Virus record (IMG/VR): IMGVR_UViG_3300021440_000039 | Coordinates: 1 to 46,449 of that record | DNA: 46,449 bases | Origin: a virus | Reading direction: 5' to 3' (one strand) | In this document: piece by piece, positions 1-46,449 of the stretch | Layout of the letters: each line of letters starts with the position of its first letter | How positions within the stretch are numbered: the first letter of the stretch is position 1 | The notes under the pieces: model-generated | The model's database searches: none | What the model saw: the letters and a program-made list of their open reading frames with translations, nothing else | Told to the model about the DNA's origin: nothing | Translations under genes and position numbers: made by a program

Positions 1-1
1 T

Positions 2-445
2 ACCCACGGTCAATTCGGAGACATCCAAGCTGTGGATCCGATCGGGAAGCCACTCACCGATTTGTTGAGCCTGGAGCTCAAGCGCGGCTACTCTGGGACC
101 TCGTTTGCCGACTTGATCGACACTCCTGCACGTTGTCTTGCCAACCAAACGTGGATGAAGTTCTTCGCTCAAGCCCGGGAGGAAGGGGCCCGCTCGGGAG
201 CAAAGCACTGGGCACTGGTGTCGCGGAGAAACAAGAAGGAGGCGATGATTTTCATCCCCCTGCGTCTGTTCAATCTGTTGCGCAACAGGTGGCCCGAATG
301 CTGGGAGTCCCGCCCGCTTCCCTGCGTCATGCTCTCTTTCGGGGGAGGAGCGTTGGGGGTGAAAATAGAGGCGGTGGGGATGATGCTCGAATCTTTCTTC
401 GAGCGGGTCTCCCCCGACCAGATCAAACACCTCGCCAATGCCTAA
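2..445 (+). CDS. PDDEXK-type nuclease / resolvase-like protein, 5' end missing
   Basis: The reading frame is open to the left edge, so the true start lies outside the window; the GTG at 32 is only an internal possibility. Visible motifs are a GDI near the edge, then a D-P-x-G-K-P-L stretch, E-L-K-R-G-Y, and a downstream basic R-R-N-K-K followed by a hydrophobic strand (MIFIPL). This D...ExK arrangement matches small PDDEXK-fold nucleases that phages use as Holliday-junction-resolvase-like or DNA-processing enzymes. The frame ends at TAA 443-445, overlapping the next ATG at 438, which suggests translational coupling. Family assignment is inferred from motif order; cleavage specificity is unknown. 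Confidence 0.6.
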   Translation, partial: THGQFGDIQAVDPIGKPLTDLLSLELKRGYSGTSFADLIDTPARCLANQTWMKFFAQAREEGARSGAKHWALVSRRNKKEAMIFIPLRLFNLLRNRWPECWESRPLPCVMLSFGGGALGVKIEAVGMMLESFFERVSPDQIKHLANA

Positions 446-803
446 ACTCACGATACCGAAATGGCCACGGCCGTCCAAACGCGACACGCTGCGGGCCCTC
501 CAGTGTTGCTACTACGTCTTCAAAAAGACGGTCATCTCCGACTCGGACTTCGACGCCCTCGAGAAGGAGTGGGAGGAGGCGACGGGAAAAGAGCTCCCTA
601 TTGGATCGGACAACAAGGGCGACTATACTGAGACCGAGTACGCCCTCGCGCTCTACTTCGGGTTCCGCACCCACTTCCGGGAGACTGAGACCAAACCCAA
701 ACCCATCTCCGAAGTTGCTCCTCCCTCAACCGGAGGAGGCAACCTATACCGAAAGACCAAGCCCACCTCCCCGAAGAAATCGACGGGGTTCCAACTCGAC
801 TAA
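438..803 (+). CDS. Small protein resembling the DNA ligase LigA Ia domain
   Basis: 121 aa. The N-terminal half has a YY-V-x-K-x-x-I-S-D-S-D-F-D-A-L-E pattern followed about 15 residues later by a P-I-G-S-D turn. This resembles the nicotinamide-nucleotide-binding Ia domain of bacterial NAD-dependent DNA ligase (YYv..p.isDaeYD.L). No adenylation lysine motif (KxDG) is present, so it cannot be a ligase alone. The C-terminal 35 residues are Pro/Lys/Thr-rich and probably disordered. It overlaps the upstream nuclease gene by 8 nt. The similarity may be only a helical look-alike; function unknown. Confidence 0.6.
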   Translation: MPKLTIPKWPRPSKRDTLRALQCCYYVFKKTVISDSDFDALEKEWEEATGKELPIGSDNKGDYTETEYALALYFGFRTHFRETETKPKPISEVAPPSTGGGNLYRKTKPTSPKKSTGFQLD

Positions 804-810
804 CCTTACC

Positions 811-1182
811 ATGGAAAACACAGCAAACACCAGACAGCGGGCTCGCGCCGCTTTGGCTCTCTTCCTCACGTCGCTCCACCCGGAGGCGCCCCACCGCATC
901 ATCTCTGCGGTGTCGTCCGTATCGGAGTTGTCGTTGGCCCAGATGCTGGAGCAGGACAACACCGGAGCCCTCGCCGCCTTCTCTCGTCTGACTCTCCCCC
1001 AAGCACAACAGGAGCTCTCCGACCGCCTGCAGAAAATCTGCAACCCCGAGACCCCGGCTCCGGTTGTGTCGGTGCAGCTGATCCAACTCATCACCCTGCT
1101 CGCGGCTTGGCAATCCGGAGTGGTGGAAGCCTACTCGCGTCAAGCAGCCGGGGAGGAACCGACAGCCGTTCTTGGCAGTTGA
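811..1182 (+). CDS. Hypothetical helical protein
   Basis: 123 aa, starting at ATG 811 seven bases after the previous stop. It is rich in Ala, Leu, Gln and Ser and looks almost entirely alpha-helical. A hydrophobic helix (VQLIQLITLLAAW) lies near residue 95, but charged or polar residues break it and it is too short for a sure membrane span. Two Cys or catalytic motifs are not seen. It is the third gene of the leftward accessory cluster. The same DNA carries a longer frame starting at 133, whose N-terminal part is a shadow of the upstream genes. No family recognised. Confidence 0.65.
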   Translation: MENTANTRQRARAALALFLTSLHPEAPHRIISAVSSVSELSLAQMLEQDNTGALAAFSRLTLPQAQQELSDRLQKICNPETPAPVVSVQLIQLITLLAAWQSGVVEAYSRQAAGEEPTAVLGS

Positions 1183-1226
1183 CTCCCCAGGAGGGGTAGA
1201 TACAATCGGACAGTCCAATAGGACTC

Positions 1227-1252
1227 GCCCCTGGGCAATACCACCCAGGGGC
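1227..1252 (+). terminator. Stem-loop (9-bp stem, 8-nt loop) between operons
   Basis: GCCCCTGGG (1227-1235) pairs perfectly with CCCAGGGGC (1244-1252). No T-run follows; instead GATAATAG (1253-1260) sits directly behind it. It may end transcription of the 438-1182 genes or structure the leader of the 1277 gene. Confidence 0.5.
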
Positions 1253-1276
1253 GATAATAGTAAAGGAACACCACCA

Positions 1277-1639
1277 ATGAAGACACCTGCTAAGAAACAG
1301 AGCGGTCCACTGTCCCGCGAGGACAAGGACGCTCTCCTATACAAACTCCGGAAGGCCCTGCTTGCTCGAGGGTACCGCCAGCTCAACCCCTGTCTGTTTG
1401 AGGGCACTACCCGACACGGGACCTTCCAGGTCTTTTTCACCGCCTGCTCGGTGGAAAAGCAGATCCAACGCTGCGAGTTCGAACGCAAGCCGGGGACCAA
1501 CCACGCTTGGGCCCGTCCCGACCACGCCAAATACCCCTACTGGTGGGACGACTACGGGTTTGGTTGGCTCAACGAGATCAGCGTGGACGACGAGGGTACA
1601 ATCCGCGGGATGGTCCGCTATCGGGGGAGCCGCCCATGA
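1277..1639 (+). CDS. Hypothetical protein
   Basis: 120 aa from ATG 1277. Upstream in-frame starts (for example 1172) would run through the stem-loop at 1227-1252 and give a low-complexity tail, so they are rejected. The leader holds AAAGGA 12 nt before the ATG. The protein begins with a basic stretch, then a helix and a Cys-containing strand region, and has a Tyr/Trp-rich segment (YPYWWDDYGFGW) about residues 77-88 that may form an aromatic surface. It overlaps the next gene by ATGA. No family recognised. Confidence 0.65.
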   Translation: MKTPAKKQSGPLSREDKDALLYKLRKALLARGYRQLNPCLFEGTTRHGTFQVFFTACSVEKQIQRCEFERKPGTNHAWARPDHAKYPYWWDDYGFGWLNEISVDDEGTIRGMVRYRGSRP

Positions 1640-1734
1640 AGGACCAACTCAAGCAACTCCTCGCGGCTTTCCTCGCCGGGGCCGCACTGGCCCTCCTGGT
1701 GGCCTCAATCCTCGAACTTCGCAACTGGATCTGA
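1636..1734 (+). CDS. Tiny single-span membrane protein
   Basis: 32 aa (MKDQLKQLLAAFLAG...). The ATG overlaps the TGA of the upstream gene as ATGA, the usual coupling arrangement in this window. After a short charged N-terminus there is one hydrophobic segment, AAFLAGAALALLVASIL (about residues 10-26), ending in a short polar tail, so it should insert in the inner membrane. Tiny phage membrane proteins of this sort can act in lysis, superinfection exclusion or host takeover; nothing here decides which. Confidence 0.5.
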   Translation: MKDQLKQLLAAFLAGAALALLVASILELRNWI

Positions 1735-1737
1735 CCT

Positions 1738-2229
1738 ATGAAAAAAGCACCGAAAGAGCCTGTTGTCTCGAGGACCGAGACGGTTCGGAAGATGCTCCCG
1801 AAGGAGCCCGAGCCCACCTACACCGAAATTGGTCGAGCAGTCGACGAGGACGGCTGGCCGATTGTGCGCTGCCTCCGGAGCGACGGCAAGAAGGTCAAGA
1901 TGCCGATCAAGCGGTTTCGCGAGCTCTGCAAAGAGGGCCGCGTCCAACTAGCATCCCCAGCACAGAAGGGGACGACAGGCGCGGTTCCGCCCCAGCCCGC
2001 CCCCTTCCAGCTTGCGGCCAAGTACCGCGAAGCGTCGGCCCCTCCCGGATTCTTCGGAATCAGCTGCGGGGAGCACCGAGTCACCATCCTCGACAACATG
2101 GGATGTGACTGGCAAGAGCTCGGCTGCTACGACCACCAACTCCAACGCTTCGTCCACCTCAAGCGTAAGGACCTGCTCCCGGTTGCAGCGGTAGACGCTG
2201 CCGTAGAGCTCCTCCGGTCACTCAGCTAA
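1738..2229 (+). CDS. Hypothetical basic protein
   Basis: 163 aa, starting 3 nt after the previous stop. The N-terminal third is rich in Lys, Arg and Pro; residues 25-65 (TYTEIGRAVDEDGWPIVRCLRSDGKK and following) look like a small beta domain, followed by a Pro/Gln-rich linker and a C-terminal domain with HRVTILDN and a GCDWQELGCYD element. No recognised motif or membrane segment. It is the last gene before a large inverted repeat and a new promoter, so it probably closes an operon. Confidence 0.65.
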   Translation: MKKAPKEPVVSRTETVRKMLPKEPEPTYTEIGRAVDEDGWPIVRCLRSDGKKVKMPIKRFRELCKEGRVQLASPAQKGTTGAVPPQPAPFQLAAKYREASAPPGFFGISCGEHRVTILDNMGCDWQELGCYDHQLQRFVHLKRKDLLPVAAVDAAVELLRSLS

Positions 2230-2236
2230 CCCCTTT

Positions 2237-2307
2237 GGCGGGGAGGGGATTTCGGCCCTGGTAAGGTCGGACTGCTCCCTGTGGGTGGTGTTCCTCCCCT
2301 CCCCGCC
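2237..2307. repeat. 12-bp perfect inverted repeat with 47-nt loop
   Basis: GGCGGGGAGGGG (2237-2248) is exactly complementary to CCCCTCCCCGCC (2296-2307). It lies between the stop of the 1738 gene and a sigma70-like promoter at 2313. In RNA it would form a very stable G:C hairpin, likely insulating the upstream operon or ending its transcription, although there is no T-run. Confidence 0.6.
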
Positions 2308-2312
2308 TCCAC

Positions 2313-2339
2313 TTTACAAAAACACCGATACGGTATAAT
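2313..2339 (+). promoter_or_regulatory. Sigma70-like promoter
   Basis: TTTACA at 2313-2318 and a perfect TATAAT at 2334-2339, 15 nt apart (16 nt if CTTTAC is taken as -35). It stands immediately after the 2237-2307 hairpin and about 45 nt before the first gene of the next cluster. The short spacer lowers confidence. Confidence 0.5.
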
Positions 2340-2385
2340 CCGACTAGGCTTGTCCATTATCATTCGGACGACACCATGGAACGCT

Positions 2386-2526
2386 GTGAACACAAACATC
2401 AATTGGCGAGTAGCTTACCGAGCGGAAGTCCCTGCGGGGTCCGCTCGCTGGGTTGTGCTCGGGTTGGTCGTGCTCGCGGTGGCAGTGTGGTCCCGAGTAG
2501 CCGTCCTGGTCTACTCGATGATCTGA
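2386..2526 (+). CDS. Small membrane protein (GTG start)
   Basis: 46 aa from GTG 2386. It has a polar N-terminal 20 residues and then a strongly hydrophobic stretch WVVLGLVVLAVAVW continuing to VAVLVYSMI at the C-terminus, giving one membrane span with the C-terminus at or in the membrane. A frame starting at ATG 2376 overlaps it but encodes Ser/Pro/Arg-rich sequence without domain character before reaching the 2559 gene, so that extension is rejected. Position right after the promoter supports a real gene; function unknown. Confidence 0.45.
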   Translation: MNTNINWRVAYRAEVPAGSARWVVLGLVVLAVAVWSRVAVLVYSMI

Positions 2527-2558
2527 CACCCTCCTCGGGTCCGATCGGTTCCCGATCT

Positions 2559-2912
2559 ATGCCCGCTATATCTAAAGCGAACCCGACCGACCGCAAAACG
2601 GCGGCGGTCATCGTGTCCCTCCTCCAAGGACCCCTCACCAAACCGGAGAAGGAGATGCTCGACTTAATCGCAGCCGAACTGGTGTCATTCCGTATCACTT
2701 ACGGGGCCTCCGGCGAGGCTGTTCTCGGGAAGGAGGCAGTGGACTGGTCCGCCCACCTCGCCCTGCGCTGCACCCTCAGGAAACTCGAGAAGGACATCGC
2801 CCAACTCGCCTATCTAGACTCCATAGGCCTCGATCTCTCCGATATCATCAAATCGATCCAACGCCACAACACCTCCGCTCTGCAGCTGGCGAAGGACATC
2901 AAGGAGGTATAG
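2559..2912 (+). CDS. Hypothetical helical protein
   Basis: 117 aa from ATG 2559. The protein is mostly amphipathic helix with Lys/Glu/Leu heptad-like spacing (for example RKLEKDIAQL), so it may oligomerise. An alternative start at 2376 in the same frame would add 61 residues overlapping the small membrane protein and is less protein-like. It is followed 3 nt later by a GTG-started gene. No recognised motif. Confidence 0.6.
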   Translation: MPAISKANPTDRKTAAVIVSLLQGPLTKPEKEMLDLIAAELVSFRITYGASGEAVLGKEAVDWSAHLALRCTLRKLEKDIAQLAYLDSIGLDLSDIIKSIQRHNTSALQLAKDIKEV

Positions 2913-2915
2913 TCC

Positions 2916-3290
2916 GTGGCCAAAACCAACTTCGAAGCAATGCGGGACCGACTCTACCAGCGAGCCGGTCTTCTTGACATCCCCAAGCCCACCAAGCCGG
3001 CAAAAGAGATCTACCAGGATCTGCTCCGGAGCGAGTGGTCCCCGAAGTTTGAGGAGCTCATGCGAAATAGGCTGGTGATCGGATCGATGCGGTACGGGCT
3101 GCTCCATGCTCCCAATAAGCCGGCCTATGATCGCATTGCCGGGGCCCGCAAGCGACTCCAGCAGTTCGAATCCACCGGCAATCTCGAGTGCCTTGTCGAC
3201 ATTGCCAATATGATGCTCCTCGAGTTTGAGGAGGGCAGACACCCTAAGCGGCACTGGTCCGACATCACCGGCGACCATTGCTGTGTTTGA
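2916..3290 (+). CDS. Conserved phage-type protein, unknown function
   Basis: 124 aa, GTG start at 2916 three nt after the previous stop. The central R-Y-G then a Y-D-R-I helix, followed by T-G-N-x-E-x-L-V-D-I-A-N and an LLEFEEG-x-H-P segment, is a pattern common in small phage early proteins of unknown role. The acidic LVDIAN and ANM-x-L-L-E-F helices recall all-alpha NTP-pyrophosphatase-like folds, but the EXXE/EXXD metal motifs are not clear, so no enzyme is claimed. It lies directly before thyX, which fits a nucleotide-metabolism context. Confidence 0.65.
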   Translation: MAKTNFEAMRDRLYQRAGLLDIPKPTKPAKEIYQDLLRSEWSPKFEELMRNRLVIGSMRYGLLHAPNKPAYDRIAGARKRLQQFESTGNLECLVDIANMMLLEFEEGRHPKRHWSDITGDHCCV

Positions 3291-3303
3291 TTTCCAACAC
3301 ACC

Positions 3304-3891
3304 ATGCAACTCATCAAAGCCTCCTACCAGATACTGACCCCCGTCGAACAGATCCTCCAATTCCTTCCCATGATCGAAGCCGCGGGGAGGACTTGCTACA
3401 AGAGCGAGGATCGGATCGGCCCCGACACTGCGGAACCTTTCGTGAAGAAGCTCGTATGCGACTTCAAGCACGAGTCCGTGATCGAGCACTGCTCCCTGTC
3501 GGTCCGTTTTATCGTCGACCGCGGAGTCAGCCACGAGCTGGTGCGACACCGTATCGCCAGTTTCTCTCAGGAGTCCACACGGTACTGCAACTATGGGAAG
3601 AGGGGGGTGGCGTTTATCATCCCTCCGTGGGTAGGGGTGGTCCCGGGGACCTACCATCCGCAAGGGATCCACTCCATTTATACTCCTGGTGATCTGCTGT
3701 GGTTCAACGCCTGTCTCGAGGCCGCCTGCAGATACGAACTCTTGCTCAACCAAGGGTGGTCCCCGCAGCAAGCCCGCAGCGTCCTGACGAACTCGCTCAA
3801 GACAGAGGTGGTGATGACCGCCAACCTCCGGGAGTGGCGCCACGTCCTCGAGCTCCGCACCAGTCGGGCAGCCCACCCGCAGATGCGCTAA
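3304..3891 (+). CDS. thyX: Flavin-dependent thymidylate synthase ThyX, cut short by an in-frame TAA
   Basis: ThyX makes dTMP from dUMP using methylene-tetrahydrofolate and FAD. The signature R-H-R-x-x-S-x-x-x-x-S-x-R is present (RHRIASFSQESTR, about residues 80-92), preceded by the conserved EH...V.F..DR..SHE.VRHR context and followed by LK-x-E-V-V-M-T-x-N-x-R-E-W-R and LR-x-S-R-A-A-H-P-Q-M-R. The normal family sequence continues after HPQ(I/M)R with E and a last helix. Here TAA 3889-3891 stands where Glu is expected, and the same frame goes on to TGA 3967-3969 with family-like sequence. The 195-aa product is about 25 residues short and may have lost activity. Confidence 0.9.
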   Translation: MQLIKASYQILTPVEQILQFLPMIEAAGRTCYKSEDRIGPDTAEPFVKKLVCDFKHESVIEHCSLSVRFIVDRGVSHELVRHRIASFSQESTRYCNYGKRGVAFIIPPWVGVVPGTYHPQGIHSIYTPGDLLWFNACLEAACRYELLLNQGWSPQQARSVLTNSLKTEVVMTANLREWRHVLELRTSRAAHPQMR

Positions 3892-3969
3892 GTCATGTAC
3901 CCGATCCTCCGAGAGCTTCAAGGGATGCTTCCCGCAGTGTTCGGAGACATCATCCCCCACACCGAATGA
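3892..3969 (+). pseudogene. thyX: Severed C-terminal helix of ThyX
   Basis: In frame with thyX after the TAA, this stretch reads V-M-Y-P-I-L-R-E-L-Q then PAVFGDI, the usual ThyX C-terminal helix (hydrophobic helix then F-x-D-I). Its TGA (3967-3969) overlaps the next gene's ATG at 3966 as ATGA, the coupling arrangement used throughout this window. This indicates that the ancestral gene ended here and the TAA is recent, a read-through site, or a sequencing error (GAA to TAA is one base). Confidence 0.75.
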
Positions 3970-4148
3970 AAACACCGCTCTTCCTCCTGCGTCCCTCCCG
4001 GGTCTATGGGGGAGGGGTCGCCGTGTATATCGACGGGGTCTACTGGATGAGTTTCCGGGACAGCTTCGAAGCCACGCCCCGCATTCGCATGTGGTGCATC
4101 ACCCACCTGGTAGAGTTCCGATCGGATAGGATTCAGGAGGGACGCTGA
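3966..4148 (+). CDS. Small hypothetical protein
   Basis: 60 aa. The ATG overlaps the ancestral ThyX stop (ATGA), and its TGA overlaps the next ATG at 4148. It is Tyr/Phe/Arg-rich with two short beta-like strands (GGGVAVYIDGVYWMSF). No motif recognised. The tight overlaps on both sides support it as a real member of the operon. Confidence 0.6.
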   Translation: MKTPLFLLRPSRVYGGGVAVYIDGVYWMSFRDSFEATPRIRMWCITHLVEFRSDRIQEGR

Positions 4149-4372
4149 TGTCTATTCGAGACGAGATCCGAGATAGGCTGATGTCGATAGGCGGGCGTCC
4201 CGCCAAGGAAAAGGGGTTCCGGTTGCAGTATGCCGAGGACCTTATGATGAACCTCCTCTCGGAGGAAGGAGTGTGTGTGATAATACGACAGGTGCCGAAT
4301 GTTCCGATGCTTTACCTGATTGTGAACACCGGCAAACACACCGTCTCCTTCTACATCCCACGATTCGACTAA
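4148..4372 (+). CDS. Small hypothetical protein
   Basis: 74 aa, sharing one base with the upstream stop. The N-terminal helix is charged; the C-terminal half alternates hydrophobic residues like a beta sheet (VCVIIRQ, MLYLIVN, TVSFYIP). No membrane span or catalytic motif. Function unknown. Confidence 0.6.
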   Translation: MSIRDEIRDRLMSIGGRPAKEKGFRLQYAEDLMMNLLSEEGVCVIIRQVPNVPMLYLIVNTGKHTVSFYIPRFD

Positions 4373-4386
4373 CACCCATCAACACC

Positions 4387-4869
4387 ATGCCCACCACCAC
4401 CCTGAGAGAGGAAACCGAAAAGATCAGAATGGCGCTGGCTTCCGTAGAGGGAGCCACAGCCCAGACCATCCGGGCTTTGGATGCGTTCCTCGAAGCCACG
4501 ATCAAGATCCACGAGGTCCTGCAGAACGCTAAACGGATGCCCAACAGTGAGTCCCCCTTGCTCCACGCCCAGTTTGTGGTGCGGGATGCGCAGAACGCTC
4601 TCCAGTTGCTGGAGAAGGGGCTGGCAAACATGCCCCAACGTATCGACCTGCAGACGTGCGAGGCCCCCAACCTCGTCGCCTACGAAGACGAAGCGGTGGA
4701 AAAGCTGTTGATCGGACCGCTCAACCTGAACGATGTCCTCAAGGAAGGGGACCTGATCTTCCTCCACCGCAACCCGGCCGGCAATCGTTTGTTCCGCCGC
4801 CTCACCGGCCCGATGGTCGGGAGGAAGCTGGACGATACTCCGTTCCACATCGTATATCGCCTCCCGTGA
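4387..4869 (+). CDS. Hypothetical helical protein
   Basis: 160 aa from ATG 4387, behind a CACCATCAACACC leader with no Shine-Dalgarno sequence. Residues 5-95 are predicted to be long helices with Ala/Leu heptad spacing; the C-terminal 50 residues (LNDVLKEGDLIFLHRN and onward) look like a small beta domain with a G-D-L-I-F-L strand of the kind seen in phage cysteine-peptidase-like or SH3-like folds, but no catalytic Cys/His pair is present. It shares GTGA with the next gene. Confidence 0.65.
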   Translation: MPTTTLREETEKIRMALASVEGATAQTIRALDAFLEATIKIHEVLQNAKRMPNSESPLLHAQFVVRDAQNALQLLEKGLANMPQRIDLQTCEAPNLVAYEDEAVEKLLIGPLNLNDVLKEGDLIFLHRNPAGNRLFRRLTGPMVGRKLDDTPFHIVYRLP

Positions 4870-5192
4870 ACACTCCCAAGATCCCGACTCGGGAAGAGAA
4901 TCCGAACGGACTCCACCAACGGTATATCGTCACCCACGCTTCTGACAATCCGGACGATCCCGAGGCCCTCTACTTCGTCCTCAAGCTCAACAGCAAGGAC
5001 CCCGCCCACAAGCGGGCTTGCCGCCTCGCCGCGTGGGAATATGTGGACGCTGTCCGGACGATTGCCCACATGCCGCAGATACCGGAAGGCGCGTGCAAAA
5101 CGGCCACGCAAATCCAGGTCTCGAGAGAGCTCCTGCAGGTGGCCAAAGACTTGGAATCTCTCCTCATCAAAACGCAGGACAACCGAGACTGA
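4866..5192 (+). CDS. Conserved hypothetical protein (GTG start overlapping upstream stop)
   Basis: 108 aa. The GTG at 4866 overlaps the upstream TGA (GTGA), so this start is preferred over earlier in-frame starts inside the previous gene. The core D-P-E-A-L-Y-F-V-L-K-L-N-S-K-D then H-K-R-A-C-R helix and a terminal helix ending A-K-D-L-E-S-L resemble a family common in phages and plasmids that pairs a YFVL-strand with an Ala-rich helical bundle. Its role is not known to me. Confidence 0.65.
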   Translation: MNTPKIPTREENPNGLHQRYIVTHASDNPDDPEALYFVLKLNSKDPAHKRACRLAAWEYVDAVRTIAHMPQIPEGACKTATQIQVSRELLQVAKDLESLLIKTQDNRD

Positions 5193-5196
5193 GACC

Positions 5197-5562
5197 ATGT
5201 GGGAACGTCCCGAAGCCATCAAGATGTGTTCCTTTTTGGAACGATACCTCTCCCCTCTGGGAGTCCATATCGCGTTGGGAGGCTCGATTCTCTATCGAGG
5301 GACCTCCGAGCATGATGTAGATATCATCGTCTATCCACACCACGTCCCAACGGCAACATTCTCCCAAATCCATCAGGTGTTCCAGCTGCTCATACACCTC
5401 GGCTTCACCTACAAAAAGGAAGAAGACACCACACCGTCTACAACGGACAAACCAGTCTACCAGCTCTATACTCCGAAGGGAAAGAAACGGGTAGATTTCT
5501 TCTTTATCGGATTTAACGACAGGAAGCCGACCGACGGCTTGGACGAAGACATTCCGTTCTAA
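5197..5562 (+). CDS. Minimal nucleotidyltransferase-fold protein
   Basis: 121 aa from ATG 5197. It has the polymerase-beta superfamily signature: GGS at residues 28-30, nine residues, then D40-x-D42, and a third acidic residue D100 in the strand RVDFFFIG. These three carboxylates normally bind two metals and the NTP for transfer of an NMP to a protein, RNA or drug. The length fits stand-alone MNT-type domains, like the antitoxin/nucleotidyltransferase halves of MNT-HEPN modules. No HEPN gene is recognised beside it. The substrate is unknown; assignment rests on motif spacing. Confidence 0.65.
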   Translation: MWERPEAIKMCSFLERYLSPLGVHIALGGSILYRGTSEHDVDIIVYPHHVPTATFSQIHQVFQLLIHLGFTYKKEEDTTPSTTDKPVYQLYTPKGKKRVDFFFIGFNDRKPTDGLDEDIPF

Positions 5563-5574
5563 ACCAACACCACC

Positions 5575-5967
5575 ATGCCCACCAAGAAGCCCATCATCCA
5601 ACGCTACGACCCGCAATGCGGCACTGATATCGTGGTAGCCGCCCGCACGGCGGTCCGCCTCGCCAAGCTGTGCAACACCATCTTCCGTTTCGAGTTTAAC
5701 GGGTTGGAGCTCCAAGCCTCCGCGATTAGCAAACCCGCCGACCTCGTCGACCAATACTACGAAGAACTCCGCAAGCGGGCGGAGGAGGAAGATCGAAAGT
5801 TCTGTCTCCCCCTGACCAAAGAGGAGCTGGTAATTCTCGAGCAGCTGACGAGACCAGAAGCCTACGGACTGGACATCCTCACACGGAGCGAACTCCGACA
5901 CTGCGCAGCCATCCACAAACGGATCAAAGAACTCGAAAACAGACTGTCCAAACCTACCAACACATGA
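5575..5967 (+). CDS. Hypothetical protein
   Basis: 130 aa behind an AACACCACC leader. A short N-terminal beta region (FRFEFNGLELQAS) is followed by a long charged helix (residues about 55-85, YYEELRKRAEEEDRK) and a C-terminal helix pair. It probably forms a coiled coil. ATGA overlap with the downstream gene suggests coupling. No family recognised. Confidence 0.6.
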   Translation: MPTKKPIIQRYDPQCGTDIVVAARTAVRLAKLCNTIFRFEFNGLELQASAISKPADLVDQYYEELRKRAEEEDRKFCLPLTKEELVILEQLTRPEAYGLDILTRSELRHCAAIHKRIKELENRLSKPTNT

Positions 5968-6155
5968 AAAAGTTCATGATCTTTGGCTTCAACGACTACT
6001 ACCCGGCAGGAGGCATGGGCGACTTTATTGATAGCGATGACACCTTGGAGAGCGCCCTAGCTTTTGTGAAAGCTCTCCAAGCCCACGATTCCCACCGCGA
6101 CAACTATACGATCCACGACCGGGACACCCTTGAACAGGTGTGGGAAAGTCACTGA
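5964..6155 (+). CDS. Small conserved phage-type protein
   Basis: 63 aa; its ATG overlaps the upstream stop (ATGA). The pattern F-x-F-N-D-Y-Y-P-A-G-G-x-G-D-F followed by D-T-L-E-S-A is typical of short phage proteins that begin with a beta strand, carry a YYPxGG turn and then a helix. No catalytic residues are evident and the role is unknown. It is the last gene before the small terminase candidate. Confidence 0.6.
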   Translation: MKKFMIFGFNDYYPAGGMGDFIDSDDTLESALAFVKALQAHDSHRDNYTIHDRDTLEQVWESH

Positions 6156-6235
6156 GAACCCTGTATAGAATGGAAATCCGACGAATAGTCCGATCCTTCC
6201 TCTGACACCAGACCACGATACCTACAACACACACC

Positions 6236-7183
6236 ATGAAGCGTACATCAAGGCCACGGGTGCAATCCCCGGCAAAGAAAGCAGCAAAGATGCTCAACAA
6301 GTGGGGACCGGAGCAAGCGATCCGTCTAGCCATGGTCATCGTGCGCTTTCCGCTAGAGACCAAAGAGGGGTGGTGGCGGCGGATGAACGAGCTCTACGGG
6401 ATCCACCGGCAGACGTGTTGCGAGTGGCAGAAGCGGGAGCCTCTATTCCGCGCCGCCCAAGAGATGGCCTTGGACTTGCTGAAGCGAAAGGAGGACGAGC
6501 GTCAACACTTCGGAGAGTTCGTGCTGACCCGCATGTCCGATGAAAACAAGGAGCTCTACGACCAGCTCGTCTTCTGGGAAGACAATCCTAACTCAGAAGG
6601 AGCGGAGAAAGCCCGCGGTCGGGTCCGCAACATGGCAGAGCAGGAACGGAGGCAGATGTTTGTGCAATGCATGGCCGCAAACGGCTTCGTCTACAGTCGG
6701 GCCTGCAAGCTGATGGGAGTGAGCGGGGACACCGTCCAAAACTGGTGCCGGGAGCGGGGCTTTCGGAAAATGGTTAACCAAGTCCAGCAGCTCAAGAAGG
6801 ATTTCTTCGAGCAGGCGCTGGTCGACGTTGTATCTGCCCGCGATACCCAAGCCATCATCTTTGCGAACAAGACCCTCAACCGGGATCGCGGATACGGGGA
6901 CAACATGAAAGTCCAGATGGAGGGGAAGGTGGACCACACCCACACTCACACCCTCATTCCACTCCAAGCGTTGGAAGCTCTGCCGACAGAGACCCTCGAG
7001 CTCGTCCTGCAAGCTGTGCAAGCGCACAAAGCCAAGCAAATCGCAGCCCAAGCAGCCGGGCCCAGCGTCCTTACCCCACCTGGGGGAGAAGGAGAGGTCT
7101 TAGAGCTGAATCCGCCCCAAGACGCCGACGAGGGACCGTGGCCCAACGGGGTCGGAAACGGGACCGGATGCGGACCCGCGTAG
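6236..7183 (+). CDS. terS: Probable terminase small subunit
   Basis: 315 aa. The small terminase recognises the phage packaging site and hands DNA to TerL. Two helix-turn-helix-like segments are visible: YGIHRQTCCEWQKRE (about residues 52-66) and FVYSRACKLMGVSGDTVQNW (about residues 152-171). A helical segment then carries A-L-V-D-V-V-S-A-R-D-T-Q-A-I-I-F-A-N-K-T-L and R-G-Y-G, a hallmark of many phage small terminases (AL..... gd..Aiif.lk....RGY). The Pro/Gly-rich C-terminus is probably the flexible TerL-contact tail. It is 5.4 kb from the large subunit, which is unusual. Followed by a strong terminator. Confidence 0.7.
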   Translation: MKRTSRPRVQSPAKKAAKMLNKWGPEQAIRLAMVIVRFPLETKEGWWRRMNELYGIHRQTCCEWQKREPLFRAAQEMALDLLKRKEDERQHFGEFVLTRMSDENKELYDQLVFWEDNPNSEGAEKARGRVRNMAEQERRQMFVQCMAANGFVYSRACKLMGVSGDTVQNWCRERGFRKMVNQVQQLKKDFFEQALVDVVSARDTQAIIFANKTLNRDRGYGDNMKVQMEGKVDHTHTHTLIPLQALEALPTETLELVLQAVQAHKAKQIAAQAAGPSVLTPPGGEGEVLELNPPQDADEGPWPNGVGNGTGCGPA

Positions 7184-7189
7184 ATGGAA

Positions 7190-7217
7190 AAGCCCCGGCC
7201 TTTTCGGACCGGGGCTT
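7190..7217. terminator. Bidirectional terminator between convergent genes
   Basis: AAGCCCCGG (7190-7198) pairs with CCGGGGCTT (7209-7217). It stands between the stop of the small terminase (+) and the stop of the 7237-7566 gene (-). On the minus strand the stem is followed by TTTTCC. Confidence 0.85.
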
Positions 7218-7236
7218 CGTTGTCTGCTGTGCAGTG

Positions 7237-7566
7237 CTAGTCCTTCCAACCCCGGGCGGTCCGGAGCGCCCGATAGGTGCTGGACGCTTCCTCGAGGTTC
7301 ATCTTGAGGGTGGCGAGGATGGCCCGGAACTCCTCCTGCGTTTCCGCTGTGCGGAGCAGGTGTGTCATCAGGCGCTCCGAGAGGCGTCGGGCATCTTCCC
7401 GATTGAGCATCTTCACGTCCTCAAACGTTTGGTTGAGCAGTCCGATGCGGACAGCATTGCGGTCGAGCTCCATGTCGGCGGGTCCGATCGGGGACACGGT
7501 AATGGCCCGGCAGTCGGGGCGTTTGTAGTCGGTCGGGCGGGTGTGGTGTGTGGATGCGTTTTGCAT
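7237..7566 (-). CDS. Hypothetical early-type protein
   Basis: 109 aa on the minus strand, start ATG at 7566. The N-terminal 25 residues are polar; the rest is helical and charged (NREDARRLSERLMTHLLR, EEFRAILATLKMNLEEA), probably a helical bundle. Like the two neighbouring genes it begins Met-Gln-Asn. A longer frame to 7872 would cross a terminator (7616-7642) and the next gene, and is rejected. A promoter with TTGACG and TATCGT lies just upstream. Function unknown. Confidence 0.65.
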   Translation of the reverse strand: MQNASTHHTRPTDYKRPDCRAITVSPIGPADMELDRNAVRIGLLNQTFEDVKMLNREDARRLSERLMTHLLRTAETQEEFRAILATLKMNLEEASSTYRALRTARGWKD

Positions 7567-7575
7567 GGTGCCGGG

Positions 7576-7604
7576 ACGATAGATCGGATAGTTCGAATCG
7601 TCAA
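7576..7604 (-). promoter_or_regulatory. Sigma70-like promoter of the 7237-7566 gene
   Basis: On the minus strand, TTGACG (7604-7599), a 17-nt spacer and TATCGT (7581-7576), ending ten bases before the ATG. The spacer contains CGAACTA three bases after TTGACG, the same element as in the divergent region at 7950-7965. Confidence 0.6.
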
Positions 7605-7615
7605 CAGCGCAGATG

Positions 7616-7642
7616 AAAAACCCCGACCGTTTCCGATCGGGG
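7616..7642 (-). terminator. Terminator of the 7661-7891 gene
   Basis: CCCCGA (7621-7626) and TCGGGG (7637-7642) form a stem; read on the minus strand it is followed by TTTTTC, a classical intrinsic terminator just after the stop at 7661. Confidence 0.85.
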
Positions 7643-7660
7643 CTTGCTGGGGCGGGAGCG

Positions 7661-7891
7661 TTATTCGACCGGCTTCCAAATAATGTTCCGCTCCTCGTCT
7701 TGGTCGAAGTGAAGCGCAACGTGGTTGCCTCCGCGGTACACGAACAAGCCCGGGCAAAGGGCTCGGAGGGAGGCGTAGCAGGATTCGGGGGAATCAAACC
7801 GGGCCTGCGCGAGGGCTTGGACGATCTCCACTTGTCGCGGGGATAAACCGATGGTGGTTTCGATATGGGCAACGAGCGTGGTGTTTTGCAT
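7661..7891 (-). CDS. Hypothetical early-type protein
   Basis: 76 aa, start ATG at 7891 (the longer frame to 8035 would run through the divergent control region). It has an N-terminal helix, a GLSPRQVEIVQALAQARFDS segment resembling a three-helix DNA-contact or ubiquitin-associated-like bundle, and a C-terminal beta hairpin (FVYRGGNHVALHF). Its leader is a near-exact copy, in reverse orientation, of the leader of the 8076 gene. It has its own promoter region and terminator, so it is likely a monocistronic early gene. Confidence 0.65.
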   Translation of the reverse strand: MQNTTLVAHIETTIGLSPRQVEIVQALAQARFDSPESCYASLRALCPGLFVYRGGNHVALHFDQDEERNIIWKPVE

Positions 7892-7918
7892 GGTGTGGTG
7901 TTCCTGTTTTTGGTGTTG
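7882..7918 (-). repeat. Inverted copy of the 8049-8085 leader
   Basis: Bases 7882-7911 on the minus strand are identical over 30 nt to 8056-8085 on the plus strand, covering the last 20 nt of leader, the ATG and two to three codons (CAGGAACACCACACC then ATGCAAAAC). The match continues as CAACACC after a one-base difference in the A-run. The two copies drive divergent genes. Confidence 0.85.
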
Positions 7919-8048
7919 GTTGCTTAACTGTGCCGCGACTTTGTCCCCGTAGTTCGTTACGTCAACGTCGAATAGTTCGAATGCGGTTTCCGATGCGGTT
8001 GACTCCTCTAGGATACGAACTACCGTCCAGCGCACTAGTTAGCACATC
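7919..8048. promoter_or_regulatory. Divergent promoter/operator region
   Basis: About 130 bp without genes between divergent leaders. Minus strand: TTGACG (7965-7960) followed three bases later by CGAACTA (7956-7950), the same arrangement as in the 7576-7604 promoter; a second CGAACTA lies at 7979-7973. Plus strand: TTGACT (7999-8004) and another CGAACTA (8016-8022). The -10 hexamers are weak, so the heptamer may be an activator or repressor site rather than a core element. Confidence 0.5.
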
Positions 8049-8055
8049 AACACCA

Positions 8056-8085
8056 AAAAACAGGAACACCACACCATGCAAAACA
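8056..8085 (+). repeat. Leader repeat (plus copy)
   Basis: The plus-strand partner of the 7882-7911 repeat; contains CAGGAA eleven to sixteen bases before ATG 8076 and the first codons Met-Gln-Asn. Probably a conserved translation-initiation cassette. Confidence 0.85.
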
Positions 8086-8363
8086 AACTCGAATGGATCC
8101 CGTGCTGCTGCGAAGGAGCCTACGAGCTCCGGGTAAACGACAGCTCTGTCGGTCAGGTAAGCACCTACAACCCGAACAACCCCGGCAAGCCGACGTTTAC
8201 TCAGCACCACGAGTTCCGTAGGGAGCACGGCATCCGCTTCCTGACAAACCCGAACAACTCGAAGAAACATCCGTTGCGGGATCCGCGTCCGGCTGTTTGC
8301 AAGGTGTTCGAATTCGACACCCTCGATCAAGCGATGCGGTTCGCCGAGTTCCTCTTTCTGTAA
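8076..8363 (+). CDS. Hypothetical early-type protein
   Basis: 95 aa. It starts Met-Gln-Asn like the two divergent minus-strand genes. Three consecutive cysteines (PCCCEG, residues 10-12 of the run) sit in the N-terminal strand, then a N-x-N-N-P-G-K-P loop and a C-terminal helix (LDQAMRFAEFLF). A lone Cys near residue 76 could complete a metal site, but spacing does not match a known zinc motif. First gene of a plus-strand operon reading through 9089. Function unknown. Confidence 0.6.
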   Translation: MQNKLEWIPCCCEGAYELRVNDSSVGQVSTYNPNNPGKPTFTQHHEFRREHGIRFLTNPNNSKKHPLRDPRPAVCKVFEFDTLDQAMRFAEFLFL

Positions 8364-8384
8364 ACCACAAGAACACCACACCAA

Positions 8385-8699
8385 ATGAAAGCATTCACCG
8401 TCAAAGCCCGAGTGACCAAACGAACCCCCACTGTCGGACGCATTTCCGGAGGTAGGACCGAGTGGGACGTGGACGTTATCTGGTCGCACAAGACCCGGAA
8501 GATTGATCGCCCTTGCTCCTTCGGCTGGGTCGTCGATACCGAACGCGATGCCCGTCGGCTCGAAGCCGCGGTCAACGCTGGCAAAGCTGTCACGCATCCC
8601 CAGATCATCCGCGACGACGAGGGCAAAACGTTTGTCGACGTGGAGGTCCACGTGTGGGGAAAGTGGCTCGACGCCGACCTCAAGAAATTAGGCTTCTAA
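8385..8699 (+). CDS. Hypothetical protein
   Basis: 104 aa behind an AAGAACACCACACCAA leader. Alternating hydrophobic and charged residues suggest beta strands (AFTVKARVTK, WDVDVIWSH, FVDVEVHVW) flanking one helix (ERDARRLEAAVNAG), a ferredoxin-like or dsRBD-like alpha/beta arrangement. No catalytic motif. Part of the 8076-9089 operon. Confidence 0.6.
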   Translation: MKAFTVKARVTKRTPTVGRISGGRTEWDVDVIWSHKTRKIDRPCSFGWVVDTERDARRLEAAVNAGKAVTHPQIIRDDEGKTFVDVEVHVWGKWLDADLKKLGF

Positions 8700-8735
8700 C
8701 CCGCAACACCAACGCAACACCAAGAAAGGAACACC

Positions 8736-9089
8736 ATGTCCAAGATCCAAATCACCACGCCCGACATCGCCCGCGCCCGGCTGCATCCGATGGAGTACCA
8801 AGTCACGTTCTCCCTCTGCGGCACCTTCCTGTCCGAGATCGGCAGCGAGTGCGCGATGTTTATTCCCCTGTCCGTCGCCCTCGAGCTTGTCGGACTCATC
8901 CAGACCGCCATCGAGAAGGAGCGTTCCAAGCGGGACGCTCTCGAGGAAGTGCTCCAGACCCTGCGCACAGTGCACGGATACCTCCGCACGGATGTCCTGT
9001 ACCGCCACGGTGTGCTGATTGGGGACGGCAAGCTCGGCTCCAAGTCCGCATCCGACGTGGTGGAGGATATGCTCAAGAAGCACGGCTAA
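8736..9089 (+). CDS. Hypothetical protein
   Basis: 117 aa behind AAAGGAACACC, giving a credible Shine-Dalgarno sequence (AAAGGA). The N-terminal half looks beta-rich, the middle holds a long charged helix (LVGLIQTAIEKERSKRDALEEVLQ...). The protein ends with a Lys-rich tail. It closes the 8076 operon, being followed by a terminator at 9109-9134. No family recognised. Confidence 0.6.
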   Translation: MSKIQITTPDIARARLHPMEYQVTFSLCGTFLSEIGSECAMFIPLSVALELVGLIQTAIEKERSKRDALEEVLQTLRTVHGYLRTDVLYRHGVLIGDGKLGSKSASDVVEDMLKKHG

Positions 9090-9108
9090 ACACCCCGACC
9101 CCTGCAAA

Positions 9109-9134
9109 GCCCCACCCGGTACGCCAGGTGGGGC
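9109..9134 (+). terminator. Rho-independent terminator
   Basis: GCCCCACC (9109-9116) pairs with GGTGGGGC (9127-9134) followed by a T/C-rich tract (GATTTCTTCTCC), 20 nt after the stop at 9089. Confidence 0.8.
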
Positions 9135-9275
9135 GATTTCTTCTCCTTTCACCCGAGACAGAGCAGATAGTAGAGCTGTCCCGCAGTTGTCGGACACAGA
9201 AACCAACCCGAGTACAGCAAACCCCCTTCCGATCCCAACATGGAGGACGATGCCAAAAGTCCCTAACTGACAAGC

Positions 9276-9314
9276 GCCGAGGGGACGGTGACCTAGCGTC
9301 CGACTCCTCTCGGC
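9276..9314 (+). other. Imperfect hairpin in a 259-bp gene-free stretch
   Basis: GCCGAGGGGACG (9276-9287) can pair with CGTCC...CCTCTCGGC (9297-9314) with a small bulge and one wobble. The stretch 9135-9348 holds no credible gene and probably contains the promoter and leader of the 9349 gene; no clear -35/-10 pair was found. Confidence 0.4.
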
Positions 9315-9348
9315 CAGTCCTTTCCTCAGCAACCCAAACCAACACACC

Positions 9349-9579
9349 ATGAAACCGAACACCGCCCAGCAAGTCCCGTCCACACAGGCTCCGCATCGTA
9401 GCAACACCCATCTGCCCCACCTGAAGGTCGGCCGCAATTGGCTTCCCTTCTCCGGGATGGTCCGCAGCACTCGCGAGCTTGCCCATCTGACGTATCAGGC
9501 CACGCAGAAGATCCCCGTCATCGTCGCCAGCTGTGCTCCGTGGCACGGCAAGCCCAAGAGCAAGATTGTGGTGTGCTGA
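9349..9579 (+). CDS. Small hypothetical protein
   Basis: 76 aa behind AACCAACACACC. The N-terminal 30 residues are polar (His/Pro/Gln/Thr-rich) and likely flexible; the C-terminal part has alternating strands (KIPVIVASC, KSKIVVC). Its frame ends with TGA-TAA-TAG, three stop codons in a row, which doubles as a GATAATAG motif. Function unknown. Confidence 0.55.
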   Translation: MKPNTAQQVPSTQAPHRSNTHLPHLKVGRNWLPFSGMVRSTRELAHLTYQATQKIPVIVASCAPWHGKPKSKIVVC

Positions 9580-9614
9580 TAATAGGGTAGATCAGACGAT
9601 TCCAAAGGAACACC

Positions 9615-9920
9615 ATGCCCTACACCAAAATACCAGACTCGTTGCTGGACAGCATCATTGGTCGACATATCGAAGCCTTCACGGCTTATGCATATCAAGA
9701 CCTGCGGAAAAACTACCCGAGACTCACCGAGAATCAACTTTTAGATCTTATGGAAGATCGGATTTCTTCCTACTTCTCGGGAGTGTTGACCACCCTTCAG
9801 ATTCAGAAAACAGAGTCTCCGAAACCCGATCTCGAGCAGATGATAGAATCGGTTGATCGGATCGCCCATCAAATGGGATTCAAATTTGCCGTGGTGATTC
9901 CCTCCGCCTCTCCAAACTAG
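9615..9920 (+). CDS. Hypothetical helical protein
   Basis: 101 aa behind AAAGGAACACC. Mostly helical with many aromatic residues (SIIGRHIEAFTAYAYQDL), Glu/Asp-rich middle and a C-terminal beta strand (FKFAVVIPS). Lower GC than the neighbours by eye, with more A/T third positions, which could reflect separate origin. No family recognised. Confidence 0.6.
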   Translation: MPYTKIPDSLLDSIIGRHIEAFTAYAYQDLRKNYPRLTENQLLDLMEDRISSYFSGVLTTLQIQKTESPKPDLEQMIESVDRIAHQMGFKFAVVIPSASPN

Positions 9921-9934
9921 CCAGTAGGTACCTC

Positions 9935-10183
9935 ATGTCTCCTTTCCACACCGTAGAGCACTACCACCTCGAGTGGTGGTATCTGCTCTACTCGATGACA
10001 CTTTCGGCGTGCGGCCCACTATGCTCCTTCTGGGTGTGGACGAAGACGGTCCACTCCACGTTGGAGCATACCGCACCCGAGACCCGGGGCACCGATCCTC
10101 CCGATCGCCCGGGACCGTACGACCCGCCGGAAACAAACACCAAGGAGGCCGCACGCGGTTGGAGCGTGGTCAAGGTTCGGTAG
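9935..10183 (+). CDS. Possible small membrane protein
   Basis: 82 aa. A hydrophobic, aromatic segment (WWYLLYSMTLSACGPLCSFWVW, about residues 14-35, quoted in part) would span the membrane once; the C-terminal half is Pro/Thr/Glu-rich and would be soluble and disordered. No ribosome-binding site is evident. Overlapping frames exist but look poorer. A hairpin (10209-10238) follows. Confidence 0.45.
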   Translation: MSPFHTVEHYHLEWWYLLYSMTLSACGPLCSFWVWTKTVHSTLEHTAPETRGTDPPDRPGPYDPPETNTKEAARGWSVVKVR

Positions 10184-10208
10184 TTTGTTTTCGAATAGGG
10201 TCTGCAAG

Positions 10209-10238
10209 CCGCCTCCGATCTTAAATGGTCGGAGGCGG
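10209..10238 (+). terminator. 10-bp perfect hairpin
   Basis: CCGCCTCCGA (10209-10218) pairs with TCGGAGGCGG (10229-10238), loop 10 nt. No T-run; it is followed at once by TGTGATAATAG, a possible extended -10 element for the next gene. Confidence 0.6.
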
Positions 10239-10241
10239 TCC

Positions 10242-10252
10242 TGTGATAATAG
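10242..10252 (+). promoter_or_regulatory. Extended -10-like element, possible leaderless promoter
   Basis: TGTGATAAT matches TGn-TATAAT with one change and ends eight bases before ATG 10259, so transcription would begin at or near the start codon. The same GATAATAG octamer precedes other genes (see findings). Confidence 0.4.
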
Positions 10253-10258
10253 GTCACT

Positions 10259-10681
10259 ATGCTGCTCATTCGTTGCTATACCGCAGAGAAGATATCGTCG
10301 TCTCGATACTCTCCCGTGGGCTGGGAGTGCTTCTGGGTCCACCAGGCACAGACGGAGGAGGAAGCTCTCCGATATGCCGAGAGAGTCCTCGCAGACTTCA
10401 ACTCCCACTCCGCCTGCCCTGTCCGAGTGATTCGATATTGGGAGACGCTGACGTTGGAAGAGGCCTACCCGCTCGTTCGGCTGGGTCTCCTCGACAAGCC
10501 TCCCCACGATTGGCGGAAGACCAATCTGGTCACCACCAGCAAGGGAACCGACCTTGCTCGCTGTCTGTGCTGCGGGGCCACCGGGGTCCGCTACGGATTA
10601 GGTGATTTCCAAACCGATACCAAGTCCCTCAAAAACCACCCCTTCGGCTGCTTCCCAGCTGATTGGAAGAATCGGAGGTAG
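10259..10681 (+). CDS. Cys-rich putative zinc-binding protein
   Basis: 140 aa. The N-terminal domain (1-95) is an alpha/beta fold of unknown type; the C-terminal part carries C-L-C-C-G-A-T-G-V-R-Y-G and then N-H-P-F-G-C-F-P, giving Cys-x-x-Cys...His...Cys, a plausible zinc knuckle. The following gene has the same C-terminal module, so the pair probably arose by duplication of that module. DNA or RNA binding is possible but not shown. Confidence 0.6.
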   Translation: MLLIRCYTAEKISSSRYSPVGWECFWVHQAQTEEEALRYAERVLADFNSHSACPVRVIRYWETLTLEEAYPLVRLGLLDKPPHDWRKTNLVTTSKGTDLARCLCCGATGVRYGLGDFQTDTKSLKNHPFGCFPADWKNRR

Positions 10682-10682
10682 G

Positions 10683-11111
10683 ATGCTTACAGGAAACCAC
10701 AACTCCGTCCCAGCTGTCGTCGTCCGCGCGTGGATCCGCTACGGACGGACCACCCACTGGGAAGAGTTCTGCATGCCGCGTCACGACATGCTGGCCGTCA
10801 CCGAGGACTTCCTCCGGATTGCGGTCAATAGACACATCCTCGATTTCAACCACGAGAAGGCCGGACTGCAATTCCCCAAGCGGCTGTTGGACCTCGAGGT
10901 TGTCTACCGAGACCTTGACCCACAATACTGTGAGACCGTCCCACTCTTCCCGCACGAATGGAAGCCCAACGGCGCCCCAGATAGATTCACTTGCAAGCTG
11001 TGCGGGGTCCAAGCATATCGCCGCACGATACGCTCTTCGTTTGTGTTCCCCGGCTCTGAAAAACTGAAGCATCCCTTCGGGTGTCTTCCACATCTCCATC
11101 CTGTATCATGA
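10683..11111 (+). CDS. Cys-rich putative zinc-binding protein, sister of the upstream gene
   Basis: 142 aa from ATG 10683, one base after the upstream stop; an earlier in-frame ATG at 10602 lies inside that gene. The last 50 residues read C-K-L-C-G then K-H-P-F-G-C-L-P, the same CxxC...HPFGC module as in the 10259 gene. The N-terminal part differs (AWIRYGRTTHWEEF...). ATGA overlap with the next gene. Function unknown. Confidence 0.6.
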   Translation: MLTGNHNSVPAVVVRAWIRYGRTTHWEEFCMPRHDMLAVTEDFLRIAVNRHILDFNHEKAGLQFPKRLLDLEVVYRDLDPQYCETVPLFPHEWKPNGAPDRFTCKLCGVQAYRRTIRSSFVFPGSEKLKHPFGCLPHLHPVS

Positions 11112-11452
11112 TACCAAAACGTTCTGCCTACCCTATGTTGGGATGCATCCTTGCTGCGGCTGCTATTGCCGGAGGCCCCCACAGTCTCTTCGTGACTCCC
11201 GGAACCCCGAATTGGGTGAATGATCCTCCGGGTCCGCTGCCGATCCCGCCCAAGCGACAGCAAGAGCTCGAAGCTGAGACGATTTCCAAAGCCCAAGCCC
11301 GCCGGGAGAAGCGGGAGCAACGGAGGGCTGCCGATAAGATGCGGACCTTGATCCAACAGTCGTCCGTGGCTTCCATCAAAAAGGCTTTGGAGAAAGCGGA
11401 ACAAGCTCCAAAGCTAGTGACAATCGACTACTCTACCAACATCAAGCCGTGA
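11108..11452 (+). CDS. Putative membrane-anchored or secreted small protein
   Basis: 114 aa; ATG overlaps the upstream stop (ATGA). The N-terminus has basic residues then a hydrophobic run, LGCILAAAAIAGG (about residues 11-23), typical of a signal peptide or anchor; LGCILAAAAIAGG has a Cys but no good lipobox. A Pro-rich stretch is followed by a long Arg/Glu/Lys helix (EAETISKAQARREKREQRR). It shares GTGA with the next small gene. Function unknown. Confidence 0.6.
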   Translation: MIPKRSAYPMLGCILAAAAIAGGPHSLFVTPGTPNWVNDPPGPLPIPPKRQQELEAETISKAQARREKREQRRAADKMRTLIQQSSVASIKKALEKAEQAPKLVTIDYSTNIKP

Positions 11453-11622
11453 TCCTCCCACAAGACGACGAGTGTCGCGAGACCATAGAGACCCTCGCGC
11501 AAGACCTCGAACAACTCACGGACTGGGAACGGTCGTTCGTAGAATCGAACCTCACCCGGCACAATTTCACTCCGTTGCAACGGGAGCAGATCGCCAGGCT
11601 GCTCAAGAAATACGACTTATGA
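11449..11622 (+). CDS. 57-aa hypothetical protein (GTG start)
   Basis: GTG 11449 overlaps the upstream TGA; the stop TGA (11620-11622) overlaps ATG 11619. The product is acidic and helical: D-D-E-C-R-E-T-I-E-T-L-A, then D-W-E-R-S-F-V-E-S and L-T-x-x-x-F-T-P-L-Q-R-E-Q-I-x-R-L-L-K-K-Y. The W-E-x-x-F-V ... L-x-x-x-Q ... L-x-K-Y pattern is common in very small phage proteins of unknown role. The double overlaps make it credible despite its size. Confidence 0.6.
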   Translation: MILPQDDECRETIETLAQDLEQLTDWERSFVESNLTRHNFTPLQREQIARLLKKYDL

Positions 11623-12002
11623 AAGCCCTCCCTGTTAAAGAGACCGTGGTAGATGGTCGTACGGCCTACACCATGGTAGACCCCAAAGAGGCCTCCCACG
11701 TGTGGCTCTCCTTCCCCGGCCCCATCTACCACCGCCTGTTGCCCGTGTTGCTTGGAAATCAGACCAGGGCTGGCACAGGCAAATGGTCGTGGAACGGGGA
11801 CACCGAGAAGCCCACGCTCAAGCCGAGCATCCTCACGAAGAGTCGGGATGATAAAGGAGAGGTCGTGTGCCACTCCTTCGTCAACGACGGTATGGTCCAG
11901 TTCCTCGGCGACTGCACTCACGAGCTCAAGGGGAAGACCGTTCCGCTCCTCGATATCGATTGGGATACTCGCAGGGACCCTCCAACTAAATGCGGTTCTT
12001 GA
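11619..12002 (+). CDS. DUF6527 family protein
   Basis: 127 aa. The segment W-S-W-N-G-D-T-E-K-P-T-L-K-P-S-I-L-T followed by C-H-S-F-V-N-D-G-M-V-Q-F-L-G-D-C-T-H-E-L-K-G-K-T-V (described in pieces) matches the DUF6527 family pattern found in many phages. The usual N-terminal zinc-binding Cys pairs are not evident here; the remaining Cys/His (CHSF, DCTH) could still bind one metal. The biochemical role of the family is unknown to me. It overlaps both neighbours (ATGA upstream, 13 nt downstream) and precedes the DpdA-like gene. Confidence 0.75.
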   Translation: MKALPVKETVVDGRTAYTMVDPKEASHVWLSFPGPIYHRLLPVLLGNQTRAGTGKWSWNGDTEKPTLKPSILTKSRDDKGEVVCHSFVNDGMVQFLGDCTHELKGKTVPLLDIDWDTRRDPPTKCGS

Positions 12003-12580
12003 TAGACTGCTCCAAGGCTCGAATCCAAGACAGGATCGAGCAGTGGTCCGAAGGAGTCGCAGGACAACTCCTAACTCCGCTCACCGGCTATGCCAACGCA
12101 GGTATGCCGTACGGCATCGACAACGGAGCCTTCAGCACATTCCACCACGATCGGTATCTAGCTCTCCTTAGAAGGAACATACCGAATAGAGCCTCCTGTT
12201 TGTTCGTAACCTCCCCGGATGTGGTGGGCGACTGTACCACTACCCGAGAGCTCTACTCTGTGTGGTACCCTTTCCTGTGCGCTCGGTGGCCTGTTGCGTT
12301 TGTGGGACAAGATGGATGTGAGCGGATCCCTGCCACAGCTGATTGGCTGTTCGTAGGAGGATCCACCGAGTGGAAAGATAGTGTCTACGCTGATCGACTC
12401 GTACACCGTACTCTGTCCGAAGGAAAGAAAGTGCACGTGGGCCGGGTAAATACTCTGAGGCGGTACCTCCATTTTCGGGATCTCGGATGTCACACCTGCG
12501 ACGGTTCCGGGGTCTCCCGTTTTGATCATATGTGGACCAGTCTACGTGACGGGGTCCAGCACCAAATCCAATCAACATGA
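11990..12580 (+). CDS. DpdA-like tRNA/DNA-guanine transglycosylase family protein
   Basis: 196 aa. Members of this TGT-fold family exchange guanine for a 7-deazaguanine base; phage DpdA proteins do so in DNA, protecting it from restriction. Visible motifs: D-N-G-A-F-S (44-49), S-P-D-V-V-G-D (75-81), VAFVGQDG (102-109), F-V-G-G-S-T-E-W-K (121-129), H-V-G-R-V-N-T (149-155) and C-D-G-S-G (170-174). D44 and D171 are candidates for the general base and nucleophile. The length matches the short phage versions. No queC, queD, queE or folE homologue is in the window. Overlaps terL by ATGA. Confidence 0.7.
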   Translation: MRFLIDCSKARIQDRIEQWSEGVAGQLLTPLTGYANAGMPYGIDNGAFSTFHHDRYLALLRRNIPNRASCLFVTSPDVVGDCTTTRELYSVWYPFLCARWPVAFVGQDGCERIPATADWLFVGGSTEWKDSVYADRLVHRTLSEGKKVHVGRVNTLRRYLHFRDLGCHTCDGSGVSRFDHMWTSLRDGVQHQIQST

Positions 12581-14058
12581 TATCCTCCGATACAGAACAA
12601 GCCTCCGCCCCTACTGCTACGGTAGGGGCTTTGTCCGTCTCCGAACCACAGCTGATTGCTGTGCTGTGCAGGCGCTCATTCGCCGCCTTCGTCCGCACCT
12701 TCTGGCCTGAGATTATCAAGGAGCCCTTGGTGTGGAACTGGCACATGGACGTCCTGTGTCTCGAGCTCCAACGAGTAGCGGAGCGGGTGATGGCGGGCCG
12801 ACCCAACGACTACGATCTCCTCGCCAACGTCCCTCCCGGAACGTCGAAGTCCACCATCGTGTCGGAGATGTTCCCCGCGTGGGTGTGGACCAAGTGGCCC
12901 TGGGCCCAATTCATCTGCGGGTCATATGCGCACCTCCTCGGCTTGGACCTGTCGAAGAAGAGTCGCGACATCGTCCAATCGGCGAAGTACCAGCAAGCCT
13001 TCGGCATCGAGCTCCGCGAGGATCAGAATACCAAAGGCCTCTTCCAGAACCAGCACGGAGGCTGGCGTCTGTCCTGCACACCCACCTCCACTGCGACCGG
13101 TTTCCACGCCCACTTTATCTTGGTGGACGATCCGCTGAACCCGAAAGAGGCTGCATCGGAGGCAAAGCTCAAAGAGGCCAACGAGTGGATGAAAGACACG
13201 CTCCCCTCCCGCAAAGTAAACAAGGCGACGGCGTGCACCATCCTCATCATGCAGCGCCTGCACCAGAACGATCCCTCTGCCCAAATGCTGGCGCTTGGCA
13301 AAGACCCGAACGCCACCCCCATCCGGCACATTTGTCTCCCCGCTCGCCTGTCGGCCAACGTCTCCCCGGCTAAACTGCGGGCTCGCTACTCTGCCGAGGG
13401 GCTGCTCGACCCCATCCGACTGCCGGAGAGGGTCCTGCGCAACATGGAAGCCCAGCTGGGACAATATGGGGCGGCAGGGCAGCTAATGCAGAACCCGGTC
13501 CCGGCGGAAGGCGGCATGTTCAAGGTAGTGCTCCTGCAGTTCAAACCACGCCCTGTACGGTACCGTCGGATCGTGCGGTACTGGGACAAGGCCGGCTCGG
13601 CCGGGAAGGGCTGCTACACGGTGGGCGTCTTGATGATCGAGGACGGGGACGGGGCCTTCGGCATCCTCGACGTCGTCCGTGGGCAGTGGGACTCGTCCAC
13701 TCGAGAGAAGATGATCCGCATGACCGCAGAAATGGACGGACATTCGGTGCCCGTGCTGATCGAGCAGGAAGGCGGCAGCGGTGGCAAAGAGTCCGCCGAG
13801 AACACCATCCGCAAGACGCTGGTGGGCTTCCGGGTCTATGCAGACAAGCCAGTCGGAGACAAAGCACTGCGAGCGGATCCTTTCTCGGTTCAGGTCAACG
13901 CCGGCAACGTGTGGGTCCTGCAGAACGCCCATTGGGCCAAGGACTACATCGACGAGCTCCAGTTCTTCCCCGTGTCCACCTACATGGACCAGGTGGACGC
14001 GTCGTCCGGAGCCTTCAACTACCTTGCCAAGTTCCGAGGGAGGGTCGGGGCCTTCTGA
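12577..14058 (+). CDS. terL: Terminase large subunit
   Basis: 493 aa; ATPase and nuclease that pumps DNA into the prohead and cuts it. Walker A-like P-P-G-T-S-K-S-T at 86-93, Walker B F-I-L-V-D-D-P at 180-186, coupling-motif-like T-I-L-I-M-Q-R-L-H near 223-231, and the RNase H-like nuclease beginning at R-Y-W-D-K-A-G-S (D about 337) with a later V-L-I-E-Q-E-G-G-S-G. ATGA overlap upstream. A hairpin lies at codons 11-18, and a TTG at 12631 just behind it is an alternative start. Followed by a strong terminator. Confidence 0.93.
   Translation: MISSDTEQASAPTATVGALSVSEPQLIAVLCRRSFAAFVRTFWPEIIKEPLVWNWHMDVLCLELQRVAERVMAGRPNDYDLLANVPPGTSKSTIVSEMFPAWVWTKWPWAQFICGSYAHLLGLDLSKKSRDIVQSAKYQQAFGIELREDQNTKGLFQNQHGGWRLSCTPTSTATGFHAHFILVDDPLNPKEAASEAKLKEANEWMKDTLPSRKVNKATACTILIMQRLHQNDPSAQMLALGKDPNATPIRHICLPARLSANVSPAKLRARYSAEGLLDPIRLPERVLRNMEAQLGQYGAAGQLMQNPVPAEGGMFKVVLLQFKPRPVRYRRIVRYWDKAGSAGKGCYTVGVLMIEDGDGAFGILDVVRGQWDSSTREKMIRMTAEMDGHSVPVLIEQEGGSGGKESAENTIRKTLVGFRVYADKPVGDKALRADPFSVQVNAGNVWVLQNAHWAKDYIDELQFFPVSTYMDQVDASSGAFNYLAKFRGRVGAF
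12607..12629 (+). other. Terminator-like hairpin inside the 5' end of terL
   Basis: GCCCCTAC (12607-12614) and GTAGGGGC (12622-12629) form an 8-bp perfect stem with a 7-nt loop, then TTTG. It could attenuate terL expression or modulate translation. Confidence 0.5.
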
Positions 14059-14104
14059 TAACCAAGTTGACGTCGTAGGGACGGTTCCCTATTTGGCGGA
14101 CTAT

Positions 14105-14136
14105 AGAGCGGACAGCCTATTGCGACTGTCCGCTCT
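14105..14136 (+). terminator. Rho-independent terminator after terL
   Basis: AGAGCGGACAG (14105-14115) pairs with CTGTCCGCTCT (14126-14136), 11-bp perfect stem and 10-nt loop, then TTTC. It stops just before ATG 14145. Confidence 0.85.
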
Positions 14137-14144
14137 TTCACTCT

Positions 14145-14468
14145 ATGACACCGAGAACCCTCCTGCTCCTCCTCGCGCTCGCGTGCGCGGGGTGTTCCGA
14201 TGACAGTCGGACGATGCACTACCGCGTGGCGACTCGCAGCATGGAGCCCACGCTCACGGTAGGGGACAAGGTGCTCGTCGTGGCCTACAGCAAGGAACCC
14301 AAAGTAGGCGACGTCGTGTTGGTCGACCATCCCGACTACGGCACCCCGATCGTCCACCGCATTGCGATCATGGACGGCCCCTATATCCAGACCAAAGGGG
14401 ATGCCAACAAGCTCTACGACAAGGCTGTGCTCCGCTCCGCAGTGATCGGACAAGCCTTCAAGGAGTAA
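14145..14468 (+). CDS. Signal peptidase I (Sec11-like, S26) domain lipoprotein
   Basis: 107 aa. The N-terminus is a signal peptide (LLLLLALACAGC) with Cys14 or Cys17 as lipidation site. Then come R-S-M-E-P-T-L (Ser32), G-D-K-V-L-V-V, G-D-V-V-L-V, V-H-R-I (His71) and T-K-G-D-A-N (Asp86). Ser-Met-x-Pro-T plus His in place of the bacterial Lys and the KGDAN box match Sec11/SipW-type signal peptidases, which use a Ser-His-Asp set. The domain is short but has all boxes. In a phage it might process virion or lysis proteins or act on host secretion. Unusual location between terL and portal. Confidence 0.7.
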   Translation: MTPRTLLLLLALACAGCSDDSRTMHYRVATRSMEPTLTVGDKVLVVAYSKEPKVGDVVLVDHPDYGTPIVHRIAIMDGPYIQTKGDANKLYDKAVLRSAVIGQAFKE

Positions 14469-14475
14469 CCACTCT

Positions 14476-14913
14476 ATGTCACAGCCAACCAAATATCTGA
14501 TCACCGAGGGCTACAAATACACCCTCGCGGACTCGCAATACATTGTCCTCCGCAACTTCCCCACGGTTGATATTGAGACTCCTTTCTTCCGACTGAAGAA
14601 GAACATCCTGTTCATCCACAAAGGTTACTCGTGGGACGGTGCCAGTGGCCCCACGTGGGACTCGGAGTCCACGATCACCCCCAGCTTGGTCCACGACGTT
14701 CTCTATCAGGCCATCCGGGCGGGGAAGCTTCGCCCCTCGGACCGCTTTGAAGCCGACCTCGAGTTCTACCAACTCATGCGGCGACGCACTAGGGGATTCC
14801 TCGGACACCTCCGCGCCTTCTACTTCTTTGTCGGCGTGCGGGTGGGCGGCTGGTTGGCAATCCGTCCCAAAGCGGAAGGCGAGCCGATGAGCCGGGTCTT
14901 TTTCGCTCCGTAA
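14476..14913 (+). CDS. DUF1353 family protein
   Basis: 145 aa. The core G-Y-S-W-D-G-A-S-G-P-T-W-D followed by P-S-L-V-H-D-V-L-Y-Q and A-D-L-E-F-Y-Q-L-M is diagnostic for DUF1353, a family common in phage late regions. A hydrophobic stretch (AFYFFVGVRVGGWLAI, about residues 114-129) may contact membrane. The conserved Asp and His (HD-V-L) suggest a metal site or hydrolase, but the role is unproven. It lies seven bases after the signal-peptidase-like gene. Confidence 0.8.
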   Translation: MSQPTKYLITEGYKYTLADSQYIVLRNFPTVDIETPFFRLKKNILFIHKGYSWDGASGPTWDSESTITPSLVHDVLYQAIRAGKLRPSDRFEADLEFYQLMRRRTRGFLGHLRAFYFFVGVRVGGWLAIRPKAEGEPMSRVFFAP

Positions 14914-14932
14914 CAACCAACCCGACACCACT

Positions 14933-15781
14933 ATGGATCCCACCACTCTCGGTTTGCTCGGACTGCTCTTCGTGTTCAGTCCCCGTCCCAAGATCTTCCA
15001 ACCCAAGCCCGACATGCGGGCCGTAGCCGCAGCGCAGGCTGACGCCGATCGGGCCAAAGCAGATCTCGCCCGTGCCGAAGCCGGGCAGGCGAAGATCGAA
15101 GCGGAGCTAGAGCTCCTCCGCACCCAGCTTGCCAACAAGGACAAGGAGGAGCGCAACAAGGAGCGACAGGTCCTGACCTACAGCCAAGAGATGAACGAAA
15201 TGGCTTCCGGCTCTTTGCAGCTGGTCCCCGAAGAACACCGCACCCCTGAGGTTCTCTTTGCGGCAGAGTGCTTGGCGAAGTCGGGTGGGGCTTTGTCCTC
15301 GGTGTTGGGCCCCCTTTCCCCTGAGCAACGCGTCTCGGTGCTGAAGCTCGTGCAGGGGGCTCTGTCGAAGGCGGTCGCGGAACGCGAAGCCGCCCAGAAG
15401 CTGATCGCCGAGAAAGACCAGCAACTCGCCCAGAACACCACCACGATGCTCCTCCTCCGCAAAGAGAAGGAGCAGTTGGTATCTGTAGTGGAGGAAAAGA
15501 GGGCGGAGGTAGGCTCCGTCAAAGCAGAGGTCCAGCTGGCCAAGGCCGAGAGCACAGCGAAGGACGTTGAGCTCCGAAACACCAACGAGAAGCAACTCCT
15601 CCTCATGTCCAGTCACCGGGAGACGCTGATGTGGATCGTCTTTTGGCTTCTCGCGATCTGGCTTTGGTTCACCCGCGTCCTCCCCGCCCTGTCCAAAACC
15701 TTTGCGTGGGCCAAATGCTTGGAGGGCTTCAACCAGTTCATCTTCCGTCTCATCCTTGGCAATTCCAACCACAAAGAATAG
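14933..15781 (+). CDS. Coiled-coil membrane protein, possible lysis or scaffold role
   Basis: 282 aa. A hydrophobic N-terminus (LGLLGLLFVFS) is followed by about 40 residues of Ala/Lys/Glu coiled coil, a short globular part with P-E-E-H-R-T-P-E, another long coiled coil (about 140-215), then a clear membrane segment, LMWIVFWLLAIWLWF, near residues 223-238 and a short tail. Coiled coil plus membrane anchor is seen in spanins and in some phage DNA-injection or membrane proteins; neither is proven. No signal lipobox. Confidence 0.6.
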   Translation: MDPTTLGLLGLLFVFSPRPKIFQPKPDMRAVAAAQADADRAKADLARAEAGQAKIEAELELLRTQLANKDKEERNKERQVLTYSQEMNEMASGSLQLVPEEHRTPEVLFAAECLAKSGGALSSVLGPLSPEQRVSVLKLVQGALSKAVAEREAAQKLIAEKDQQLAQNTTTMLLLRKEKEQLVSVVEEKRAEVGSVKAEVQLAKAESTAKDVELRNTNEKQLLLMSSHRETLMWIVFWLLAIWLWFTRVLPALSKTFAWAKCLEGFNQFIFRLILGNSNHKE

Positions 15782-15792
15782 AAAGTAGAAAC

Positions 15793-17592
15793 ATGTCCTC
15801 CTTTAACCAAGCGTTTCCTACAAATCTCTCACCGATTCCAGTAGGAGGCAACATCACCCAGAAGATGGCTGATGCCCTCGTTCGAGGGTTTGGTTCGTGT
15901 GCGAATGAGAATCCCTCTGAATACGCCTCCCACTTGATGCGGGAATTTCTCACTGACCCAGAAGCCCTCGCGGCGAGATTCGCCGCCGCCTCCGCCGCCG
16001 CCGCCGCTGCGGTCGCGGGTGCGCGGGCGTCAAAAGTCGCCGCTCTCGGCGGGGCGAGCACAACGAAGACGCTCTCCCCTGACTCTCTCGCGGCCGCATT
16101 CGATGCAGACGGTGCGCGCTTTCATCACCTCGTCTCTTCGCTCGGTCAGGTGGGTGTCGGGTACGGCACTTTCACCGCAGCCGATTCTACCGCCGGACTT
16201 CAGCACTATACCGTGGCCTGCTCCGCCGGGGCAAACCGCTGGGATGCGTGGAAGACGCTTTCGCTGATGTCGCCCGGCGCATGGGGCGGCGACAAGACGA
16301 CGGTGAATTGGTCGCAGCGTTTCGGGGTGGAGGTCGACTTTGCGCTTACCGTCGCAAGCACCCCCACCAACGGAGACGGCATGGCGGTCGCCTACCCAGC
16401 GTCGCGTATCTCAAACGCAAAGACTCTCACCGGCGCCGGAATCGGAGTTCGGGTCGAGTGGGTTGGTGGTGCCAATCTCGGAGTTGTGCTCATGCAGCAC
16501 AACGGGTCCACACAGACCGACACCGCGTTGCTGGCGAACCTCGGCCGAGCGACCGGCGGAACGAAGCATAAGCACCGCCTGCGCCTCATGCATGAGGCGG
16601 GGGTTACCGAAATTTTCGTGGACGACGTGTACGTCGGCAAAGCGAGTGCCGGCCCGACGGCTGTCGCTGACACCGCAATTGCGAACCGAGATTGGTACTT
16701 CATGCCCAAGAGCGAGGGCGGAGCGGTCACGCTCGACATGCTTCCGCCGCGACTGATTTCCCCGACGCGATTTCGGCGGAACGCCCCGAAAGCGATCTGC
16801 TTTCTCTGGATGGGGCAAAGCAACGCCGTAGGTGGAAACTACTCTACGGCATGCCCGCAGAACTACGAGGGGCTCAACACCGACGGACTCTTCCTCGATT
16901 GCGGAAAGGCTGGGACCTGGGGAACCGATGCCTCCTGTCCGGTATCCGGGACTGGCGCAATCCCGGCTCCTGCGCTCGACCGCGTCGCGGCTAGTGCCGG
17001 CAGCAACTATGGTTACGGCCACATCGCCTTTGCGCGCCGTATGCAGCGGCTTTTCCCTGGACAGCGGATCGTTGTAATCAAACACGCCTGCAACGGTTCG
17101 CCGCTCCAAGGGTACTGGAGAAAGGTGGACAATCTCTACTACCAGTCAGCCGTCGCAACCGTTGCGGCCCACCTCGCCACGCTCCGGACCGCTGGTTATG
17201 ACGCCTCGCTTGCGGGAGCTTATTGGTGGCAGGGCGAAGGCGACTGCTGGACAAGCGTGGACGCTTCACTGTCGGCAGCATACGGCGCGAATCTCACCCG
17301 GCTCGTCGCCGACTTTCGTTCCGACCTCGACGCTGGCGCGGCTCCGAACCTGCCGTTTGCTGTCGTGCGGCTACCTTCGTGGCAGCAGGCTTCAAGCTAC
17401 ATGGTCGCGGCAAGGCACCAAACCATCCGCGACGCCGAGACCGAGTTTGTTGCCGCTGACGCCGGGCGATCCGTGCTGATCGACACCGACGACACGACGG
17501 CCACCGATGCGGACAAAGTGCACGCCAATCTGGCGAGCTACGAGCTTGTCGGAGTGCGTGCTGCAATCGCCCTCGCGTCCGTGCTCGCCTAA
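15793..17592 (+). CDS. Tail fibre-like protein with SGNH (CE6/SASA-type) esterase domain
   Basis: 599 aa. Residues 1-100 look fibre-like with a low-complexity Ala run (SAAAAAAVAGA); about 100-330 form a beta-rich jelly-roll/lectin-like domain (DWYFMPKSEG). The C-terminal domain has SGNH esterase blocks: W-M-G-Q-S-N with Ser343, Y-W-W-Q-G-E-G-D (477-484), and D-A-D-K-V-H with Asp574/His577. These match carbohydrate O-acetylesterases of the SASA/CE6 type, which deacetylate surface polysaccharide. By eye the codon use is richer in GCG/CGC than neighbours, suggesting separate acquisition. It sits between terL and the portal rather than in the tail block. Confidence 0.8.
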   Translation: MSSFNQAFPTNLSPIPVGGNITQKMADALVRGFGSCANENPSEYASHLMREFLTDPEALAARFAAASAAAAAAVAGARASKVAALGGASTTKTLSPDSLAAAFDADGARFHHLVSSLGQVGVGYGTFTAADSTAGLQHYTVACSAGANRWDAWKTLSLMSPGAWGGDKTTVNWSQRFGVEVDFALTVASTPTNGDGMAVAYPASRISNAKTLTGAGIGVRVEWVGGANLGVVLMQHNGSTQTDTALLANLGRATGGTKHKHRLRLMHEAGVTEIFVDDVYVGKASAGPTAVADTAIANRDWYFMPKSEGGAVTLDMLPPRLISPTRFRRNAPKAICFLWMGQSNAVGGNYSTACPQNYEGLNTDGLFLDCGKAGTWGTDASCPVSGTGAIPAPALDRVAASAGSNYGYGHIAFARRMQRLFPGQRIVVIKHACNGSPLQGYWRKVDNLYYQSAVATVAAHLATLRTAGYDASLAGAYWWQGEGDCWTSVDASLSAAYGANLTRLVADFRSDLDAGAAPNLPFAVVRLPSWQQASSYMVAARHQTIRDAETEFVAADAGRSVLIDTDDTTATDADKVHANLASYELVGVRAAIALASVLA

Positions 17593-17692
17593 CCTCGCCA
17601 TGCGCCCGCCCCTCGCCATCGCCACCGCCTCTCAGAACATCCGCGGCATTGTCGGAGTCAACGCCTACTTCGAGTGAGGTAGAAACACCGTT

Positions 17693-17896
17693 ATGATCCG
17701 AGCACTCTACAGAGTCCCTGGCACTATACTCCCAAGGCTTCTCGAGCTTCCTGGGGAGTCCCTCGACTTCCTTGCACTGGAGGCGCACGGCCACAAGATA
17801 TTAGGACCAGCGGCTCGTAGAGTTGCTTCGTGGATTCCACTATGTTATACACCATCAGCAAATCGGAGGGGGCGAAAGGCTACCCGATCGTCCTAA
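17693..17896 (+). CDS. Small hypothetical protein (uncertain)
   Basis: 67 aa, ATG behind GAGGTAGAAACACCGTT, which contains GAGG as a possible Shine-Dalgarno. The N-terminal 45 residues look protein-like (TILPRLLELPGESLDFLALEAHG); the last 20 are Ser/Arg-rich and overlap the next gene by 55 nt. It may be real with an overlapping tail or may be spurious. Confidence 0.35.
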   Translation: MIRALYRVPGTILPRLLELPGESLDFLALEAHGHKILGPAARRVASWIPLCYTPSANRRGRKATRSS

Positions 17897-18039
17897 TGGA
17901 AGGGAAGCGATCTGGCATTCCCACGGCTCCTGAGTTGGAGTTTTGGGGAGAGATCCTCCGCCTCCGCAAAGAAAACATTCGGCTCCGGCGCCGCAACGCG
18001 GACCTGCTCCACCATCTTTCACCAAAACCAACCAACTGA
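17842..18039 (+). CDS. Small coiled-coil protein
   Basis: 65 aa from ATG 17842 (a GTG at 17830 is also possible). The C-terminal half is a basic coiled coil: I-L-R-L-R-K-E-N-I-R-L-R-R-R-N-A-D-L-L-H-H-L, leucines spaced like a zipper. It ends ten bases before the portal start, so it may be co-expressed with head genes. Role unknown; scaffold-like or nucleic-acid binding are possibilities. Confidence 0.55.
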   Translation: MLYTISKSEGAKGYPIVLMEGKRSGIPTAPELEFWGEILRLRKENIRLRRRNADLLHHLSPKPTN

Positions 18040-18048
18040 TCCATCTAT

Positions 18049-20112
18049 ATGCCTGACCAACAAGAACCCCCGACCATGCGCCGGGGATATCTCCCCCTCG
18101 AGGCCTTGGCCCTCAACGAAGCCGGACTCATTAGCCGTTCGGCGCTGACTCGCATGTTGACGGACCCGCGCCGCGACATCGATCACGAGTGCGGATATCC
18201 CGTCGAGATTTCCAACGAGCTCTATGACTCCTACTACCGGCGCGGACTCGGCGCCCGGGTGGTGAACATCTTCCCGGAAGAGGGGTGGAAGAAGACCCCG
18301 GAAGTCTACGAGACTGACGACGCGAAGGACACTCCGTTTGAGAAGGCGTGGAAGGCGTCGGTCAAGAAGCACAATCTCTATGAAGTGATGCAGCGGGCCG
18401 ACGTGCTCTCTGGCATTAGTCGGTTCGGTGTCATCCTCCTCGGCTTCAACGACGGAGGCAAGCTGGATGATCCGGTGAAGTCCTTCTCCGAGAAAGTGGA
18501 AGCCTCCCAAGCCGCTTCTACGAAACTGCTCTACGTTCGGGCCTTCCCGGAGAAAGCCGTTACCATTGCCAGCTGGGAAGCGGACACCACGAACCCTCGT
18601 TTCGGACTCCCGACCTCCTACACGATCCAGTTCATCGATCCAGCTTCGGGTCAGAACACAGCCCCGGCCAACCAAGCGACGTCCTTGTCCTCGCGCACAG
18701 TGCACTGGCATCGGATCATCCACTTGGCTGACAACAGGCGCCAGAGCGACATCTACGGCACCCCACGTATGGAGGATGTCTTCGATCGCCTCTACGATTT
18801 GAAGAAGATCCTCGGCGGCGGCTCCGAGATGTTTTGGAAGGGCGGCTTTCCGGGCCTGTCCTTCGAGCTCGCGCAGAACGTCGACCCCAACGTGGAAATC
18901 GACAAGGAGGGATTGAAGGAGCAGTTCGAGAAATACTCCAACGGACTCCAGCGATACATGGCCCTCACCGGCATGACCGCGAAGAGCCTTTCCCCGCAGG
19001 TCGCTGACCCCAACAACCACCTCGAGGCCAACATCAAGGCCATCTGCATCACAAAGGGGATCCCGTACCGGATCTTCATGGGTACGGAGGAAGCACAGCT
19101 GGCGGGTGAGCAGGACAACGATGCGTGGCTGTCCCGCATTGCATCCCGCCGTGAGCTTTACCAAACCCCGCACATCGTCCGCAACCTAGTCAACCGGCTG
19201 ATCCAAGTCAAAGCCCTCCCCGCCCCTCAGGAGATGGACGAGGAGACGGAGATGCCCAAATACGAAGTGCACTGGCCCGATCTTCGTATCAAGGGTGAGA
19301 AGGAGAAGGCTGATGTCGCCAAGGTCCGGATCGATACGGTCGCCGCGTGGTCCGGCGGACAGCTCGACACGTTGATTCCGCCCACGGTGTTCTTTACCCA
19401 GTTCCTCGGCATGGCGAAGGAAGAGGCCGAAGCCATTGTCAAAGCCGCCACCGAGTACCTCAAGGGGGTCGGGGAGGATGCGGACCTCAAGAAGAACCTC
19501 GACGAGATGGCAGCGGAGGAACAGAAGGCTGCCTTGGAAGCCCAGCAAGCTATGGCAGGGGACAAGGGAACCCCTCCCGGGGAGAAGGGGGCGACAGAGC
19601 AGGTTCCGGCTCAAGGAGACGGGGAGGAAGAGCCCGATACCGACGAGGAAGAGCCGGCAACCCATGGTGGTCCTGGTTCCGGCAACTTCGGACACGGTGG
19701 CAGACCGGGTGAACGGGGCGGGTCCAGTTCGGGGGGTGGTGGGTCGGCTGAGGAAAAGGATCCCATGGAGGGCACCGCGTTCTCCAAAAAGGCTCGGGCA
19801 GTCAAAGAGGCAGCCTCGGTGGCTCACGCCTCCGGGCTCTCCGCCAAAACCTCTGAGGACCATAGCAAGGCCGCAGAGCTGTGGGACAAGGCCTCTACCG
19901 CTGCAGAAGCAAACGGCGAGAAGTTCAACGCGACGCAATACAAAGGAGAGGCCGGCGCGCACCGTGAAAAGTCTGCGGTGCTCAAAGCCGGGGAGGTCTA
20001 TTCTCGATCCCGCAAGTTGGGGGCCACCTACAAACAAGCCGCGAAGGATGCTGAGTCCGCCTACAAGAAGGCGGGCGGCACCAAGTCGGAGGTTCCGGAC
20101 TTCTCCAAATGA
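18049..20112 (+). CDS. Portal protein (DUF1073/Acb1-like N-terminal family) with GSGNFGH tail
   Basis: 687 aa. The portal is the twelve-fold ring through which DNA enters and leaves the head. The order R-G-L-G-A-R-V-V-N-I-F-P-E-E-G-W, then L-S-G-I-S-R-F-G-V-I-L-L-G, and K-G-I-P-Y-R-I-F-M-G-T-E-E-A-Q-L-A-G, matches portal proteins of the DUF1073 type. After about residue 500 come an acidic region and the Gly-rich box G-P-G-S-G-N-F-G-H-G-G-R-P-G-E-R-G-G (541-558), then a helical C-terminal domain of about 115 residues. The same box occurs in the protease gene downstream. ATGA overlap with the next gene. Confidence 0.9.
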   Translation: MPDQQEPPTMRRGYLPLEALALNEAGLISRSALTRMLTDPRRDIDHECGYPVEISNELYDSYYRRGLGARVVNIFPEEGWKKTPEVYETDDAKDTPFEKAWKASVKKHNLYEVMQRADVLSGISRFGVILLGFNDGGKLDDPVKSFSEKVEASQAASTKLLYVRAFPEKAVTIASWEADTTNPRFGLPTSYTIQFIDPASGQNTAPANQATSLSSRTVHWHRIIHLADNRRQSDIYGTPRMEDVFDRLYDLKKILGGGSEMFWKGGFPGLSFELAQNVDPNVEIDKEGLKEQFEKYSNGLQRYMALTGMTAKSLSPQVADPNNHLEANIKAICITKGIPYRIFMGTEEAQLAGEQDNDAWLSRIASRRELYQTPHIVRNLVNRLIQVKALPAPQEMDEETEMPKYEVHWPDLRIKGEKEKADVAKVRIDTVAAWSGGQLDTLIPPTVFFTQFLGMAKEEAEAIVKAATEYLKGVGEDADLKKNLDEMAAEEQKAALEAQQAMAGDKGTPPGEKGATEQVPAQGDGEEEPDTDEEEPATHGGPGSGNFGHGGRPGERGGSSSGGGGSAEEKDPMEGTAFSKKARAVKEAASVAHASGLSAKTSEDHSKAAELWDKASTAAEANGEKFNATQYKGEAGAHREKSAVLKAGEVYSRSRKLGATYKQAAKDAESAYKKAGGTKSEVPDFSK

Positions 20113-21116
20113 TAGTCCGCACCAAACAAGGCTGGGCCGTCAAGGCATCCTCCGGGAGGAAATTCCTCTCCCGGAGGGACCTGTCTCGAGAGGAAGCTCT
20201 CCAACGTCTCCAACAGGTCGAGCACTTCAAGCACGTCTCCACCAACGCGGCCTTTGTCTCCAACGCCCAGCCCCAGCGCACAGACCCGTCCAAGACAGGA
20301 GACATCCGCCGCGCATGGGTGCGGGAAAGCAATGCCCGTTTCCGCGACCTCAAGAAGGCTCTGATCGAGTTTTTGGTAAAGCAGGACGAGTTGGCTCTGA
20401 AGCCTCCGACTCACGGTCTCGTTACCCACGCCCGACAGTACGAGTTCCAGACCTCGGCCCAAAAGGTCGAGGCCTTCAGCTCTTGGTTGGACGACCAGAT
20501 GGACTCCAAGCTCTTGTCCAAAGGCAAGGGCATCTGGGCTGGTCGGTATATTGACTCAGCTTACAAACGCGGAATCGTTCGGGCCTACATCGACGTGCAC
20601 TCCGGGAGACTGGGAGGGATGCAGAAGGGTACCGCCGACGCAACGAAGGCGGAGTTCCTGCGCAGTGCAATGGCGGTGCCCGAACGGATCGACTCCGTCC
20701 AACTGCTAGCCACTCGGGCGTTCGAGGGGATGAAGGGTCTCTCCTCGAGGATGAAAACCAAGATGAACTTCATCCTGGCGAACGGTCTGGCCAACGGGGA
20801 AGGCCCCGCTTCGATGGCCCGTGAGATGGTGGACGCAATGGGAATAGAGCAGGGCCGAGCAGAGACCATCGCTCGCACAGAGACCGCCCACGCCCAGGGG
20901 GAAGGGCAGCTGAGCGGCTATGAGGAACTGGGCGTGGAAGAGGTCGGTCTCCAAGTCGAGTTCCTCACGGCGGGCGACGACCGCGTCTGCGAGAAATGCC
21001 AGGAGCTCGCCGACGAAGGACCCTATACGATTGAGGAGGCTCGAGGGGTGATCCCCGTGCACCCCAATTGCCGCTGTGCTTGGGCTCCTATCACTGCGGC
21101 CCCGTCCAAGCGATAA
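20109..21116 (+). CDS. Phage Mu F-like minor head protein
   Basis: 335 aa. MuF-domain proteins attach near the portal and are often injected with DNA. The C-terminal half has A-R-T-E-T-A-H-A-Q-G, then a D-D-R-V-C-E-K-C-Q pair of cysteines, and the closing P-V-H-P-N-C-R-C-A-W, the family signature for a zinc-like site. The N-terminal 110 residues are basic and variable (M-I-V-R-T-K-Q-G-W-A-V-K...), possibly a fused small domain. Start overlaps the portal stop by ATGA. The frame ends TAA-TAG. Confidence 0.88.
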   Translation: MIVRTKQGWAVKASSGRKFLSRRDLSREEALQRLQQVEHFKHVSTNAAFVSNAQPQRTDPSKTGDIRRAWVRESNARFRDLKKALIEFLVKQDELALKPPTHGLVTHARQYEFQTSAQKVEAFSSWLDDQMDSKLLSKGKGIWAGRYIDSAYKRGIVRAYIDVHSGRLGGMQKGTADATKAEFLRSAMAVPERIDSVQLLATRAFEGMKGLSSRMKTKMNFILANGLANGEGPASMAREMVDAMGIEQGRAETIARTETAHAQGEGQLSGYEELGVEEVGLQVEFLTAGDDRVCEKCQELADEGPYTIEEARGVIPVHPNCRCAWAPITAAPSKR

Positions 21117-21119
21117 TAG
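21112..21119 (+). promoter_or_regulatory. GATAATAG element before the 21124 gene
   Basis: The octamer ends four bases before ATG 21124, placing a -10-like GATAAT where a leaderless transcript would start. It also supplies the stop codons TAA-TAG of the MuF gene, so it may be explained by coding use alone. Confidence 0.3.
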
Positions 21120-21123
21120 ACAG

Positions 21124-21333
21124 ATGATCACTTTGGAGATAGACGGCAAGGAGGCGTGGTACTTCCCGACCTCCCATACCTGGGTTCATGACGACCGATC
21201 GGTGTCGGCAGTCTTGCAAAAGACACTCCCTAAGAAGGATTCCGGCATCTATCGGAAAGCACAGGACCCGGCCCAGATCGTCGCCAAAGCGCTCAAAGCC
21301 TTCCCGCACGCCCGCGTCATTAAAAACCACTAA
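21124..21333 (+). CDS. Small hypothetical protein
   Basis: 69 aa. It starts with alternating strands (MITLEIDGKEAWYFP) and ends with a helix (AQIVAKALKAFPHA). Lys/Asp-rich loops in the middle (KKDSGIYRK). Located inside the head cluster, immediately after the MuF gene, so perhaps a minor head or scaffolding accessory. No family recognised. Confidence 0.6.
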   Translation: MITLEIDGKEAWYFPTSHTWVHDDRSVSAVLQKTLPKKDSGIYRKAQDPAQIVAKALKAFPHARVIKNH

Positions 21334-21338
21334 CGCCT

Positions 21339-21872
21339 ATGATCGACCCAGACAAACCCCAGCACAAAACGAAATGGAACTCCGACGAGGACCGCATCCT
21401 GTTGGCCATGCATCAGCAGAAGCAGCGACGCGAGGCTATTGCGGCCCGTCTCGGCTGCTCTGAGGAGGATGTCGCCGCCCGGTACCGTGTCCTGTTGACC
21501 ACGATGCAGGAGGCCGAAGAGCATAAGAAGGAGGGCCTCAACTTGGACCGGGTCGGGATTGATCCGATGATGGCGGACCTGCTCAAGGACCGCACAGCGT
21601 TGGAGGCCCTGTTCACGTTGCTGTGCGGCAAATACAACGAAGCCGGAGTGCTCTTGAAGAGCCTCTCCCAGCTGCTGAGCGAAGACCAGGACGCCATCCA
21701 GAAGAGGGTGGCTGATTGTATCTACGGTCGGCTCCGCATTAAAGCCGGAGAACAGGAGGACGAAATCCTGAAGCAGACGGCTGAGATCCTCGCCGGGGAT
21801 ATCGTCCACAACTTCGTGGTCCATTCCAAGGTCCAGCTACACCTCCACCAAATCGCTCCGAAAAATGGCTAA
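21339..21872 (+). CDS. Putative SANT/Myb-like helix-turn-helix protein
   Basis: 177 aa. The N-terminal segment K-W-N-S-D-E-D-R-I-L-L-A then R-E-A-I-A-A-R-L-G-C-S-E-E-D-V-A-A-R-Y (about residues 12-49) has the Trp-acidic-helix-turn-helix arrangement of Myb/SANT and GcrA-like DNA-binding domains. The rest is helical (LFTLLCGKYNEAGVLLK...). It could regulate late genes or act in packaging. Seven bases at the end overlap the next gene. Domain call is by pattern only. Confidence 0.55.
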   Translation: MIDPDKPQHKTKWNSDEDRILLAMHQQKQRREAIAARLGCSEEDVAARYRVLLTTMQEAEEHKKEGLNLDRVGIDPMMADLLKDRTALEALFTLLCGKYNEAGVLLKSLSQLLSEDQDAIQKRVADCIYGRLRIKAGEQEDEILKQTAEILAGDIVHNFVVHSKVQLHLHQIAPKNG

Positions 21873-22074
21873 GCCTGTTCCTCCAGATCCCTACGACAAG
21901 CCTCGCAGCGTCGAAGAGTGGTTGTCGAATATAGTGGCGTCCTCCCGCACGCAGGACTTCTGGGGAGAGGTCGTCATTGTATTCGAGAAGGGCGAGATCG
22001 CCCGTGTCTATAGGAAGCAGAGCTTGATGCCTCCTGGCAAGTCGGAGTCTCCGGGAGGATCCCGACCAATATAG
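21865..22074 (+). CDS. Small hypothetical protein
   Basis: 69 aa. Overlaps the upstream stop by 8 nt. Pro-rich N-terminus, then a helix and a beta strand with charged ends (EVVIVFEKGEIARVYRK). It may be a small head accessory. It is the last gene before a promoter-terminator stretch at 22078-22162. Confidence 0.55.
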   Translation: MAKPVPPDPYDKPRSVEEWLSNIVASSRTQDFWGEVVIVFEKGEIARVYRKQSLMPPGKSESPGGSRPI

Positions 22075-22077
22075 GTA

Positions 22078-22106
22078 TTGACTGTTTCCATCCGTGGCAC
22101 ATAAGC
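22078..22106 (+). promoter_or_regulatory. Sigma70-like promoter before the protease/capsid operon
   Basis: TTGACT (22078-22083), 17-nt spacer, ATAAGC (22101-22106). The -35 is good and spacing ideal; the -10 is weak. A 7-bp hairpin with one G-T pair (CCGTGGC/GCCGCGG, 22092-22112) overlaps it. Confidence 0.45.
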
Positions 22107-22129
22107 CGCGGATGAGTACCGAGAACTGG

Positions 22130-22162
22130 GCTCGCAGTGATCAAACGCTGCGGGCCTTTTTC
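22130..22162 (+). terminator. Rho-independent terminator or attenuator
   Basis: GCTCGCAG (22130-22137) pairs with CTGCGGGC (22148-22155, one wobble), then CTTTTTC. Lying between promoter 22078 and ATG 22195, it could act as an attenuator setting head-gene level, or simply end the upstream operon. Confidence 0.75.
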
Positions 22163-22194
22163 ATCTCCCGAGAATCGTCCTTTCAAACTCCTCA

Positions 22195-24135
22195 ATGAAG
22201 AAACAAACAGTCCCGCAGCGGTCCCGGAAGATGCGGCCGCCTACGCTGACGACCAATAGCGTAGTCGAGGAGGAGATCCTCGAATCCCACCTCGAGTCCT
22301 TCACGTGTAACGTCCGCGCGAAGCTCGTGCGAAACGACACGATGGAGGGAAAGACCTACAAGGTGGTGCCGATGGTGATGATGGTGGTCGGCGTCCATGC
22401 CGGGTCCCAAGGCGCTCTGTACTATCCGAAGAGTGAGCTTTCCAAGACCCCGGAAGCGTGGAACCACAAGCCCGTTGTCGTGTACCATCCCACGATGAAC
22501 GGCCGTGGCGTTTCCGCTTGCTCCCCCGACGTTCTGACCAGCCACAAGATCGGCCTGATCATGAATACGAAGTTCGACAGCCTCGGCCGCCTGTGTGCAG
22601 AGGCGTGGCTGGACCCGGACCGCATCGAGAAGGTCGATGCTCGCGTTTCCAAGGCGATCGACAAGCTCTCCACCCTCGAGTGCTCCACTGGCATGTTTAT
22701 GGAGGTGGAAGCTGTGGAAGGCAAGTTCGAGGGGGAAGACTACAAAGGCATCGCCCGCAACTTCCGTCCCGACCACCTCGCCGTGCTCCCCGATAAGACC
22801 GGGGCTTGCTCCGTTGCAGACGGCGCGGGGTTCATCCGCAACGAGTCCGGCGAGGACGAAGAGCTGGTGGACAACGGCGGCGCCGGCTCTGGCAACTTTG
22901 GGCACGGAGGCCGTCCCGGCGAGCGCGGTGGTTCTGCTGGTGGAGGAGAAGGCGGAGCGTCCTCCGGATCTTCGGAGCCCACCCAGGCCCAGTACGAGAA
23001 GGCCGCCAAAGCAATCGAAGACCGTCCGCAAGAGCGCGGCGGGACTCCAGTAGGTATGGCCAATCGAGCATCGAATGTGGCCAATCTTCGAGGCACAGCG
23101 AAAGCCCACGCCGACGCTCGCGATGCTCATCTGAGAGCTGCCAAAGAATTGGCGAAGGATCCGAAGGCCCGGGCGAAGGGCGCTGATATTTATCACAGTC
23201 GACAGGCCGCAGTCCACGACGAGATGGCCCAGAAGGGAGCGGGAACCCTTCGGAAGGAAGCCCAGAAGAAGAACTCCTTTATGGTCCACAATATGGACAT
23301 CCACAACGGCCTCGGTCTCAACAAGCAATCCTTCGAGAACATTCGGAGCAGCTTGGACAAGGTCCTGCAAGAGCGCTTCGCCCCTCGGACCAAGTCCGAC
23401 ATCAATTCCCCGTACCTTTATTCCACCTACACGATCGCCGTCTATACGGACTTCGTCGTGTTCTCGGATAAGGGCAAACTTTTCAAGCTCAGCTACACGT
23501 CTACCGATACGAAGGTGGAGTTGAGCGAGGACGATCCCGTGGAGGTCGTTCGTGTGACAGAATTCCGCACGGTCGACGGTGCCTTCGTTGGCAACACCTC
23601 GACCCAACCCAACAGCCAGCGAATCCAAGAAAGCACCATGAACAAGAAAGCCATCGTGGACGGCCTGATCGCGAACTGCGGTTGGGACGAAACCGACCGT
23701 GAGTTCCTGATGGGCCTCAATGAGTCCCAGCTGGATAAGATGAAGAAGAAGGACGCGGGTAAGGAGAAGCCTGCCGCGTCCGAGAAACCGACCTGCAACA
23801 CCGTTGAGGAATTCATCGGGCAGGCCCCGGCCGAGATGCAGGACGTCCTGCGCTCCGGCCTCACCGCGCACCAGAACCAGAAGAACGGCCTGATCGACGT
23901 CATCGTCGCCAACGCCTCCAACAAGTTCACCAAGGAGCAGCTCAACGCGATGCCCCTCGGTCAGCTCGAGGCGATCGCGGCGCTCGCGAAGGTCCCGGCC
24001 CCGGCGGCCCCCGCCACCAACCAGGGCACTCCGCCCGCTGCCGACTACTCCGGCCAAGGCGGCCAGGGCACGCCGGTTGCCAACGAGACCAAACAGGAGC
24101 CCCTCGGCCTCCCGGTCATCAACTGGAAGAAGTAA
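22195..24135 (+). CDS. DUF2213-type prohead protease fused to scaffold
   Basis: 646 aa. The N-terminal 220 residues match DUF2213 prohead maturation proteases: V-V-V-Y-H-P...S-A-C-S-P, I-G-L-I-M-N-T, L-C-A-E-A-W-L-D, L-E-C-S-T-G-M-F, and F-R-P-D-H-L-A-V-L-P-D-K-T-G-A-C-S. Then comes the G-A-G-S-G-N-F-G-H-G-G-R-P-G-E-R-G-G box (about 229-246), a helical Ala/His-rich middle (HADARDAHLRAAKE), a small beta domain, and from Met482 a scaffold-like part with E-F-I-G-Q-A-P-A-E, then H-Q-N-Q-K-N-G-L-I and a Pro/Gln tail ending Y-S-G-Q-G. The protein is cleaved and lost as heads mature in related phages. Confidence 0.8.
   Translation: MKKQTVPQRSRKMRPPTLTTNSVVEEEILESHLESFTCNVRAKLVRNDTMEGKTYKVVPMVMMVVGVHAGSQGALYYPKSELSKTPEAWNHKPVVVYHPTMNGRGVSACSPDVLTSHKIGLIMNTKFDSLGRLCAEAWLDPDRIEKVDARVSKAIDKLSTLECSTGMFMEVEAVEGKFEGEDYKGIARNFRPDHLAVLPDKTGACSVADGAGFIRNESGEDEELVDNGGAGSGNFGHGGRPGERGGSAGGGEGGASSGSSEPTQAQYEKAAKAIEDRPQERGGTPVGMANRASNVANLRGTAKAHADARDAHLRAAKELAKDPKARAKGADIYHSRQAAVHDEMAQKGAGTLRKEAQKKNSFMVHNMDIHNGLGLNKQSFENIRSSLDKVLQERFAPRTKSDINSPYLYSTYTIAVYTDFVVFSDKGKLFKLSYTSTDTKVELSEDDPVEVVRVTEFRTVDGAFVGNTSTQPNSQRIQESTMNKKAIVDGLIANCGWDETDREFLMGLNESQLDKMKKKDAGKEKPAASEKPTCNTVEEFIGQAPAEMQDVLRSGLTAHQNQKNGLIDVIVANASNKFTKEQLNAMPLGQLEAIAALAKVPAPAAPATNQGTPPAADYSGQGGQGTPVANETKQEPLGLPVINWKK
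23638..24135 (+). CDS. Nested in-frame scaffolding protein (candidate)
   Basis: 165 aa from ATG 23638 in the same frame as the protease gene, preceded by CCAAGAAAGCACC. It begins with M-N-K-K-A-I-V-D-G-L-I and holds only the scaffold-like C-terminal domain (helix-rich, EFIGQAPAEMQ, then a Pro-rich tail). This mirrors lambda C/Nu3, where an internal start gives the scaffold in excess. Inferred from domain boundary and start context; not proven. Confidence 0.45.
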   Translation: MNKKAIVDGLIANCGWDETDREFLMGLNESQLDKMKKKDAGKEKPAASEKPTCNTVEEFIGQAPAEMQDVLRSGLTAHQNQKNGLIDVIVANASNKFTKEQLNAMPLGQLEAIAALAKVPAPAAPATNQGTPPAADYSGQGGQGTPVANETKQEPLGLPVINWKK

Positions 24136-24191
24136 CTTCCACCCACCAACGTTTCTCACCAAGCACCTAGAACAACCAAACATCCAAAACC

Positions 24192-24626
24192 ATGGCCTAT
24201 CGTAAGATTCTTCTCAAGGGCAACGGCTTCCACGAAGAGGCCTTCGCGGCCGCTGCCTTCTCTCCCGGTCACCTCGTCGAGCTCGCCTCGACTGGCAAAG
24301 TCCAGAAGCACTCCACCGCTGGTGGTTTCGCCGAGCGACTCTTCGCCAAAGAAGCGCCCCTCCAGGGTCGCGGCATTGACACCGCCTACGCTCAGGACGA
24401 ACTCGCGTTCCTCTATGTCGGCCAGCCCGGCGACGAGATCAACGCCTTCATCGCCACCAACCAGACGATCGCCGTTGGCGAGCGCCTGATCTCGGCCGGT
24501 GACGGTTCGCTCCGCTCCGCGGTCGACAGCGTCTCCGGTGTCACGATCAAGGAAGTGGTTGCCGTGGCCCTCGAGGCCATCACCACGACCTCGACCTCGA
24601 CCCGCACCCGTGTCCGTCTCGTCTAA
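24192..24626 (+). CDS. Head decoration protein-like
   Basis: 144 aa, in the slot between protease/scaffold and major capsid protein. The pattern L-K-G-N-G-F-H-E-E-A-F-A-A, S-P-G-H-L-V-E-L, F-A-K-E...G-R-G-I-D-T-A-Y and G-D-E-I-N-A-F...G-E-R-L-I-S-A-G-D-G-S-L fits small beta-barrel decoration/structural proteins encoded next to this capsid type. It probably sits on the outer capsid. The C-terminus is Thr/Ser/Arg-rich. Confidence 0.75.
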   Translation: MAYRKILLKGNGFHEEAFAAAAFSPGHLVELASTGKVQKHSTAGGFAERLFAKEAPLQGRGIDTAYAQDELAFLYVGQPGDEINAFIATNQTIAVGERLISAGDGSLRSAVDSVSGVTIKEVVAVALEAITTTSTSTRTRVRLV

Positions 24627-24683
24627 TCCACGACACAGACACCATCCATCCACAAGAACCAGAAACCAGAAACACTCCAAATC

Positions 24684-25742
24684 ATGGACTTCATCCTCAA
24701 TGGGGCGGCCAACGGGACCACGGCGCAGATCCTGATGGCCAACAATTTCAACCCCAACGCTCTGCGGCCCTATCTCGGTGAGGGCGGCAAGAGCTTCCTC
24801 ACCGTCAACCAGGGTGGCAAGGACACCCCGCTGGTGACCAACACCCCGGCGGCCCTTCGCTACGAAGACTGGAAGACGATGGACACCGCGGTCATCGCGG
24901 CGGCCCGCACCCGGCTCAAGCTGGTGCAGGATCTCCGATCCGGTGGTCTCGACTACACCATCCCCGGCGGCATGGGCAAGACCGTGCTCATGTCGGAGAA
25001 TATGACGGATGTGGGCAAGGCGGTGGTGAGCATGGACGGCCTGCGGAAGGCCCCGGCTGATCGCCCCGAGTTCAACCTCGTCAACCTCCCCCTCCCGATC
25101 ATCCACCAGGACTTCAACTTCTCGGCTCGTGAGATCCAGGCTTCGCGCCAGGGCGGTTCGCCGCTCGATCTCACCATGGCCGAGCAGGCGGCCCGCGCGG
25201 TGGCTGAGACGGCGGAGCAGTTGGCGACCGGCACCTACGGGTCCTTCTCGTTCGGTGGCGGCAACATCTACGGCATCACCAACTTCCCGCAGCGTCTCAC
25301 GCAGGAGATCACCGCTCCCACGGCCTCCGCGTGGACCCCGCGCACCCTCCTCACCGAGGTGTTGGCGATGCGTCAGGCGGCGACCGATGCCCGCCACTAC
25401 GGCCCCTACAAGATCTATGTGGCGCCGGCGTGGGACCAGTACCTGGACGACGACTTCAGCACCGCGAAGGGCGACATCACCCTGCGCGAGCGCCTGGCGA
25501 AGTTGAACGGGATCACCGGCATCGAGACGCTCGACTCCCTCGGCTCCGGCTTCGACATCGTGCTCGTCCAGATGACCTCGAACGTCATCCGCGAAGTCGT
25601 CGGCATGGAACTGGTCACACTCCAGTGGCCCACGGACGGTGGCTTGAACATCAACTTCAAGGTGATGGCCATCCTCGTCCCGCAGATCCGCACCGACGCC
25701 AACGGCCGCACCGGTCTCGTTCACGGCGCTCCGAGCGCCTAA
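24684..25742 (+). CDS. Major capsid protein (HK97-like fold)
   Basis: 352 aa, the best codon-optimised gene in the window by eye (mostly C/G third positions). It follows the encapsulin-like capsid families: L-P-L-P-I-I-H-Q-D-F-N-F-S-A-R-E-I-Q-A-S-R (described in pieces), then a helix A-A-R-A-V-A-E-T-A-E-Q-L-A-T-G and Y-G-I-T-N-F-P, typical of the P-domain, and a C-terminal I-R-E-V-V-G-M-E-L-V...T-D-G-G-L-N-I-N-F. Two hairpins and a T-run follow, consistent with high separate expression. Confidence 0.9.
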   Translation: MDFILNGAANGTTAQILMANNFNPNALRPYLGEGGKSFLTVNQGGKDTPLVTNTPAALRYEDWKTMDTAVIAAARTRLKLVQDLRSGGLDYTIPGGMGKTVLMSENMTDVGKAVVSMDGLRKAPADRPEFNLVNLPLPIIHQDFNFSAREIQASRQGGSPLDLTMAEQAARAVAETAEQLATGTYGSFSFGGGNIYGITNFPQRLTQEITAPTASAWTPRTLLTEVLAMRQAATDARHYGPYKIYVAPAWDQYLDDDFSTAKGDITLRERLAKLNGITGIETLDSLGSGFDIVLVQMTSNVIREVVGMELVTLQWPTDGGLNINFKVMAILVPQIRTDANGRTGLVHGAPSA

Positions 25743-25768
25743 TCCCTTCGGGATTGATTGAGTGGCGC

Positions 25769-25812
25769 CTCCCAGTCCGGCTTAACACCCCGGGCTGGGA
25801 GTTTCCCTTTTC
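25769..25812 (+). terminator. Terminator after the capsid gene
   Basis: CTCCCAG (25769-25775) pairs with CTGGGAG (25795-25801), extended inside by CCGG/CCGG, followed by TTTCCCTTTTCC. A first small hairpin, AATCCC-TTC-GGGATT (25741-25755), lies just upstream. Confidence 0.85.
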
Positions 25813-25848
25813 CTCCTAACCCAACCACACGCCAAACCAAACACCGCT

Positions 25849-26244
25849 ATGAAGTTCCGCGTTCTCCATTCCCGTCACATCGCCAACGGGCGCACTTTTG
25901 AAAAAGGCGACATCGTCGAGTCCTCCGGGGACCTGGTCAAAGCCTTCCCCGGCAAATTCGAGCGCATCGAATCCTCTGTTGAGGTTGCCCGCGTACGAGC
26001 CTCCTCTCCCGCAGCGTCGGAAGCCCCTGTCGTCCCTCCTTCCGCTCCGGACGGGGAAACGTCCCCCTTCGGGGAAGACGTGTCGGAAGACTTTCCGTCT
26101 GCCGTCGGGGCTGACCTGAAGGTCTTCCAGAAGGGCTCCAGCTACTTCGTCGTGGACATGGACACTCCGGACAAGGCCCTGAACGCGAAAGCGCTCAAGG
26201 GCGCCGAAGTGAACAAGTTCATCAAGGCACACCTCAAGGCCTAA
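25849..26244 (+). CDS. Head protein, unknown role
   Basis: 131 aa. The N-terminal 40 residues form a small beta domain (FRVLHSRHIANGRTFEKGDIVES), resembling the short proteins next to capsid genes that start K-x-x-V-L...G-x-x-x-x-x-G-D-I-V. A Pro/Ser/Ala-rich linker leads to a C-terminal SH3-like part (KVFQKGSSYFVVDMD). The leader is ACCAAACACCGCT. Position supports a head or neck accessory role. Confidence 0.6.
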   Translation: MKFRVLHSRHIANGRTFEKGDIVESSGDLVKAFPGKFERIESSVEVARVRASSPAASEAPVVPPSAPDGETSPFGEDVSEDFPSAVGADLKVFQKGSSYFVVDMDTPDKALNAKALKGAEVNKFIKAHLKA

Positions 26245-26271
26245 CGCTCTCGGTCGGTCGGAGAAGAACAT

Positions 26272-26892
26272 ATGGCACAGAAGTGGACACCTCCGCAATG
26301 TTGGGAAGGGCAGGACGTCTTTGTCGTCGGGGCAGGGCCGTCTTTGGCGAGTTTCGATCCGCAGCGTCTCCGCGGCAAGAACGTCATCGCCTGCAACCAC
26401 ACCGGATTCCAGCTTGGTGCTGAGATCGTCAAGATCTTGTTCTTCTCCGACCACTCTTTTTTCCTGTCCCAGCGTCCTCAGCTCGAGGCCTTCGGAGGGT
26501 GGATTGTCACCTCGAGCCCCAACCTGACGCGGTTGTCTTCCCCTGATTGGCTTCTCGGTGTGAACCGCAGGCATGATGGTTTGCATCGGGAAGCCGTCGG
26601 GTTCGGGGCCAATTCGGGATGCAGCGCCGTCAACCTCGCTCTCATCATGGGGGCGAAGCGGGTGTTCCTCGTCGGCATGGACTGCCGTGAGATCAACAAC
26701 CAAACCCACTGGGACGGACGGCATCACAACTCGAAAAACAACAAGGACGTCTATCGGGCGTTCTTGAACGGTTGGGAGGCGATCTCCTCCGCCCTTCCAA
26801 AAGTGTTTCCCGATCGGCAAATCATCAACGCCACCCCGGGCTCGGCCATCGAGTATTTCCCGAGGTGCTCCTACGAAGACGCGGGTCTCTAA
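26272..26892 (+). CDS. MptE-like/DUF115 Rossmann protein
   Basis: 206 aa. V-F-V-V-G-A-G-P-S-L (residues 16-25) is a glycine-rich Rossmann loop; later N-S-G-C-S-A-V-N-L-A-L and R-V-F-L-V-G-M-D-C match the MptE-like (6-hydroxymethylpterin pyrophosphokinase-like) DUF115 superfamily, also seen in flagellin glycosylation factors. In phages such genes occasionally sit among head genes with unknown role. It might bind a nucleotide or sugar. Leader AGAAGAACAT gives a weak ribosome-binding site. Confidence 0.7.
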   Translation: MAQKWTPPQCWEGQDVFVVGAGPSLASFDPQRLRGKNVIACNHTGFQLGAEIVKILFFSDHSFFLSQRPQLEAFGGWIVTSSPNLTRLSSPDWLLGVNRRHDGLHREAVGFGANSGCSAVNLALIMGAKRVFLVGMDCREINNQTHWDGRHHNSKNNKDVYRAFLNGWEAISSALPKVFPDRQIINATPGSAIEYFPRCSYEDAGL

Positions 26893-26897
26893 TCACC

Positions 26898-27341
26898 ATG
26901 TCTATTCGAACCACCGCTGATTTGTTGAAGGGGATCGTCGAGGTCGACTCCGACGAGTTTCCCGACACCGCCCTGGATCCGTTCATCCAAGCGGCAAACG
27001 TCCTCGTGGAGGAAGTCTGCGTTCCCTCCACTCCGGCCTATACCGAGGACCGTCTCACCATGATCGAGACATGGTTGGCCGGTCACTTCTTCGCTGTGCG
27101 AGCGAAGGTGATCGGGAGCGAAGGCGTGGCTGGTATTTCCACCGGCTACTCGTTCTCCGCAGGTATGTACCTTGCGAGCACTCCCCAGGGGCAGGCGGCT
27201 CTGTCCCTCGACACCAACGGCGGGTTGGCACGGAAGCAGGCCCAGATCGTCGCCGGGACCCTCGGTAGTAAAGCCACCGCCTCGTATCTCGGCGTCCCGT
27301 CCCCCCGGGCGAAGTCCTGCATCGGCATCACTGCCCTCTAA
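26898..27341 (+). CDS. Head-tail connector protein (adaptor)
   Basis: 147 aa. N-terminal helices D-F-P-D-T-A-L-D-P-F-I-Q-A-A-N-V-L-V-E-E-V (cut here) and L-T-M-I-E-T-W-L-A-G-H-F-F-A match gp6/gp15-like connector proteins (D..l..fI..A..lvdev......y......l..ie..LAaHf). The C-terminal Gly/Ser/Ala region with S-L-D-T-N-G-G is typical of the family's variable end. First of four neck genes in the usual order. Confidence 0.75.
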   Translation: MSIRTTADLLKGIVEVDSDEFPDTALDPFIQAANVLVEEVCVPSTPAYTEDRLTMIETWLAGHFFAVRAKVIGSEGVAGISTGYSFSAGMYLASTPQGQAALSLDTNGGLARKQAQIVAGTLGSKATASYLGVPSPRAKSCIGITAL

Positions 27342-27347
27342 TCCACC

Positions 27348-27689
27348 ATGAGCCTTGTCTCCAAAGTCTGCAAGCAGACCGCCATCCGGTGGCCTCTGCT
27401 GAGCAAGGACAGTTACGGACAGCCCGTGTTTGGGGCTCCGGAAGCTGTGCTCGTGCGCTGGGAAGATACGGCGGAGGAGCAGATTGCGGCCGACGGGGTC
27501 AAGTTCGTCACTCGCTCCAAAGCCCTCGCGCTCGTGGACATGCGCGCGGGAGACTACCTCCAACTCGCCGCTCTCGAGGACACTACCAACACAGACCCGC
27601 GCATGGTGTCGGACGCCTACGTGGTTCGAAGCTTCGCCAAGATCCCAAACAAGCGGGGAAAGCCCCTTGTCCGTTGGGCCTATATGTGA
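27348..27689 (+). CDS. Head-tail stopper/minor capsid protein
   Basis: 113 aa, seven bases after the connector. The beta-rich pattern T-A-I-R-W-P, G-Q-P-V-F-G...V-L-V-R-W-E-D then R-S-K-A-L-A-L-V-D and D-P-R-M-V-S-D-A-Y-V-V-R-S-F-A-K-I-P fits small head-tail closure proteins that sit between adaptor and tail. Call rests on position and fold-like pattern. Confidence 0.6.
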   Translation: MSLVSKVCKQTAIRWPLLSKDSYGQPVFGAPEAVLVRWEDTAEEQIAADGVKFVTRSKALALVDMRAGDYLQLAALEDTTNTDPRMVSDAYVVRSFAKIPNKRGKPLVRWAYM

Positions 27690-27695
27690 CCTGCC

Positions 27696-28130
27696 ATGTC
27701 TGATCCCAAATACATCTTCGGGGTTGGTATGTTCTTGTCGAAGCTGGGGAAGGAAGCAGAGCGGCGCTCCAAGGCGGTTGAGATCGGTCTCAAACGCTGC
27801 GGGGCTTTGCTGCTGAACGAGAGCATGAAGATCGTACCGGTTGACACCGGGTTCCTTCGTCGGTCAGGCAAAGTGGTGGCGACCGGTATCGGCAACACCA
27901 CGGTGGTACAGGTCGGATACTCCGCTGCCTATTCGATCATTGTCCACGAGAACCTCGATGCGGCCCACGGCGAGGCCTACAACCAAAAGCACGCCGAGGC
28001 GATTGCAGCCGGCTTGCTCAAGTCCCGCGGCCCGAACCAACAGGCTCTATTCCTTTCCCAACCCCTCATTGAACTCCGTTCCGAGTTCCTCCGCATCATG
28101 AAAGAGGAACAGGACAACGCCAAATCATGA
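27696..28130 (+). CDS. Neck/tail-completion protein, HK97 gp10-like
   Basis: 144 aa. Contains the family hallmark V-P-V-D-T-G-F-L-R-R-S-G-K-V followed by V-Q-V-G-Y-S-A-A-Y-S-I-I-V-H-E, conserved in HK97-gp10/lambda gpU-side neck proteins. An N-terminal helix (AEIGLKRCGALLLNES) precedes it. It overlaps the next gene by ATGA. Expected role: joining head connector to tail tube. Confidence 0.8.
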   Translation: MSDPKYIFGVGMFLSKLGKEAERRSKAVEIGLKRCGALLLNESMKIVPVDTGFLRRSGKVVATGIGNTTVVQVGYSAAYSIIVHENLDAAHGEAYNQKHAEAIAAGLLKSRGPNQQALFLSQPLIELRSEFLRIMKEEQDNAKS

Positions 28131-28558
28131 GCCCCTCTCTCATCGTCCAGCAGTGGTTGATCTCGCAGATGTTGGCAACCGACCCGCTCGAGAGTTCTCC
28201 CGTGTGGCCCTGCTATATGGTCGCCCTTCCCGAGGGCATGGCCGTGCCCTCCAACGCCCTCTGTGTTTACGACACCTCCCCGGTGCCCGACGGCCGGATC
28301 CAAAGCACGGGCGAGCGGATCAACCACCCGGGGATCCAGATCAAATGCCGTTGCCTCGATTATCAAACGGGCTGGACGAAGATCCACTCCATTGCCTCCG
28401 CCCTCGACGCTATCCTGCGGGCGCAGGTGTCGGTGGACAGTGAGATCTACACGATCTCCGCCGCTACTCGGATCTCGGGACCTTTGTCCCTCGGCATTGA
28501 TCCGTCCAGCCCGAAACAGGCTTTCGCTTTCACGCTGAACTATCAGCTGACGTTCTAA
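28127..28558 (+). CDS. Tail terminator-like protein
   Basis: 143 aa. Position (after gp10-like, before the tail tube) and the pattern W-L-I-S-Q-M...L-C-V-Y-D-T-S-P-V-P-D-G-R and H-P-G-I-Q-I-K-C-R-C-L-D-Y-Q-T-G-W and I-x-x-I-A-S-A-L fit tail terminators (gpU-like), which cap the tail tube and fix its length with the tape measure. Ends with a beta strand (AFTLNYQLTF). Confidence 0.65.
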   Translation: MSPSLIVQQWLISQMLATDPLESSPVWPCYMVALPEGMAVPSNALCVYDTSPVPDGRIQSTGERINHPGIQIKCRCLDYQTGWTKIHSIASALDAILRAQVSVDSEIYTISAATRISGPLSLGIDPSSPKQAFAFTLNYQLTF

Positions 28559-28604
28559 CCGGGCAAACGCCCACCAACCAACAAACAAGAAAGGACAGAC
28601 TACC

Positions 28605-29036
28605 ATGAGTCGTATTGATGACGGCTTTGCCACGACGATGAGTTTCGCCTTGTCGCCGACGGTGAAGTTTTGGGAAAAGGAGGTCACGCCTCCGAGCATC
28701 GCAGGTGACGGCGCGAACGACACCACCACCATGCGGAACATCGCGTGGCGGACGAAGGCCCCGAAGAAGCTGAAGAGCTTGGGCGAGGCCAAGTTGTCGG
28801 CCGCGTACGATCCCGCCGTGTACGAGGACATCTTGGACATGATCCAAGTCAACCAGGCGATCACCATCAACTTCCCCGATGGTTCGACCTATACGTTCTA
28901 CGGGTGGATCGACGAGTTCGCCCCGGGCGCCGTGAAGGAAGGAGCCCAGCCGACCGCCGACATCAAGGTGATCTGCTCCAACCAGAACGAGTCCGGAGAG
29001 GAGACCGAGCCCCAATACACGGCCGCGAGCGTCTAA
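28605..29036 (+). CDS. Major tail tube protein
   Basis: 143 aa behind AAGAAAGGACAGACTACC, a good Shine-Dalgarno. The protein is beta-rich with T-T-T-M-R-N-I-A-W-R-T-K-A-P-K-K-L-K, G-E-A-K-L-S-A-A-Y-D-P-A and I-T-I-N-F-P-D-G-S-T-Y-T-F-Y-G-W-I-D-E-F-A-P-G (in pieces), matching lambda gpV-like tube proteins of siphophages (W.tk....l...g...f.v.yd...........n......f.pdg....f.g.l..f.p). Strongly expressed, followed by a large hairpin. Confidence 0.8.
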   Translation: MSRIDDGFATTMSFALSPTVKFWEKEVTPPSIAGDGANDTTTMRNIAWRTKAPKKLKSLGEAKLSAAYDPAVYEDILDMIQVNQAITINFPDGSTYTFYGWIDEFAPGAVKEGAQPTADIKVICSNQNESGEETEPQYTAASV

Positions 29037-29055
29037 GCCCGCCCTTCCCCTTCCA

Positions 29056-29096
29056 CGTTCCTCCCCTGTAAGGACCCCTACTGCGGGGGAGGAACG
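29056..29096 (+). terminator. 11-bp perfect hairpin after the tail tube gene
   Basis: CGTTCCTCCCC (29056-29066) pairs with GGGGAGGAACG (29086-29096), 19-nt loop. A short T-run (TGTTTTCC) follows about ten bases later, so it acts as a terminator or partial attenuator separating tube from chaperone genes. Confidence 0.7.
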
Positions 29097-29150
29097 CTCG
29101 GAAGGCTGTTTTCCGTAGCAACCAACACACACCAAATACCGCATACCGCT

Positions 29151-29513
29151 ATGAATTCGCTCATTCCGCTCAGCTATGATCTCAACGTCTCCATCGTCCC
29201 CGTCACCATCGCCGGCAAGTCCTACCAAATCCGGGAGATGTCCGGACTGTCCCGCGACAAATACCAGGACGACGTCCAAACCCGCTTCGCATTCGACGAC
29301 AAGAACCTTCCGACCCGAATCATCAAGCATGAGGGCATGAAGGCCCTCCTGATCAGCCTGTGTCTGTTCGACGAGTCGGGCGCCGCTGTCCCGATCTCCA
29401 CGATTCAGACCTGGCCCTCCAAGGTCGTGGACGGCTTGTTTGCCGAGTGCTCGAAGCTCAATACCCTGAACAAGACTCAGGGCGAGAACGAAGCCGCTGC
29501 AAAAAACGGCTGA
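29151..29513 (+). CDS. Tail assembly chaperone (gpG-like)
   Basis: 120 aa. It occupies the gpG slot between tube and tape measure. The helical, charged protein (EMSGLSRDKYQDDVQTRF..., KALLISLCLFDESGA) ends Q-G-E-N-E-A-A-A-K-N-G. Just before its stop is a canonical -1 slippery site (A AAA AAC, 29501-29507). Ribosomes that slip make the longer gpGT-like fusion. Such chaperones coat the tape measure before tube assembly and are not in the virion. Confidence 0.85.
   Translation: MNSLIPLSYDLNVSIVPVTIAGKSYQIREMSGLSRDKYQDDVQTRFAFDDKNLPTRIIKHEGMKALLISLCLFDESGAAVPISTIQTWPSKVVDGLFAECSKLNTLNKTQGENEAAAKNG
29501..29507 (+). promoter_or_regulatory. -1 ribosomal frameshift site A AAA AAC
   Basis: The heptamer is in the right phase (GCA AAA AAC) for tandem slippage. 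After a shift the frame reads R-L-K-G-D-R-M-R-W and stays open to 29905. Downstream, AGGTGGA (29528-29534) and TCCACCT (29547-29553) can pair, forming a hairpin about 20 nt after the site. Confidence 0.85.
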
Positions 29514-29905
29514 AGGGAGACCGCATGAGGTGGATGGCTTTGGCCTTCCACCTCCGGCTCCCAGTTCAGGTCGTCAAGGCGACCACAACGGTCCGTGAGT
29601 TCTACGAGTGGTCGGTGTTCCTACGGGAGCACCAAACGAGGGAAGATTTCTACTGGGCTCAAATAGCTGCTGAGATTTGCAAGACACGGGTCAAAGACCC
29701 CAGCGCCGTAAAGATCGAACATTTCCTCATCAAATTCAAAGAGCCGGACGGCAAGGACCCGCACTTCGATCCTCGAAAGCTCAGTCCGGAAGAACAGAAG
29801 GCCTACAGGAAGAAACTGTCCGAGCAGGGGCTTGCTGTTTGGAAGGGGATTGCCAAGTCCGCAAAACACCGCGTCAAACCGAGTAGCAAAAAGGAAACCA
29901 AATGA
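29507..29905 (+). CDS. Frameshift extension of the tail chaperone (gpT-like part of gpGT)
   Basis: 132 aa read only after the -1 shift; no need for its own start. Joined to the 119 aa upstream it gives a 251-aa fusion. The domain contains R-W-M-A-L-A-F-H-L-R-L-P-V, F-Y-E-W-S-V-F-L-R-E and E-D-F-Y-W-A-Q-I-A-A-E, matching T-domains that bind the tape measure (W..la..lg......ls..e..ew.af....p......a.iaa.......). It ends with a basic tail. Overlaps the tape measure gene by ATGA. Confidence 0.8.
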   Translation, partial: RLKGDRMRWMALAFHLRLPVQVVKATTTVREFYEWSVFLREHQTREDFYWAQIAAEICKTRVKDPSAVKIEHFLIKFKEPDGKDPHFDPRKLSPEEQKAYRKKLSEQGLAVWKGIAKSAKHRVKPSSKKETK

Positions 29906-32826
29906 GCGACATTGCAATGGGGGCCTTGGTTGTGGAGCTCCGAGCCCAATCGGGCCAGCTGCTGGCGGAGTTCTCGAAGGCGGCGCAGGCCGTCACGGTA
30001 TCGACCTCGTCGATGTCGGCTCGACTGGGGGCCTTTGAAAAGGGCCTCTCGATTGTGGCAGCAGCCGGGGCGGCGGCGGTGGCGGGTCTCGCCGCTGCCT
30101 CCATTCGGGAGTTTACGAAGTTCGACGATGCGATGCTCAAGTCGCTCGCGAACATGCGGGACGTCTCCGACCAGATGAAGGGCGAGTTGGCAGCCGCCGC
30201 CCGTGAGTTCTCCATCCAGCAAGGGGAGAGTGCCGACGACATCGCCGCCTCCTATTTGACGATGTCGAAAGCGGGACTGTCCGCGGCCGAAAGCATCCAA
30301 GCCTTGTCCACGGTGGAGGCTTACGGGCAGGTGACGGACCTGTCCATGAACGAGTCCTCGAAGGCGTTGCTCCAAACGATGCGCTCGCTGGGCATTGCTT
30401 CCGGGGACACGGCGGAGAAGATGCAGAACATGCAGCGCGTCTCCGACGTCATCATCGAAGCTTCCCAGCGGAGCTCCGCCTCCTTCGAAGAGCTTACTGC
30501 TTCCCTGCAAGGCAAGTTTGGCGTGGCTCTCCGCAGCACCAACACCTCCATCGAGCAAGGGGTGGCGTCCCTGATGGCGTTGAGCGACGCCGGCATCAAG
30601 GGCGGCATGGCCGGACAGATGATGGCCATCGTGTTCAAGGAGCTCCAGTCGAACGCGATTTCCAACAAGGAGGCGTGGGATCAGTTCGGGGTCTCGGCTT
30701 ACGACGCCCAAGGCAAACTCCGCCCGCTTGCTGACATCGTCGACCAACTGGACGGTGTGTTGGCTTCTGCTTCGGACGAGCAGAAGAAGATGACGCTCGA
30801 GATGCTGGGCTTCAGCAATCGATCGGTAGAGGCGATCCAAGCCCTGCTCGGTACGAGCGACAAACTCCGTGAGTACCAAGGCGAGCTCGAGAAGAGCAAC
30901 GGAGTGACCAAGCGAACCGCGGACGTCTTGGAGACTTCCCTCGGGGAATCGTTCAAGAAGATGTCGGCCGCGGTGTCGGAGATCCTGCGTCTGTTCGGGG
31001 AGGAATTGGACCCGCTGGTCCGCTCCTTCACCACGCTCTTCCGTGACGCGGCAACGGGCACGGGACAGTGGAAGGGTGAGGTCCACGAATTGGCGGTGGG
31101 CTTCAAAGACGGGTTGGTCTTCGCGATCAAAGCCGCGATGGAGGTGGTGCGCGGCTGGCACTTCATCATCAAAGCAGGGCAGGTGGTGTTCGCCCAGTTC
31201 TACGAGATCACCTTGCGTGGGGTGAACCTGCTGGTGCAGGGGTTCAAGAAATACACCGAGACGCTGATCGAGAACTACAATTCCTTCGTCCGTGTAAACA
31301 ACGCGGTGGCCCGCTTCCACCCGGGAGTGATGAAGCTCACGGAGCTCAACACCCCACAGTGGCTTACTGATGTGGCCAACGCCACGCAGGGCTATGCAGC
31401 CGCGGCTTCGGAAGCCACCCGGCAGACGACCGAGGAGCTCAACGCCTTCATCCAAAGCAAGGCGGCTTCTGAGCTCTTGGCCGAGCAACTGAAGAAAGAG
31501 GAAGCTGAGAAGGTCCGCCGTGCAGAGGAGTCGAAGCGTTTGGCCGAGGAGCAGGCAAAGGCCGCCGGGATGGCGTCGGACTCCGCCGTCAAGGAAGCCG
31601 CCACCTTGAAGAAGGTGAACGAGGAGCTCTCCAAGTTCTTTGCCCAGCTGGACAAACACGACATCAAGAAATACACCTCGGTCTCTCCGGAAGTCGTGAA
31701 GCTGAAAATGGCAATCCAGGATCCGTGGATTGCTGGTCAGAAGGAGCTCAAGAAGTACCAGGAGATGCTCAAGAACGGAGCCATCTCCCAGGAGGAGTTC
31801 AATCGGGCGCTCCACTCCCTCAATCTCAAGGGCGAGTTGGCGGACCCGTTTGAGGAGGCCCGCTTCAAGCTGGAGCAATACAACCGATCGCTTCGTGACG
31901 GCGTGGTCACCTACCAGGAATATGTGAACGGGGTGAACACGGCGCTGGCCCAAATGAACCCCGAGCTCTTCGGGGCCAAAACGATCGGGCCTGGAGCGAA
32001 CCAGATCACCAGTCTCCCCGCCAACTATTCCTCGGGAATGGGCGAGGTGGACGAGCTCACGGCGATGATGCAGAAGGAGCAGGCTCTGCAGGAGAGCTAC
32101 GATCGACAGAAATCGATGCTCCAGGAGATGACCACTTATTCAGTCCAGCAAGAGCGCGACCGAATCAAGTCCCTCGAGGTTCTCGACGCCAACTACCTGA
32201 AGCAGAAGGAATCCTTCGAGCGGCAACGGATGACCTTCATGCTCACCACCGCCTCCAGTTCCTTCGACCAGATGGCAGCAGTAATGAAGGACGGATTCGG
32301 TGAGCAGAGCGGAGCCTACAAGGCCGCGTTCGCGATCTCGAAGGCGTTTGCCATTGCCGACGCCAGCGTCAAGATCGGGCAAGGCATTGCGGCAGCGGCC
32401 TCCCTCCCCTTCCCCGCCAATATCGGGGCGATGGCTTCTGTCGTGTCGGCCACTGCCAGCTTGATCTCCAACATCAGTTCCGTGGTGCTGTCCTTTGAGG
32501 GCGGTGGCAATACTCCGAGTGGTCCGCGTTCGGGCGGTGTCGACGGACGCGGCGGCTTCTTCGCGATCATGCATCCGGACGAGACCGTGATCGACAACAC
32601 CCGAACCACCAACCGGGGCGGGGACACCCAGGTCAACGTGCTCAACTACGGAGACAACGACATCACCACCCAGACCCGCACGCGCGGGGACGGCACCAAG
32701 ATGATCGATCTCATCGTGGAAAAGTCCGTGAGCCGCCTCACGGCCGACATCAACCAAGGGAAGGGTGTCTTCCCCCGCGCAATGCAGAGCGCCTATCCCA
32801 ACTTGGTCCGCAAGGGCGGACGCTAA
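29902..32826 (+). CDS. Tape measure protein
   Basis: 974 aa, the longest gene apart from the tail-tip gene. It starts A-M-G-A-L-V-V-E-L-R-A-Q-S-G-Q-L-L-A-E-F-S-K-A (in pieces), the usual opening of tape measures, with a hydrophobic segment (LSIVAAAGAAAVAGLAA, about 50-66). Then follows a TP901-type core (AAAREFSIQQGESADDIA...SYLTMSKAGLSA...EQGVASLMALSDAG), long coiled coils (480-560) and C-terminal hydrophobic helices (about 815-865). The length predicts a tail of about 140-150 nm if 1.5 angstrom per residue is used. ATGA overlap with the chaperone. Confidence 0.92.
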   Translation: MSDIAMGALVVELRAQSGQLLAEFSKAAQAVTVSTSSMSARLGAFEKGLSIVAAAGAAAVAGLAAASIREFTKFDDAMLKSLANMRDVSDQMKGELAAAAREFSIQQGESADDIAASYLTMSKAGLSAAESIQALSTVEAYGQVTDLSMNESSKALLQTMRSLGIASGDTAEKMQNMQRVSDVIIEASQRSSASFEELTASLQGKFGVALRSTNTSIEQGVASLMALSDAGIKGGMAGQMMAIVFKELQSNAISNKEAWDQFGVSAYDAQGKLRPLADIVDQLDGVLASASDEQKKMTLEMLGFSNRSVEAIQALLGTSDKLREYQGELEKSNGVTKRTADVLETSLGESFKKMSAAVSEILRLFGEELDPLVRSFTTLFRDAATGTGQWKGEVHELAVGFKDGLVFAIKAAMEVVRGWHFIIKAGQVVFAQFYEITLRGVNLLVQGFKKYTETLIENYNSFVRVNNAVARFHPGVMKLTELNTPQWLTDVANATQGYAAAASEATRQTTEELNAFIQSKAASELLAEQLKKEEAEKVRRAEESKRLAEEQAKAAGMASDSAVKEAATLKKVNEELSKFFAQLDKHDIKKYTSVSPEVVKLKMAIQDPWIAGQKELKKYQEMLKNGAISQEEFNRALHSLNLKGELADPFEEARFKLEQYNRSLRDGVVTYQEYVNGVNTALAQMNPELFGAKTIGPGANQITSLPANYSSGMGEVDELTAMMQKEQALQESYDRQKSMLQEMTTYSVQQERDRIKSLEVLDANYLKQKESFERQRMTFMLTTASSSFDQMAAVMKDGFGEQSGAYKAAFAISKAFAIADASVKIGQGIAAAASLPFPANIGAMASVVSATASLISNISSVVLSFEGGGNTPSGPRSGGVDGRGGFFAIMHPDETVIDNTRTTNRGGDTQVNVLNYGDNDITTQTRTRGDGTKMIDLIVEKSVSRLTADINQGKGVFPRAMQSAYPNLVRKGGR

Positions 32827-32838
32827 ACAACACCGACC

Positions 32839-33243
32839 ATGGAAACTTGGCCTTCCCACGCTCTCCCCGATCCCTCCGAGCAATACGGCATGGAGGTGAG
32901 CCCCTCCGTGATCCGTACGGAGATGGACTCCGGGTTCCAACGGCAACGCAAACGGTTCACCCAAGAGATGCGAAGCTTTGCGGTGACCTTCTCCTTCACA
33001 CCGGACCAGTTCGCCATCTTCCAAGCCTGGTGGAAGTATAGAGTGTCCTCCGGTGCGGACTGGTTCCTGATGGAGGTCGATATTGGCGGCAGTCGTACTA
33101 CGCGACAGGTCCGATTTTCCACCCCCTTCTCCAGCGCCTACGGTGGTGGCCGTTGGAAGGTGAAGAGCGTCCTCGAGACGCAGAACGTCGCCCCGATGTC
33201 CGAGGGACAGCTGGATGCAGCGATCGGAGGTACTTCCGCATGA
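32839..33243 (+). CDS. Minor tail protein, tail tip
   Basis: 134 aa behind ACAACACCGACC. Short beta protein: W-P-S-H-A-L-P-D-P, F-T-Q-E-M-R-S-F-A-V-T-F-S-F-T-P-D-Q-F-A-I-F-Q-A-W-W (in pieces), and G-A-D-W-F-L-M-E. The strand-turn-strand plus F-x-x-F-x-x-W-W pattern is typical of small tail-tip proteins located between the tape measure and DUF1833 gene (gpM-like position). ATGA overlap downstream. Confidence 0.65.
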   Translation: METWPSHALPDPSEQYGMEVSPSVIRTEMDSGFQRQRKRFTQEMRSFAVTFSFTPDQFAIFQAWWKYRVSSGADWFLMEVDIGGSRTTRQVRFSTPFSSAYGGGRWKVKSVLETQNVAPMSEGQLDAAIGGTSA

Positions 33244-33743
33244 GCTCCTTGAGCGAAGCCCTACAGGAGGCCTACGCTTGCTCCCCGAGCAACGTATCGG
33301 ACCTCCACACGTTGGAAATCTCCCACCCCTCGATTGAGGGGAAAATCTATCTGGTGCAGAACAACGTCGATTTGAACCTCCGCTTGGAGGACGGATCGTG
33401 GCACCTGTTTGAGGCCGCGTCGTTTGATCTGGTCCTTCCGGAAAAGTCCGACGAGGGCATCCAAGACATCAACCTCAAGATTGCCAATATCGATCGGCGT
33501 GTCTCCGACTTCCTAGATCAGGCGTCCAACTTCAAGACCAAGGTAGTGTGCAAATATCGCCCCTACCTCTCGAACGATCTGAGCACCCCGCAGATGGACC
33601 CGCCGTTGATGCTCACGCTGACCGATGTCGTGTCTACCATCTACGACGTCACGGCCAAAGCCTCCTTTGCGGATCTGGTCAACTGTGCCTTCCCCAAAGA
33701 GATCTACTCCCGCCTCATGTTCCCCTCGTTGGGTGGAGGCTGA
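33240..33743 (+). CDS. Minor tail protein, DUF1833-like
   Basis: 167 aa; ATG overlaps the upstream stop. The pattern A-L-Q-E-A-Y-A-C-S-P-S then L-H-T-L-E-I-S-H-P-S and V-Q-N-N-V-D...F-E-A-A-S-F-D-L-V-L-P-E-K and I-A-N-I-D-R-R-V...V-V-C-K-Y-R-P-Y is the DUF1833 signature, the non-lambda counterpart of gpL. The gene is expected to form part of the tail tip. Confidence 0.8.
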   Translation: MSSLSEALQEAYACSPSNVSDLHTLEISHPSIEGKIYLVQNNVDLNLRLEDGSWHLFEAASFDLVLPEKSDEGIQDINLKIANIDRRVSDFLDQASNFKTKVVCKYRPYLSNDLSTPQMDPPLMLTLTDVVSTIYDVTAKASFADLVNCAFPKEIYSRLMFPSLGGG

Positions 33744-33748
33744 TCCCG

Positions 33749-34198
33749 ATGACGACCACCGCACAGCACTGGGCTCTCCCCTACTTGGGGCGTCCTTGGA
33801 TTTCCGGGGCGAGAGGGCCAGACTCTTTCGACTGCTGGGGGTTCCTCCGTTGGATCTATCGGGAGCGGTACAACCTCGAGATCCCGTCCTTTGTCGGAGT
33901 AGATGCTGAGGATCACTTGGCCGTGCGCAGACTCATGCTAGACGGAGAGCGTTCCGCGCGTGATTCATGGCCCGACTGGGTACAGACATCGGACCCCGTA
34001 GAAGGCTGCGCCGTGGCTCTCGGACGCTTTGAGTATTTGTTCCACGTCGGTATCTACATTGAACTCCCAGAGGGTGGTCGAGTTCTACATTGCAAGAAAC
34101 CTATCGGGGTCCTACATCAGTCCTTGGCCCAACTGCGATCCGAAGGACTCAGCCGCTTCGTCTTCTACCGCCATGCCTCACACTGCGCACATCGTTGA
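33749..34198 (+). CDS. NlpC/P60-type tail peptidase (gpK-like)
   Basis: 149 aa. Catalytic Cys in D-S-F-D-C-W-G-F-L-R-W and His in Y-L-F-H-V-G-I-Y-I, as in NlpC/P60 cysteine peptidases at tail tips, which cut peptidoglycan during DNA entry. The start ATG 33749 is five bases after the upstream stop. Its end overlaps the gpJ-like gene by 26 nt in another frame. Confidence 0.85.
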   Translation: MTTTAQHWALPYLGRPWISGARGPDSFDCWGFLRWIYRERYNLEIPSFVGVDAEDHLAVRRLMLDGERSARDSWPDWVQTSDPVEGCAVALGRFEYLFHVGIYIELPEGGRVLHCKKPIGVLHQSLAQLRSEGLSRFVFYRHASHCAHR

Positions 34199-37100
34199 GT
34201 GTCTCAATCCGTTCAAACCGTTTAGTGATCCGAAGAAACACCAGGTCCCGGCCGGCACGGTTTTGCGGGATTGGCTGAAGACTCGGTTCCCCGGTTTTGT
34301 AGAGTTCGAACGGCCCACCATTTGTGTTTACAATGGTGATTACCTTCTCCGCAAGGACTGGGACCGAGTCCTGCAGGACGGGGACATCGTAGGTTTCGTC
34401 GCCCAGCCCGGAGGTCCGCTTCTCCCTTATGTGTGGTACGCTTTGATCTCGATTGTGATCGGGGTGGGCATTGCTCTGCTGATGCCGAAGCCCGGAATGC
34501 AGACGAATGATTCCGATACCATCTACACGATTCGGGGTCAGCAGAACCGCGTCCGTTTGGGCGAACCCGTTGAAGTTCCCTATGGTCGGTGTCGTCTCTA
34601 TCCGTCCTACGGAGCCCTACCCTACAACCGTTTCGAGGGGAATGATCAATATCAGTATTCGCTCTTCTGCTTGGGCCAAGGCGAGTACGATATCGACGAG
34701 ATCCAAATCGAAGACACCCCTATTGGAAATTTCCAAGACGTCACTTACGTTGTCTATGGTCCCAATCAGCCGGTTACTCTTTTTGACGACAATGTGGTCA
34801 CCTCTGTGGAGGTTTCCGATATTGAGCTTTTTGGTACGAACGAGACAGAGTACGTTCAATGGGTTGGTCCGTTTGTGGTGAACGAGTCCGGAACCACCAT
34901 CACTCGGATTGAGCTGGATTTCTCGATGCCACTCGGTCTCAATCACATCACCGACAAGGGCAAGGTTCGTACAGGAGAAATGGCTGTCTCGGTCGAATTT
35001 CGATCCATAGATAACTCGGGGACTCCTACGAGCGATTGGGCTTCTCTTTACACCCGAGCCTGGAGCATGGCTACCACGAAGGCTCAGCGCTCTACTGCGT
35101 CAGTCATCGTGCCTTCTGGTCGCTATCAGGTGCGGGTTAGTCGTACCAGCGCCAAGGATGAGGACAACGGTTCTGCCCAGATGCTGCTCTGGTCGGCATT
35201 GCGCGGGTATAAACCTTCCGTGCGCGACTACGGAGACAAAACGATGTTGGCCGTAAAGATGAAGGCCACCAACAACCTGAACGACCGTTCGGCGTTCCGA
35301 GTAAACGTGTGGGCCACCAGAAAACTCCCTATTTGGGATGCTTCCACCGGGTGGTCGGCACCGCAGGCCACTCGCAGCATCGTTTGGGCGTTTTGCGATG
35401 TCATCCGATCCTTGTACGGCGGCAACTTGGACTCCACATATCTCCCACTCACAGAGCTCCAAGAACAGGATGCTATCTACACAGCACAGGGACGGTATTT
35501 CGACTATATCTTCGACACTCGCATCACAGTGTGGGAAGCCTTGAGGCTCATTGCTCGTATTGGTAGGGCCGTACCAATGATCGAGGGCAGTCAGATCAAA
35601 CTCATTCGAGATACCGTAAAGACTCTCCCCGAGTGTCTGTTCAACCAGAACAACATCGTCAAAGACTCCTTTTCCTGGAATACGATGCTTCCGAAAGATG
35701 GAGACTATGATGGGGTTCTCGTGCGCTATACCGACCCCAACGATTTCCTCCCCCGTGAGATCAAATGCCTGCTGGGCGACGACGGTACCGCGATTGCGGC
35801 TCCTCGAGGAAGTGAACACCCCGACGATGACATCGGTGACAATCTTGAGCCTCTCGACCTCTTGGGCTGCACTGATCCTGACTGGGCTTTTCGAGAGGGA
35901 ATGTACCATCGGCGCTGTGTTGTTTCCCGTCGGCAGTCAGCCAAATGGAAGACCGGATTGGAAGGACACATTCCGAGATTCGGTACCATGGTGGGTGTTT
36001 CGCACGACGGACCCCGTTGGGGCTCTGGCGGTACCGTTGTTTTAGTAGCTGAGGACAATCGAACCCTCACCTTGTCGGAGCCTGCCGTTTTCAGCACAGG
36101 AGCACACTGCATTGCCATTCGGACCCGCAATGGACTAAACACAGGTCCACTGGTGTGCACAGCTGGGGAGGATGAGTTCCATGTAGTGCTCGCGGCCGAT
36201 CTTCCGGAAGACGTTCTACTCTCCGACGAGACTGAGAATCCGGTGTACCTGTTTGGGAAGTCGACACTGGGCGGCAGCACCGGATGGACCAAGAACTTGA
36301 TTGTGAGTCGTATCACTCCAGACTCCGACAATACGGTGGCCCTCGAAGCTGTCCTCTATGACGCCTCCGTTTTCACGGATGACGGGGCTTTCGCACCGGA
36401 GATCCCCGACCACGATACCAATCCAACCCCTCCGGATATTCCCACTCTCGATTGCTCCTCGGTTCAAGTTGCCTGGTTGCCGGGGAGCAATACAGAGGGG
36501 ATCGTTTCGTGGGCTCCGGCCTACGGGGCTCGGCGGTACGAGCTCCAGAAGTCGGTGGATTCCGGAACCTCTTGGTCAGATCTGGCCTCCACCGAATCAA
36601 CCTCGGTGGTGATCCCCATGAATGAGGGAGTGTTCTTGCTCCGGATTAGAGCCTTAGGTATTGGCGCCGGTACTTGGTGTGTCTCCGAGCGCGACTTCAC
36701 AGAACCAGCAGATCCGTGGACGACTGATAGCATACCTGTGGGGGGTGATTTCTCGGATCTGGACAACGGCTTAGCCTTGGAACCGTTGACCCCATCAATA
36801 GAGTACAGGACCCGCAGTGGGCAAGCAGGGCTGCTCGGGTACTCCGTTTATGACGGTATGCTTAACGGATCTCCCACGAACCACGCCACGACTCCTCCAA
36901 CTCTGTATCGTAAGCGCACGCTTGGTGGTGGGTTGAACTGGTATATCAACGACGGAATGGGTGGGGTATCCAGTGGGCAGAGCCGGGCAGGTGGCGTTGT
37001 TGGCTGGGAAGCAGACGGCACCCCTTTATCCGGGGGGATGGTGGACGGGGAGCCGGCTGACCATGTTGTCTCGGGCAACTATGGTTGGGCGCAAGACTAC

Positions 37101-37658
37101 GCCACGGCGTCGTTTGCGCATTCGTCTGGTCTTTCTGCATTCTTCGCCTTTACTAAGACAGCAGGGCTGCCCTCGGGCAACTCAATGTTGTACGATTCCG
37201 GCTACTACGTCCCGGTTGGCACAATGGAGTGGACATCGAATTGGGGGACACCCGCGCACATCACCGCTACGGGAATGCTCACAGAAAGTCTGTCGGAGCC
37301 GGACACCACCGATGCCGCTGTCGCCCGGTTTCTCACCAACGTAGGGTGGTTGGAGTGGTCGACTACCCCAGCGGCGTCATGGCAGGAAGTGCGGGCTGGC
37401 AGCGCCGTCGAGTTCGATGTCGTCTGTGTAGAACATCGTGCCACTGCGATAAATGCGGTTCCTGACTACCTATATGAGGTGACCGACACATATGAGACAT
37501 GCCCCGATGGCTCCTCCACATGGACGGAGGAGGCCCCGATTGTTCGTTACATCCAATCGAACTCATCCGGTGTTTTGGAGGTTCCGGCAGTGCAGATCGA
37601 GCTAACTGAGGGAGTTTCTCGCCGGCTCAAGAGCACAACCATTGTCCCCCTTATCTAA
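34173..37658 (+). CDS. gpJ-like tail tip/host specificity protein with fused N-terminal gpI-like part
   Basis: 1161 aa. Residues 1-80 form a small ubiquitin-like domain (ICVYNGDYLLR...LQDGDIVGFVAQPGG) followed by a membrane-like helix LLPYVWYALISIVIGVGIAL (83-102); this resembles gpI of lambda fused to gpJ. After 110 come the baseplate-hub domains (G-Q-Q-N-R-V-R-L-G-E-P-V-E-V-P-Y-G-R, in pieces), a fibronectin type III-like domain (about 750-850) and a long beta-rich end. The protein closes the tail and binds the receptor or fibres. Start chosen at 34173 because an earlier one lies inside the peptidase gene. Confidence 0.85.
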   Translation: MPHTAHIVECLNPFKPFSDPKKHQVPAGTVLRDWLKTRFPGFVEFERPTICVYNGDYLLRKDWDRVLQDGDIVGFVAQPGGPLLPYVWYALISIVIGVGIALLMPKPGMQTNDSDTIYTIRGQQNRVRLGEPVEVPYGRCRLYPSYGALPYNRFEGNDQYQYSLFCLGQGEYDIDEIQIEDTPIGNFQDVTYVVYGPNQPVTLFDDNVVTSVEVSDIELFGTNETEYVQWVGPFVVNESGTTITRIELDFSMPLGLNHITDKGKVRTGEMAVSVEFRSIDNSGTPTSDWASLYTRAWSMATTKAQRSTASVIVPSGRYQVRVSRTSAKDEDNGSAQMLLWSALRGYKPSVRDYGDKTMLAVKMKATNNLNDRSAFRVNVWATRKLPIWDASTGWSAPQATRSIVWAFCDVIRSLYGGNLDSTYLPLTELQEQDAIYTAQGRYFDYIFDTRITVWEALRLIARIGRAVPMIEGSQIKLIRDTVKTLPECLFNQNNIVKDSFSWNTMLPKDGDYDGVLVRYTDPNDFLPREIKCLLGDDGTAIAAPRGSEHPDDDIGDNLEPLDLLGCTDPDWAFREGMYHRRCVVSRRQSAKWKTGLEGHIPRFGTMVGVSHDGPRWGSGGTVVLVAEDNRTLTLSEPAVFSTGAHCIAIRTRNGLNTGPLVCTAGEDEFHVVLAADLPEDVLLSDETENPVYLFGKSTLGGSTGWTKNLIVSRITPDSDNTVALEAVLYDASVFTDDGAFAPEIPDHDTNPTPPDIPTLDCSSVQVAWLPGSNTEGIVSWAPAYGARRYELQKSVDSGTSWSDLASTESTSVVIPMNEGVFLLRIRALGIGAGTWCVSERDFTEPADPWTTDSIPVGGDFSDLDNGLALEPLTPSIEYRTRSGQAGLLGYSVYDGMLNGSPTNHATTPPTLYRKRTLGGGLNWYINDGMGGVSSGQSRAGGVVGWEADGTPLSGGMVDGEPADHVVSGNYGWAQDYATASFAHSSGLSAFFAFTKTAGLPSGNSMLYDSGYYVPVGTMEWTSNWGTPAHITATGMLTESLSEPDTTDAAVARFLTNVGWLEWSTTPAASWQEVRAGSAVEFDVVCVEHRATAINAVPDYLYEVTDTYETCPDGSSTWTEEAPIVRYIQSNSSGVLEVPAVQIELTEGVSRRLKSTTIVPLI

Positions 37659-37659
37659 C

Positions 37660-38946
37660 ATGGCAGCCCCTATCCAACGCGCGTTCCCGCTTACTGTTCG
37701 CCAGGTACAATACCTGTGGCAGCTCGTTCACGGAACCGGAAATCCTGAGACCAACACGAAAGCAACAGCAATCCTACCTCAGGAGATTATCACTACATGG
37801 GACACCTTGCGGGTGTTTCGATCGAATATGCACATGGGCGGTTGGGCGTGGCATGGGGAGGTTGCAACAGAAGCAGCAATGCTGGCGCTCTGGTCCACTT
37901 CTTCTCGGTCGTGCTGGCCGAATGATAAATGTATTCGCACGGACCTCGGGTGTCTGATGACCTGCACATCTGGCAATGGAAAGGCTGCCAATGATTGGGT
38001 CTCCGTCCCTCTACTCTCCAAGTACCAATCGGCCATAGATTCTCTGGTCTCTTTGAGTGATTCCCTCGGCACCTCTTTGTCCGATTTGGCTGAGGTTGTA
38101 AGTGGGAAGTGGAATACTCCGGACAATGCTGAAGACTTGGAGAAGATCGGGCATGACGGAGACGGTAAGCCCACTTGGAATGGGGTCGCTTGGCCCTCCG
38201 ATGGCGGTGCATTTGAACTCAACTCGGATACGTTAATTGAGTCCTCTGCACCAAACGCTTGGTTCAAATACGACTCCGGGGTGGAAGAAGCCGATGGCGA
38301 CCCGGCCGAGATTAACGACACGGTCAAAAACTGGATAGACCAGAGTGGTAACGGTAATCACTTCACGCAAGACACAGTTGGATACCGACCCACTCTTACT
38401 GCAGATGGTGTTGTATTTGACGGGACGGATGATCACCTGTGGTGCACAGGATTTCCGAGTATAGACCTTGCAAATTGCACAGCGATTTGGGTCGCATCCT
38501 CCACATCCAATTCTGGGTATAGGCGCCTTTTGGCTATAGGTGCGAGTGGGGTCGGCACAAGTGACTACAATTCTGCGAACGCCCTTGTTATTTCCGCTGG
38601 CCCCCCAGGAGGCTGTTGGGATGTTGAGGGAGGCACTGGTGCCGAGTTCCAAACACTGCTCTCAGATGGCGCCCCCGCGCCCATGCGGGTGTATTCCATG
38701 CGCATCTGCAATCGAGTGGGGATCATTGGACACTCTGACCTCGTCTCCGGCACAGGTGATACCTCCACATCTCTCACGACATCCCGCACGGCGATGGTTC
38801 TCGGAGCCCATTGGTTGAACGGATCGTTGAATCTCAACTACTGCCACACCGGTACGATCAAGGAGCTGGTGCTTTGGCCTAGGGCTCTTGGTAACGTGGA
38901 AATGGGCATGATCGTTGCTGCGCTGCGGACCAAACACGGTGTTTGA
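37660..38946 (+). CDS. Tail fibre/receptor-binding protein with LamG-like (concanavalin) domain
   Basis: 428 aa, starting two bases after the gpJ-like stop. The region 215-428 is a LamG/jelly-roll domain: W-I-D-Q-S-G-N-G-N-H-F-T-Q-D, R-P-T-L-T-A-D-G-V-V-F-D-G-T-D-D-H-L, and W-L-N-G-S-L-N-L-N-Y-C-H-T-G-T-I-K-E-L-V-L-W-P-R (cited in pieces), features of carbohydrate-binding adhesins. The N-terminal 200 residues are probably the virion-attachment and trimer part. By position and domain this is a candidate receptor-binding protein. Confidence 0.75.
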   Translation: MAAPIQRAFPLTVRQVQYLWQLVHGTGNPETNTKATAILPQEIITTWDTLRVFRSNMHMGGWAWHGEVATEAAMLALWSTSSRSCWPNDKCIRTDLGCLMTCTSGNGKAANDWVSVPLLSKYQSAIDSLVSLSDSLGTSLSDLAEVVSGKWNTPDNAEDLEKIGHDGDGKPTWNGVAWPSDGGAFELNSDTLIESSAPNAWFKYDSGVEEADGDPAEINDTVKNWIDQSGNGNHFTQDTVGYRPTLTADGVVFDGTDDHLWCTGFPSIDLANCTAIWVASSTSNSGYRRLLAIGASGVGTSDYNSANALVISAGPPGGCWDVEGGTGAEFQTLLSDGAPAPMRVYSMRICNRVGIIGHSDLVSGTGDTSTSLTTSRTAMVLGAHWLNGSLNLNYCHTGTIKELVLWPRALGNVEMGMIVAALRTKHGV

Positions 38947-38985
38947 TCTCCTCTTCTATTTTTAGGAACAGAACGACTCCTACTA

Positions 38986-39270
38986 ATGCAACTCAACCAC
39001 GAACAGCTGGTGTCTTTTGCGGCAGTGTTCGGGCCGATTATCACGGCCCTTCTGTCGGGATACCTTACTTGGAGGTTCAAATCTTCCGCTGAAGGCAGGC
39101 GGGGATTTCAAGCACTCATCGACGCGAATGATAAATTCCGCGATGCGATGTTCCGGGAGGTCGAGCGCAAAGAGCAAGTCATCCGAACACTCTCCAAGGA
39201 AAACAACACTCTCCGCAAGGAGAATGAGCGACTTCGCCACAACACCGATACCCACAGTCCAAACCAATGA
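38986..39270 (+). CDS. Single-span membrane coiled-coil protein (holin/spanin candidate)
   Basis: 94 aa. Membrane segment L-V-S-F-A-A-V-F-G-P-I-I-T-A-L-L-S-G-Y-L (about 8-27, in pieces), then a long charged coiled coil (VERKEQVIRTLSKENN..., 55-85). An N-terminal anchor plus coiled coil is the layout of inner-membrane spanins, and of some class III holins. No Rz1-like lipoprotein gene was found nested within it. Its ATGA overlap with the receiver gene suggests the two act together. Confidence 0.6.
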   Translation: MQLNHEQLVSFAAVFGPIITALLSGYLTWRFKSSAEGRRGFQALIDANDKFRDAMFREVERKEQVIRTLSKENNTLRKENERLRHNTDTHSPNQ

Positions 39271-39644
39271 ACAAGCCCTCCGTTCTCATCGTTGAAGATG
39301 AACCCGAGATTGCCGAGATCTTCGCCAAAGTAGTCCTGTCTATCGATTGCTCCTACATTCGAGCCTCTCGCATCAAGGAGGCCGAACTCGCCCTGCGGCA
39401 TATCGCTTTCACGATCGTTATCTGTGACCTGATCCTCCCCGACGGTGTCGGCATCAGCATCGCAGAGAAGGCCATCAAGAGGGGGTGTGGTCTGGTGATC
39501 GTGACGGGGTTTGCTGACAAGTATGCTGCCGACCTCACCCGACTCTCCGAAATAGACCCGAGAGTCCAAATCCTCCACAAGCCTTTCCCAGTTCAGACTC
39601 TCGAGAAGACGCTCATCGGTCTGCTGGAACCTCTTTCCCGGTAG
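39267..39644 (+). CDS. Stand-alone response-regulator receiver domain (CheY-like)
   Basis: 125 aa, almost the exact length of one REC domain. All key residues are in place: acidic pair E10-D11 (V-L-I-V-E-D-E), phosphorylatable D54 (V-I-C-D-L-I-L-P-D-G), T80 (V-I-V-T-G-F) and K105 (L-H-K-P-F). It should accept phosphate from a histidine kinase and change partner binding. No output or kinase domain follows. It ends the rightward tail/lysis operon; how the signal is used is unknown. Overlaps the membrane coiled-coil gene by ATGA. Confidence 0.85.
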   Translation: MNKPSVLIVEDEPEIAEIFAKVVLSIDCSYIRASRIKEAELALRHIAFTIVICDLILPDGVGISIAEKAIKRGCGLVIVTGFADKYAADLTRLSEIDPRVQILHKPFPVQTLEKTLIGLLEPLSR

Positions 39645-39669
39645 GCGTGCCGGGAGTGTGTGTGGGGTT

Positions 39670-39725
39670 AGATAGAAAGGGCCGGAGAGGTTTCGTAGCG
39701 GTTTCCTCTCCGGCCCGATCTATCT
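39670..39725. terminator. Strong bidirectional terminator
   Basis: GGGCCGGAGAGG (39679-39690) pairs with CCTCTCCGGCCC (39705-39716); an outer AGATAGA/TCTATCT pair (39670-39676, 39719-39725) extends the stem. It separates the plus-strand tail/lysis operon from the minus-strand operon ending at 39733. Confidence 0.9.
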
Positions 39726-39732
39726 GTACCGA

Positions 39733-40533
39733 CTAGGGAATTATCCTGCGAACCTGCGGGAGCAGGAGATTCCGTTTGTCGGAGGCGTGCTTGATTCCAG
39801 CGTCGTAGTTTCCCCACTTGTGGGCGACGTTGTTGGCCGAATAGGCGGCACGGATCGCATCGTAACGGGCCGCAATGCGGGAGAGCGGTCCCAGATGTTT
39901 GCAGTGCAGCAACCAAACCTCAGGCACTGTGCGGGGAGTGCGATGATCCACGTTGATTCTGTCCCCTTTGGAGAGCACGAAAGCCCCTCCGTGTGCTCCC
40001 GGGGCAAAGGACACAGCTTTCACCCCAGAGGGGCGGAAAAGCACAGGCTTTCCGTACCAACGTGAGTCGGGCGCCGCATACTTCACCTCATCGTAGATCT
40101 GCCCAGGGCCGGTGGGGAAGACATCGCTCATCATTTCCCAACCCGTCGGTGCTACGACACTCACCCCCAGCTGCCACAACGTGGATAGGATTTGGGGCCC
40201 TGTTGGGAAGTAGATGAGCTCGTCGCAATCGACAACAATCACCCAGTCCGCCGAGGTGCCCAACCAGCACACACTCTTGAGCCTCGAGTTCTCGGCGTCA
40301 TCCAACTGCTGACCCTTTTCCCAATCGATGACGTTGATCCGATCGTAGTGGGGCCACTCTTTGGAGGGTCCTTTGTTGTGCTCGGCTTGGAACCATTGAA
40401 GGATCTGCCGAGATTTGTCGGTGCTGCGGCCCTCGTAGACGAAGATGTGGCGGGCGAAGGTGAGGTAGTGTCGCAACGTGTAGGGAAGGATCTCCTCCTC
40501 GTTCCGACACAGGATGTAGACATCTACGTTCAT
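39733..40533 (-). CDS. Glycosyltransferase, GT-A fold (GT2/GT92-like)
   Basis: 266 aa. M-N-V-D-V-Y-I-L-C-R-N-E-E opens the nucleotide-sugar-binding domain, and V-I-V-V-D-C-D-E-L-I-Y-F-P has the metal-binding Asp-x-Asp (D102, D104). The sequence R-H-I-F-V-Y-E-G-R-S-T-D-K-S (diagnostic E-x-x-S-T-D strand) fits glycosyltransferases that act on peptides, polysaccharides or modified bases. Target in a phage: DNA bases, virion proteins or host surface. It is the last gene of the minus-strand operon, one base after its neighbour. Confidence 0.7.
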   Translation of the reverse strand: MNVDVYILCRNEEEILPYTLRHYLTFARHIFVYEGRSTDKSRQILQWFQAEHNKGPSKEWPHYDRINVIDWEKGQQLDDAENSRLKSVCWLGTSADWVIVVDCDELIYFPTGPQILSTLWQLGVSVVAPTGWEMMSDVFPTGPGQIYDEVKYAAPDSRWYGKPVLFRPSGVKAVSFAPGAHGGAFVLSKGDRINVDHRTPRTVPEVWLLHCKHLGPLSRIAARYDAIRAAYSANNVAHKWGNYDAGIKHASDKRNLLLPQVRRIIP

Positions 40534-40534
40534 G

Positions 40535-41887
40535 TCACCGTTTCTCCAGAACGATTTGGTAGCCGCGGTTCAGGACCTTGATGTGGTCCGCATAGCAGGA
40601 GAGGAAAGCGTCGATTGCGATCTTCGGCCGATCGACCTCTCGGGGCATGTCCAGCCAGCGGTAGTCATCAAAGATGATGATGCCGCCGTGCTTCACAGCA
40701 CGGAAACCTATCACGGCGTCGCGCAGAACGTTCATGGCGTCGTGGGCGCCGTCGATGTAGAGGAAGTCGAGGGACTCCTTCAAGTCCTGGTCCCAGTCGA
40801 GCATCTCGGCCGAAGTCATCCGATGGATGGAACACCGGTCCCCGTACGGCGCCAGCTTCTCCCGGCAGATCTTCTCATTGGAGGAACAGTCGATCGCACG
40901 CCGAACGTGTTCGGCCGAACCGGTGAACGGATCCACGCAGATGTAATGGGAGAGCGGGGCAGTGAAGATCCAGTCGAGCATCCACTTGGCGGAGTCGCCT
41001 TGGAAGGATCCGATTTCCATTCCTAAGGCCCCCTCCTTGTCCCGAAGGTGCCACAGGTGCTGGACCCAAACAGGCCCGTGCCCGTGTGCGCGGGCGGCCG
41101 TCGTTCGCAGGTCCACCTCGGGGATGATCGTGGTCGACGGCTTGAGGTAGTAGGAGCGATAGATCTCCACGTCCTCCGAAGGAATCAAGGTCCCCAGCTT
41201 CTCGAGGTTGGTGTCCTCGATGCTGTTCTTGGGAGGGCTCTCCTTGTGCCCGACACCGTAGCCTTTTCGGCCGGGCATTCCTTTGATCCCAATCACCAAC
41301 GGATGGTTGTCTCCGCGAAGGCTGAGGATCGTCTTCGACCCGAGAAGCCGAGCCCAGAGGGCCACATCGAAGAAGGGGTTCTGCTGTTCTCGAAGGATCT
41401 CTTGGATCGTCTGCAAGGCGCTGAGGTGGACCGCGGTCTGACAGAGGCTCGCGTGCCGAATGTTGGAGTGTCGTAGCCACCACCGGTGCTTGATGTTGAA
41501 GTAGTAGGCATAGGGCTCGCCGTAGGCCGTCAGTGTCGCGTTCGCCTTCTCGGAGGTCTCGAACAAGGACATCACCCTATCAATATACTCGGGATCGTAC
41601 CAGTCGTCGTCCTCAATGAAAAAGACGACATCGCCGATGATCTGTTGGTAGCTCTCCAAGAAAAGCCACCGGAGTTTGGCGATCATGGAGGAGACACCGC
41701 GCCACTTCGGATTGGAAATCCGGGTCTGCCCCACGGCGTGGGAGTAGGGGGTGATCGCCAGAGGATGTTCCCCGTCATCCAACACGAACCACTGATCGGG
41801 TTTTCGTGTCTGGCGGGCCATGTATTTTTCGCAGAGGGAAAAGGCCTCTGGTCTGTCTCCTGTGCAGGTTACGATTGTGACTTTCAT
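40535..41887 (-). CDS. Glycosyltransferase-methyltransferase fusion
   Basis: 450 aa. Residues 1-225: GT-A glycosyltransferase (V-T-I-V-T-C-T-G-D-R-P, W-F-V-L-D-D-G, and F-I-E-D-D-D-W-Y-D-P with the metal-binding acidic run at 92-96). Residues about 265-450: class I SAM methyltransferase (motif I E-I-G-S-F-Q-G-D-S, 291-299; D-F-L-Y-I-D-G-A-H-D, 374-383; G-G-I-I-I-F-D-D-Y, 401-409), Methyltransf_24-like. The two activities in one chain suggest sequential sugar addition and methylation. ATGA overlap with rad50C-like gene. Substrate unknown. Confidence 0.8.
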   Translation of the reverse strand: MKVTIVTCTGDRPEAFSLCEKYMARQTRKPDQWFVLDDGEHPLAITPYSHAVGQTRISNPKWRGVSSMIAKLRWLFLESYQQIIGDVVFFIEDDDWYDPEYIDRVMSLFETSEKANATLTAYGEPYAYYFNIKHRWWLRHSNIRHASLCQTAVHLSALQTIQEILREQQNPFFDVALWARLLGSKTILSLRGDNHPLVIGIKGMPGRKGYGVGHKESPPKNSIEDTNLEKLGTLIPSEDVEIYRSYYLKPSTTIIPEVDLRTTAARAHGHGPVWVQHLWHLRDKEGALGMEIGSFQGDSAKWMLDWIFTAPLSHYICVDPFTGSAEHVRRAIDCSSNEKICREKLAPYGDRCSIHRMTSAEMLDWDQDLKESLDFLYIDGAHDAMNVLRDAVIGFRAVKHGGIIIFDDYRWLDMPREVDRPKIAIDAFLSCYADHIKVLNRGYQIVLEKR

Positions 41888-42453
41888 TCGATGGTATGGA
41901 CTGTGCCTATTTGGAGTTCTGTGATATGGGTAACGAGAATGATTTGGACTCCGAGTTCCTCGGAGAGTTGGAGCAGGAGCTCACGGATACGGGGTCGGTA
42001 CTTGGTACTGATGAAGCGGAAGGGCTCGTCCAATACTATCAAGCGGCGGGGTCTCGGCGAGGCCATCAAAAGACAGGCGAGGCGGAGAGCAAACGAAGTC
42101 ACATCGATCACACCACCCCCAGCTGCGGTCATCGGATCGATCTCCTCCCCGTTGCGGACAAAGACCAAGCGGGCTTCTGTCTTCCCGCGCTTCTGCTCGA
42201 AGAGGATGCGGAACTCGTAGGGATCCTCAAACACAGCACACAAGCAACGGGTGACCACGGACGATATCTGCGAGTGGGCTTCCTGCTGCATCTTCTGAGC
42301 GATCCCCAGCACGATGCCCCTAACCTCGTCCCACGCTGCGAGCTCTTCCTTTGCTTCGGACCAGCTTTGTTTCTCAGCCCGCAGCATCTTGCGGGTAGAG
42401 CGCAAATCCCCAGCGATGCGCTCTCCAATGCGTCGAAGTTCAGCGGTGCTCAT
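41884..42453 (-). CDS. Rad50/SbcC C-terminal half (ABC-type ATPase lobe)
   Basis: 189 aa from ATG at 42453 (an earlier start at 42522 lies inside the upstream gene). Signature-like motif A-A-G-G-G-V-I-D-V-T-S-F-A-L-R (110-124), Walker B R-R-L-I-V-L-D-E-P-F (136-145), and H-loop V-T-H-I (174-177) give the C-terminal ATPase half of Rad50/SbcC. The signature lacks the usual L-S-G-G start. It should pair with the N-terminal half encoded at 43616-44503 to form one ATP site. Overlaps the coiled-coil gene by 14 nt and the fusion gene by ATGA. Confidence 0.8.
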   Translation of the reverse strand: MSTAELRRIGERIAGDLRSTRKMLRAEKQSWSEAKEELAAWDEVRGIVLGIAQKMQQEAHSQISSVVTRCLCAVFEDPYEFRILFEQKRGKTEARLVFVRNGEEIDPMTAAGGGVIDVTSFALRLACLLMASPRPRRLIVLDEPFRFISTKYRPRIRELLLQLSEELGVQIILVTHITELQIGTVHTIE

Positions 42454-42691
42454 CGAGGAACGTTCCCCACTTCTTTTGGAACTTGGAGAGTGCTGTCTCG
42501 AGCTCTTGCTCCTGTTTGACAATCTGCTCCCGATGTTGCTCTAACAGGGAGCGGGCCGACGATATAGAGTGGCACCCGAACTCTCGGACCAGCTGGGCCT
42601 CGAGCTGCTTGACGGCGCCGACCGCTTGATCTTTCTGTCGTTTAGCTTCGGCGACCGTACGCTCGAGCCTCTGATACTTCTCAAGATTCAT
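42440..42691 (-). CDS. Coiled-coil protein, possible Rad50 arm fragment
   Basis: 83 aa, wholly helical and charged (RLERTVAEAKRQKDQAVGAVK, REQIVKQEQELETALSKFQ), so a coiled coil. One Cys (FGCHS) is near the centre but without CxxC. Between the Mre11 gene (overlap 11 nt) and the C-terminal ATPase half (overlap 14 nt), it could supply the returning arm of the split Rad50, or be an independent adaptor. Confidence 0.6.
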   Translation of the reverse strand: MNLEKYQRLERTVAEAKRQKDQAVGAVKQLEAQLVREFGCHSISSARSLLEQHREQIVKQEQELETALSKFQKKWGTFLDEHR

Positions 42692-43646
42692 CTTTGGTGA
42701 GTTGGTGGAGGAGTTTAGAGGCGGCGGCAGACAACTTGTGGGTCTCCCGATAGATTCTCAATGCCTCGACGAAATCGAAGGAGTGTTTGTTGGTGGGTCT
42801 CAGATTCTCTACAAACTCGGAGACGCTCAGAAGCTCCTTCGTCGTAGGCCACTTCTCTTTAGACTCTGCCACGCCGATATCTTTAGACACGTCCAAAAGT
42901 AGGCTTTCGATGGAGCCGTCTTGATGAATGAGTCCTACTCTGGGTTGATGTAGATACTCATCCGACTTCCTGCGGAAAAAGCTGCCGCAGTTGATCACCT
43001 GACACCCTGTTTGGGTCTGGGCGTTGAAGGGCTTGTGATTGTCTCCGAACACAGCGACATCAAACCCTTTGAGCACCTGTCCGAAGCAGGAGAGCTCACT
43101 CATCGGAGCCGCCTCAGGGTGTTTGGCTTCCTTGAACCAGCAGTAGGCGTGGACCACCGCGATTTCCAAACAACCGCTGTCCTTCCTCGGTGGGTTTTGT
43201 GTCTTCGGTGCGGCAATGGTCCCCCAGGGGTACCCGTGGAGACGGAGAGGACGACAGCCCGGCGGACCCGCTACTACTCGGGGAGATCCTTGCTCGAGGT
43301 TCTCGATCTTCCCTGCCCGCATCAAGACCCCGTAGGCTGTGCGGTGGATTCCCTCGAGGCTGTGGTAGGGGAGGTCGTGCTGACCCGGTACGGCATACAC
43401 CCGAGGCATATACTCGAGGGCCAAACTGATTCCCTCGGCCGGAGTGTTCCAGCGGTCGAAGATGTCGCCCGCACAGATGATCGGGGCTGAATGCTCAAAG
43501 CTGATTTGCTTCAGTTGGTCAAACTGACGCTTGAGCACCTCAGCCCACGAAGGTTCTCCGCTGCGAGCAATCGGGGAATCGGCAGTGATGTGGAGATCCG
43601 ATACGGCGATCGCCACTACGGGATTTTCTGATGACAGATCGGACAT
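42681..43646 (-). CDS. Mre11/SbcD-like metallophosphoesterase nuclease
   Basis: 321 aa. Metal-binding motifs: V-S-D-L-H-I (D17, H19), C-A-G-D-I-F-D-R-W (D61, D64), P-G-Q-H-D (88-91; Asn of the usual GNHD is Gln), A-V-V-H-A-Y, and V-F-G-D-N-H-K-P. These fit the calcineurin-like nuclease of Mre11/SbcD, which cuts DNA ends together with Rad50/SbcC. The C-terminal helical part may be the Rad50-binding region. Its start overlaps the Rad50 N-half gene by 31 nt. Confidence 0.85.
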   Translation of the reverse strand: MSDLSSENPVVAIAVSDLHITADSPIARSGEPSWAEVLKRQFDQLKQISFEHSAPIICAGDIFDRWNTPAEGISLALEYMPRVYAVPGQHDLPYHSLEGIHRTAYGVLMRAGKIENLEQGSPRVVAGPPGCRPLRLHGYPWGTIAAPKTQNPPRKDSGCLEIAVVHAYCWFKEAKHPEAAPMSELSCFGQVLKGFDVAVFGDNHKPFNAQTQTGCQVINCGSFFRRKSDEYLHQPRVGLIHQDGSIESLLLDVSKDIGVAESKEKWPTTKELLSVSEFVENLRPTNKHSFDFVEALRIYRETHKLSAAASKLLHQLTKDES

Positions 43647-44503
43647 ATTTGTCCTCGGGTTTGTTGGTGGAAGGCTTCTTCGGCTTGTTGGAATGTGTGG
43701 GCGCGGGCCCTTGCTTCAATATCAGCGGACTCGGCCAATTGGATGAGACCCTTGAGCCGTTTTGTCCTGGTGACAAGCGTCGAGAGTTTCTCGAGACTGA
43801 TCGTCAATTCCGTTGTGTCGGGAATGGCAATCTCCGAGGCAGCATAGAGCGGAGCGGCCTCCTCGATCCAAGCACAGAGCCCTGCCTCCTTCTTCCGAAG
43901 CTTCACCAATCGGGACTCCTGCTTCTCGAGCTCCTCGAGCTCCTGCAGGAACTCCTCCACCGGACGCATCGCAATCACCTCGGCCTTGATTTTGCGGTAG
44001 CTCTCCCGGTGGATTTCCACTGCGGCTTCGGCTTTTGCCCTCCCCGTTCGGATCTGCTTTTGGATGTCGTCGATCTTGGAGAGGTTGACGAGGTCGTTCA
44101 GCCGGCTCGCCAACTCGCCCGGGGACAGAGTGAACCAGAACGGAGGATCATGCTGGAGTTGGAAATTCAGGTCCGTCACGCGAAGGACCTTGCGGACCGG
44201 GGAGGGGACTTCGGCACCGAATGCCTTGAGCTCTACCCCGTCGAGTTCGTAGCTGTTTCTAGCCCCACGAAGGCGGGTGATTTTGCGATCCCCAGCAACA
44301 AGCCCCACCCGACACTTCTTTTGCCCGTGACGCACGAAGTCGGCACCATTGGGTTTGTTGCGGCACACCCATCGGAGAGCTCGCAGGACCGCAGACTTTC
44401 CCGAGTCGGTATCTCCTATGATGGTTGTGACCTTGGGATCCAGCGGCAGGACTAGCTTTCGATGACGTTGGAAGTTTCGCAGGACTAGGCGCTTCAGTGG
44501 CAT
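43616..44503 (-). CDS. Rad50/SbcC N-terminal half ending at the zinc hook
   Basis: 295 aa. Walker A I-G-D-T-D-S-G-K-S-A (29-38), Q-loop-like L-Q-H-D-P-P-F-W (about 115-122), a long coiled coil (145-260) and, at the very C-terminus, C-P-I-C (C287, C290), the zinc hook that joins two Rad50 arms. The protein ends five residues later, so the arm does not fold back; the other half is encoded separately. First gene of the minus operon, preceded by GATAATAG (44517-44510) six bases before its ATG. Confidence 0.85.
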   Translation of the reverse strand: MPLKRLVLRNFQRHRKLVLPLDPKVTTIIGDTDSGKSAVLRALRWVCRNKPNGADFVRHGQKKCRVGLVAGDRKITRLRGARNSYELDGVELKAFGAEVPSPVRKVLRVTDLNFQLQHDPPFWFTLSPGELASRLNDLVNLSKIDDIQKQIRTGRAKAEAAVEIHRESYRKIKAEVIAMRPVEEFLQELEELEKQESRLVKLRKKEAGLCAWIEEAAPLYAASEIAIPDTTELTISLEKLSTLVTRTKRLKGLIQLAESADIEARARAHTFQQAEEAFHQQTRGQICPICHQKIP

Positions 44504-44509
44504 CTGCTG

Positions 44510-44517
44510 CTATTATC
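44510..44517 (-). promoter_or_regulatory. GATAATAG element before the split-Rad50 operon
   Basis: On the minus strand GATAAT ends eight bases before ATG 44503, so transcription would start at or very near the start codon. No -35 is recognisable; possibly an extended or activator-dependent promoter. Confidence 0.4.
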
Positions 44518-44537
44518 TGCGCGCTCGAGAAAAGGTG

Positions 44538-44567
44538 TTGACGCAGTGGAAATCACTACGCTAGGGT
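44538..44567 (+). promoter_or_regulatory. Sigma70-like promoter of the 44595 operon
   Basis: TTGACG (44538-44543), 18-nt spacer, TAGGGT (44562-44567). The -10 lies in the left arm of an inverted repeat (44562-44593), suggesting control by a bound repressor. Confidence 0.45.
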
Positions 44568-44593
44568 GATGCTGCAAATACAGTATCACCCTA
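44562..44593. repeat. Operator-like inverted repeat with ATACAGTAT core
   Basis: TAGGGTGAT-G-CTG (44562-44574) and CAG-T-ATCACCCTA (44581-44593) are complementary except for one pair, spaced by CAAATA. The right half contains ATACAGTAT (44578-44586), also found at 45894-45902. It ends one base before ATG 44595. Confidence 0.65.
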
Positions 44594-44594
44594 A

Positions 44595-44807
44595 ATGCAA
44601 ACTCGATTCAACTCCGTGCAAGACGCGGCGCTCGAGAACCTCGAGGCTGCGATCGAAGAATACCAACGCGGCTGCATTGGCCACACCCGCCGAGAAATGA
44701 ATCGGCGCTGTGTCAGTGCCTGCTATCGTCGAGTCAAAGAACTCCACCTCGAAGACGCCCTCACCCCTCGTGAAACCGCAGCGTGCGAGGAATGCTCCCA
44801 TGAGTAA
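44595..44807 (+). CDS. Small hypothetical protein
   Basis: 70 aa, starting directly after the inverted repeat, with no Shine-Dalgarno sequence. Helical, Arg/Glu-rich (QDAALENLEAAIEEYQRG), with a pair of cysteines at the end (C-E-E-C). Could be a small DNA-binding or regulatory protein; no motif recognised. Overlaps the next start by 8 nt. Confidence 0.6.
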   Translation: MQTRFNSVQDAALENLEAAIEEYQRGCIGHTRREMNRRCVSACYRRVKELHLEDALTPRETAACEECSHE

Positions 44808-45042
44808 ACCCATCCTCGACATTCGACGGGCGATGCTGGCTGCGAAGCCCGCTCGTTTCGTTATTCAGCTGGCCCCCGATTGGGAGCTCTACTTGGATGC
44901 CATTGACTGGGGTCACAGCTACCGATGGACCGACCTGCGCAAGGAGGCTTGGTCCTGGAGCAACACAACCGACCCCGAACCCGTTGCCCGCCTTGCTCGC
45001 TGCCGCACGAAATATCCCCACGCCTTTTTCACCGTCCGCTAA
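44800..45042 (+). CDS. Small hypothetical protein
   Basis: 80 aa from ATG 44800, which overlaps the upstream stop (ATGAGTAA); a longer frame from 44710 would be inside the upstream gene. The C-terminal half is aromatic and basic (DWGHSYRWTDLRKEAWSW). No membrane span. Function unknown. Confidence 0.6.
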   Translation: MSKPILDIRRAMLAAKPARFVIQLAPDWELYLDAIDWGHSYRWTDLRKEAWSWSNTTDPEPVARLARCRTKYPHAFFTVR

Positions 45043-45054
45043 ACAGTACCCAAA

Positions 45055-45873
45055 ATGAACACCACCCTGATCGATCTCTTCAACCTAGGTTTCGACTTTG
45101 CCAAACAACAGAAAGACGGCTCCTATATTGGGGTCGATTGGCCCTGCGATGCCTCGCACAACCTCCAGCCCACCGTGTGGGACACCGAGCAGAACAAAAC
45201 CCCAAGCGAACGCTGGAGAGCTGTGGTCCCTGGCAATGCCCGCGCCGTGTGTGCTGTCCCGGTGAAACGGGTGTTTCGAGCGGCGAAGATCAAGGTCCGT
45301 CGCGCCCTCCCGAAGTCCCCGAAGAACTGGCCCCCGTATCGGACCGACTTGGCGGAGTCCTCCAAGCGGAAGGTCCTCCTCCAATATGCCGCCCTCTGCG
45401 GGGCGTTCCGCAAGTTCTCGGCGAAGATCAAACGGATGTCGTCGAAGGAATGCGACGTCTTCCTCAAGGAGATTGTCAAAGCGAGCCGCTACTTCCGCAG
45501 CCAGCTCAAGAAGGACCCGAAGGTGCAGGCCTATTGGGATCGGCGTAAGGAAGAGCTCGCGAAGCAGTCCCCGAAGCCCAAGGCGAAGAAGGCCCCTGGC
45601 GGGTTGGCTGTCCCGGAGCCGATGCCTCGGAGCAAGGGCTTGGCGTTTAGCCTCGAGGGTAGGTTCGAGGAGAAGCACAAACAGGCGGCGCTGGCCTATT
45701 ACCAAGCTGTGGTGGCGTTCAAGCAGTACCCCACCAAGAAAGCCAATAGGGCCAAACTCGAAGCCGAGAGGAAGTTCATCGAGGTGGTCCCGGTGCTCAA
45801 GGATCGGATGCAACTCGGGGTCATTATTCGGAAGGAGGAGGGTGTATTGGGAGCAACGTACTCCGCCCAATAA
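45055..45873 (+). CDS. Hypothetical basic protein
   Basis: 272 aa behind AAACAGTACCCAAA. Very rich in Lys, Arg and Ala with long helices (KRKVLLQYAALCGAFRKFSA; EEKHKQAALAYYQAVVAFKQY), and a Pro/Lys linker about 180-195 (KQSPKPKAKKAP). Likely binds nucleic acid, but no known domain is recognised. In the same plus-strand operon as the sigma-like gene. Confidence 0.6.
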   Translation: MNTTLIDLFNLGFDFAKQQKDGSYIGVDWPCDASHNLQPTVWDTEQNKTPSERWRAVVPGNARAVCAVPVKRVFRAAKIKVRRALPKSPKNWPPYRTDLAESSKRKVLLQYAALCGAFRKFSAKIKRMSSKECDVFLKEIVKASRYFRSQLKKDPKVQAYWDRRKEELAKQSPKPKAKKAPGGLAVPEPMPRSKGLAFSLEGRFEEKHKQAALAYYQAVVAFKQYPTKKANRAKLEAERKFIEVVPVLKDRMQLGVIIRKEEGVLGATYSAQ

Positions 45874-45890
45874 ACAACTCGCGTCCTCGG

Positions 45891-45905
45891 TAGATACAGT
45901 ATCTA
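45891..45905. repeat. 15-bp perfect palindrome TAGATACAGTATCTA
   Basis: Seven-base arms around a central A, 15 nt before ATG 45921. Shares ATACAGTAT with the inverted repeat before 44595. Probably a binding site for a dimeric regulator, or part of a promoter. Confidence 0.65.
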
Positions 45906-45920
45906 AACACCTTCCCGCAA

Positions 45921-46449
45921 ATGCCTAACACACTCCACCTGTCTCTGGAGGATGACGCCATCGTCACCTCATTCCAAGATACCGAGAAATTGATCTTCAA
46001 GATCTGTCACAGCATGTCGGCGAAGTACCACATTCCGTTTGAGGATGTCGTGGCACAAGCCCGATTGATCTTCATGAAGGAATATCGGAACTTCGATCCC
46101 ACCAAGGCCCGATTTACCACCCATCTATATCGAGGCCTGGTGTGGCAGCTCACCGATTGGCTTCAGAAGGAATACTTCCACCGCAGCCACCTCGAGATCA
46201 ACGAGGAGGTTGTGGGAGCGGAGGATCATCCGCGTTGCGCGACACACGATATCGAAATGAGGGTTTCGGAGGAGGCCCGGATCGTTATCAGCTTGGTGGT
46301 ATCGACTCCGGAACACCTCCACACCCTGCTCCGTTGGAATCGGGCCGACGGCAGGAAGAAGATTCTCGGCACCATCCGCGAGTACCTCCGCGATGAGCTC
46401 GGTTGGTCCAACCAGATCATCTCGCAATCGTTCCAAGAGCTCCGCGGTG
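45921..46449 (+). CDS. Sigma-70 family region 2-like protein, 3' end missing
   Basis: 176 aa seen; the frame runs off the window. Around residues 35-75: Y-H-I-P-F-E-D-V-V-A-Q-A-R-L-I-F, E-Y-R-N-F-D-P-T-K-A-R-F-T-T-H-L-Y-R-G and L-T-D-W-L-Q-K-E-Y (in pieces), matching sigma70 region 2 (eDl.Qea.l.l......Fdp.rg.F.t.a......i...lr). A C-terminal W-S-N-Q-I-I-S-Q-S-F-Q-E-L may be the start of region 4 or a related helix-turn-helix. It could direct host polymerase to phage promoters. Starts at ATG 45921 behind a palindrome. Confidence 0.65.
   Translation, partial: MPNTLHLSLEDDAIVTSFQDTEKLIFKICHSMSAKYHIPFEDVVAQARLIFMKEYRNFDPTKARFTTHLYRGLVWQLTDWLQKEYFHRSHLEINEEVVGAEDHPRCATHDIEMRVSEEARIVISLVVSTPEHLHTLLRWNRADGRKKILGTIREYLRDELGWSNQIISQSFQELRG

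Follow-up and report, generated by a model that had tools for sequence, protein, structure and literature searches.

Phages read the state of their hosts through quorum signals and DNA damage, and we know of no demonstrated case of a two-component receiver driving a late membrane step of a phage. In the phage DNA analysed here, a gene for a stand-alone receiver overlaps the gene for a small membrane protein, which raises the question of whether the two proteins work together and, if so, what they control. The stretch that we analysed as a whole (the window) is a 46,449-base IMG/VR virus contig with a G+C content of 58.7%. It belongs to a siphovirus-like phage and has genes for a terminase, a portal, a major head protein, a tape measure and a J-type tail tip. 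An open reading frame extends past its right end, and longer records are frequent among its relatives; it may therefore be incomplete.

Receiver and membrane genes overlap where the late operon ends

Following the genes for J and a fibre-like protein, we observed the membrane gene, the receiver gene, a hairpin and then convergent genes, in that order (Table 1), in agreement with the preliminary description of this DNA, which had reported a 94-aa and a 125-aa open reading frame joined by an ATGA overlap at the end of the tail operon. The 96-nt stretch containing the hairpin (39645-39740) folds at -46.9 kcal/mol (z -4.85), with no shuffled sequence doing as well, and because the hairpin separates the receiver from the convergent genes, we take the receiver to be the last gene of the late operon.

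Table 1 Features of the window.
Feature	Position	Strand	Remarks
Lipoprotein-like protein gene, 107 aa	14145-14468	+	late region; signal peptidase S26 match (PF10502, E 3e-10)
J-type tail tip gene	34029-37658	+	context, upstream of the pair
Fibre-like gene	37642-38946	+	context, directly upstream of the pair
Membrane protein gene, 94 aa	38986-39270	+	predicted span at about residues 8-30; charged helix 37-89, predicted cytoplasmic
ATGA stop-start overlap	39267-39270	+	couples both genes; receiver start not preceded by a Shine-Dalgarno-like motif
Stand-alone receiver gene, 125 aa (PF00072)	39267-39644	+	E10, D11, D54, T80 and K105 intact
Long hairpin	39669-39726		boundary of late operon and convergent genes; probable transcription terminator; strand not assigned
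Glycosyltransferase gene and glycosyltransferase-plus-methyltransferase gene	39733-41887	-	in the J-to-SbcC slot
Split SbcC and metallophosphatase genes	41884-44503	-	convergent side; SbcCD-like nuclease set; marker for syntenic relatives
SbcC, C part	41884-42522	-
SbcC, middle part	42440-42691	-
Metallophosphatase	42681-43646	-	among the split SbcC reading frames
SbcC, N part	43616-44503	-

The interval between the J and SbcC genes is a variable slot that holds many cargo genes, and glycosyltransferase-like genes are found there in related phages as well. The SbcCD-like set recurs in many phage contigs; when bacterial and archaeal genomes were scanned with an alignment of the SbcC fragment, a single match was obtained (L168, QMSR01000001.1), titled as a Thermoplasmata archaeon MAG. 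Its length (36312) is the same as that of phage record L108, and it is likely a phage contig binned into an archaeal MAG. Many genes of the window are preceded by an A/C-rich leader (ACACC, AACAC or ACCAC) just before the ATG, which we observed at 16 of 39 genes, compared to 7% of random positions (examples are the starts at 5575, 6236, 8076, 8736, 9349, 9615 and 32839), and Shine-Dalgarno-like motifs precede 11 of the 39 starts.

The receiver keeps its key residues and has no output domain

The assignment of the 125-aa protein as a receiver rests on several agreeing lines of evidence. It passes the Pfam cut-off for PF00072 narrowly (32.8 versus 30.2 bits, E 8e-8), its best match among solved structures is the receiver 4q7e (E 9e-8), and an AlphaFold2 model built from an input alignment of nine phage sequences (pLDDT 95.4) shows strands and helices alternating in the (beta-alpha)5 order of receivers. 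Foldseek matches of this model are themselves receivers, namely ArcA (1xhf, E 3e-8, TM 0.83), KdpE and CheY-like proteins. Alignment confirmed the previously reported residues D11, D54, T80 and K105, with E10 completing the acidic pair.

The protein ends at residue 125 and is filled by the receiver fold, leaving no C-terminal output domain, and it is thus not a DNA-binding response regulator. No HATPase (PF02518) was detected in the window record, possibly a partial one, which accordingly does not hold a complete two-component system. Since its residues are intact and the window contains no histidine kinase, it is possible, judging from sequence, that host two-component signalling feeds this receiver.

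Neither protein has close relatives in the collections searched: at E<=1e-3, the receiver found none in IMG/VR (single-protein scan) or in GenBank phages (tblastn), and the membrane protein found none in IMG/VR (single-protein scan), while raising the limit to 10 in the scans with both proteins returned weak matches only. A candidate from Roseobacter phage CRP-3, a small protein that phmmer matched at E 1.6e-4 within a small set, was dropped as it adjoins terminase genes. A receiver-motif scan of IMG/VR yielded five loci whose matches resemble host sequence or fortuitous reading frames (one example being a kinase-regulator pair) rather than phage modules.

A receiver that stands alone and lacks a DNA-binding domain can work through protein contact. 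The window receiver might in this way act on late transcription, like stand-alone or RssB-type regulators, with the membrane gene a mere upstream neighbour, and there is a sigma-factor-like gene at window position 45921. However, the receiver is made late, together with the tail genes, and no transcription genes accompany it in the relatives described below, so that we give this explanation a very slim chance.

The partner is predicted to be a single-span membrane protein

The 94-aa protein has one hydrophobic segment followed by a charged helix (model mean pLDDT 73.5; Table 1). Lysine and arginine residues flanking the span number zero on the N-terminal side and three on the C-terminal side, and the long helix is therefore predicted to be cytoplasmic. 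Hydrophobic residues occupy 47% of the heptad a and d positions compared to 18% elsewhere, a pattern reached by 87 of 1000 shuffles, making a coiled coil plausible; the earlier description of a membrane coiled-coil protein thus holds for the single predicted span, with the coiled coil itself only suggestive. No holin, XhlA, spanin or other curated family was matched at cut-off in Pfam, PHROGs or NCBIfam.

Lone receivers of related phages abut small membrane genes

Relatives were collected through four markers: J, the SbcC C-terminal fragment, the major head protein and the portal. Receivers exceeded the cut-off in 10 of 76 SbcC-selected records and in none of the 74 selected by head protein, where one fell below it, and none was found in 50 J-selected records; these counts are not rates, as record lengths vary greatly and many records are fragments. 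A profile built from phage receivers additionally revealed degenerate receivers in L251 and L269/L270 and one receiver in the portal-selected L275, giving nine lone-receiver lineages including the window (Table 2).

Table 2 Arrangement of lone receivers and their membrane partners.
Lineage	Arrangement
Window	94-aa membrane gene, ATGA, receiver
L089-L092	91-aa membrane gene, ATGA, Asp-less receiver; position with respect to the convergent SbcCD-like module as in the window
L189	192-aa membrane helix, ATGA, 128-aa receiver
L190	180-aa membrane helix, TGATG, two tandem receivers
L187	100-aa helix with C-terminal span, 2-nt gap, receiver
L186	receiver, ATGA, 96-aa helix with C-terminal span
L251	N-terminal-span helix, 8-nt overlap, Asp-less receiver
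L269	N-terminal-span helix, 4-nt overlap, Asp-less receiver
L275	receiver, directly followed by 112-aa weakly hydrophobic N-terminal-span helix

In all nine lineages, the receiver gene lies directly against (-8 to +2 nt) the gene of a small protein predicted to have a single span. The long hydrophilic side of this protein is rich in lysine and arginine and is predicted to lie on the cytoplasmic side. The pairs occupy five kinds of site: the end of the tail operon (window, L089), two places within the tail genes (L189, L186), a position after portal or head genes (L187, L190) and a position between head-tail connector genes (L251, L269, L275). Gene order is reversed in L186 and L275, with the genes still abutting. 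With five kinds of site and two reversals, the pairing does not stem from one inherited gene order, and the coupling of receiver and membrane gene noted previously for the window is borne out across the lineages. In L190, the tandem receivers (6837-7579, + strand) are coupled to each other as well as to the membrane-helix gene and follow the portal gene.

The two genes of each pair could nonetheless be separate accessory genes without functional link that meet in insertion hot spots, as the interval from J to SbcC varies and is rich in cargo genes, and small hydrophobic genes are common, making up 20% of the genes in these loci. Against this, no lone receiver lacks an abutting gene of this type, whichever of the five kinds of site or of the two gene orders is considered. 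Among soluble-type genes of the same loci, 8.3% have such a membrane neighbour under a strict hydropathy cut and 26% under a lenient one, compared to seven of nine and nine of nine receivers, respectively (the partners in L187 and L251 pass the lenient cut only). The corresponding binomial P-values of 9e-7 and 6e-6 are guides only, because some lineages share a site or perhaps ancestry and the partners were picked by eye before scoring. We therefore regard a chance meeting of unlinked genes as unlikely, though it keeps an appreciable share of our belief; the receiver and the membrane protein probably work together. A common family for the membrane partners, tried by alignment and with phrog_3671, was unsupported, as they share 16-21% identity with the window partner and are not alignable as one family.

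In three of the nine lineages (L089, L251 and L269), the phospho-accepting aspartate is replaced by His or Gly, and yet the pair is kept. These pseudo-receivers bear on a further explanation, in which the membrane-tethered receiver is a phosphoryl sink or decoy, draining phosphate from host histidine kinases and blunting the host response to infection. Such a role would suit the window receiver, with its intact residues, no output domain and no phage kinase, and tethering would place it close to kinases in the membrane; a sink would, however, be unworkable in the three lineages without the aspartate. We have downgraded the sink on account of the pseudo-receivers and consider it rather improbable, and the earlier suggestion that the phage protein diverts a host phosphorelay conflicts with the same lineages.

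Some relatives carry hybrid kinases

Two further phages, L157 and L188, encode receiver-kinase hybrids (receiver-HATPase) inside their tail operons, both without a sensor domain: a 496-aa receiver-kinase-receiver protein in L157 (16630-18120, - strand) and a 367-aa receiver-HisKA-HATPase protein in L188 (8382-9485, - strand). Some relatives therefore bring their own kinase, while eight lone-receiver records tested for a HATPase yielded none. The L188 hybrid gene shares an ATGA coupling with the gene of a small protein of weak hydrophobicity; no clear membrane gene precedes the hybrid gene of L157, which we count against the reading as a module. The tail regions of both phages also encode pseudopilin-like proteins (L157 9564-9935, - strand, N_methyl PF07963; L188 5304-5672, - strand) adjoining proteins with Tat-signal-like starts, a possible clue to the host.

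By phmmer, the window receiver is closer to the bacterial receiver 4q7e, a comparator chosen as its best PDB match, than to most phage receivers, and related receivers were found in the pairs L186/L187, L157/L188 and L251/L269. As the receivers are not one tight family and that of the window lies nearer to a bacterial one, repeated recruitment is suggested; on these sequence comparisons, repeated recruitment or very old divergence would fit better than one recent spread.

The membrane protein may be the core of the module

At the connector site, which is flanked by the homologues of window 26772-27341 and 27348-27689, a small membrane helix is encoded without a receiver in about 30 phages and together with a receiver in three; a few of the receiver-less phages hold additional genes there. 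The single-span genes at this site (L199, L202, L206, L207, L233, L254, L264 and others) are varied and apparently unrelated in sequence. Since the membrane gene occurs without a receiver in so many phages, we suggest that the core of the module is the membrane protein, providing the basic function, and that the receiver is a regulator added to it.

A link of the pair to lysis is a plausible hypothesis with indirect hints in its favour. No endolysin was recognised in the window, where part of the small reading frames was scanned, except the NlpC/P60 tail-tip gene, and no membrane partner reaches a curated holin cut-off. The neighbours at the connector site are connector genes and not a lysis cassette; all three observations speak against lysis. 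On the other side, one receiver-less connector-site gene (in G195) resembles XhlA (PF10779; E 1e-7, below cut-off), a membrane protein of the PBSX lysis operon that is needed together with XhlB and XlyA (PMC5589764). L186 encodes a 143-aa protein with a weak phage holin match (E 0.009) two genes past the receiver, and small lipoprotein-like genes lie near the module in L186, L187, L188, L189, L251 and L275, as in envelope or lysis gene sets. The XhlA-like gene, the weak holin match and the lipoprotein-like genes are hints that point to lysis or the envelope.

The lipoprotein-like genes near several modules, along with a late-made membrane protein in a variable slot, would also fit a pair that blocks later phages (superinfection exclusion) or guards the envelope by sensing damage. 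No match to known anti-phage defence proteins was obtained with PADLOC profiles (E<=0.01), however, and late expression with no integrase evidence makes exclusion less useful, leaving such a role very unlikely.

Discussion

We propose a membrane-signalling module of two translationally coupled genes, in which the receiver regulates its partner by direct contact, in a phosphorylation-dependent manner in the window; this reading is tentative, although it may well prove right. According to this model, the membrane protein would be the effector or anchor, with its long helix facing the cytoplasm, and the receiver would bind that helix. Host histidine kinases or small phosphodonors would phosphorylate D54, altering binding and thereby changing the state of the membrane protein, and some relatives would use their own receiver-kinase hybrid in place of host input. 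Pseudo-receivers lacking the aspartate should be constitutive binders. As the receiver has no DNA-binding or enzymatic output, the membrane partner is the candidate for its output, and given its production along with the tail genes, the pair would most likely control a late membrane event, for example lysis timing. The fold, the residues, the overlap and the recurrence of the pair are established, and the membrane span and topology are predicted; that the two proteins bind directly, that the receiver is phosphorylated in the cell and that lysis is involved are inferred.

The window receiver shares with stand-alone receivers of the CheY, Spo0F and CpdR type (PF00072) the fold, acidic pair, phospho-accepting aspartate, threonine and lysine, and the lack of an output domain; it differs in that a phage tail operon encodes it, in a record without a kinase gene, in its coupling to a membrane gene and in its narrow margin over the Pfam cut-off. 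A structure search of virus proteins in BFVD returned the same fold in a 'CheY-like receiver' (A0A6J5RMP2), a TtrR-like protein (A0A6J7WWP8), 'Response regulator' entries of uncultured tailed phages and a hybrid kinase of Alteromonas phage PT11-V22, with at most about 21% identity to the window receiver and, comparing by annotation alone, no pairing with a membrane gene. Like XhlA (PF10779), the partner is a small late phage membrane protein, but its span is N-terminal, it has no XhlA match and no holin or endolysin gene is its neighbour. With Rz-type inner-membrane spanins it shares an N-terminal span followed by a long helix, which is here predicted to be cytoplasmic rather than periplasmic, and the window has no adjacent outer-membrane lipoprotein.

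Phage-encoded receivers have been annotated before, and the recurrence of receiver and membrane gene pairs is new here; narrow literature searches found no paper describing such a module. A broader scheme is also conceivable, though unlikely to hold in every part, in which a host or phage phosphorelay acts on a stand-alone receiver that gates a small membrane protein timing a late event such as lysis, the receivers having been recruited repeatedly and some being by now phosphorylation-independent pseudo-receiver switches.

The recurrent coupled pair is a concrete, testable candidate and tells what to seek in other phages. Through it, host signalling could perhaps tune a late event at the membrane, for example lysis; if so, host envelope or metabolic sensing would be linked directly to late phage decisions.

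Follow-up and report, generated by a model that had tools for sequence, protein, structure and literature searches.

A Rad50 encoded in separate chains and divided at its arm apex, conserved with Mre11 in phages and plasmids

Rad50 is normally one chain. In SbcCD/Mre11-Rad50 complexes and in gp46/gp47 of phage T4 this chain contains an N-lobe with Walker A and a C-lobe with Walker B and H-loop, together with a coiled arm and a CxxC hook, and it works with a Mre11 partner. Achromobacter phage JWF likewise has a Mre11 gene followed by Rad50 (gp44/gp43), the latter being a single 670-aa chain with CPAC in mid-chain and a returning coil. Fusions of the Mimivirus R555 type place Mre11 ahead of the Rad50 N-lobe, and in the same work proteins of Bacillus phage 0305phi8-36 and of Anaerostipes were found to be without one NTPase segment (Yoshida et al., 2011; PMC3175470). 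A head made of two chains (A and B) is known from crystals of the catalytic domain of Pyrococcus furiosus Rad50 (1f2t, 1ii8), where the separate N and C chains are a laboratory construct; the natural P. furiosus protein is one chain. Jumbo phages split some of their enzymes for DNA and RNA synthesis into separate chains, namely DNA polymerase III alpha and RNA polymerase beta/beta' (PMC7824862), but these are different enzymes, and SbcC/Rad50 figures in the relevant sections of that survey as no more than a usual ABC ATPase. No description of a split or permuted Rad50/SbcC was found in the literature searched.

The viral DNA analyzed here (IMGVR_UViG_3300021440_000039, 46,449 nucleotides, hereafter the window) carries on its minus strand, from 44503 to 41884, four overlapping genes in the order N-half, Mre11-like, small protein S, C-half:

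43616..44503, minus strand: Rad50 N-half, 295 aa, with Walker A N-lobe, helical arm and C-terminal CPIC of the putative zinc hook
44393..44416, minus strand: Walker A GDTDSGKS of the N-half, residues 30-37, read from the translation and conserved across split-Rad50 relatives
43634..43645, minus strand: CPIC codons of the N-half hook, five residues ahead of the stop, read from the translation
42681..43646, minus strand: Mre11/SbcD-like metallophosphoesterase, 321 aa, with a Pfam Metallophos match
42440..42691, minus strand: small helical protein S, 83 aa, assigned from translation and relatives
41884..42453, minus strand: Rad50 C-half, 189 aa, with short coil, C-lobe, degenerate ABC signature GGGV, Walker B and H-loop
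42112..42120, minus strand: GGG at the ABC-signature position of the C-half, from alignments
42025..42042, minus strand: Walker B LIVLDE of the C-half, with D and E invariant in the alignments of relatives
41926..41931, minus strand: H-loop Thr-His of the C-half, invariant in the C-half alignment

The N-half ends in ...GQICPICHQKIP followed by the stop codon, and the Mre11 ATG (43646-43644), with a GAGGA a short way upstream, sits within the ATA-TGT codons at the hook. N-half and Mre11, Mre11 and S, and S and C-half overlap by 31, 11 and 14 nt, respectively, and the ATG of the next gene overlaps the C-half stop by 4 nt; glycosyltransferase-like genes come after the module. The length of the C-half is counted from ATG and would be 212 aa if an upstream TTG is used. 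A sequence-only reading of the window had described an N-half with Walker A ending at its CPIC, a Mre11-like protein, an 83-aa protein and a C-half with Walker B and H-loop, all overlapping by 11-31 nt, and all of this held.

Are the two halves indeed parts of Rad50? A profile search against the PDB returned Rad50 as top match for both, the C-half matching the C-terminal parts of Rad50. In addition, the N-half matches PHROG 16465 (E 2e-20) and Pfam AAA_23, and the C-half PHROG 15167 (E 5e-25); profiles of the N- and C-halves also match the Rad50 of phage JWF. A Rad50-type N-lobe with Walker A, a Rad50-type C-lobe with Walker B and H-loop, and a CxxC at the end of the arm are thus all present in the window, although binding of zinc by the latter is inferred. 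Missing is the single chain joining both lobes via the hook, as they reside in separate genes in the window and in all split relatives found. Neither half alone contains the motifs required for ATP hydrolysis. According to alignments of the C-half, the split family also lacks the ABC signature SGG and has GGG(V) without the usual serine instead; we take this GGG to be the position of the Rad50 signature (L)SGG, with the register counted from the following LR. Since both halves match Rad50 first and some 60 other loci repeat the arrangement, the four-gene observation is more than chance.

Dozens of other elements, from distant phages and prophages to plasmids, share the arrangement; complete isolates and finished plasmids are among them. 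N-half, C-half, Mre11 and S were all present in each of the 60 loci having both N and C, in the order N-S-C-Mre11 in 32 and N-Mre11-S-C in 28, with the S gene directly upstream of the C-half in relatives. A CxxC lies 2-18 aa before the end of the N-half in 59 of 59 tabulated loci; an exception is Magritte, the N-half of which has no terminal CxxC and the N and C genes of which lie far apart. In the complete phage Tunturi_5 the N and C genes are more than 100 kb apart and on opposite strands. Each complete phage genome contains one N-half and one Mre11, and no match of the N-half extends over a fused Rad50. Where dN/dS was measured (0.03-0.30), it indicates purifying selection on all four genes. 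From Walker A to hook the N-half arm measures about 257 to 473 residues across the family, growing by repeats of about 47 aa without matching growth in S and C. An unusually short arm, proposed in the sequence-only reading, therefore holds for the window phage, which has the shortest complete N-half of the set, but not for the family, and that the arm may be more dynamic is a conjecture. Apparent relatives from Pedobacter and Chitinophagales (L071-L073) turned out to be LolD-type ABC transporters and were excluded. Collection scans with the C-half of Microcystis phage Mvi-JY20 or with the permuted protein described below yielded no viral relatives, nor did one genome scan.

The genes surrounding the split Rad50 of relatives resemble the recombination-gene neighborhood of SbcCD and T4 gp46/gp47. 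Five loci had their upstream genes checked for a UvsX-like recombinase and each of them has such a gene close by; the flanks of relatives also contain genes for a single-stranded DNA-binding protein, a helicase, a resolvase and a clamp-like protein. No UvsX gene is found in the window, which is a fragment.

On some plasmids the pieces are naturally joined. Proteobacterial megaplasmids encode a single chain with the C-half followed by the N-half, a circularly permuted Rad50, with S-like and Mre11-like neighbors, and in two plasmid relatives, from Paenibacillus and Geobacillus, Mre11 is fused to the N-half, resembling the Mimivirus R555-type order. These fusions join subunits that are expected to touch, and none of the plasmid relatives with joined pieces was seen to have its apex closed beside the hook. 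The relevant sections of PMC3175470 describe neither a separate C-half gene nor the C-N order; in the present analysis the missing segment is recognized in a C-half gene of its own, which lies downstream and is preceded by S.

A complete head was also obtained by structure prediction. In an AlphaFold2 model the N- and C-halves of a relative (L060) together align to P. furiosus Rad50 (4ncj_A) with a Z score of 27.0 over 293 of 311 residues at an rmsd of 3.2, so that two natural chains are predicted to form what in the P. furiosus crystals was assembled from a construct. The model contains an artificial read-through linker, has a pTM of 0.46 and predicts some stretches of the arm with low confidence only. 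SMC heads match it as well as Rad50 does, so that its fold by itself does not point to Rad50 in particular. Unlike SMC proteins (cohesin, condensin, Smc), the split Rad50 has no hinge domain at the arm apex, for which there is no room as the N chain ends 2-18 aa past the CxxC.

Less certain is the nature of S. The 83-aa protein had been read as a coiled coil, which held in part only, as the S protein of a relative is predicted to form a helix-turn-helix of 42 and 25 residues and not one straight coil. This rests on secondary structure alone, since the N+S model (pTM 0.32) is uninformative on docking, and the position of S in the complex remains inferred. S is conserved among close relatives (dN/dS 0.035-0.094). 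In one locus (L013) S matches PHROG 77 just past the region matched by the N-half of the same locus; only this one of 27 S proteins matched the fused SbcC family, so that S being generally recognizable as the post-hook coil of a fused SbcC was not upheld and remains an inference. The S-like gene upstream of the permuted Rad50 is profile-significant in Acidiphilium only (19.6 bits versus 12.9 for the best shuffle); elsewhere its assignment rests on position, length and a FGxxS-like motif.

Mre11 proteins of relatives match the SbcD-like PHROG 100 and TIGR00619 (sbcd), and canonical metal motifs are kept in Bacillus-type members, Variovorax and Acidiphilium. The window protein, with DLH, GD, GQHD, VVH and GDNH at its five metal motifs, retains the fold family and the DLH, GD and H motifs, but GQHD and GDNH replace the canonical GNHD/E and GHxH, leaving its nuclease activity, inferred from sequence alone, uncertain. 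The Mre11-like partners of the permuted Rad50 on Pseudomonas, Vibrio and Alteromonas plasmids have no recognizable metal motifs.

How could such pieces work together? We consider it likely that together they form an ATPase of the Mre11-Rad50 kind that processes DNA ends in phage recombination and has its hook where a chain terminates; assembly, stoichiometry and activity are inferred. The four genes would encode a complex of the SbcCD and T4 gp46/47 type with a Rad50 chain that is always interrupted at the arm apex. N-half and C-half would each contribute one lobe to a joint ABC ATPase head, and two such heads would dimerize around ATP as usual, driving the attached Mre11. As the helical arm of the N-half ends at the putative zinc hook, the hook would sit at a free C-terminus. 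The C-half has a short coil only, and S, most likely packing with this coil or with the N-half arm, would be the returning part of the arm supplied in trans. In contrast to SbcCD and T4 gp46/gp47, Rad50 would thus consist of three chains (N, S and C) cut at the hook, with repeats of about 47 aa in the N-arm, a GGG signature and Mre11 between or beside the halves. Coupled translation of the overlapping genes may keep the subunits in balance. The job of the complex would likely be ATP-driven processing or tethering of DNA ends for recombination-dependent replication, a role that is inferred. An ATPase built from separate chains, as the sequence-only reading had inferred, is supported by a split that is conserved in phages of many kinds, the gap in Tunturi_5, the megaplasmid fusions of C-half to N-half and the complete-head model.

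Broken genes occur in phage contigs, and given that Rad50 is normally one chain the pieces could be fragments left by sequencing errors or by an insertion into a Rad50 gene. This is all but excluded. In the window the pieces are separated by a Mre11 gene that is itself intact, purifying selection acts on all four genes, and in Tunturi_5 the halves are more than 100 kb apart; above all, it is refuted by the some 60 loci, complete isolates and finished plasmids included, that share the position of the break. Sequencing errors, named in the sequence-only reading among the things that would refute it, are thereby ruled out. Very unlikely as well is that N-half and C-half serve in separate machines, or that one of them regulates another ATPase, without forming a joint head. 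Genes lying far apart, as in Magritte and Tunturi_5, could speak for it, but neither half is equipped for ATP hydrolysis by itself, N and C are found together wherever a locus offers enough sequence, megaplasmids carry them as one C-N chain, and modeled jointly they give a complete head.

A defense or anti-defense device made of an ABC ATPase and a nuclease, like PtuAB or GajAB, instead of replication or recombination machinery, would be in line with the weak similarity of the N-lobe to the PtuA and GajA ATPases and with the glycosyltransferase-like genes behind the module. We regard it as unlikely, as the Rad50 profile matches are stronger and the flanks of relatives carry genes of the recombination and replication type; moreover, PtuAB and GajAB combine a single-chain ABC ATPase with their own effector nuclease, whereas here the ATPase comes in pieces. 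It remains possible that the pieces assemble but serve chiefly as an ATPase for structure or tethering, an SMC-like clamp or end-bridge, and less as a nuclease, with Mre11 having drifted to a structural role. The partners of the permuted Rad50 without metal motifs, GQHD and GDNH in the window Mre11, the degenerate signature motif and the equal fit of SMC heads to the model would agree with this, while the canonical metal motifs of the Bacillus-type, Variovorax and Acidiphilium proteins argue against it and the nearby recombinase genes fit end resection.

The split Rad50 is a genuine form, apparently not described before, of a machine that all life shares. Beyond the end-processing complex favored above, the evidence tips, if only slightly, toward a bolder reading, namely a distinct and widespread Mre11-Rad50 class of mobile elements with an apex that is always open, a hook at a free C-terminus, a coil provided in trans by S and C-half and, in some lineages, a head in reverse order. 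It is debated what part the arm and apex of Rad50 and SMC proteins play in the ATPase cycle and in the entry of DNA, and high-speed AFM work argues that the hook remains closed while the heads open (PMC6969161). Here a natural cut falls exactly at the apex and has been kept in distant phages and plasmids, some of the latter having rejoined the head in the opposite order. Whether a continuous chain is needed at the apex, whether a hook at a free end dimerizes and what a separate arm subunit contributes are now directly testable. The split also offers an explanation of why Mre11-Rad50 fusions reported in 2011 are short of one ATPase segment, and it hints at what is done by protein families currently labeled 'ATPase', 'exonuclease' or 'unknown'. 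If the class with an always-open apex is real, covalent continuity through the hook would be dispensable, and S could be a removable lock on the arm or on a DNA ring.

The window, a viral contig of 46,449 bp whose terminase, portal, tape measure and central fibre genes are siphophage-like, carries four genes on the minus strand from 44503 to 41884 that overlap each other by 31, 11 and 14 nt, in the following order:

Minus strand, first of four: N-terminal half of Rad50 (N-half), 295 aa, Walker A near the start, zinc-hook motif CPIC 5 residues before the stop
42681-43646, minus strand, second of four: Mre11-like metallophosphoesterase, 321 aa
Minus strand, third of four: small helical protein S, 83 aa
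Minus strand, fourth of four: C-terminal half of Rad50 (C-half), 189 aa, Walker B and H-loop

The codons at the hook contain the start codon of the phosphoesterase, with GAGGA directly 5' of it. The sequence-only reading had described a Rad50/SbcC split into separate genes around an Mre11 gene at 41884-44503, and both description and coordinates held. The C-half is followed by glycosyltransferase-like ORFs (40535-41887 and 39733-40533, both minus), the first of which begins within the C-half stop (ATGA, 4-nt overlap), so that the DNA-repair module and the sugar-transfer genes could form one operon. At 39267-39644 (plus strand) lies an ORF similar to a CheY-like response-regulator receiver domain, which is unusual for a phage.

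In profile searches against solved structures Rad50 is the top match for both halves, the N-half matching Rad50 N-terminal parts and the C-half matching the C-terminal parts 3qkr_B, 1ii8_B and 1f2t_B (E about 1e-6 to 1e-5). N falls in PHROG 16465 ('exonuclease'), C in 15167 ('ATPase') and S in 18563 ('unknown'), and the Mre11 of relatives belongs to PHROG 100 ('SbcD-like'); none of the four is labelled as a split Rad50.

Isolated phages carry these pieces too. Microcystis phage Mvi-JY20 has overlapping genes for N, Mre11, S and C, ordered as in the window. In Bacillus phage vB_BboS-125 an AP2-domain gene lies between N and S, C comes next, and Mre11 is intact though unannotated in the record (5992-6972 of locus L002; NC_048735.1 22423-23403). 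In an uncultured 485-kb phage the pieces extend across 8 kb, in the order N, Mre11, S, clamp-like gene, C. N and C are far apart in Microbacterium phage Magritte. They are also widely separated in Tunturiibacter phage Tunturi_5, where the minus strand encodes the N-half (127.5-128.4 kb), with the C-terminal end LCGKCGDPISKSAA, and the plus strand the C-half (19.1 kb). The N profile matched no fused Rad50 in these five genomes. The Magritte N-half (4998-6050 of locus L004) lacks a terminal CxxC and is possibly a hookless version. About 60 further loci came from scans covering both viral contigs and bacterial genomes, the latter including Sutcliffiella, Brevibacillus and Paenibacillus. Each locus that holds both halves contains Mre11 and S as well, ordered N-S-C-Mre11 in 32 and N-Mre11-S-C in 28; a few are one contig fetched twice, and the distinct sequences number 54 for C and 59 for N. 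The CxxC lies 2-18 residues before the N-half end in all 59 tabulated loci, and dN/dS between close relatives is low (N 0.14-0.30, S 0.035-0.094, C 0.04-0.10, Mre11 0.03-0.18). Given this recurrence, the constant end at CxxC and the low dN/dS, the split is old, stable and under selection.

In locus L060 N and C share one frame, and reading through the short gap gave a single chain with two tethered halves for AlphaFold2. Both lobes were predicted well (pLDDT mostly 75-90) and align to P. furiosus Rad50 (4ncj_A, Z 27.0, 293/311 residues, rmsd 3.2; 3qku_A, Z 27.7). It should be noted that the linker is artificial, that overall pTM was only 0.46 and that SMC heads align to the model as well as Rad50. 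The N arm is a run of helices with short breaks, and long N-halves contain a sequence repeat (offset 47, z 4.1-5.9 in L044, L041, L028 and L057). The repeat of about 47 residues is seen in 3885-5444 of L044 and other long N-halves, and length steps between relatives resemble whole repeats. Since N varies from 295 to 520 aa while S and C stay nearly constant, at roughly 75-90 aa and near 190-215 aa respectively, the returning coil cannot be a simple antiparallel partner of equal length, and the longer arms must be self-contained to some extent. For S of L044 the prediction is a helix of 42 residues and, after a turn, one of 25 residues, which says nothing on how S docks.

Among natural REARRANGEMENTS, the plasmids are the most informative. 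In Alkaliphilus pB6464 four separate genes encode Mre11, N, S and C. In Paenibacillus polymyxa pSC2 and Geobacillus pGspE55-1 Mre11 is fused to the N-half (841 and 801 aa), the fusion stopping roughly 20 aa past CPxC, with S and then C downstream. In the Pseudomonas megaplasmids pBASL58 and FeN3W a single chain of 632/625 aa holds the C-half (about 7-218) before the N-half (about 230-627) and ends in GGICPTC, and is thus a circularly permuted Rad50. By tblastn this protein matched 21 plasmid records from nine genera, and in 15 of these the match covered 80% or more of the protein. Inspection of four more examples (Vibrio, Variovorax, Alteromonas, Acidiphilium) showed C before N in each; three of them end at CxxC, Acidiphilium having an extra tail of about 58 aa.

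Megaplasmid-borne permuted Rad50 from Pseudomonas, Vibrio, Variovorax, Alteromonas and Acidiphilium; in each the C-lobe precedes the N-lobe and the hook lies at the chain end or close to it (coordinates local to each locus):
L089, 4989-6866
L090, 4617-6515
L092, 2992-4998
L093, 2968-4938
L094, 3067-4707
L095, 2950-5268

All six are immediately preceded by a small ORF and followed by an ORF that is Mre11-like or in the Mre11 position. The joins found are thus Mre11-N and C-N; in none of the arrangements examined does the hook connect N to S or C. Nearly all arrangements place S, or a small ORF in its position, ahead of C; in the 485-kb phage the clamp gene separates the two.

What might such pieces do? 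Upstream genes were checked for UvsX-like recombinases in five relatives (L018, L028, L034, L026 and Mvi-JY20), and all five have such genes near the locus, accompanied by ssDNA-binding proteins in two; a helicase is near the locus in L041, and a resolvase and a UvsW-like helicase neighbour it in vB_BboS-125. T4 gp46/47, which serves end resection and bridging for recombination-dependent replication (PMC3175470, PMC7824862), keeps similar company. The best explanation, and a likely one, would have N, S, C and Mre11 assemble into a gp46/47-like complex for recombination-dependent replication, both assembly and activity being inferred.

A serious rival, which remains possible, is a tethering role without nuclease activity. 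In its favor, the ABC signature is GGG(V) in the split family versus SGG(E/Q) in Rad50, and in the window Mre11 GQHD replaces GNHD/E and GDNH replaces GHxH. This pair of changes is common to L018 and L025 and partly present in Mvi-JY20, and may reflect a clade-specific change of metal ligands. Moreover, some megaplasmid partners have lost the metal motifs altogether and, as inferred from sequence, are probably nuclease-dead; those of Variovorax and Acidiphilium keep them.

Mre11-like partners of permuted Rad50 without recognisable metal-binding motifs:
L089, 6859-7755
L090, 6508-7410
L092, 5010-5882
L094, 4710-5486

No naturally split or permuted Rad50 was found described in the open-access literature searched, and an earlier description, for example in subscription journals, is not excluded. 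The nearest precedent is a 2011 report of Mre11/Rad50 fusions, according to which those of Bacillus phage 0305phi8-36 and Anaerostipes are missing one NTPase segment (PMC3175470). These two resemble the pSC2 and pGspE55-1 fusions, but the latter are accompanied by a separate C-half. By analogy with the plasmids, and not from 0305phi8-36 itself, an Mre11-N fusion with a separate C-half might account for the missing segment. The split and permuted proteins likely represent an apparently undescribed form of the known Mre11-Rad50 complex.
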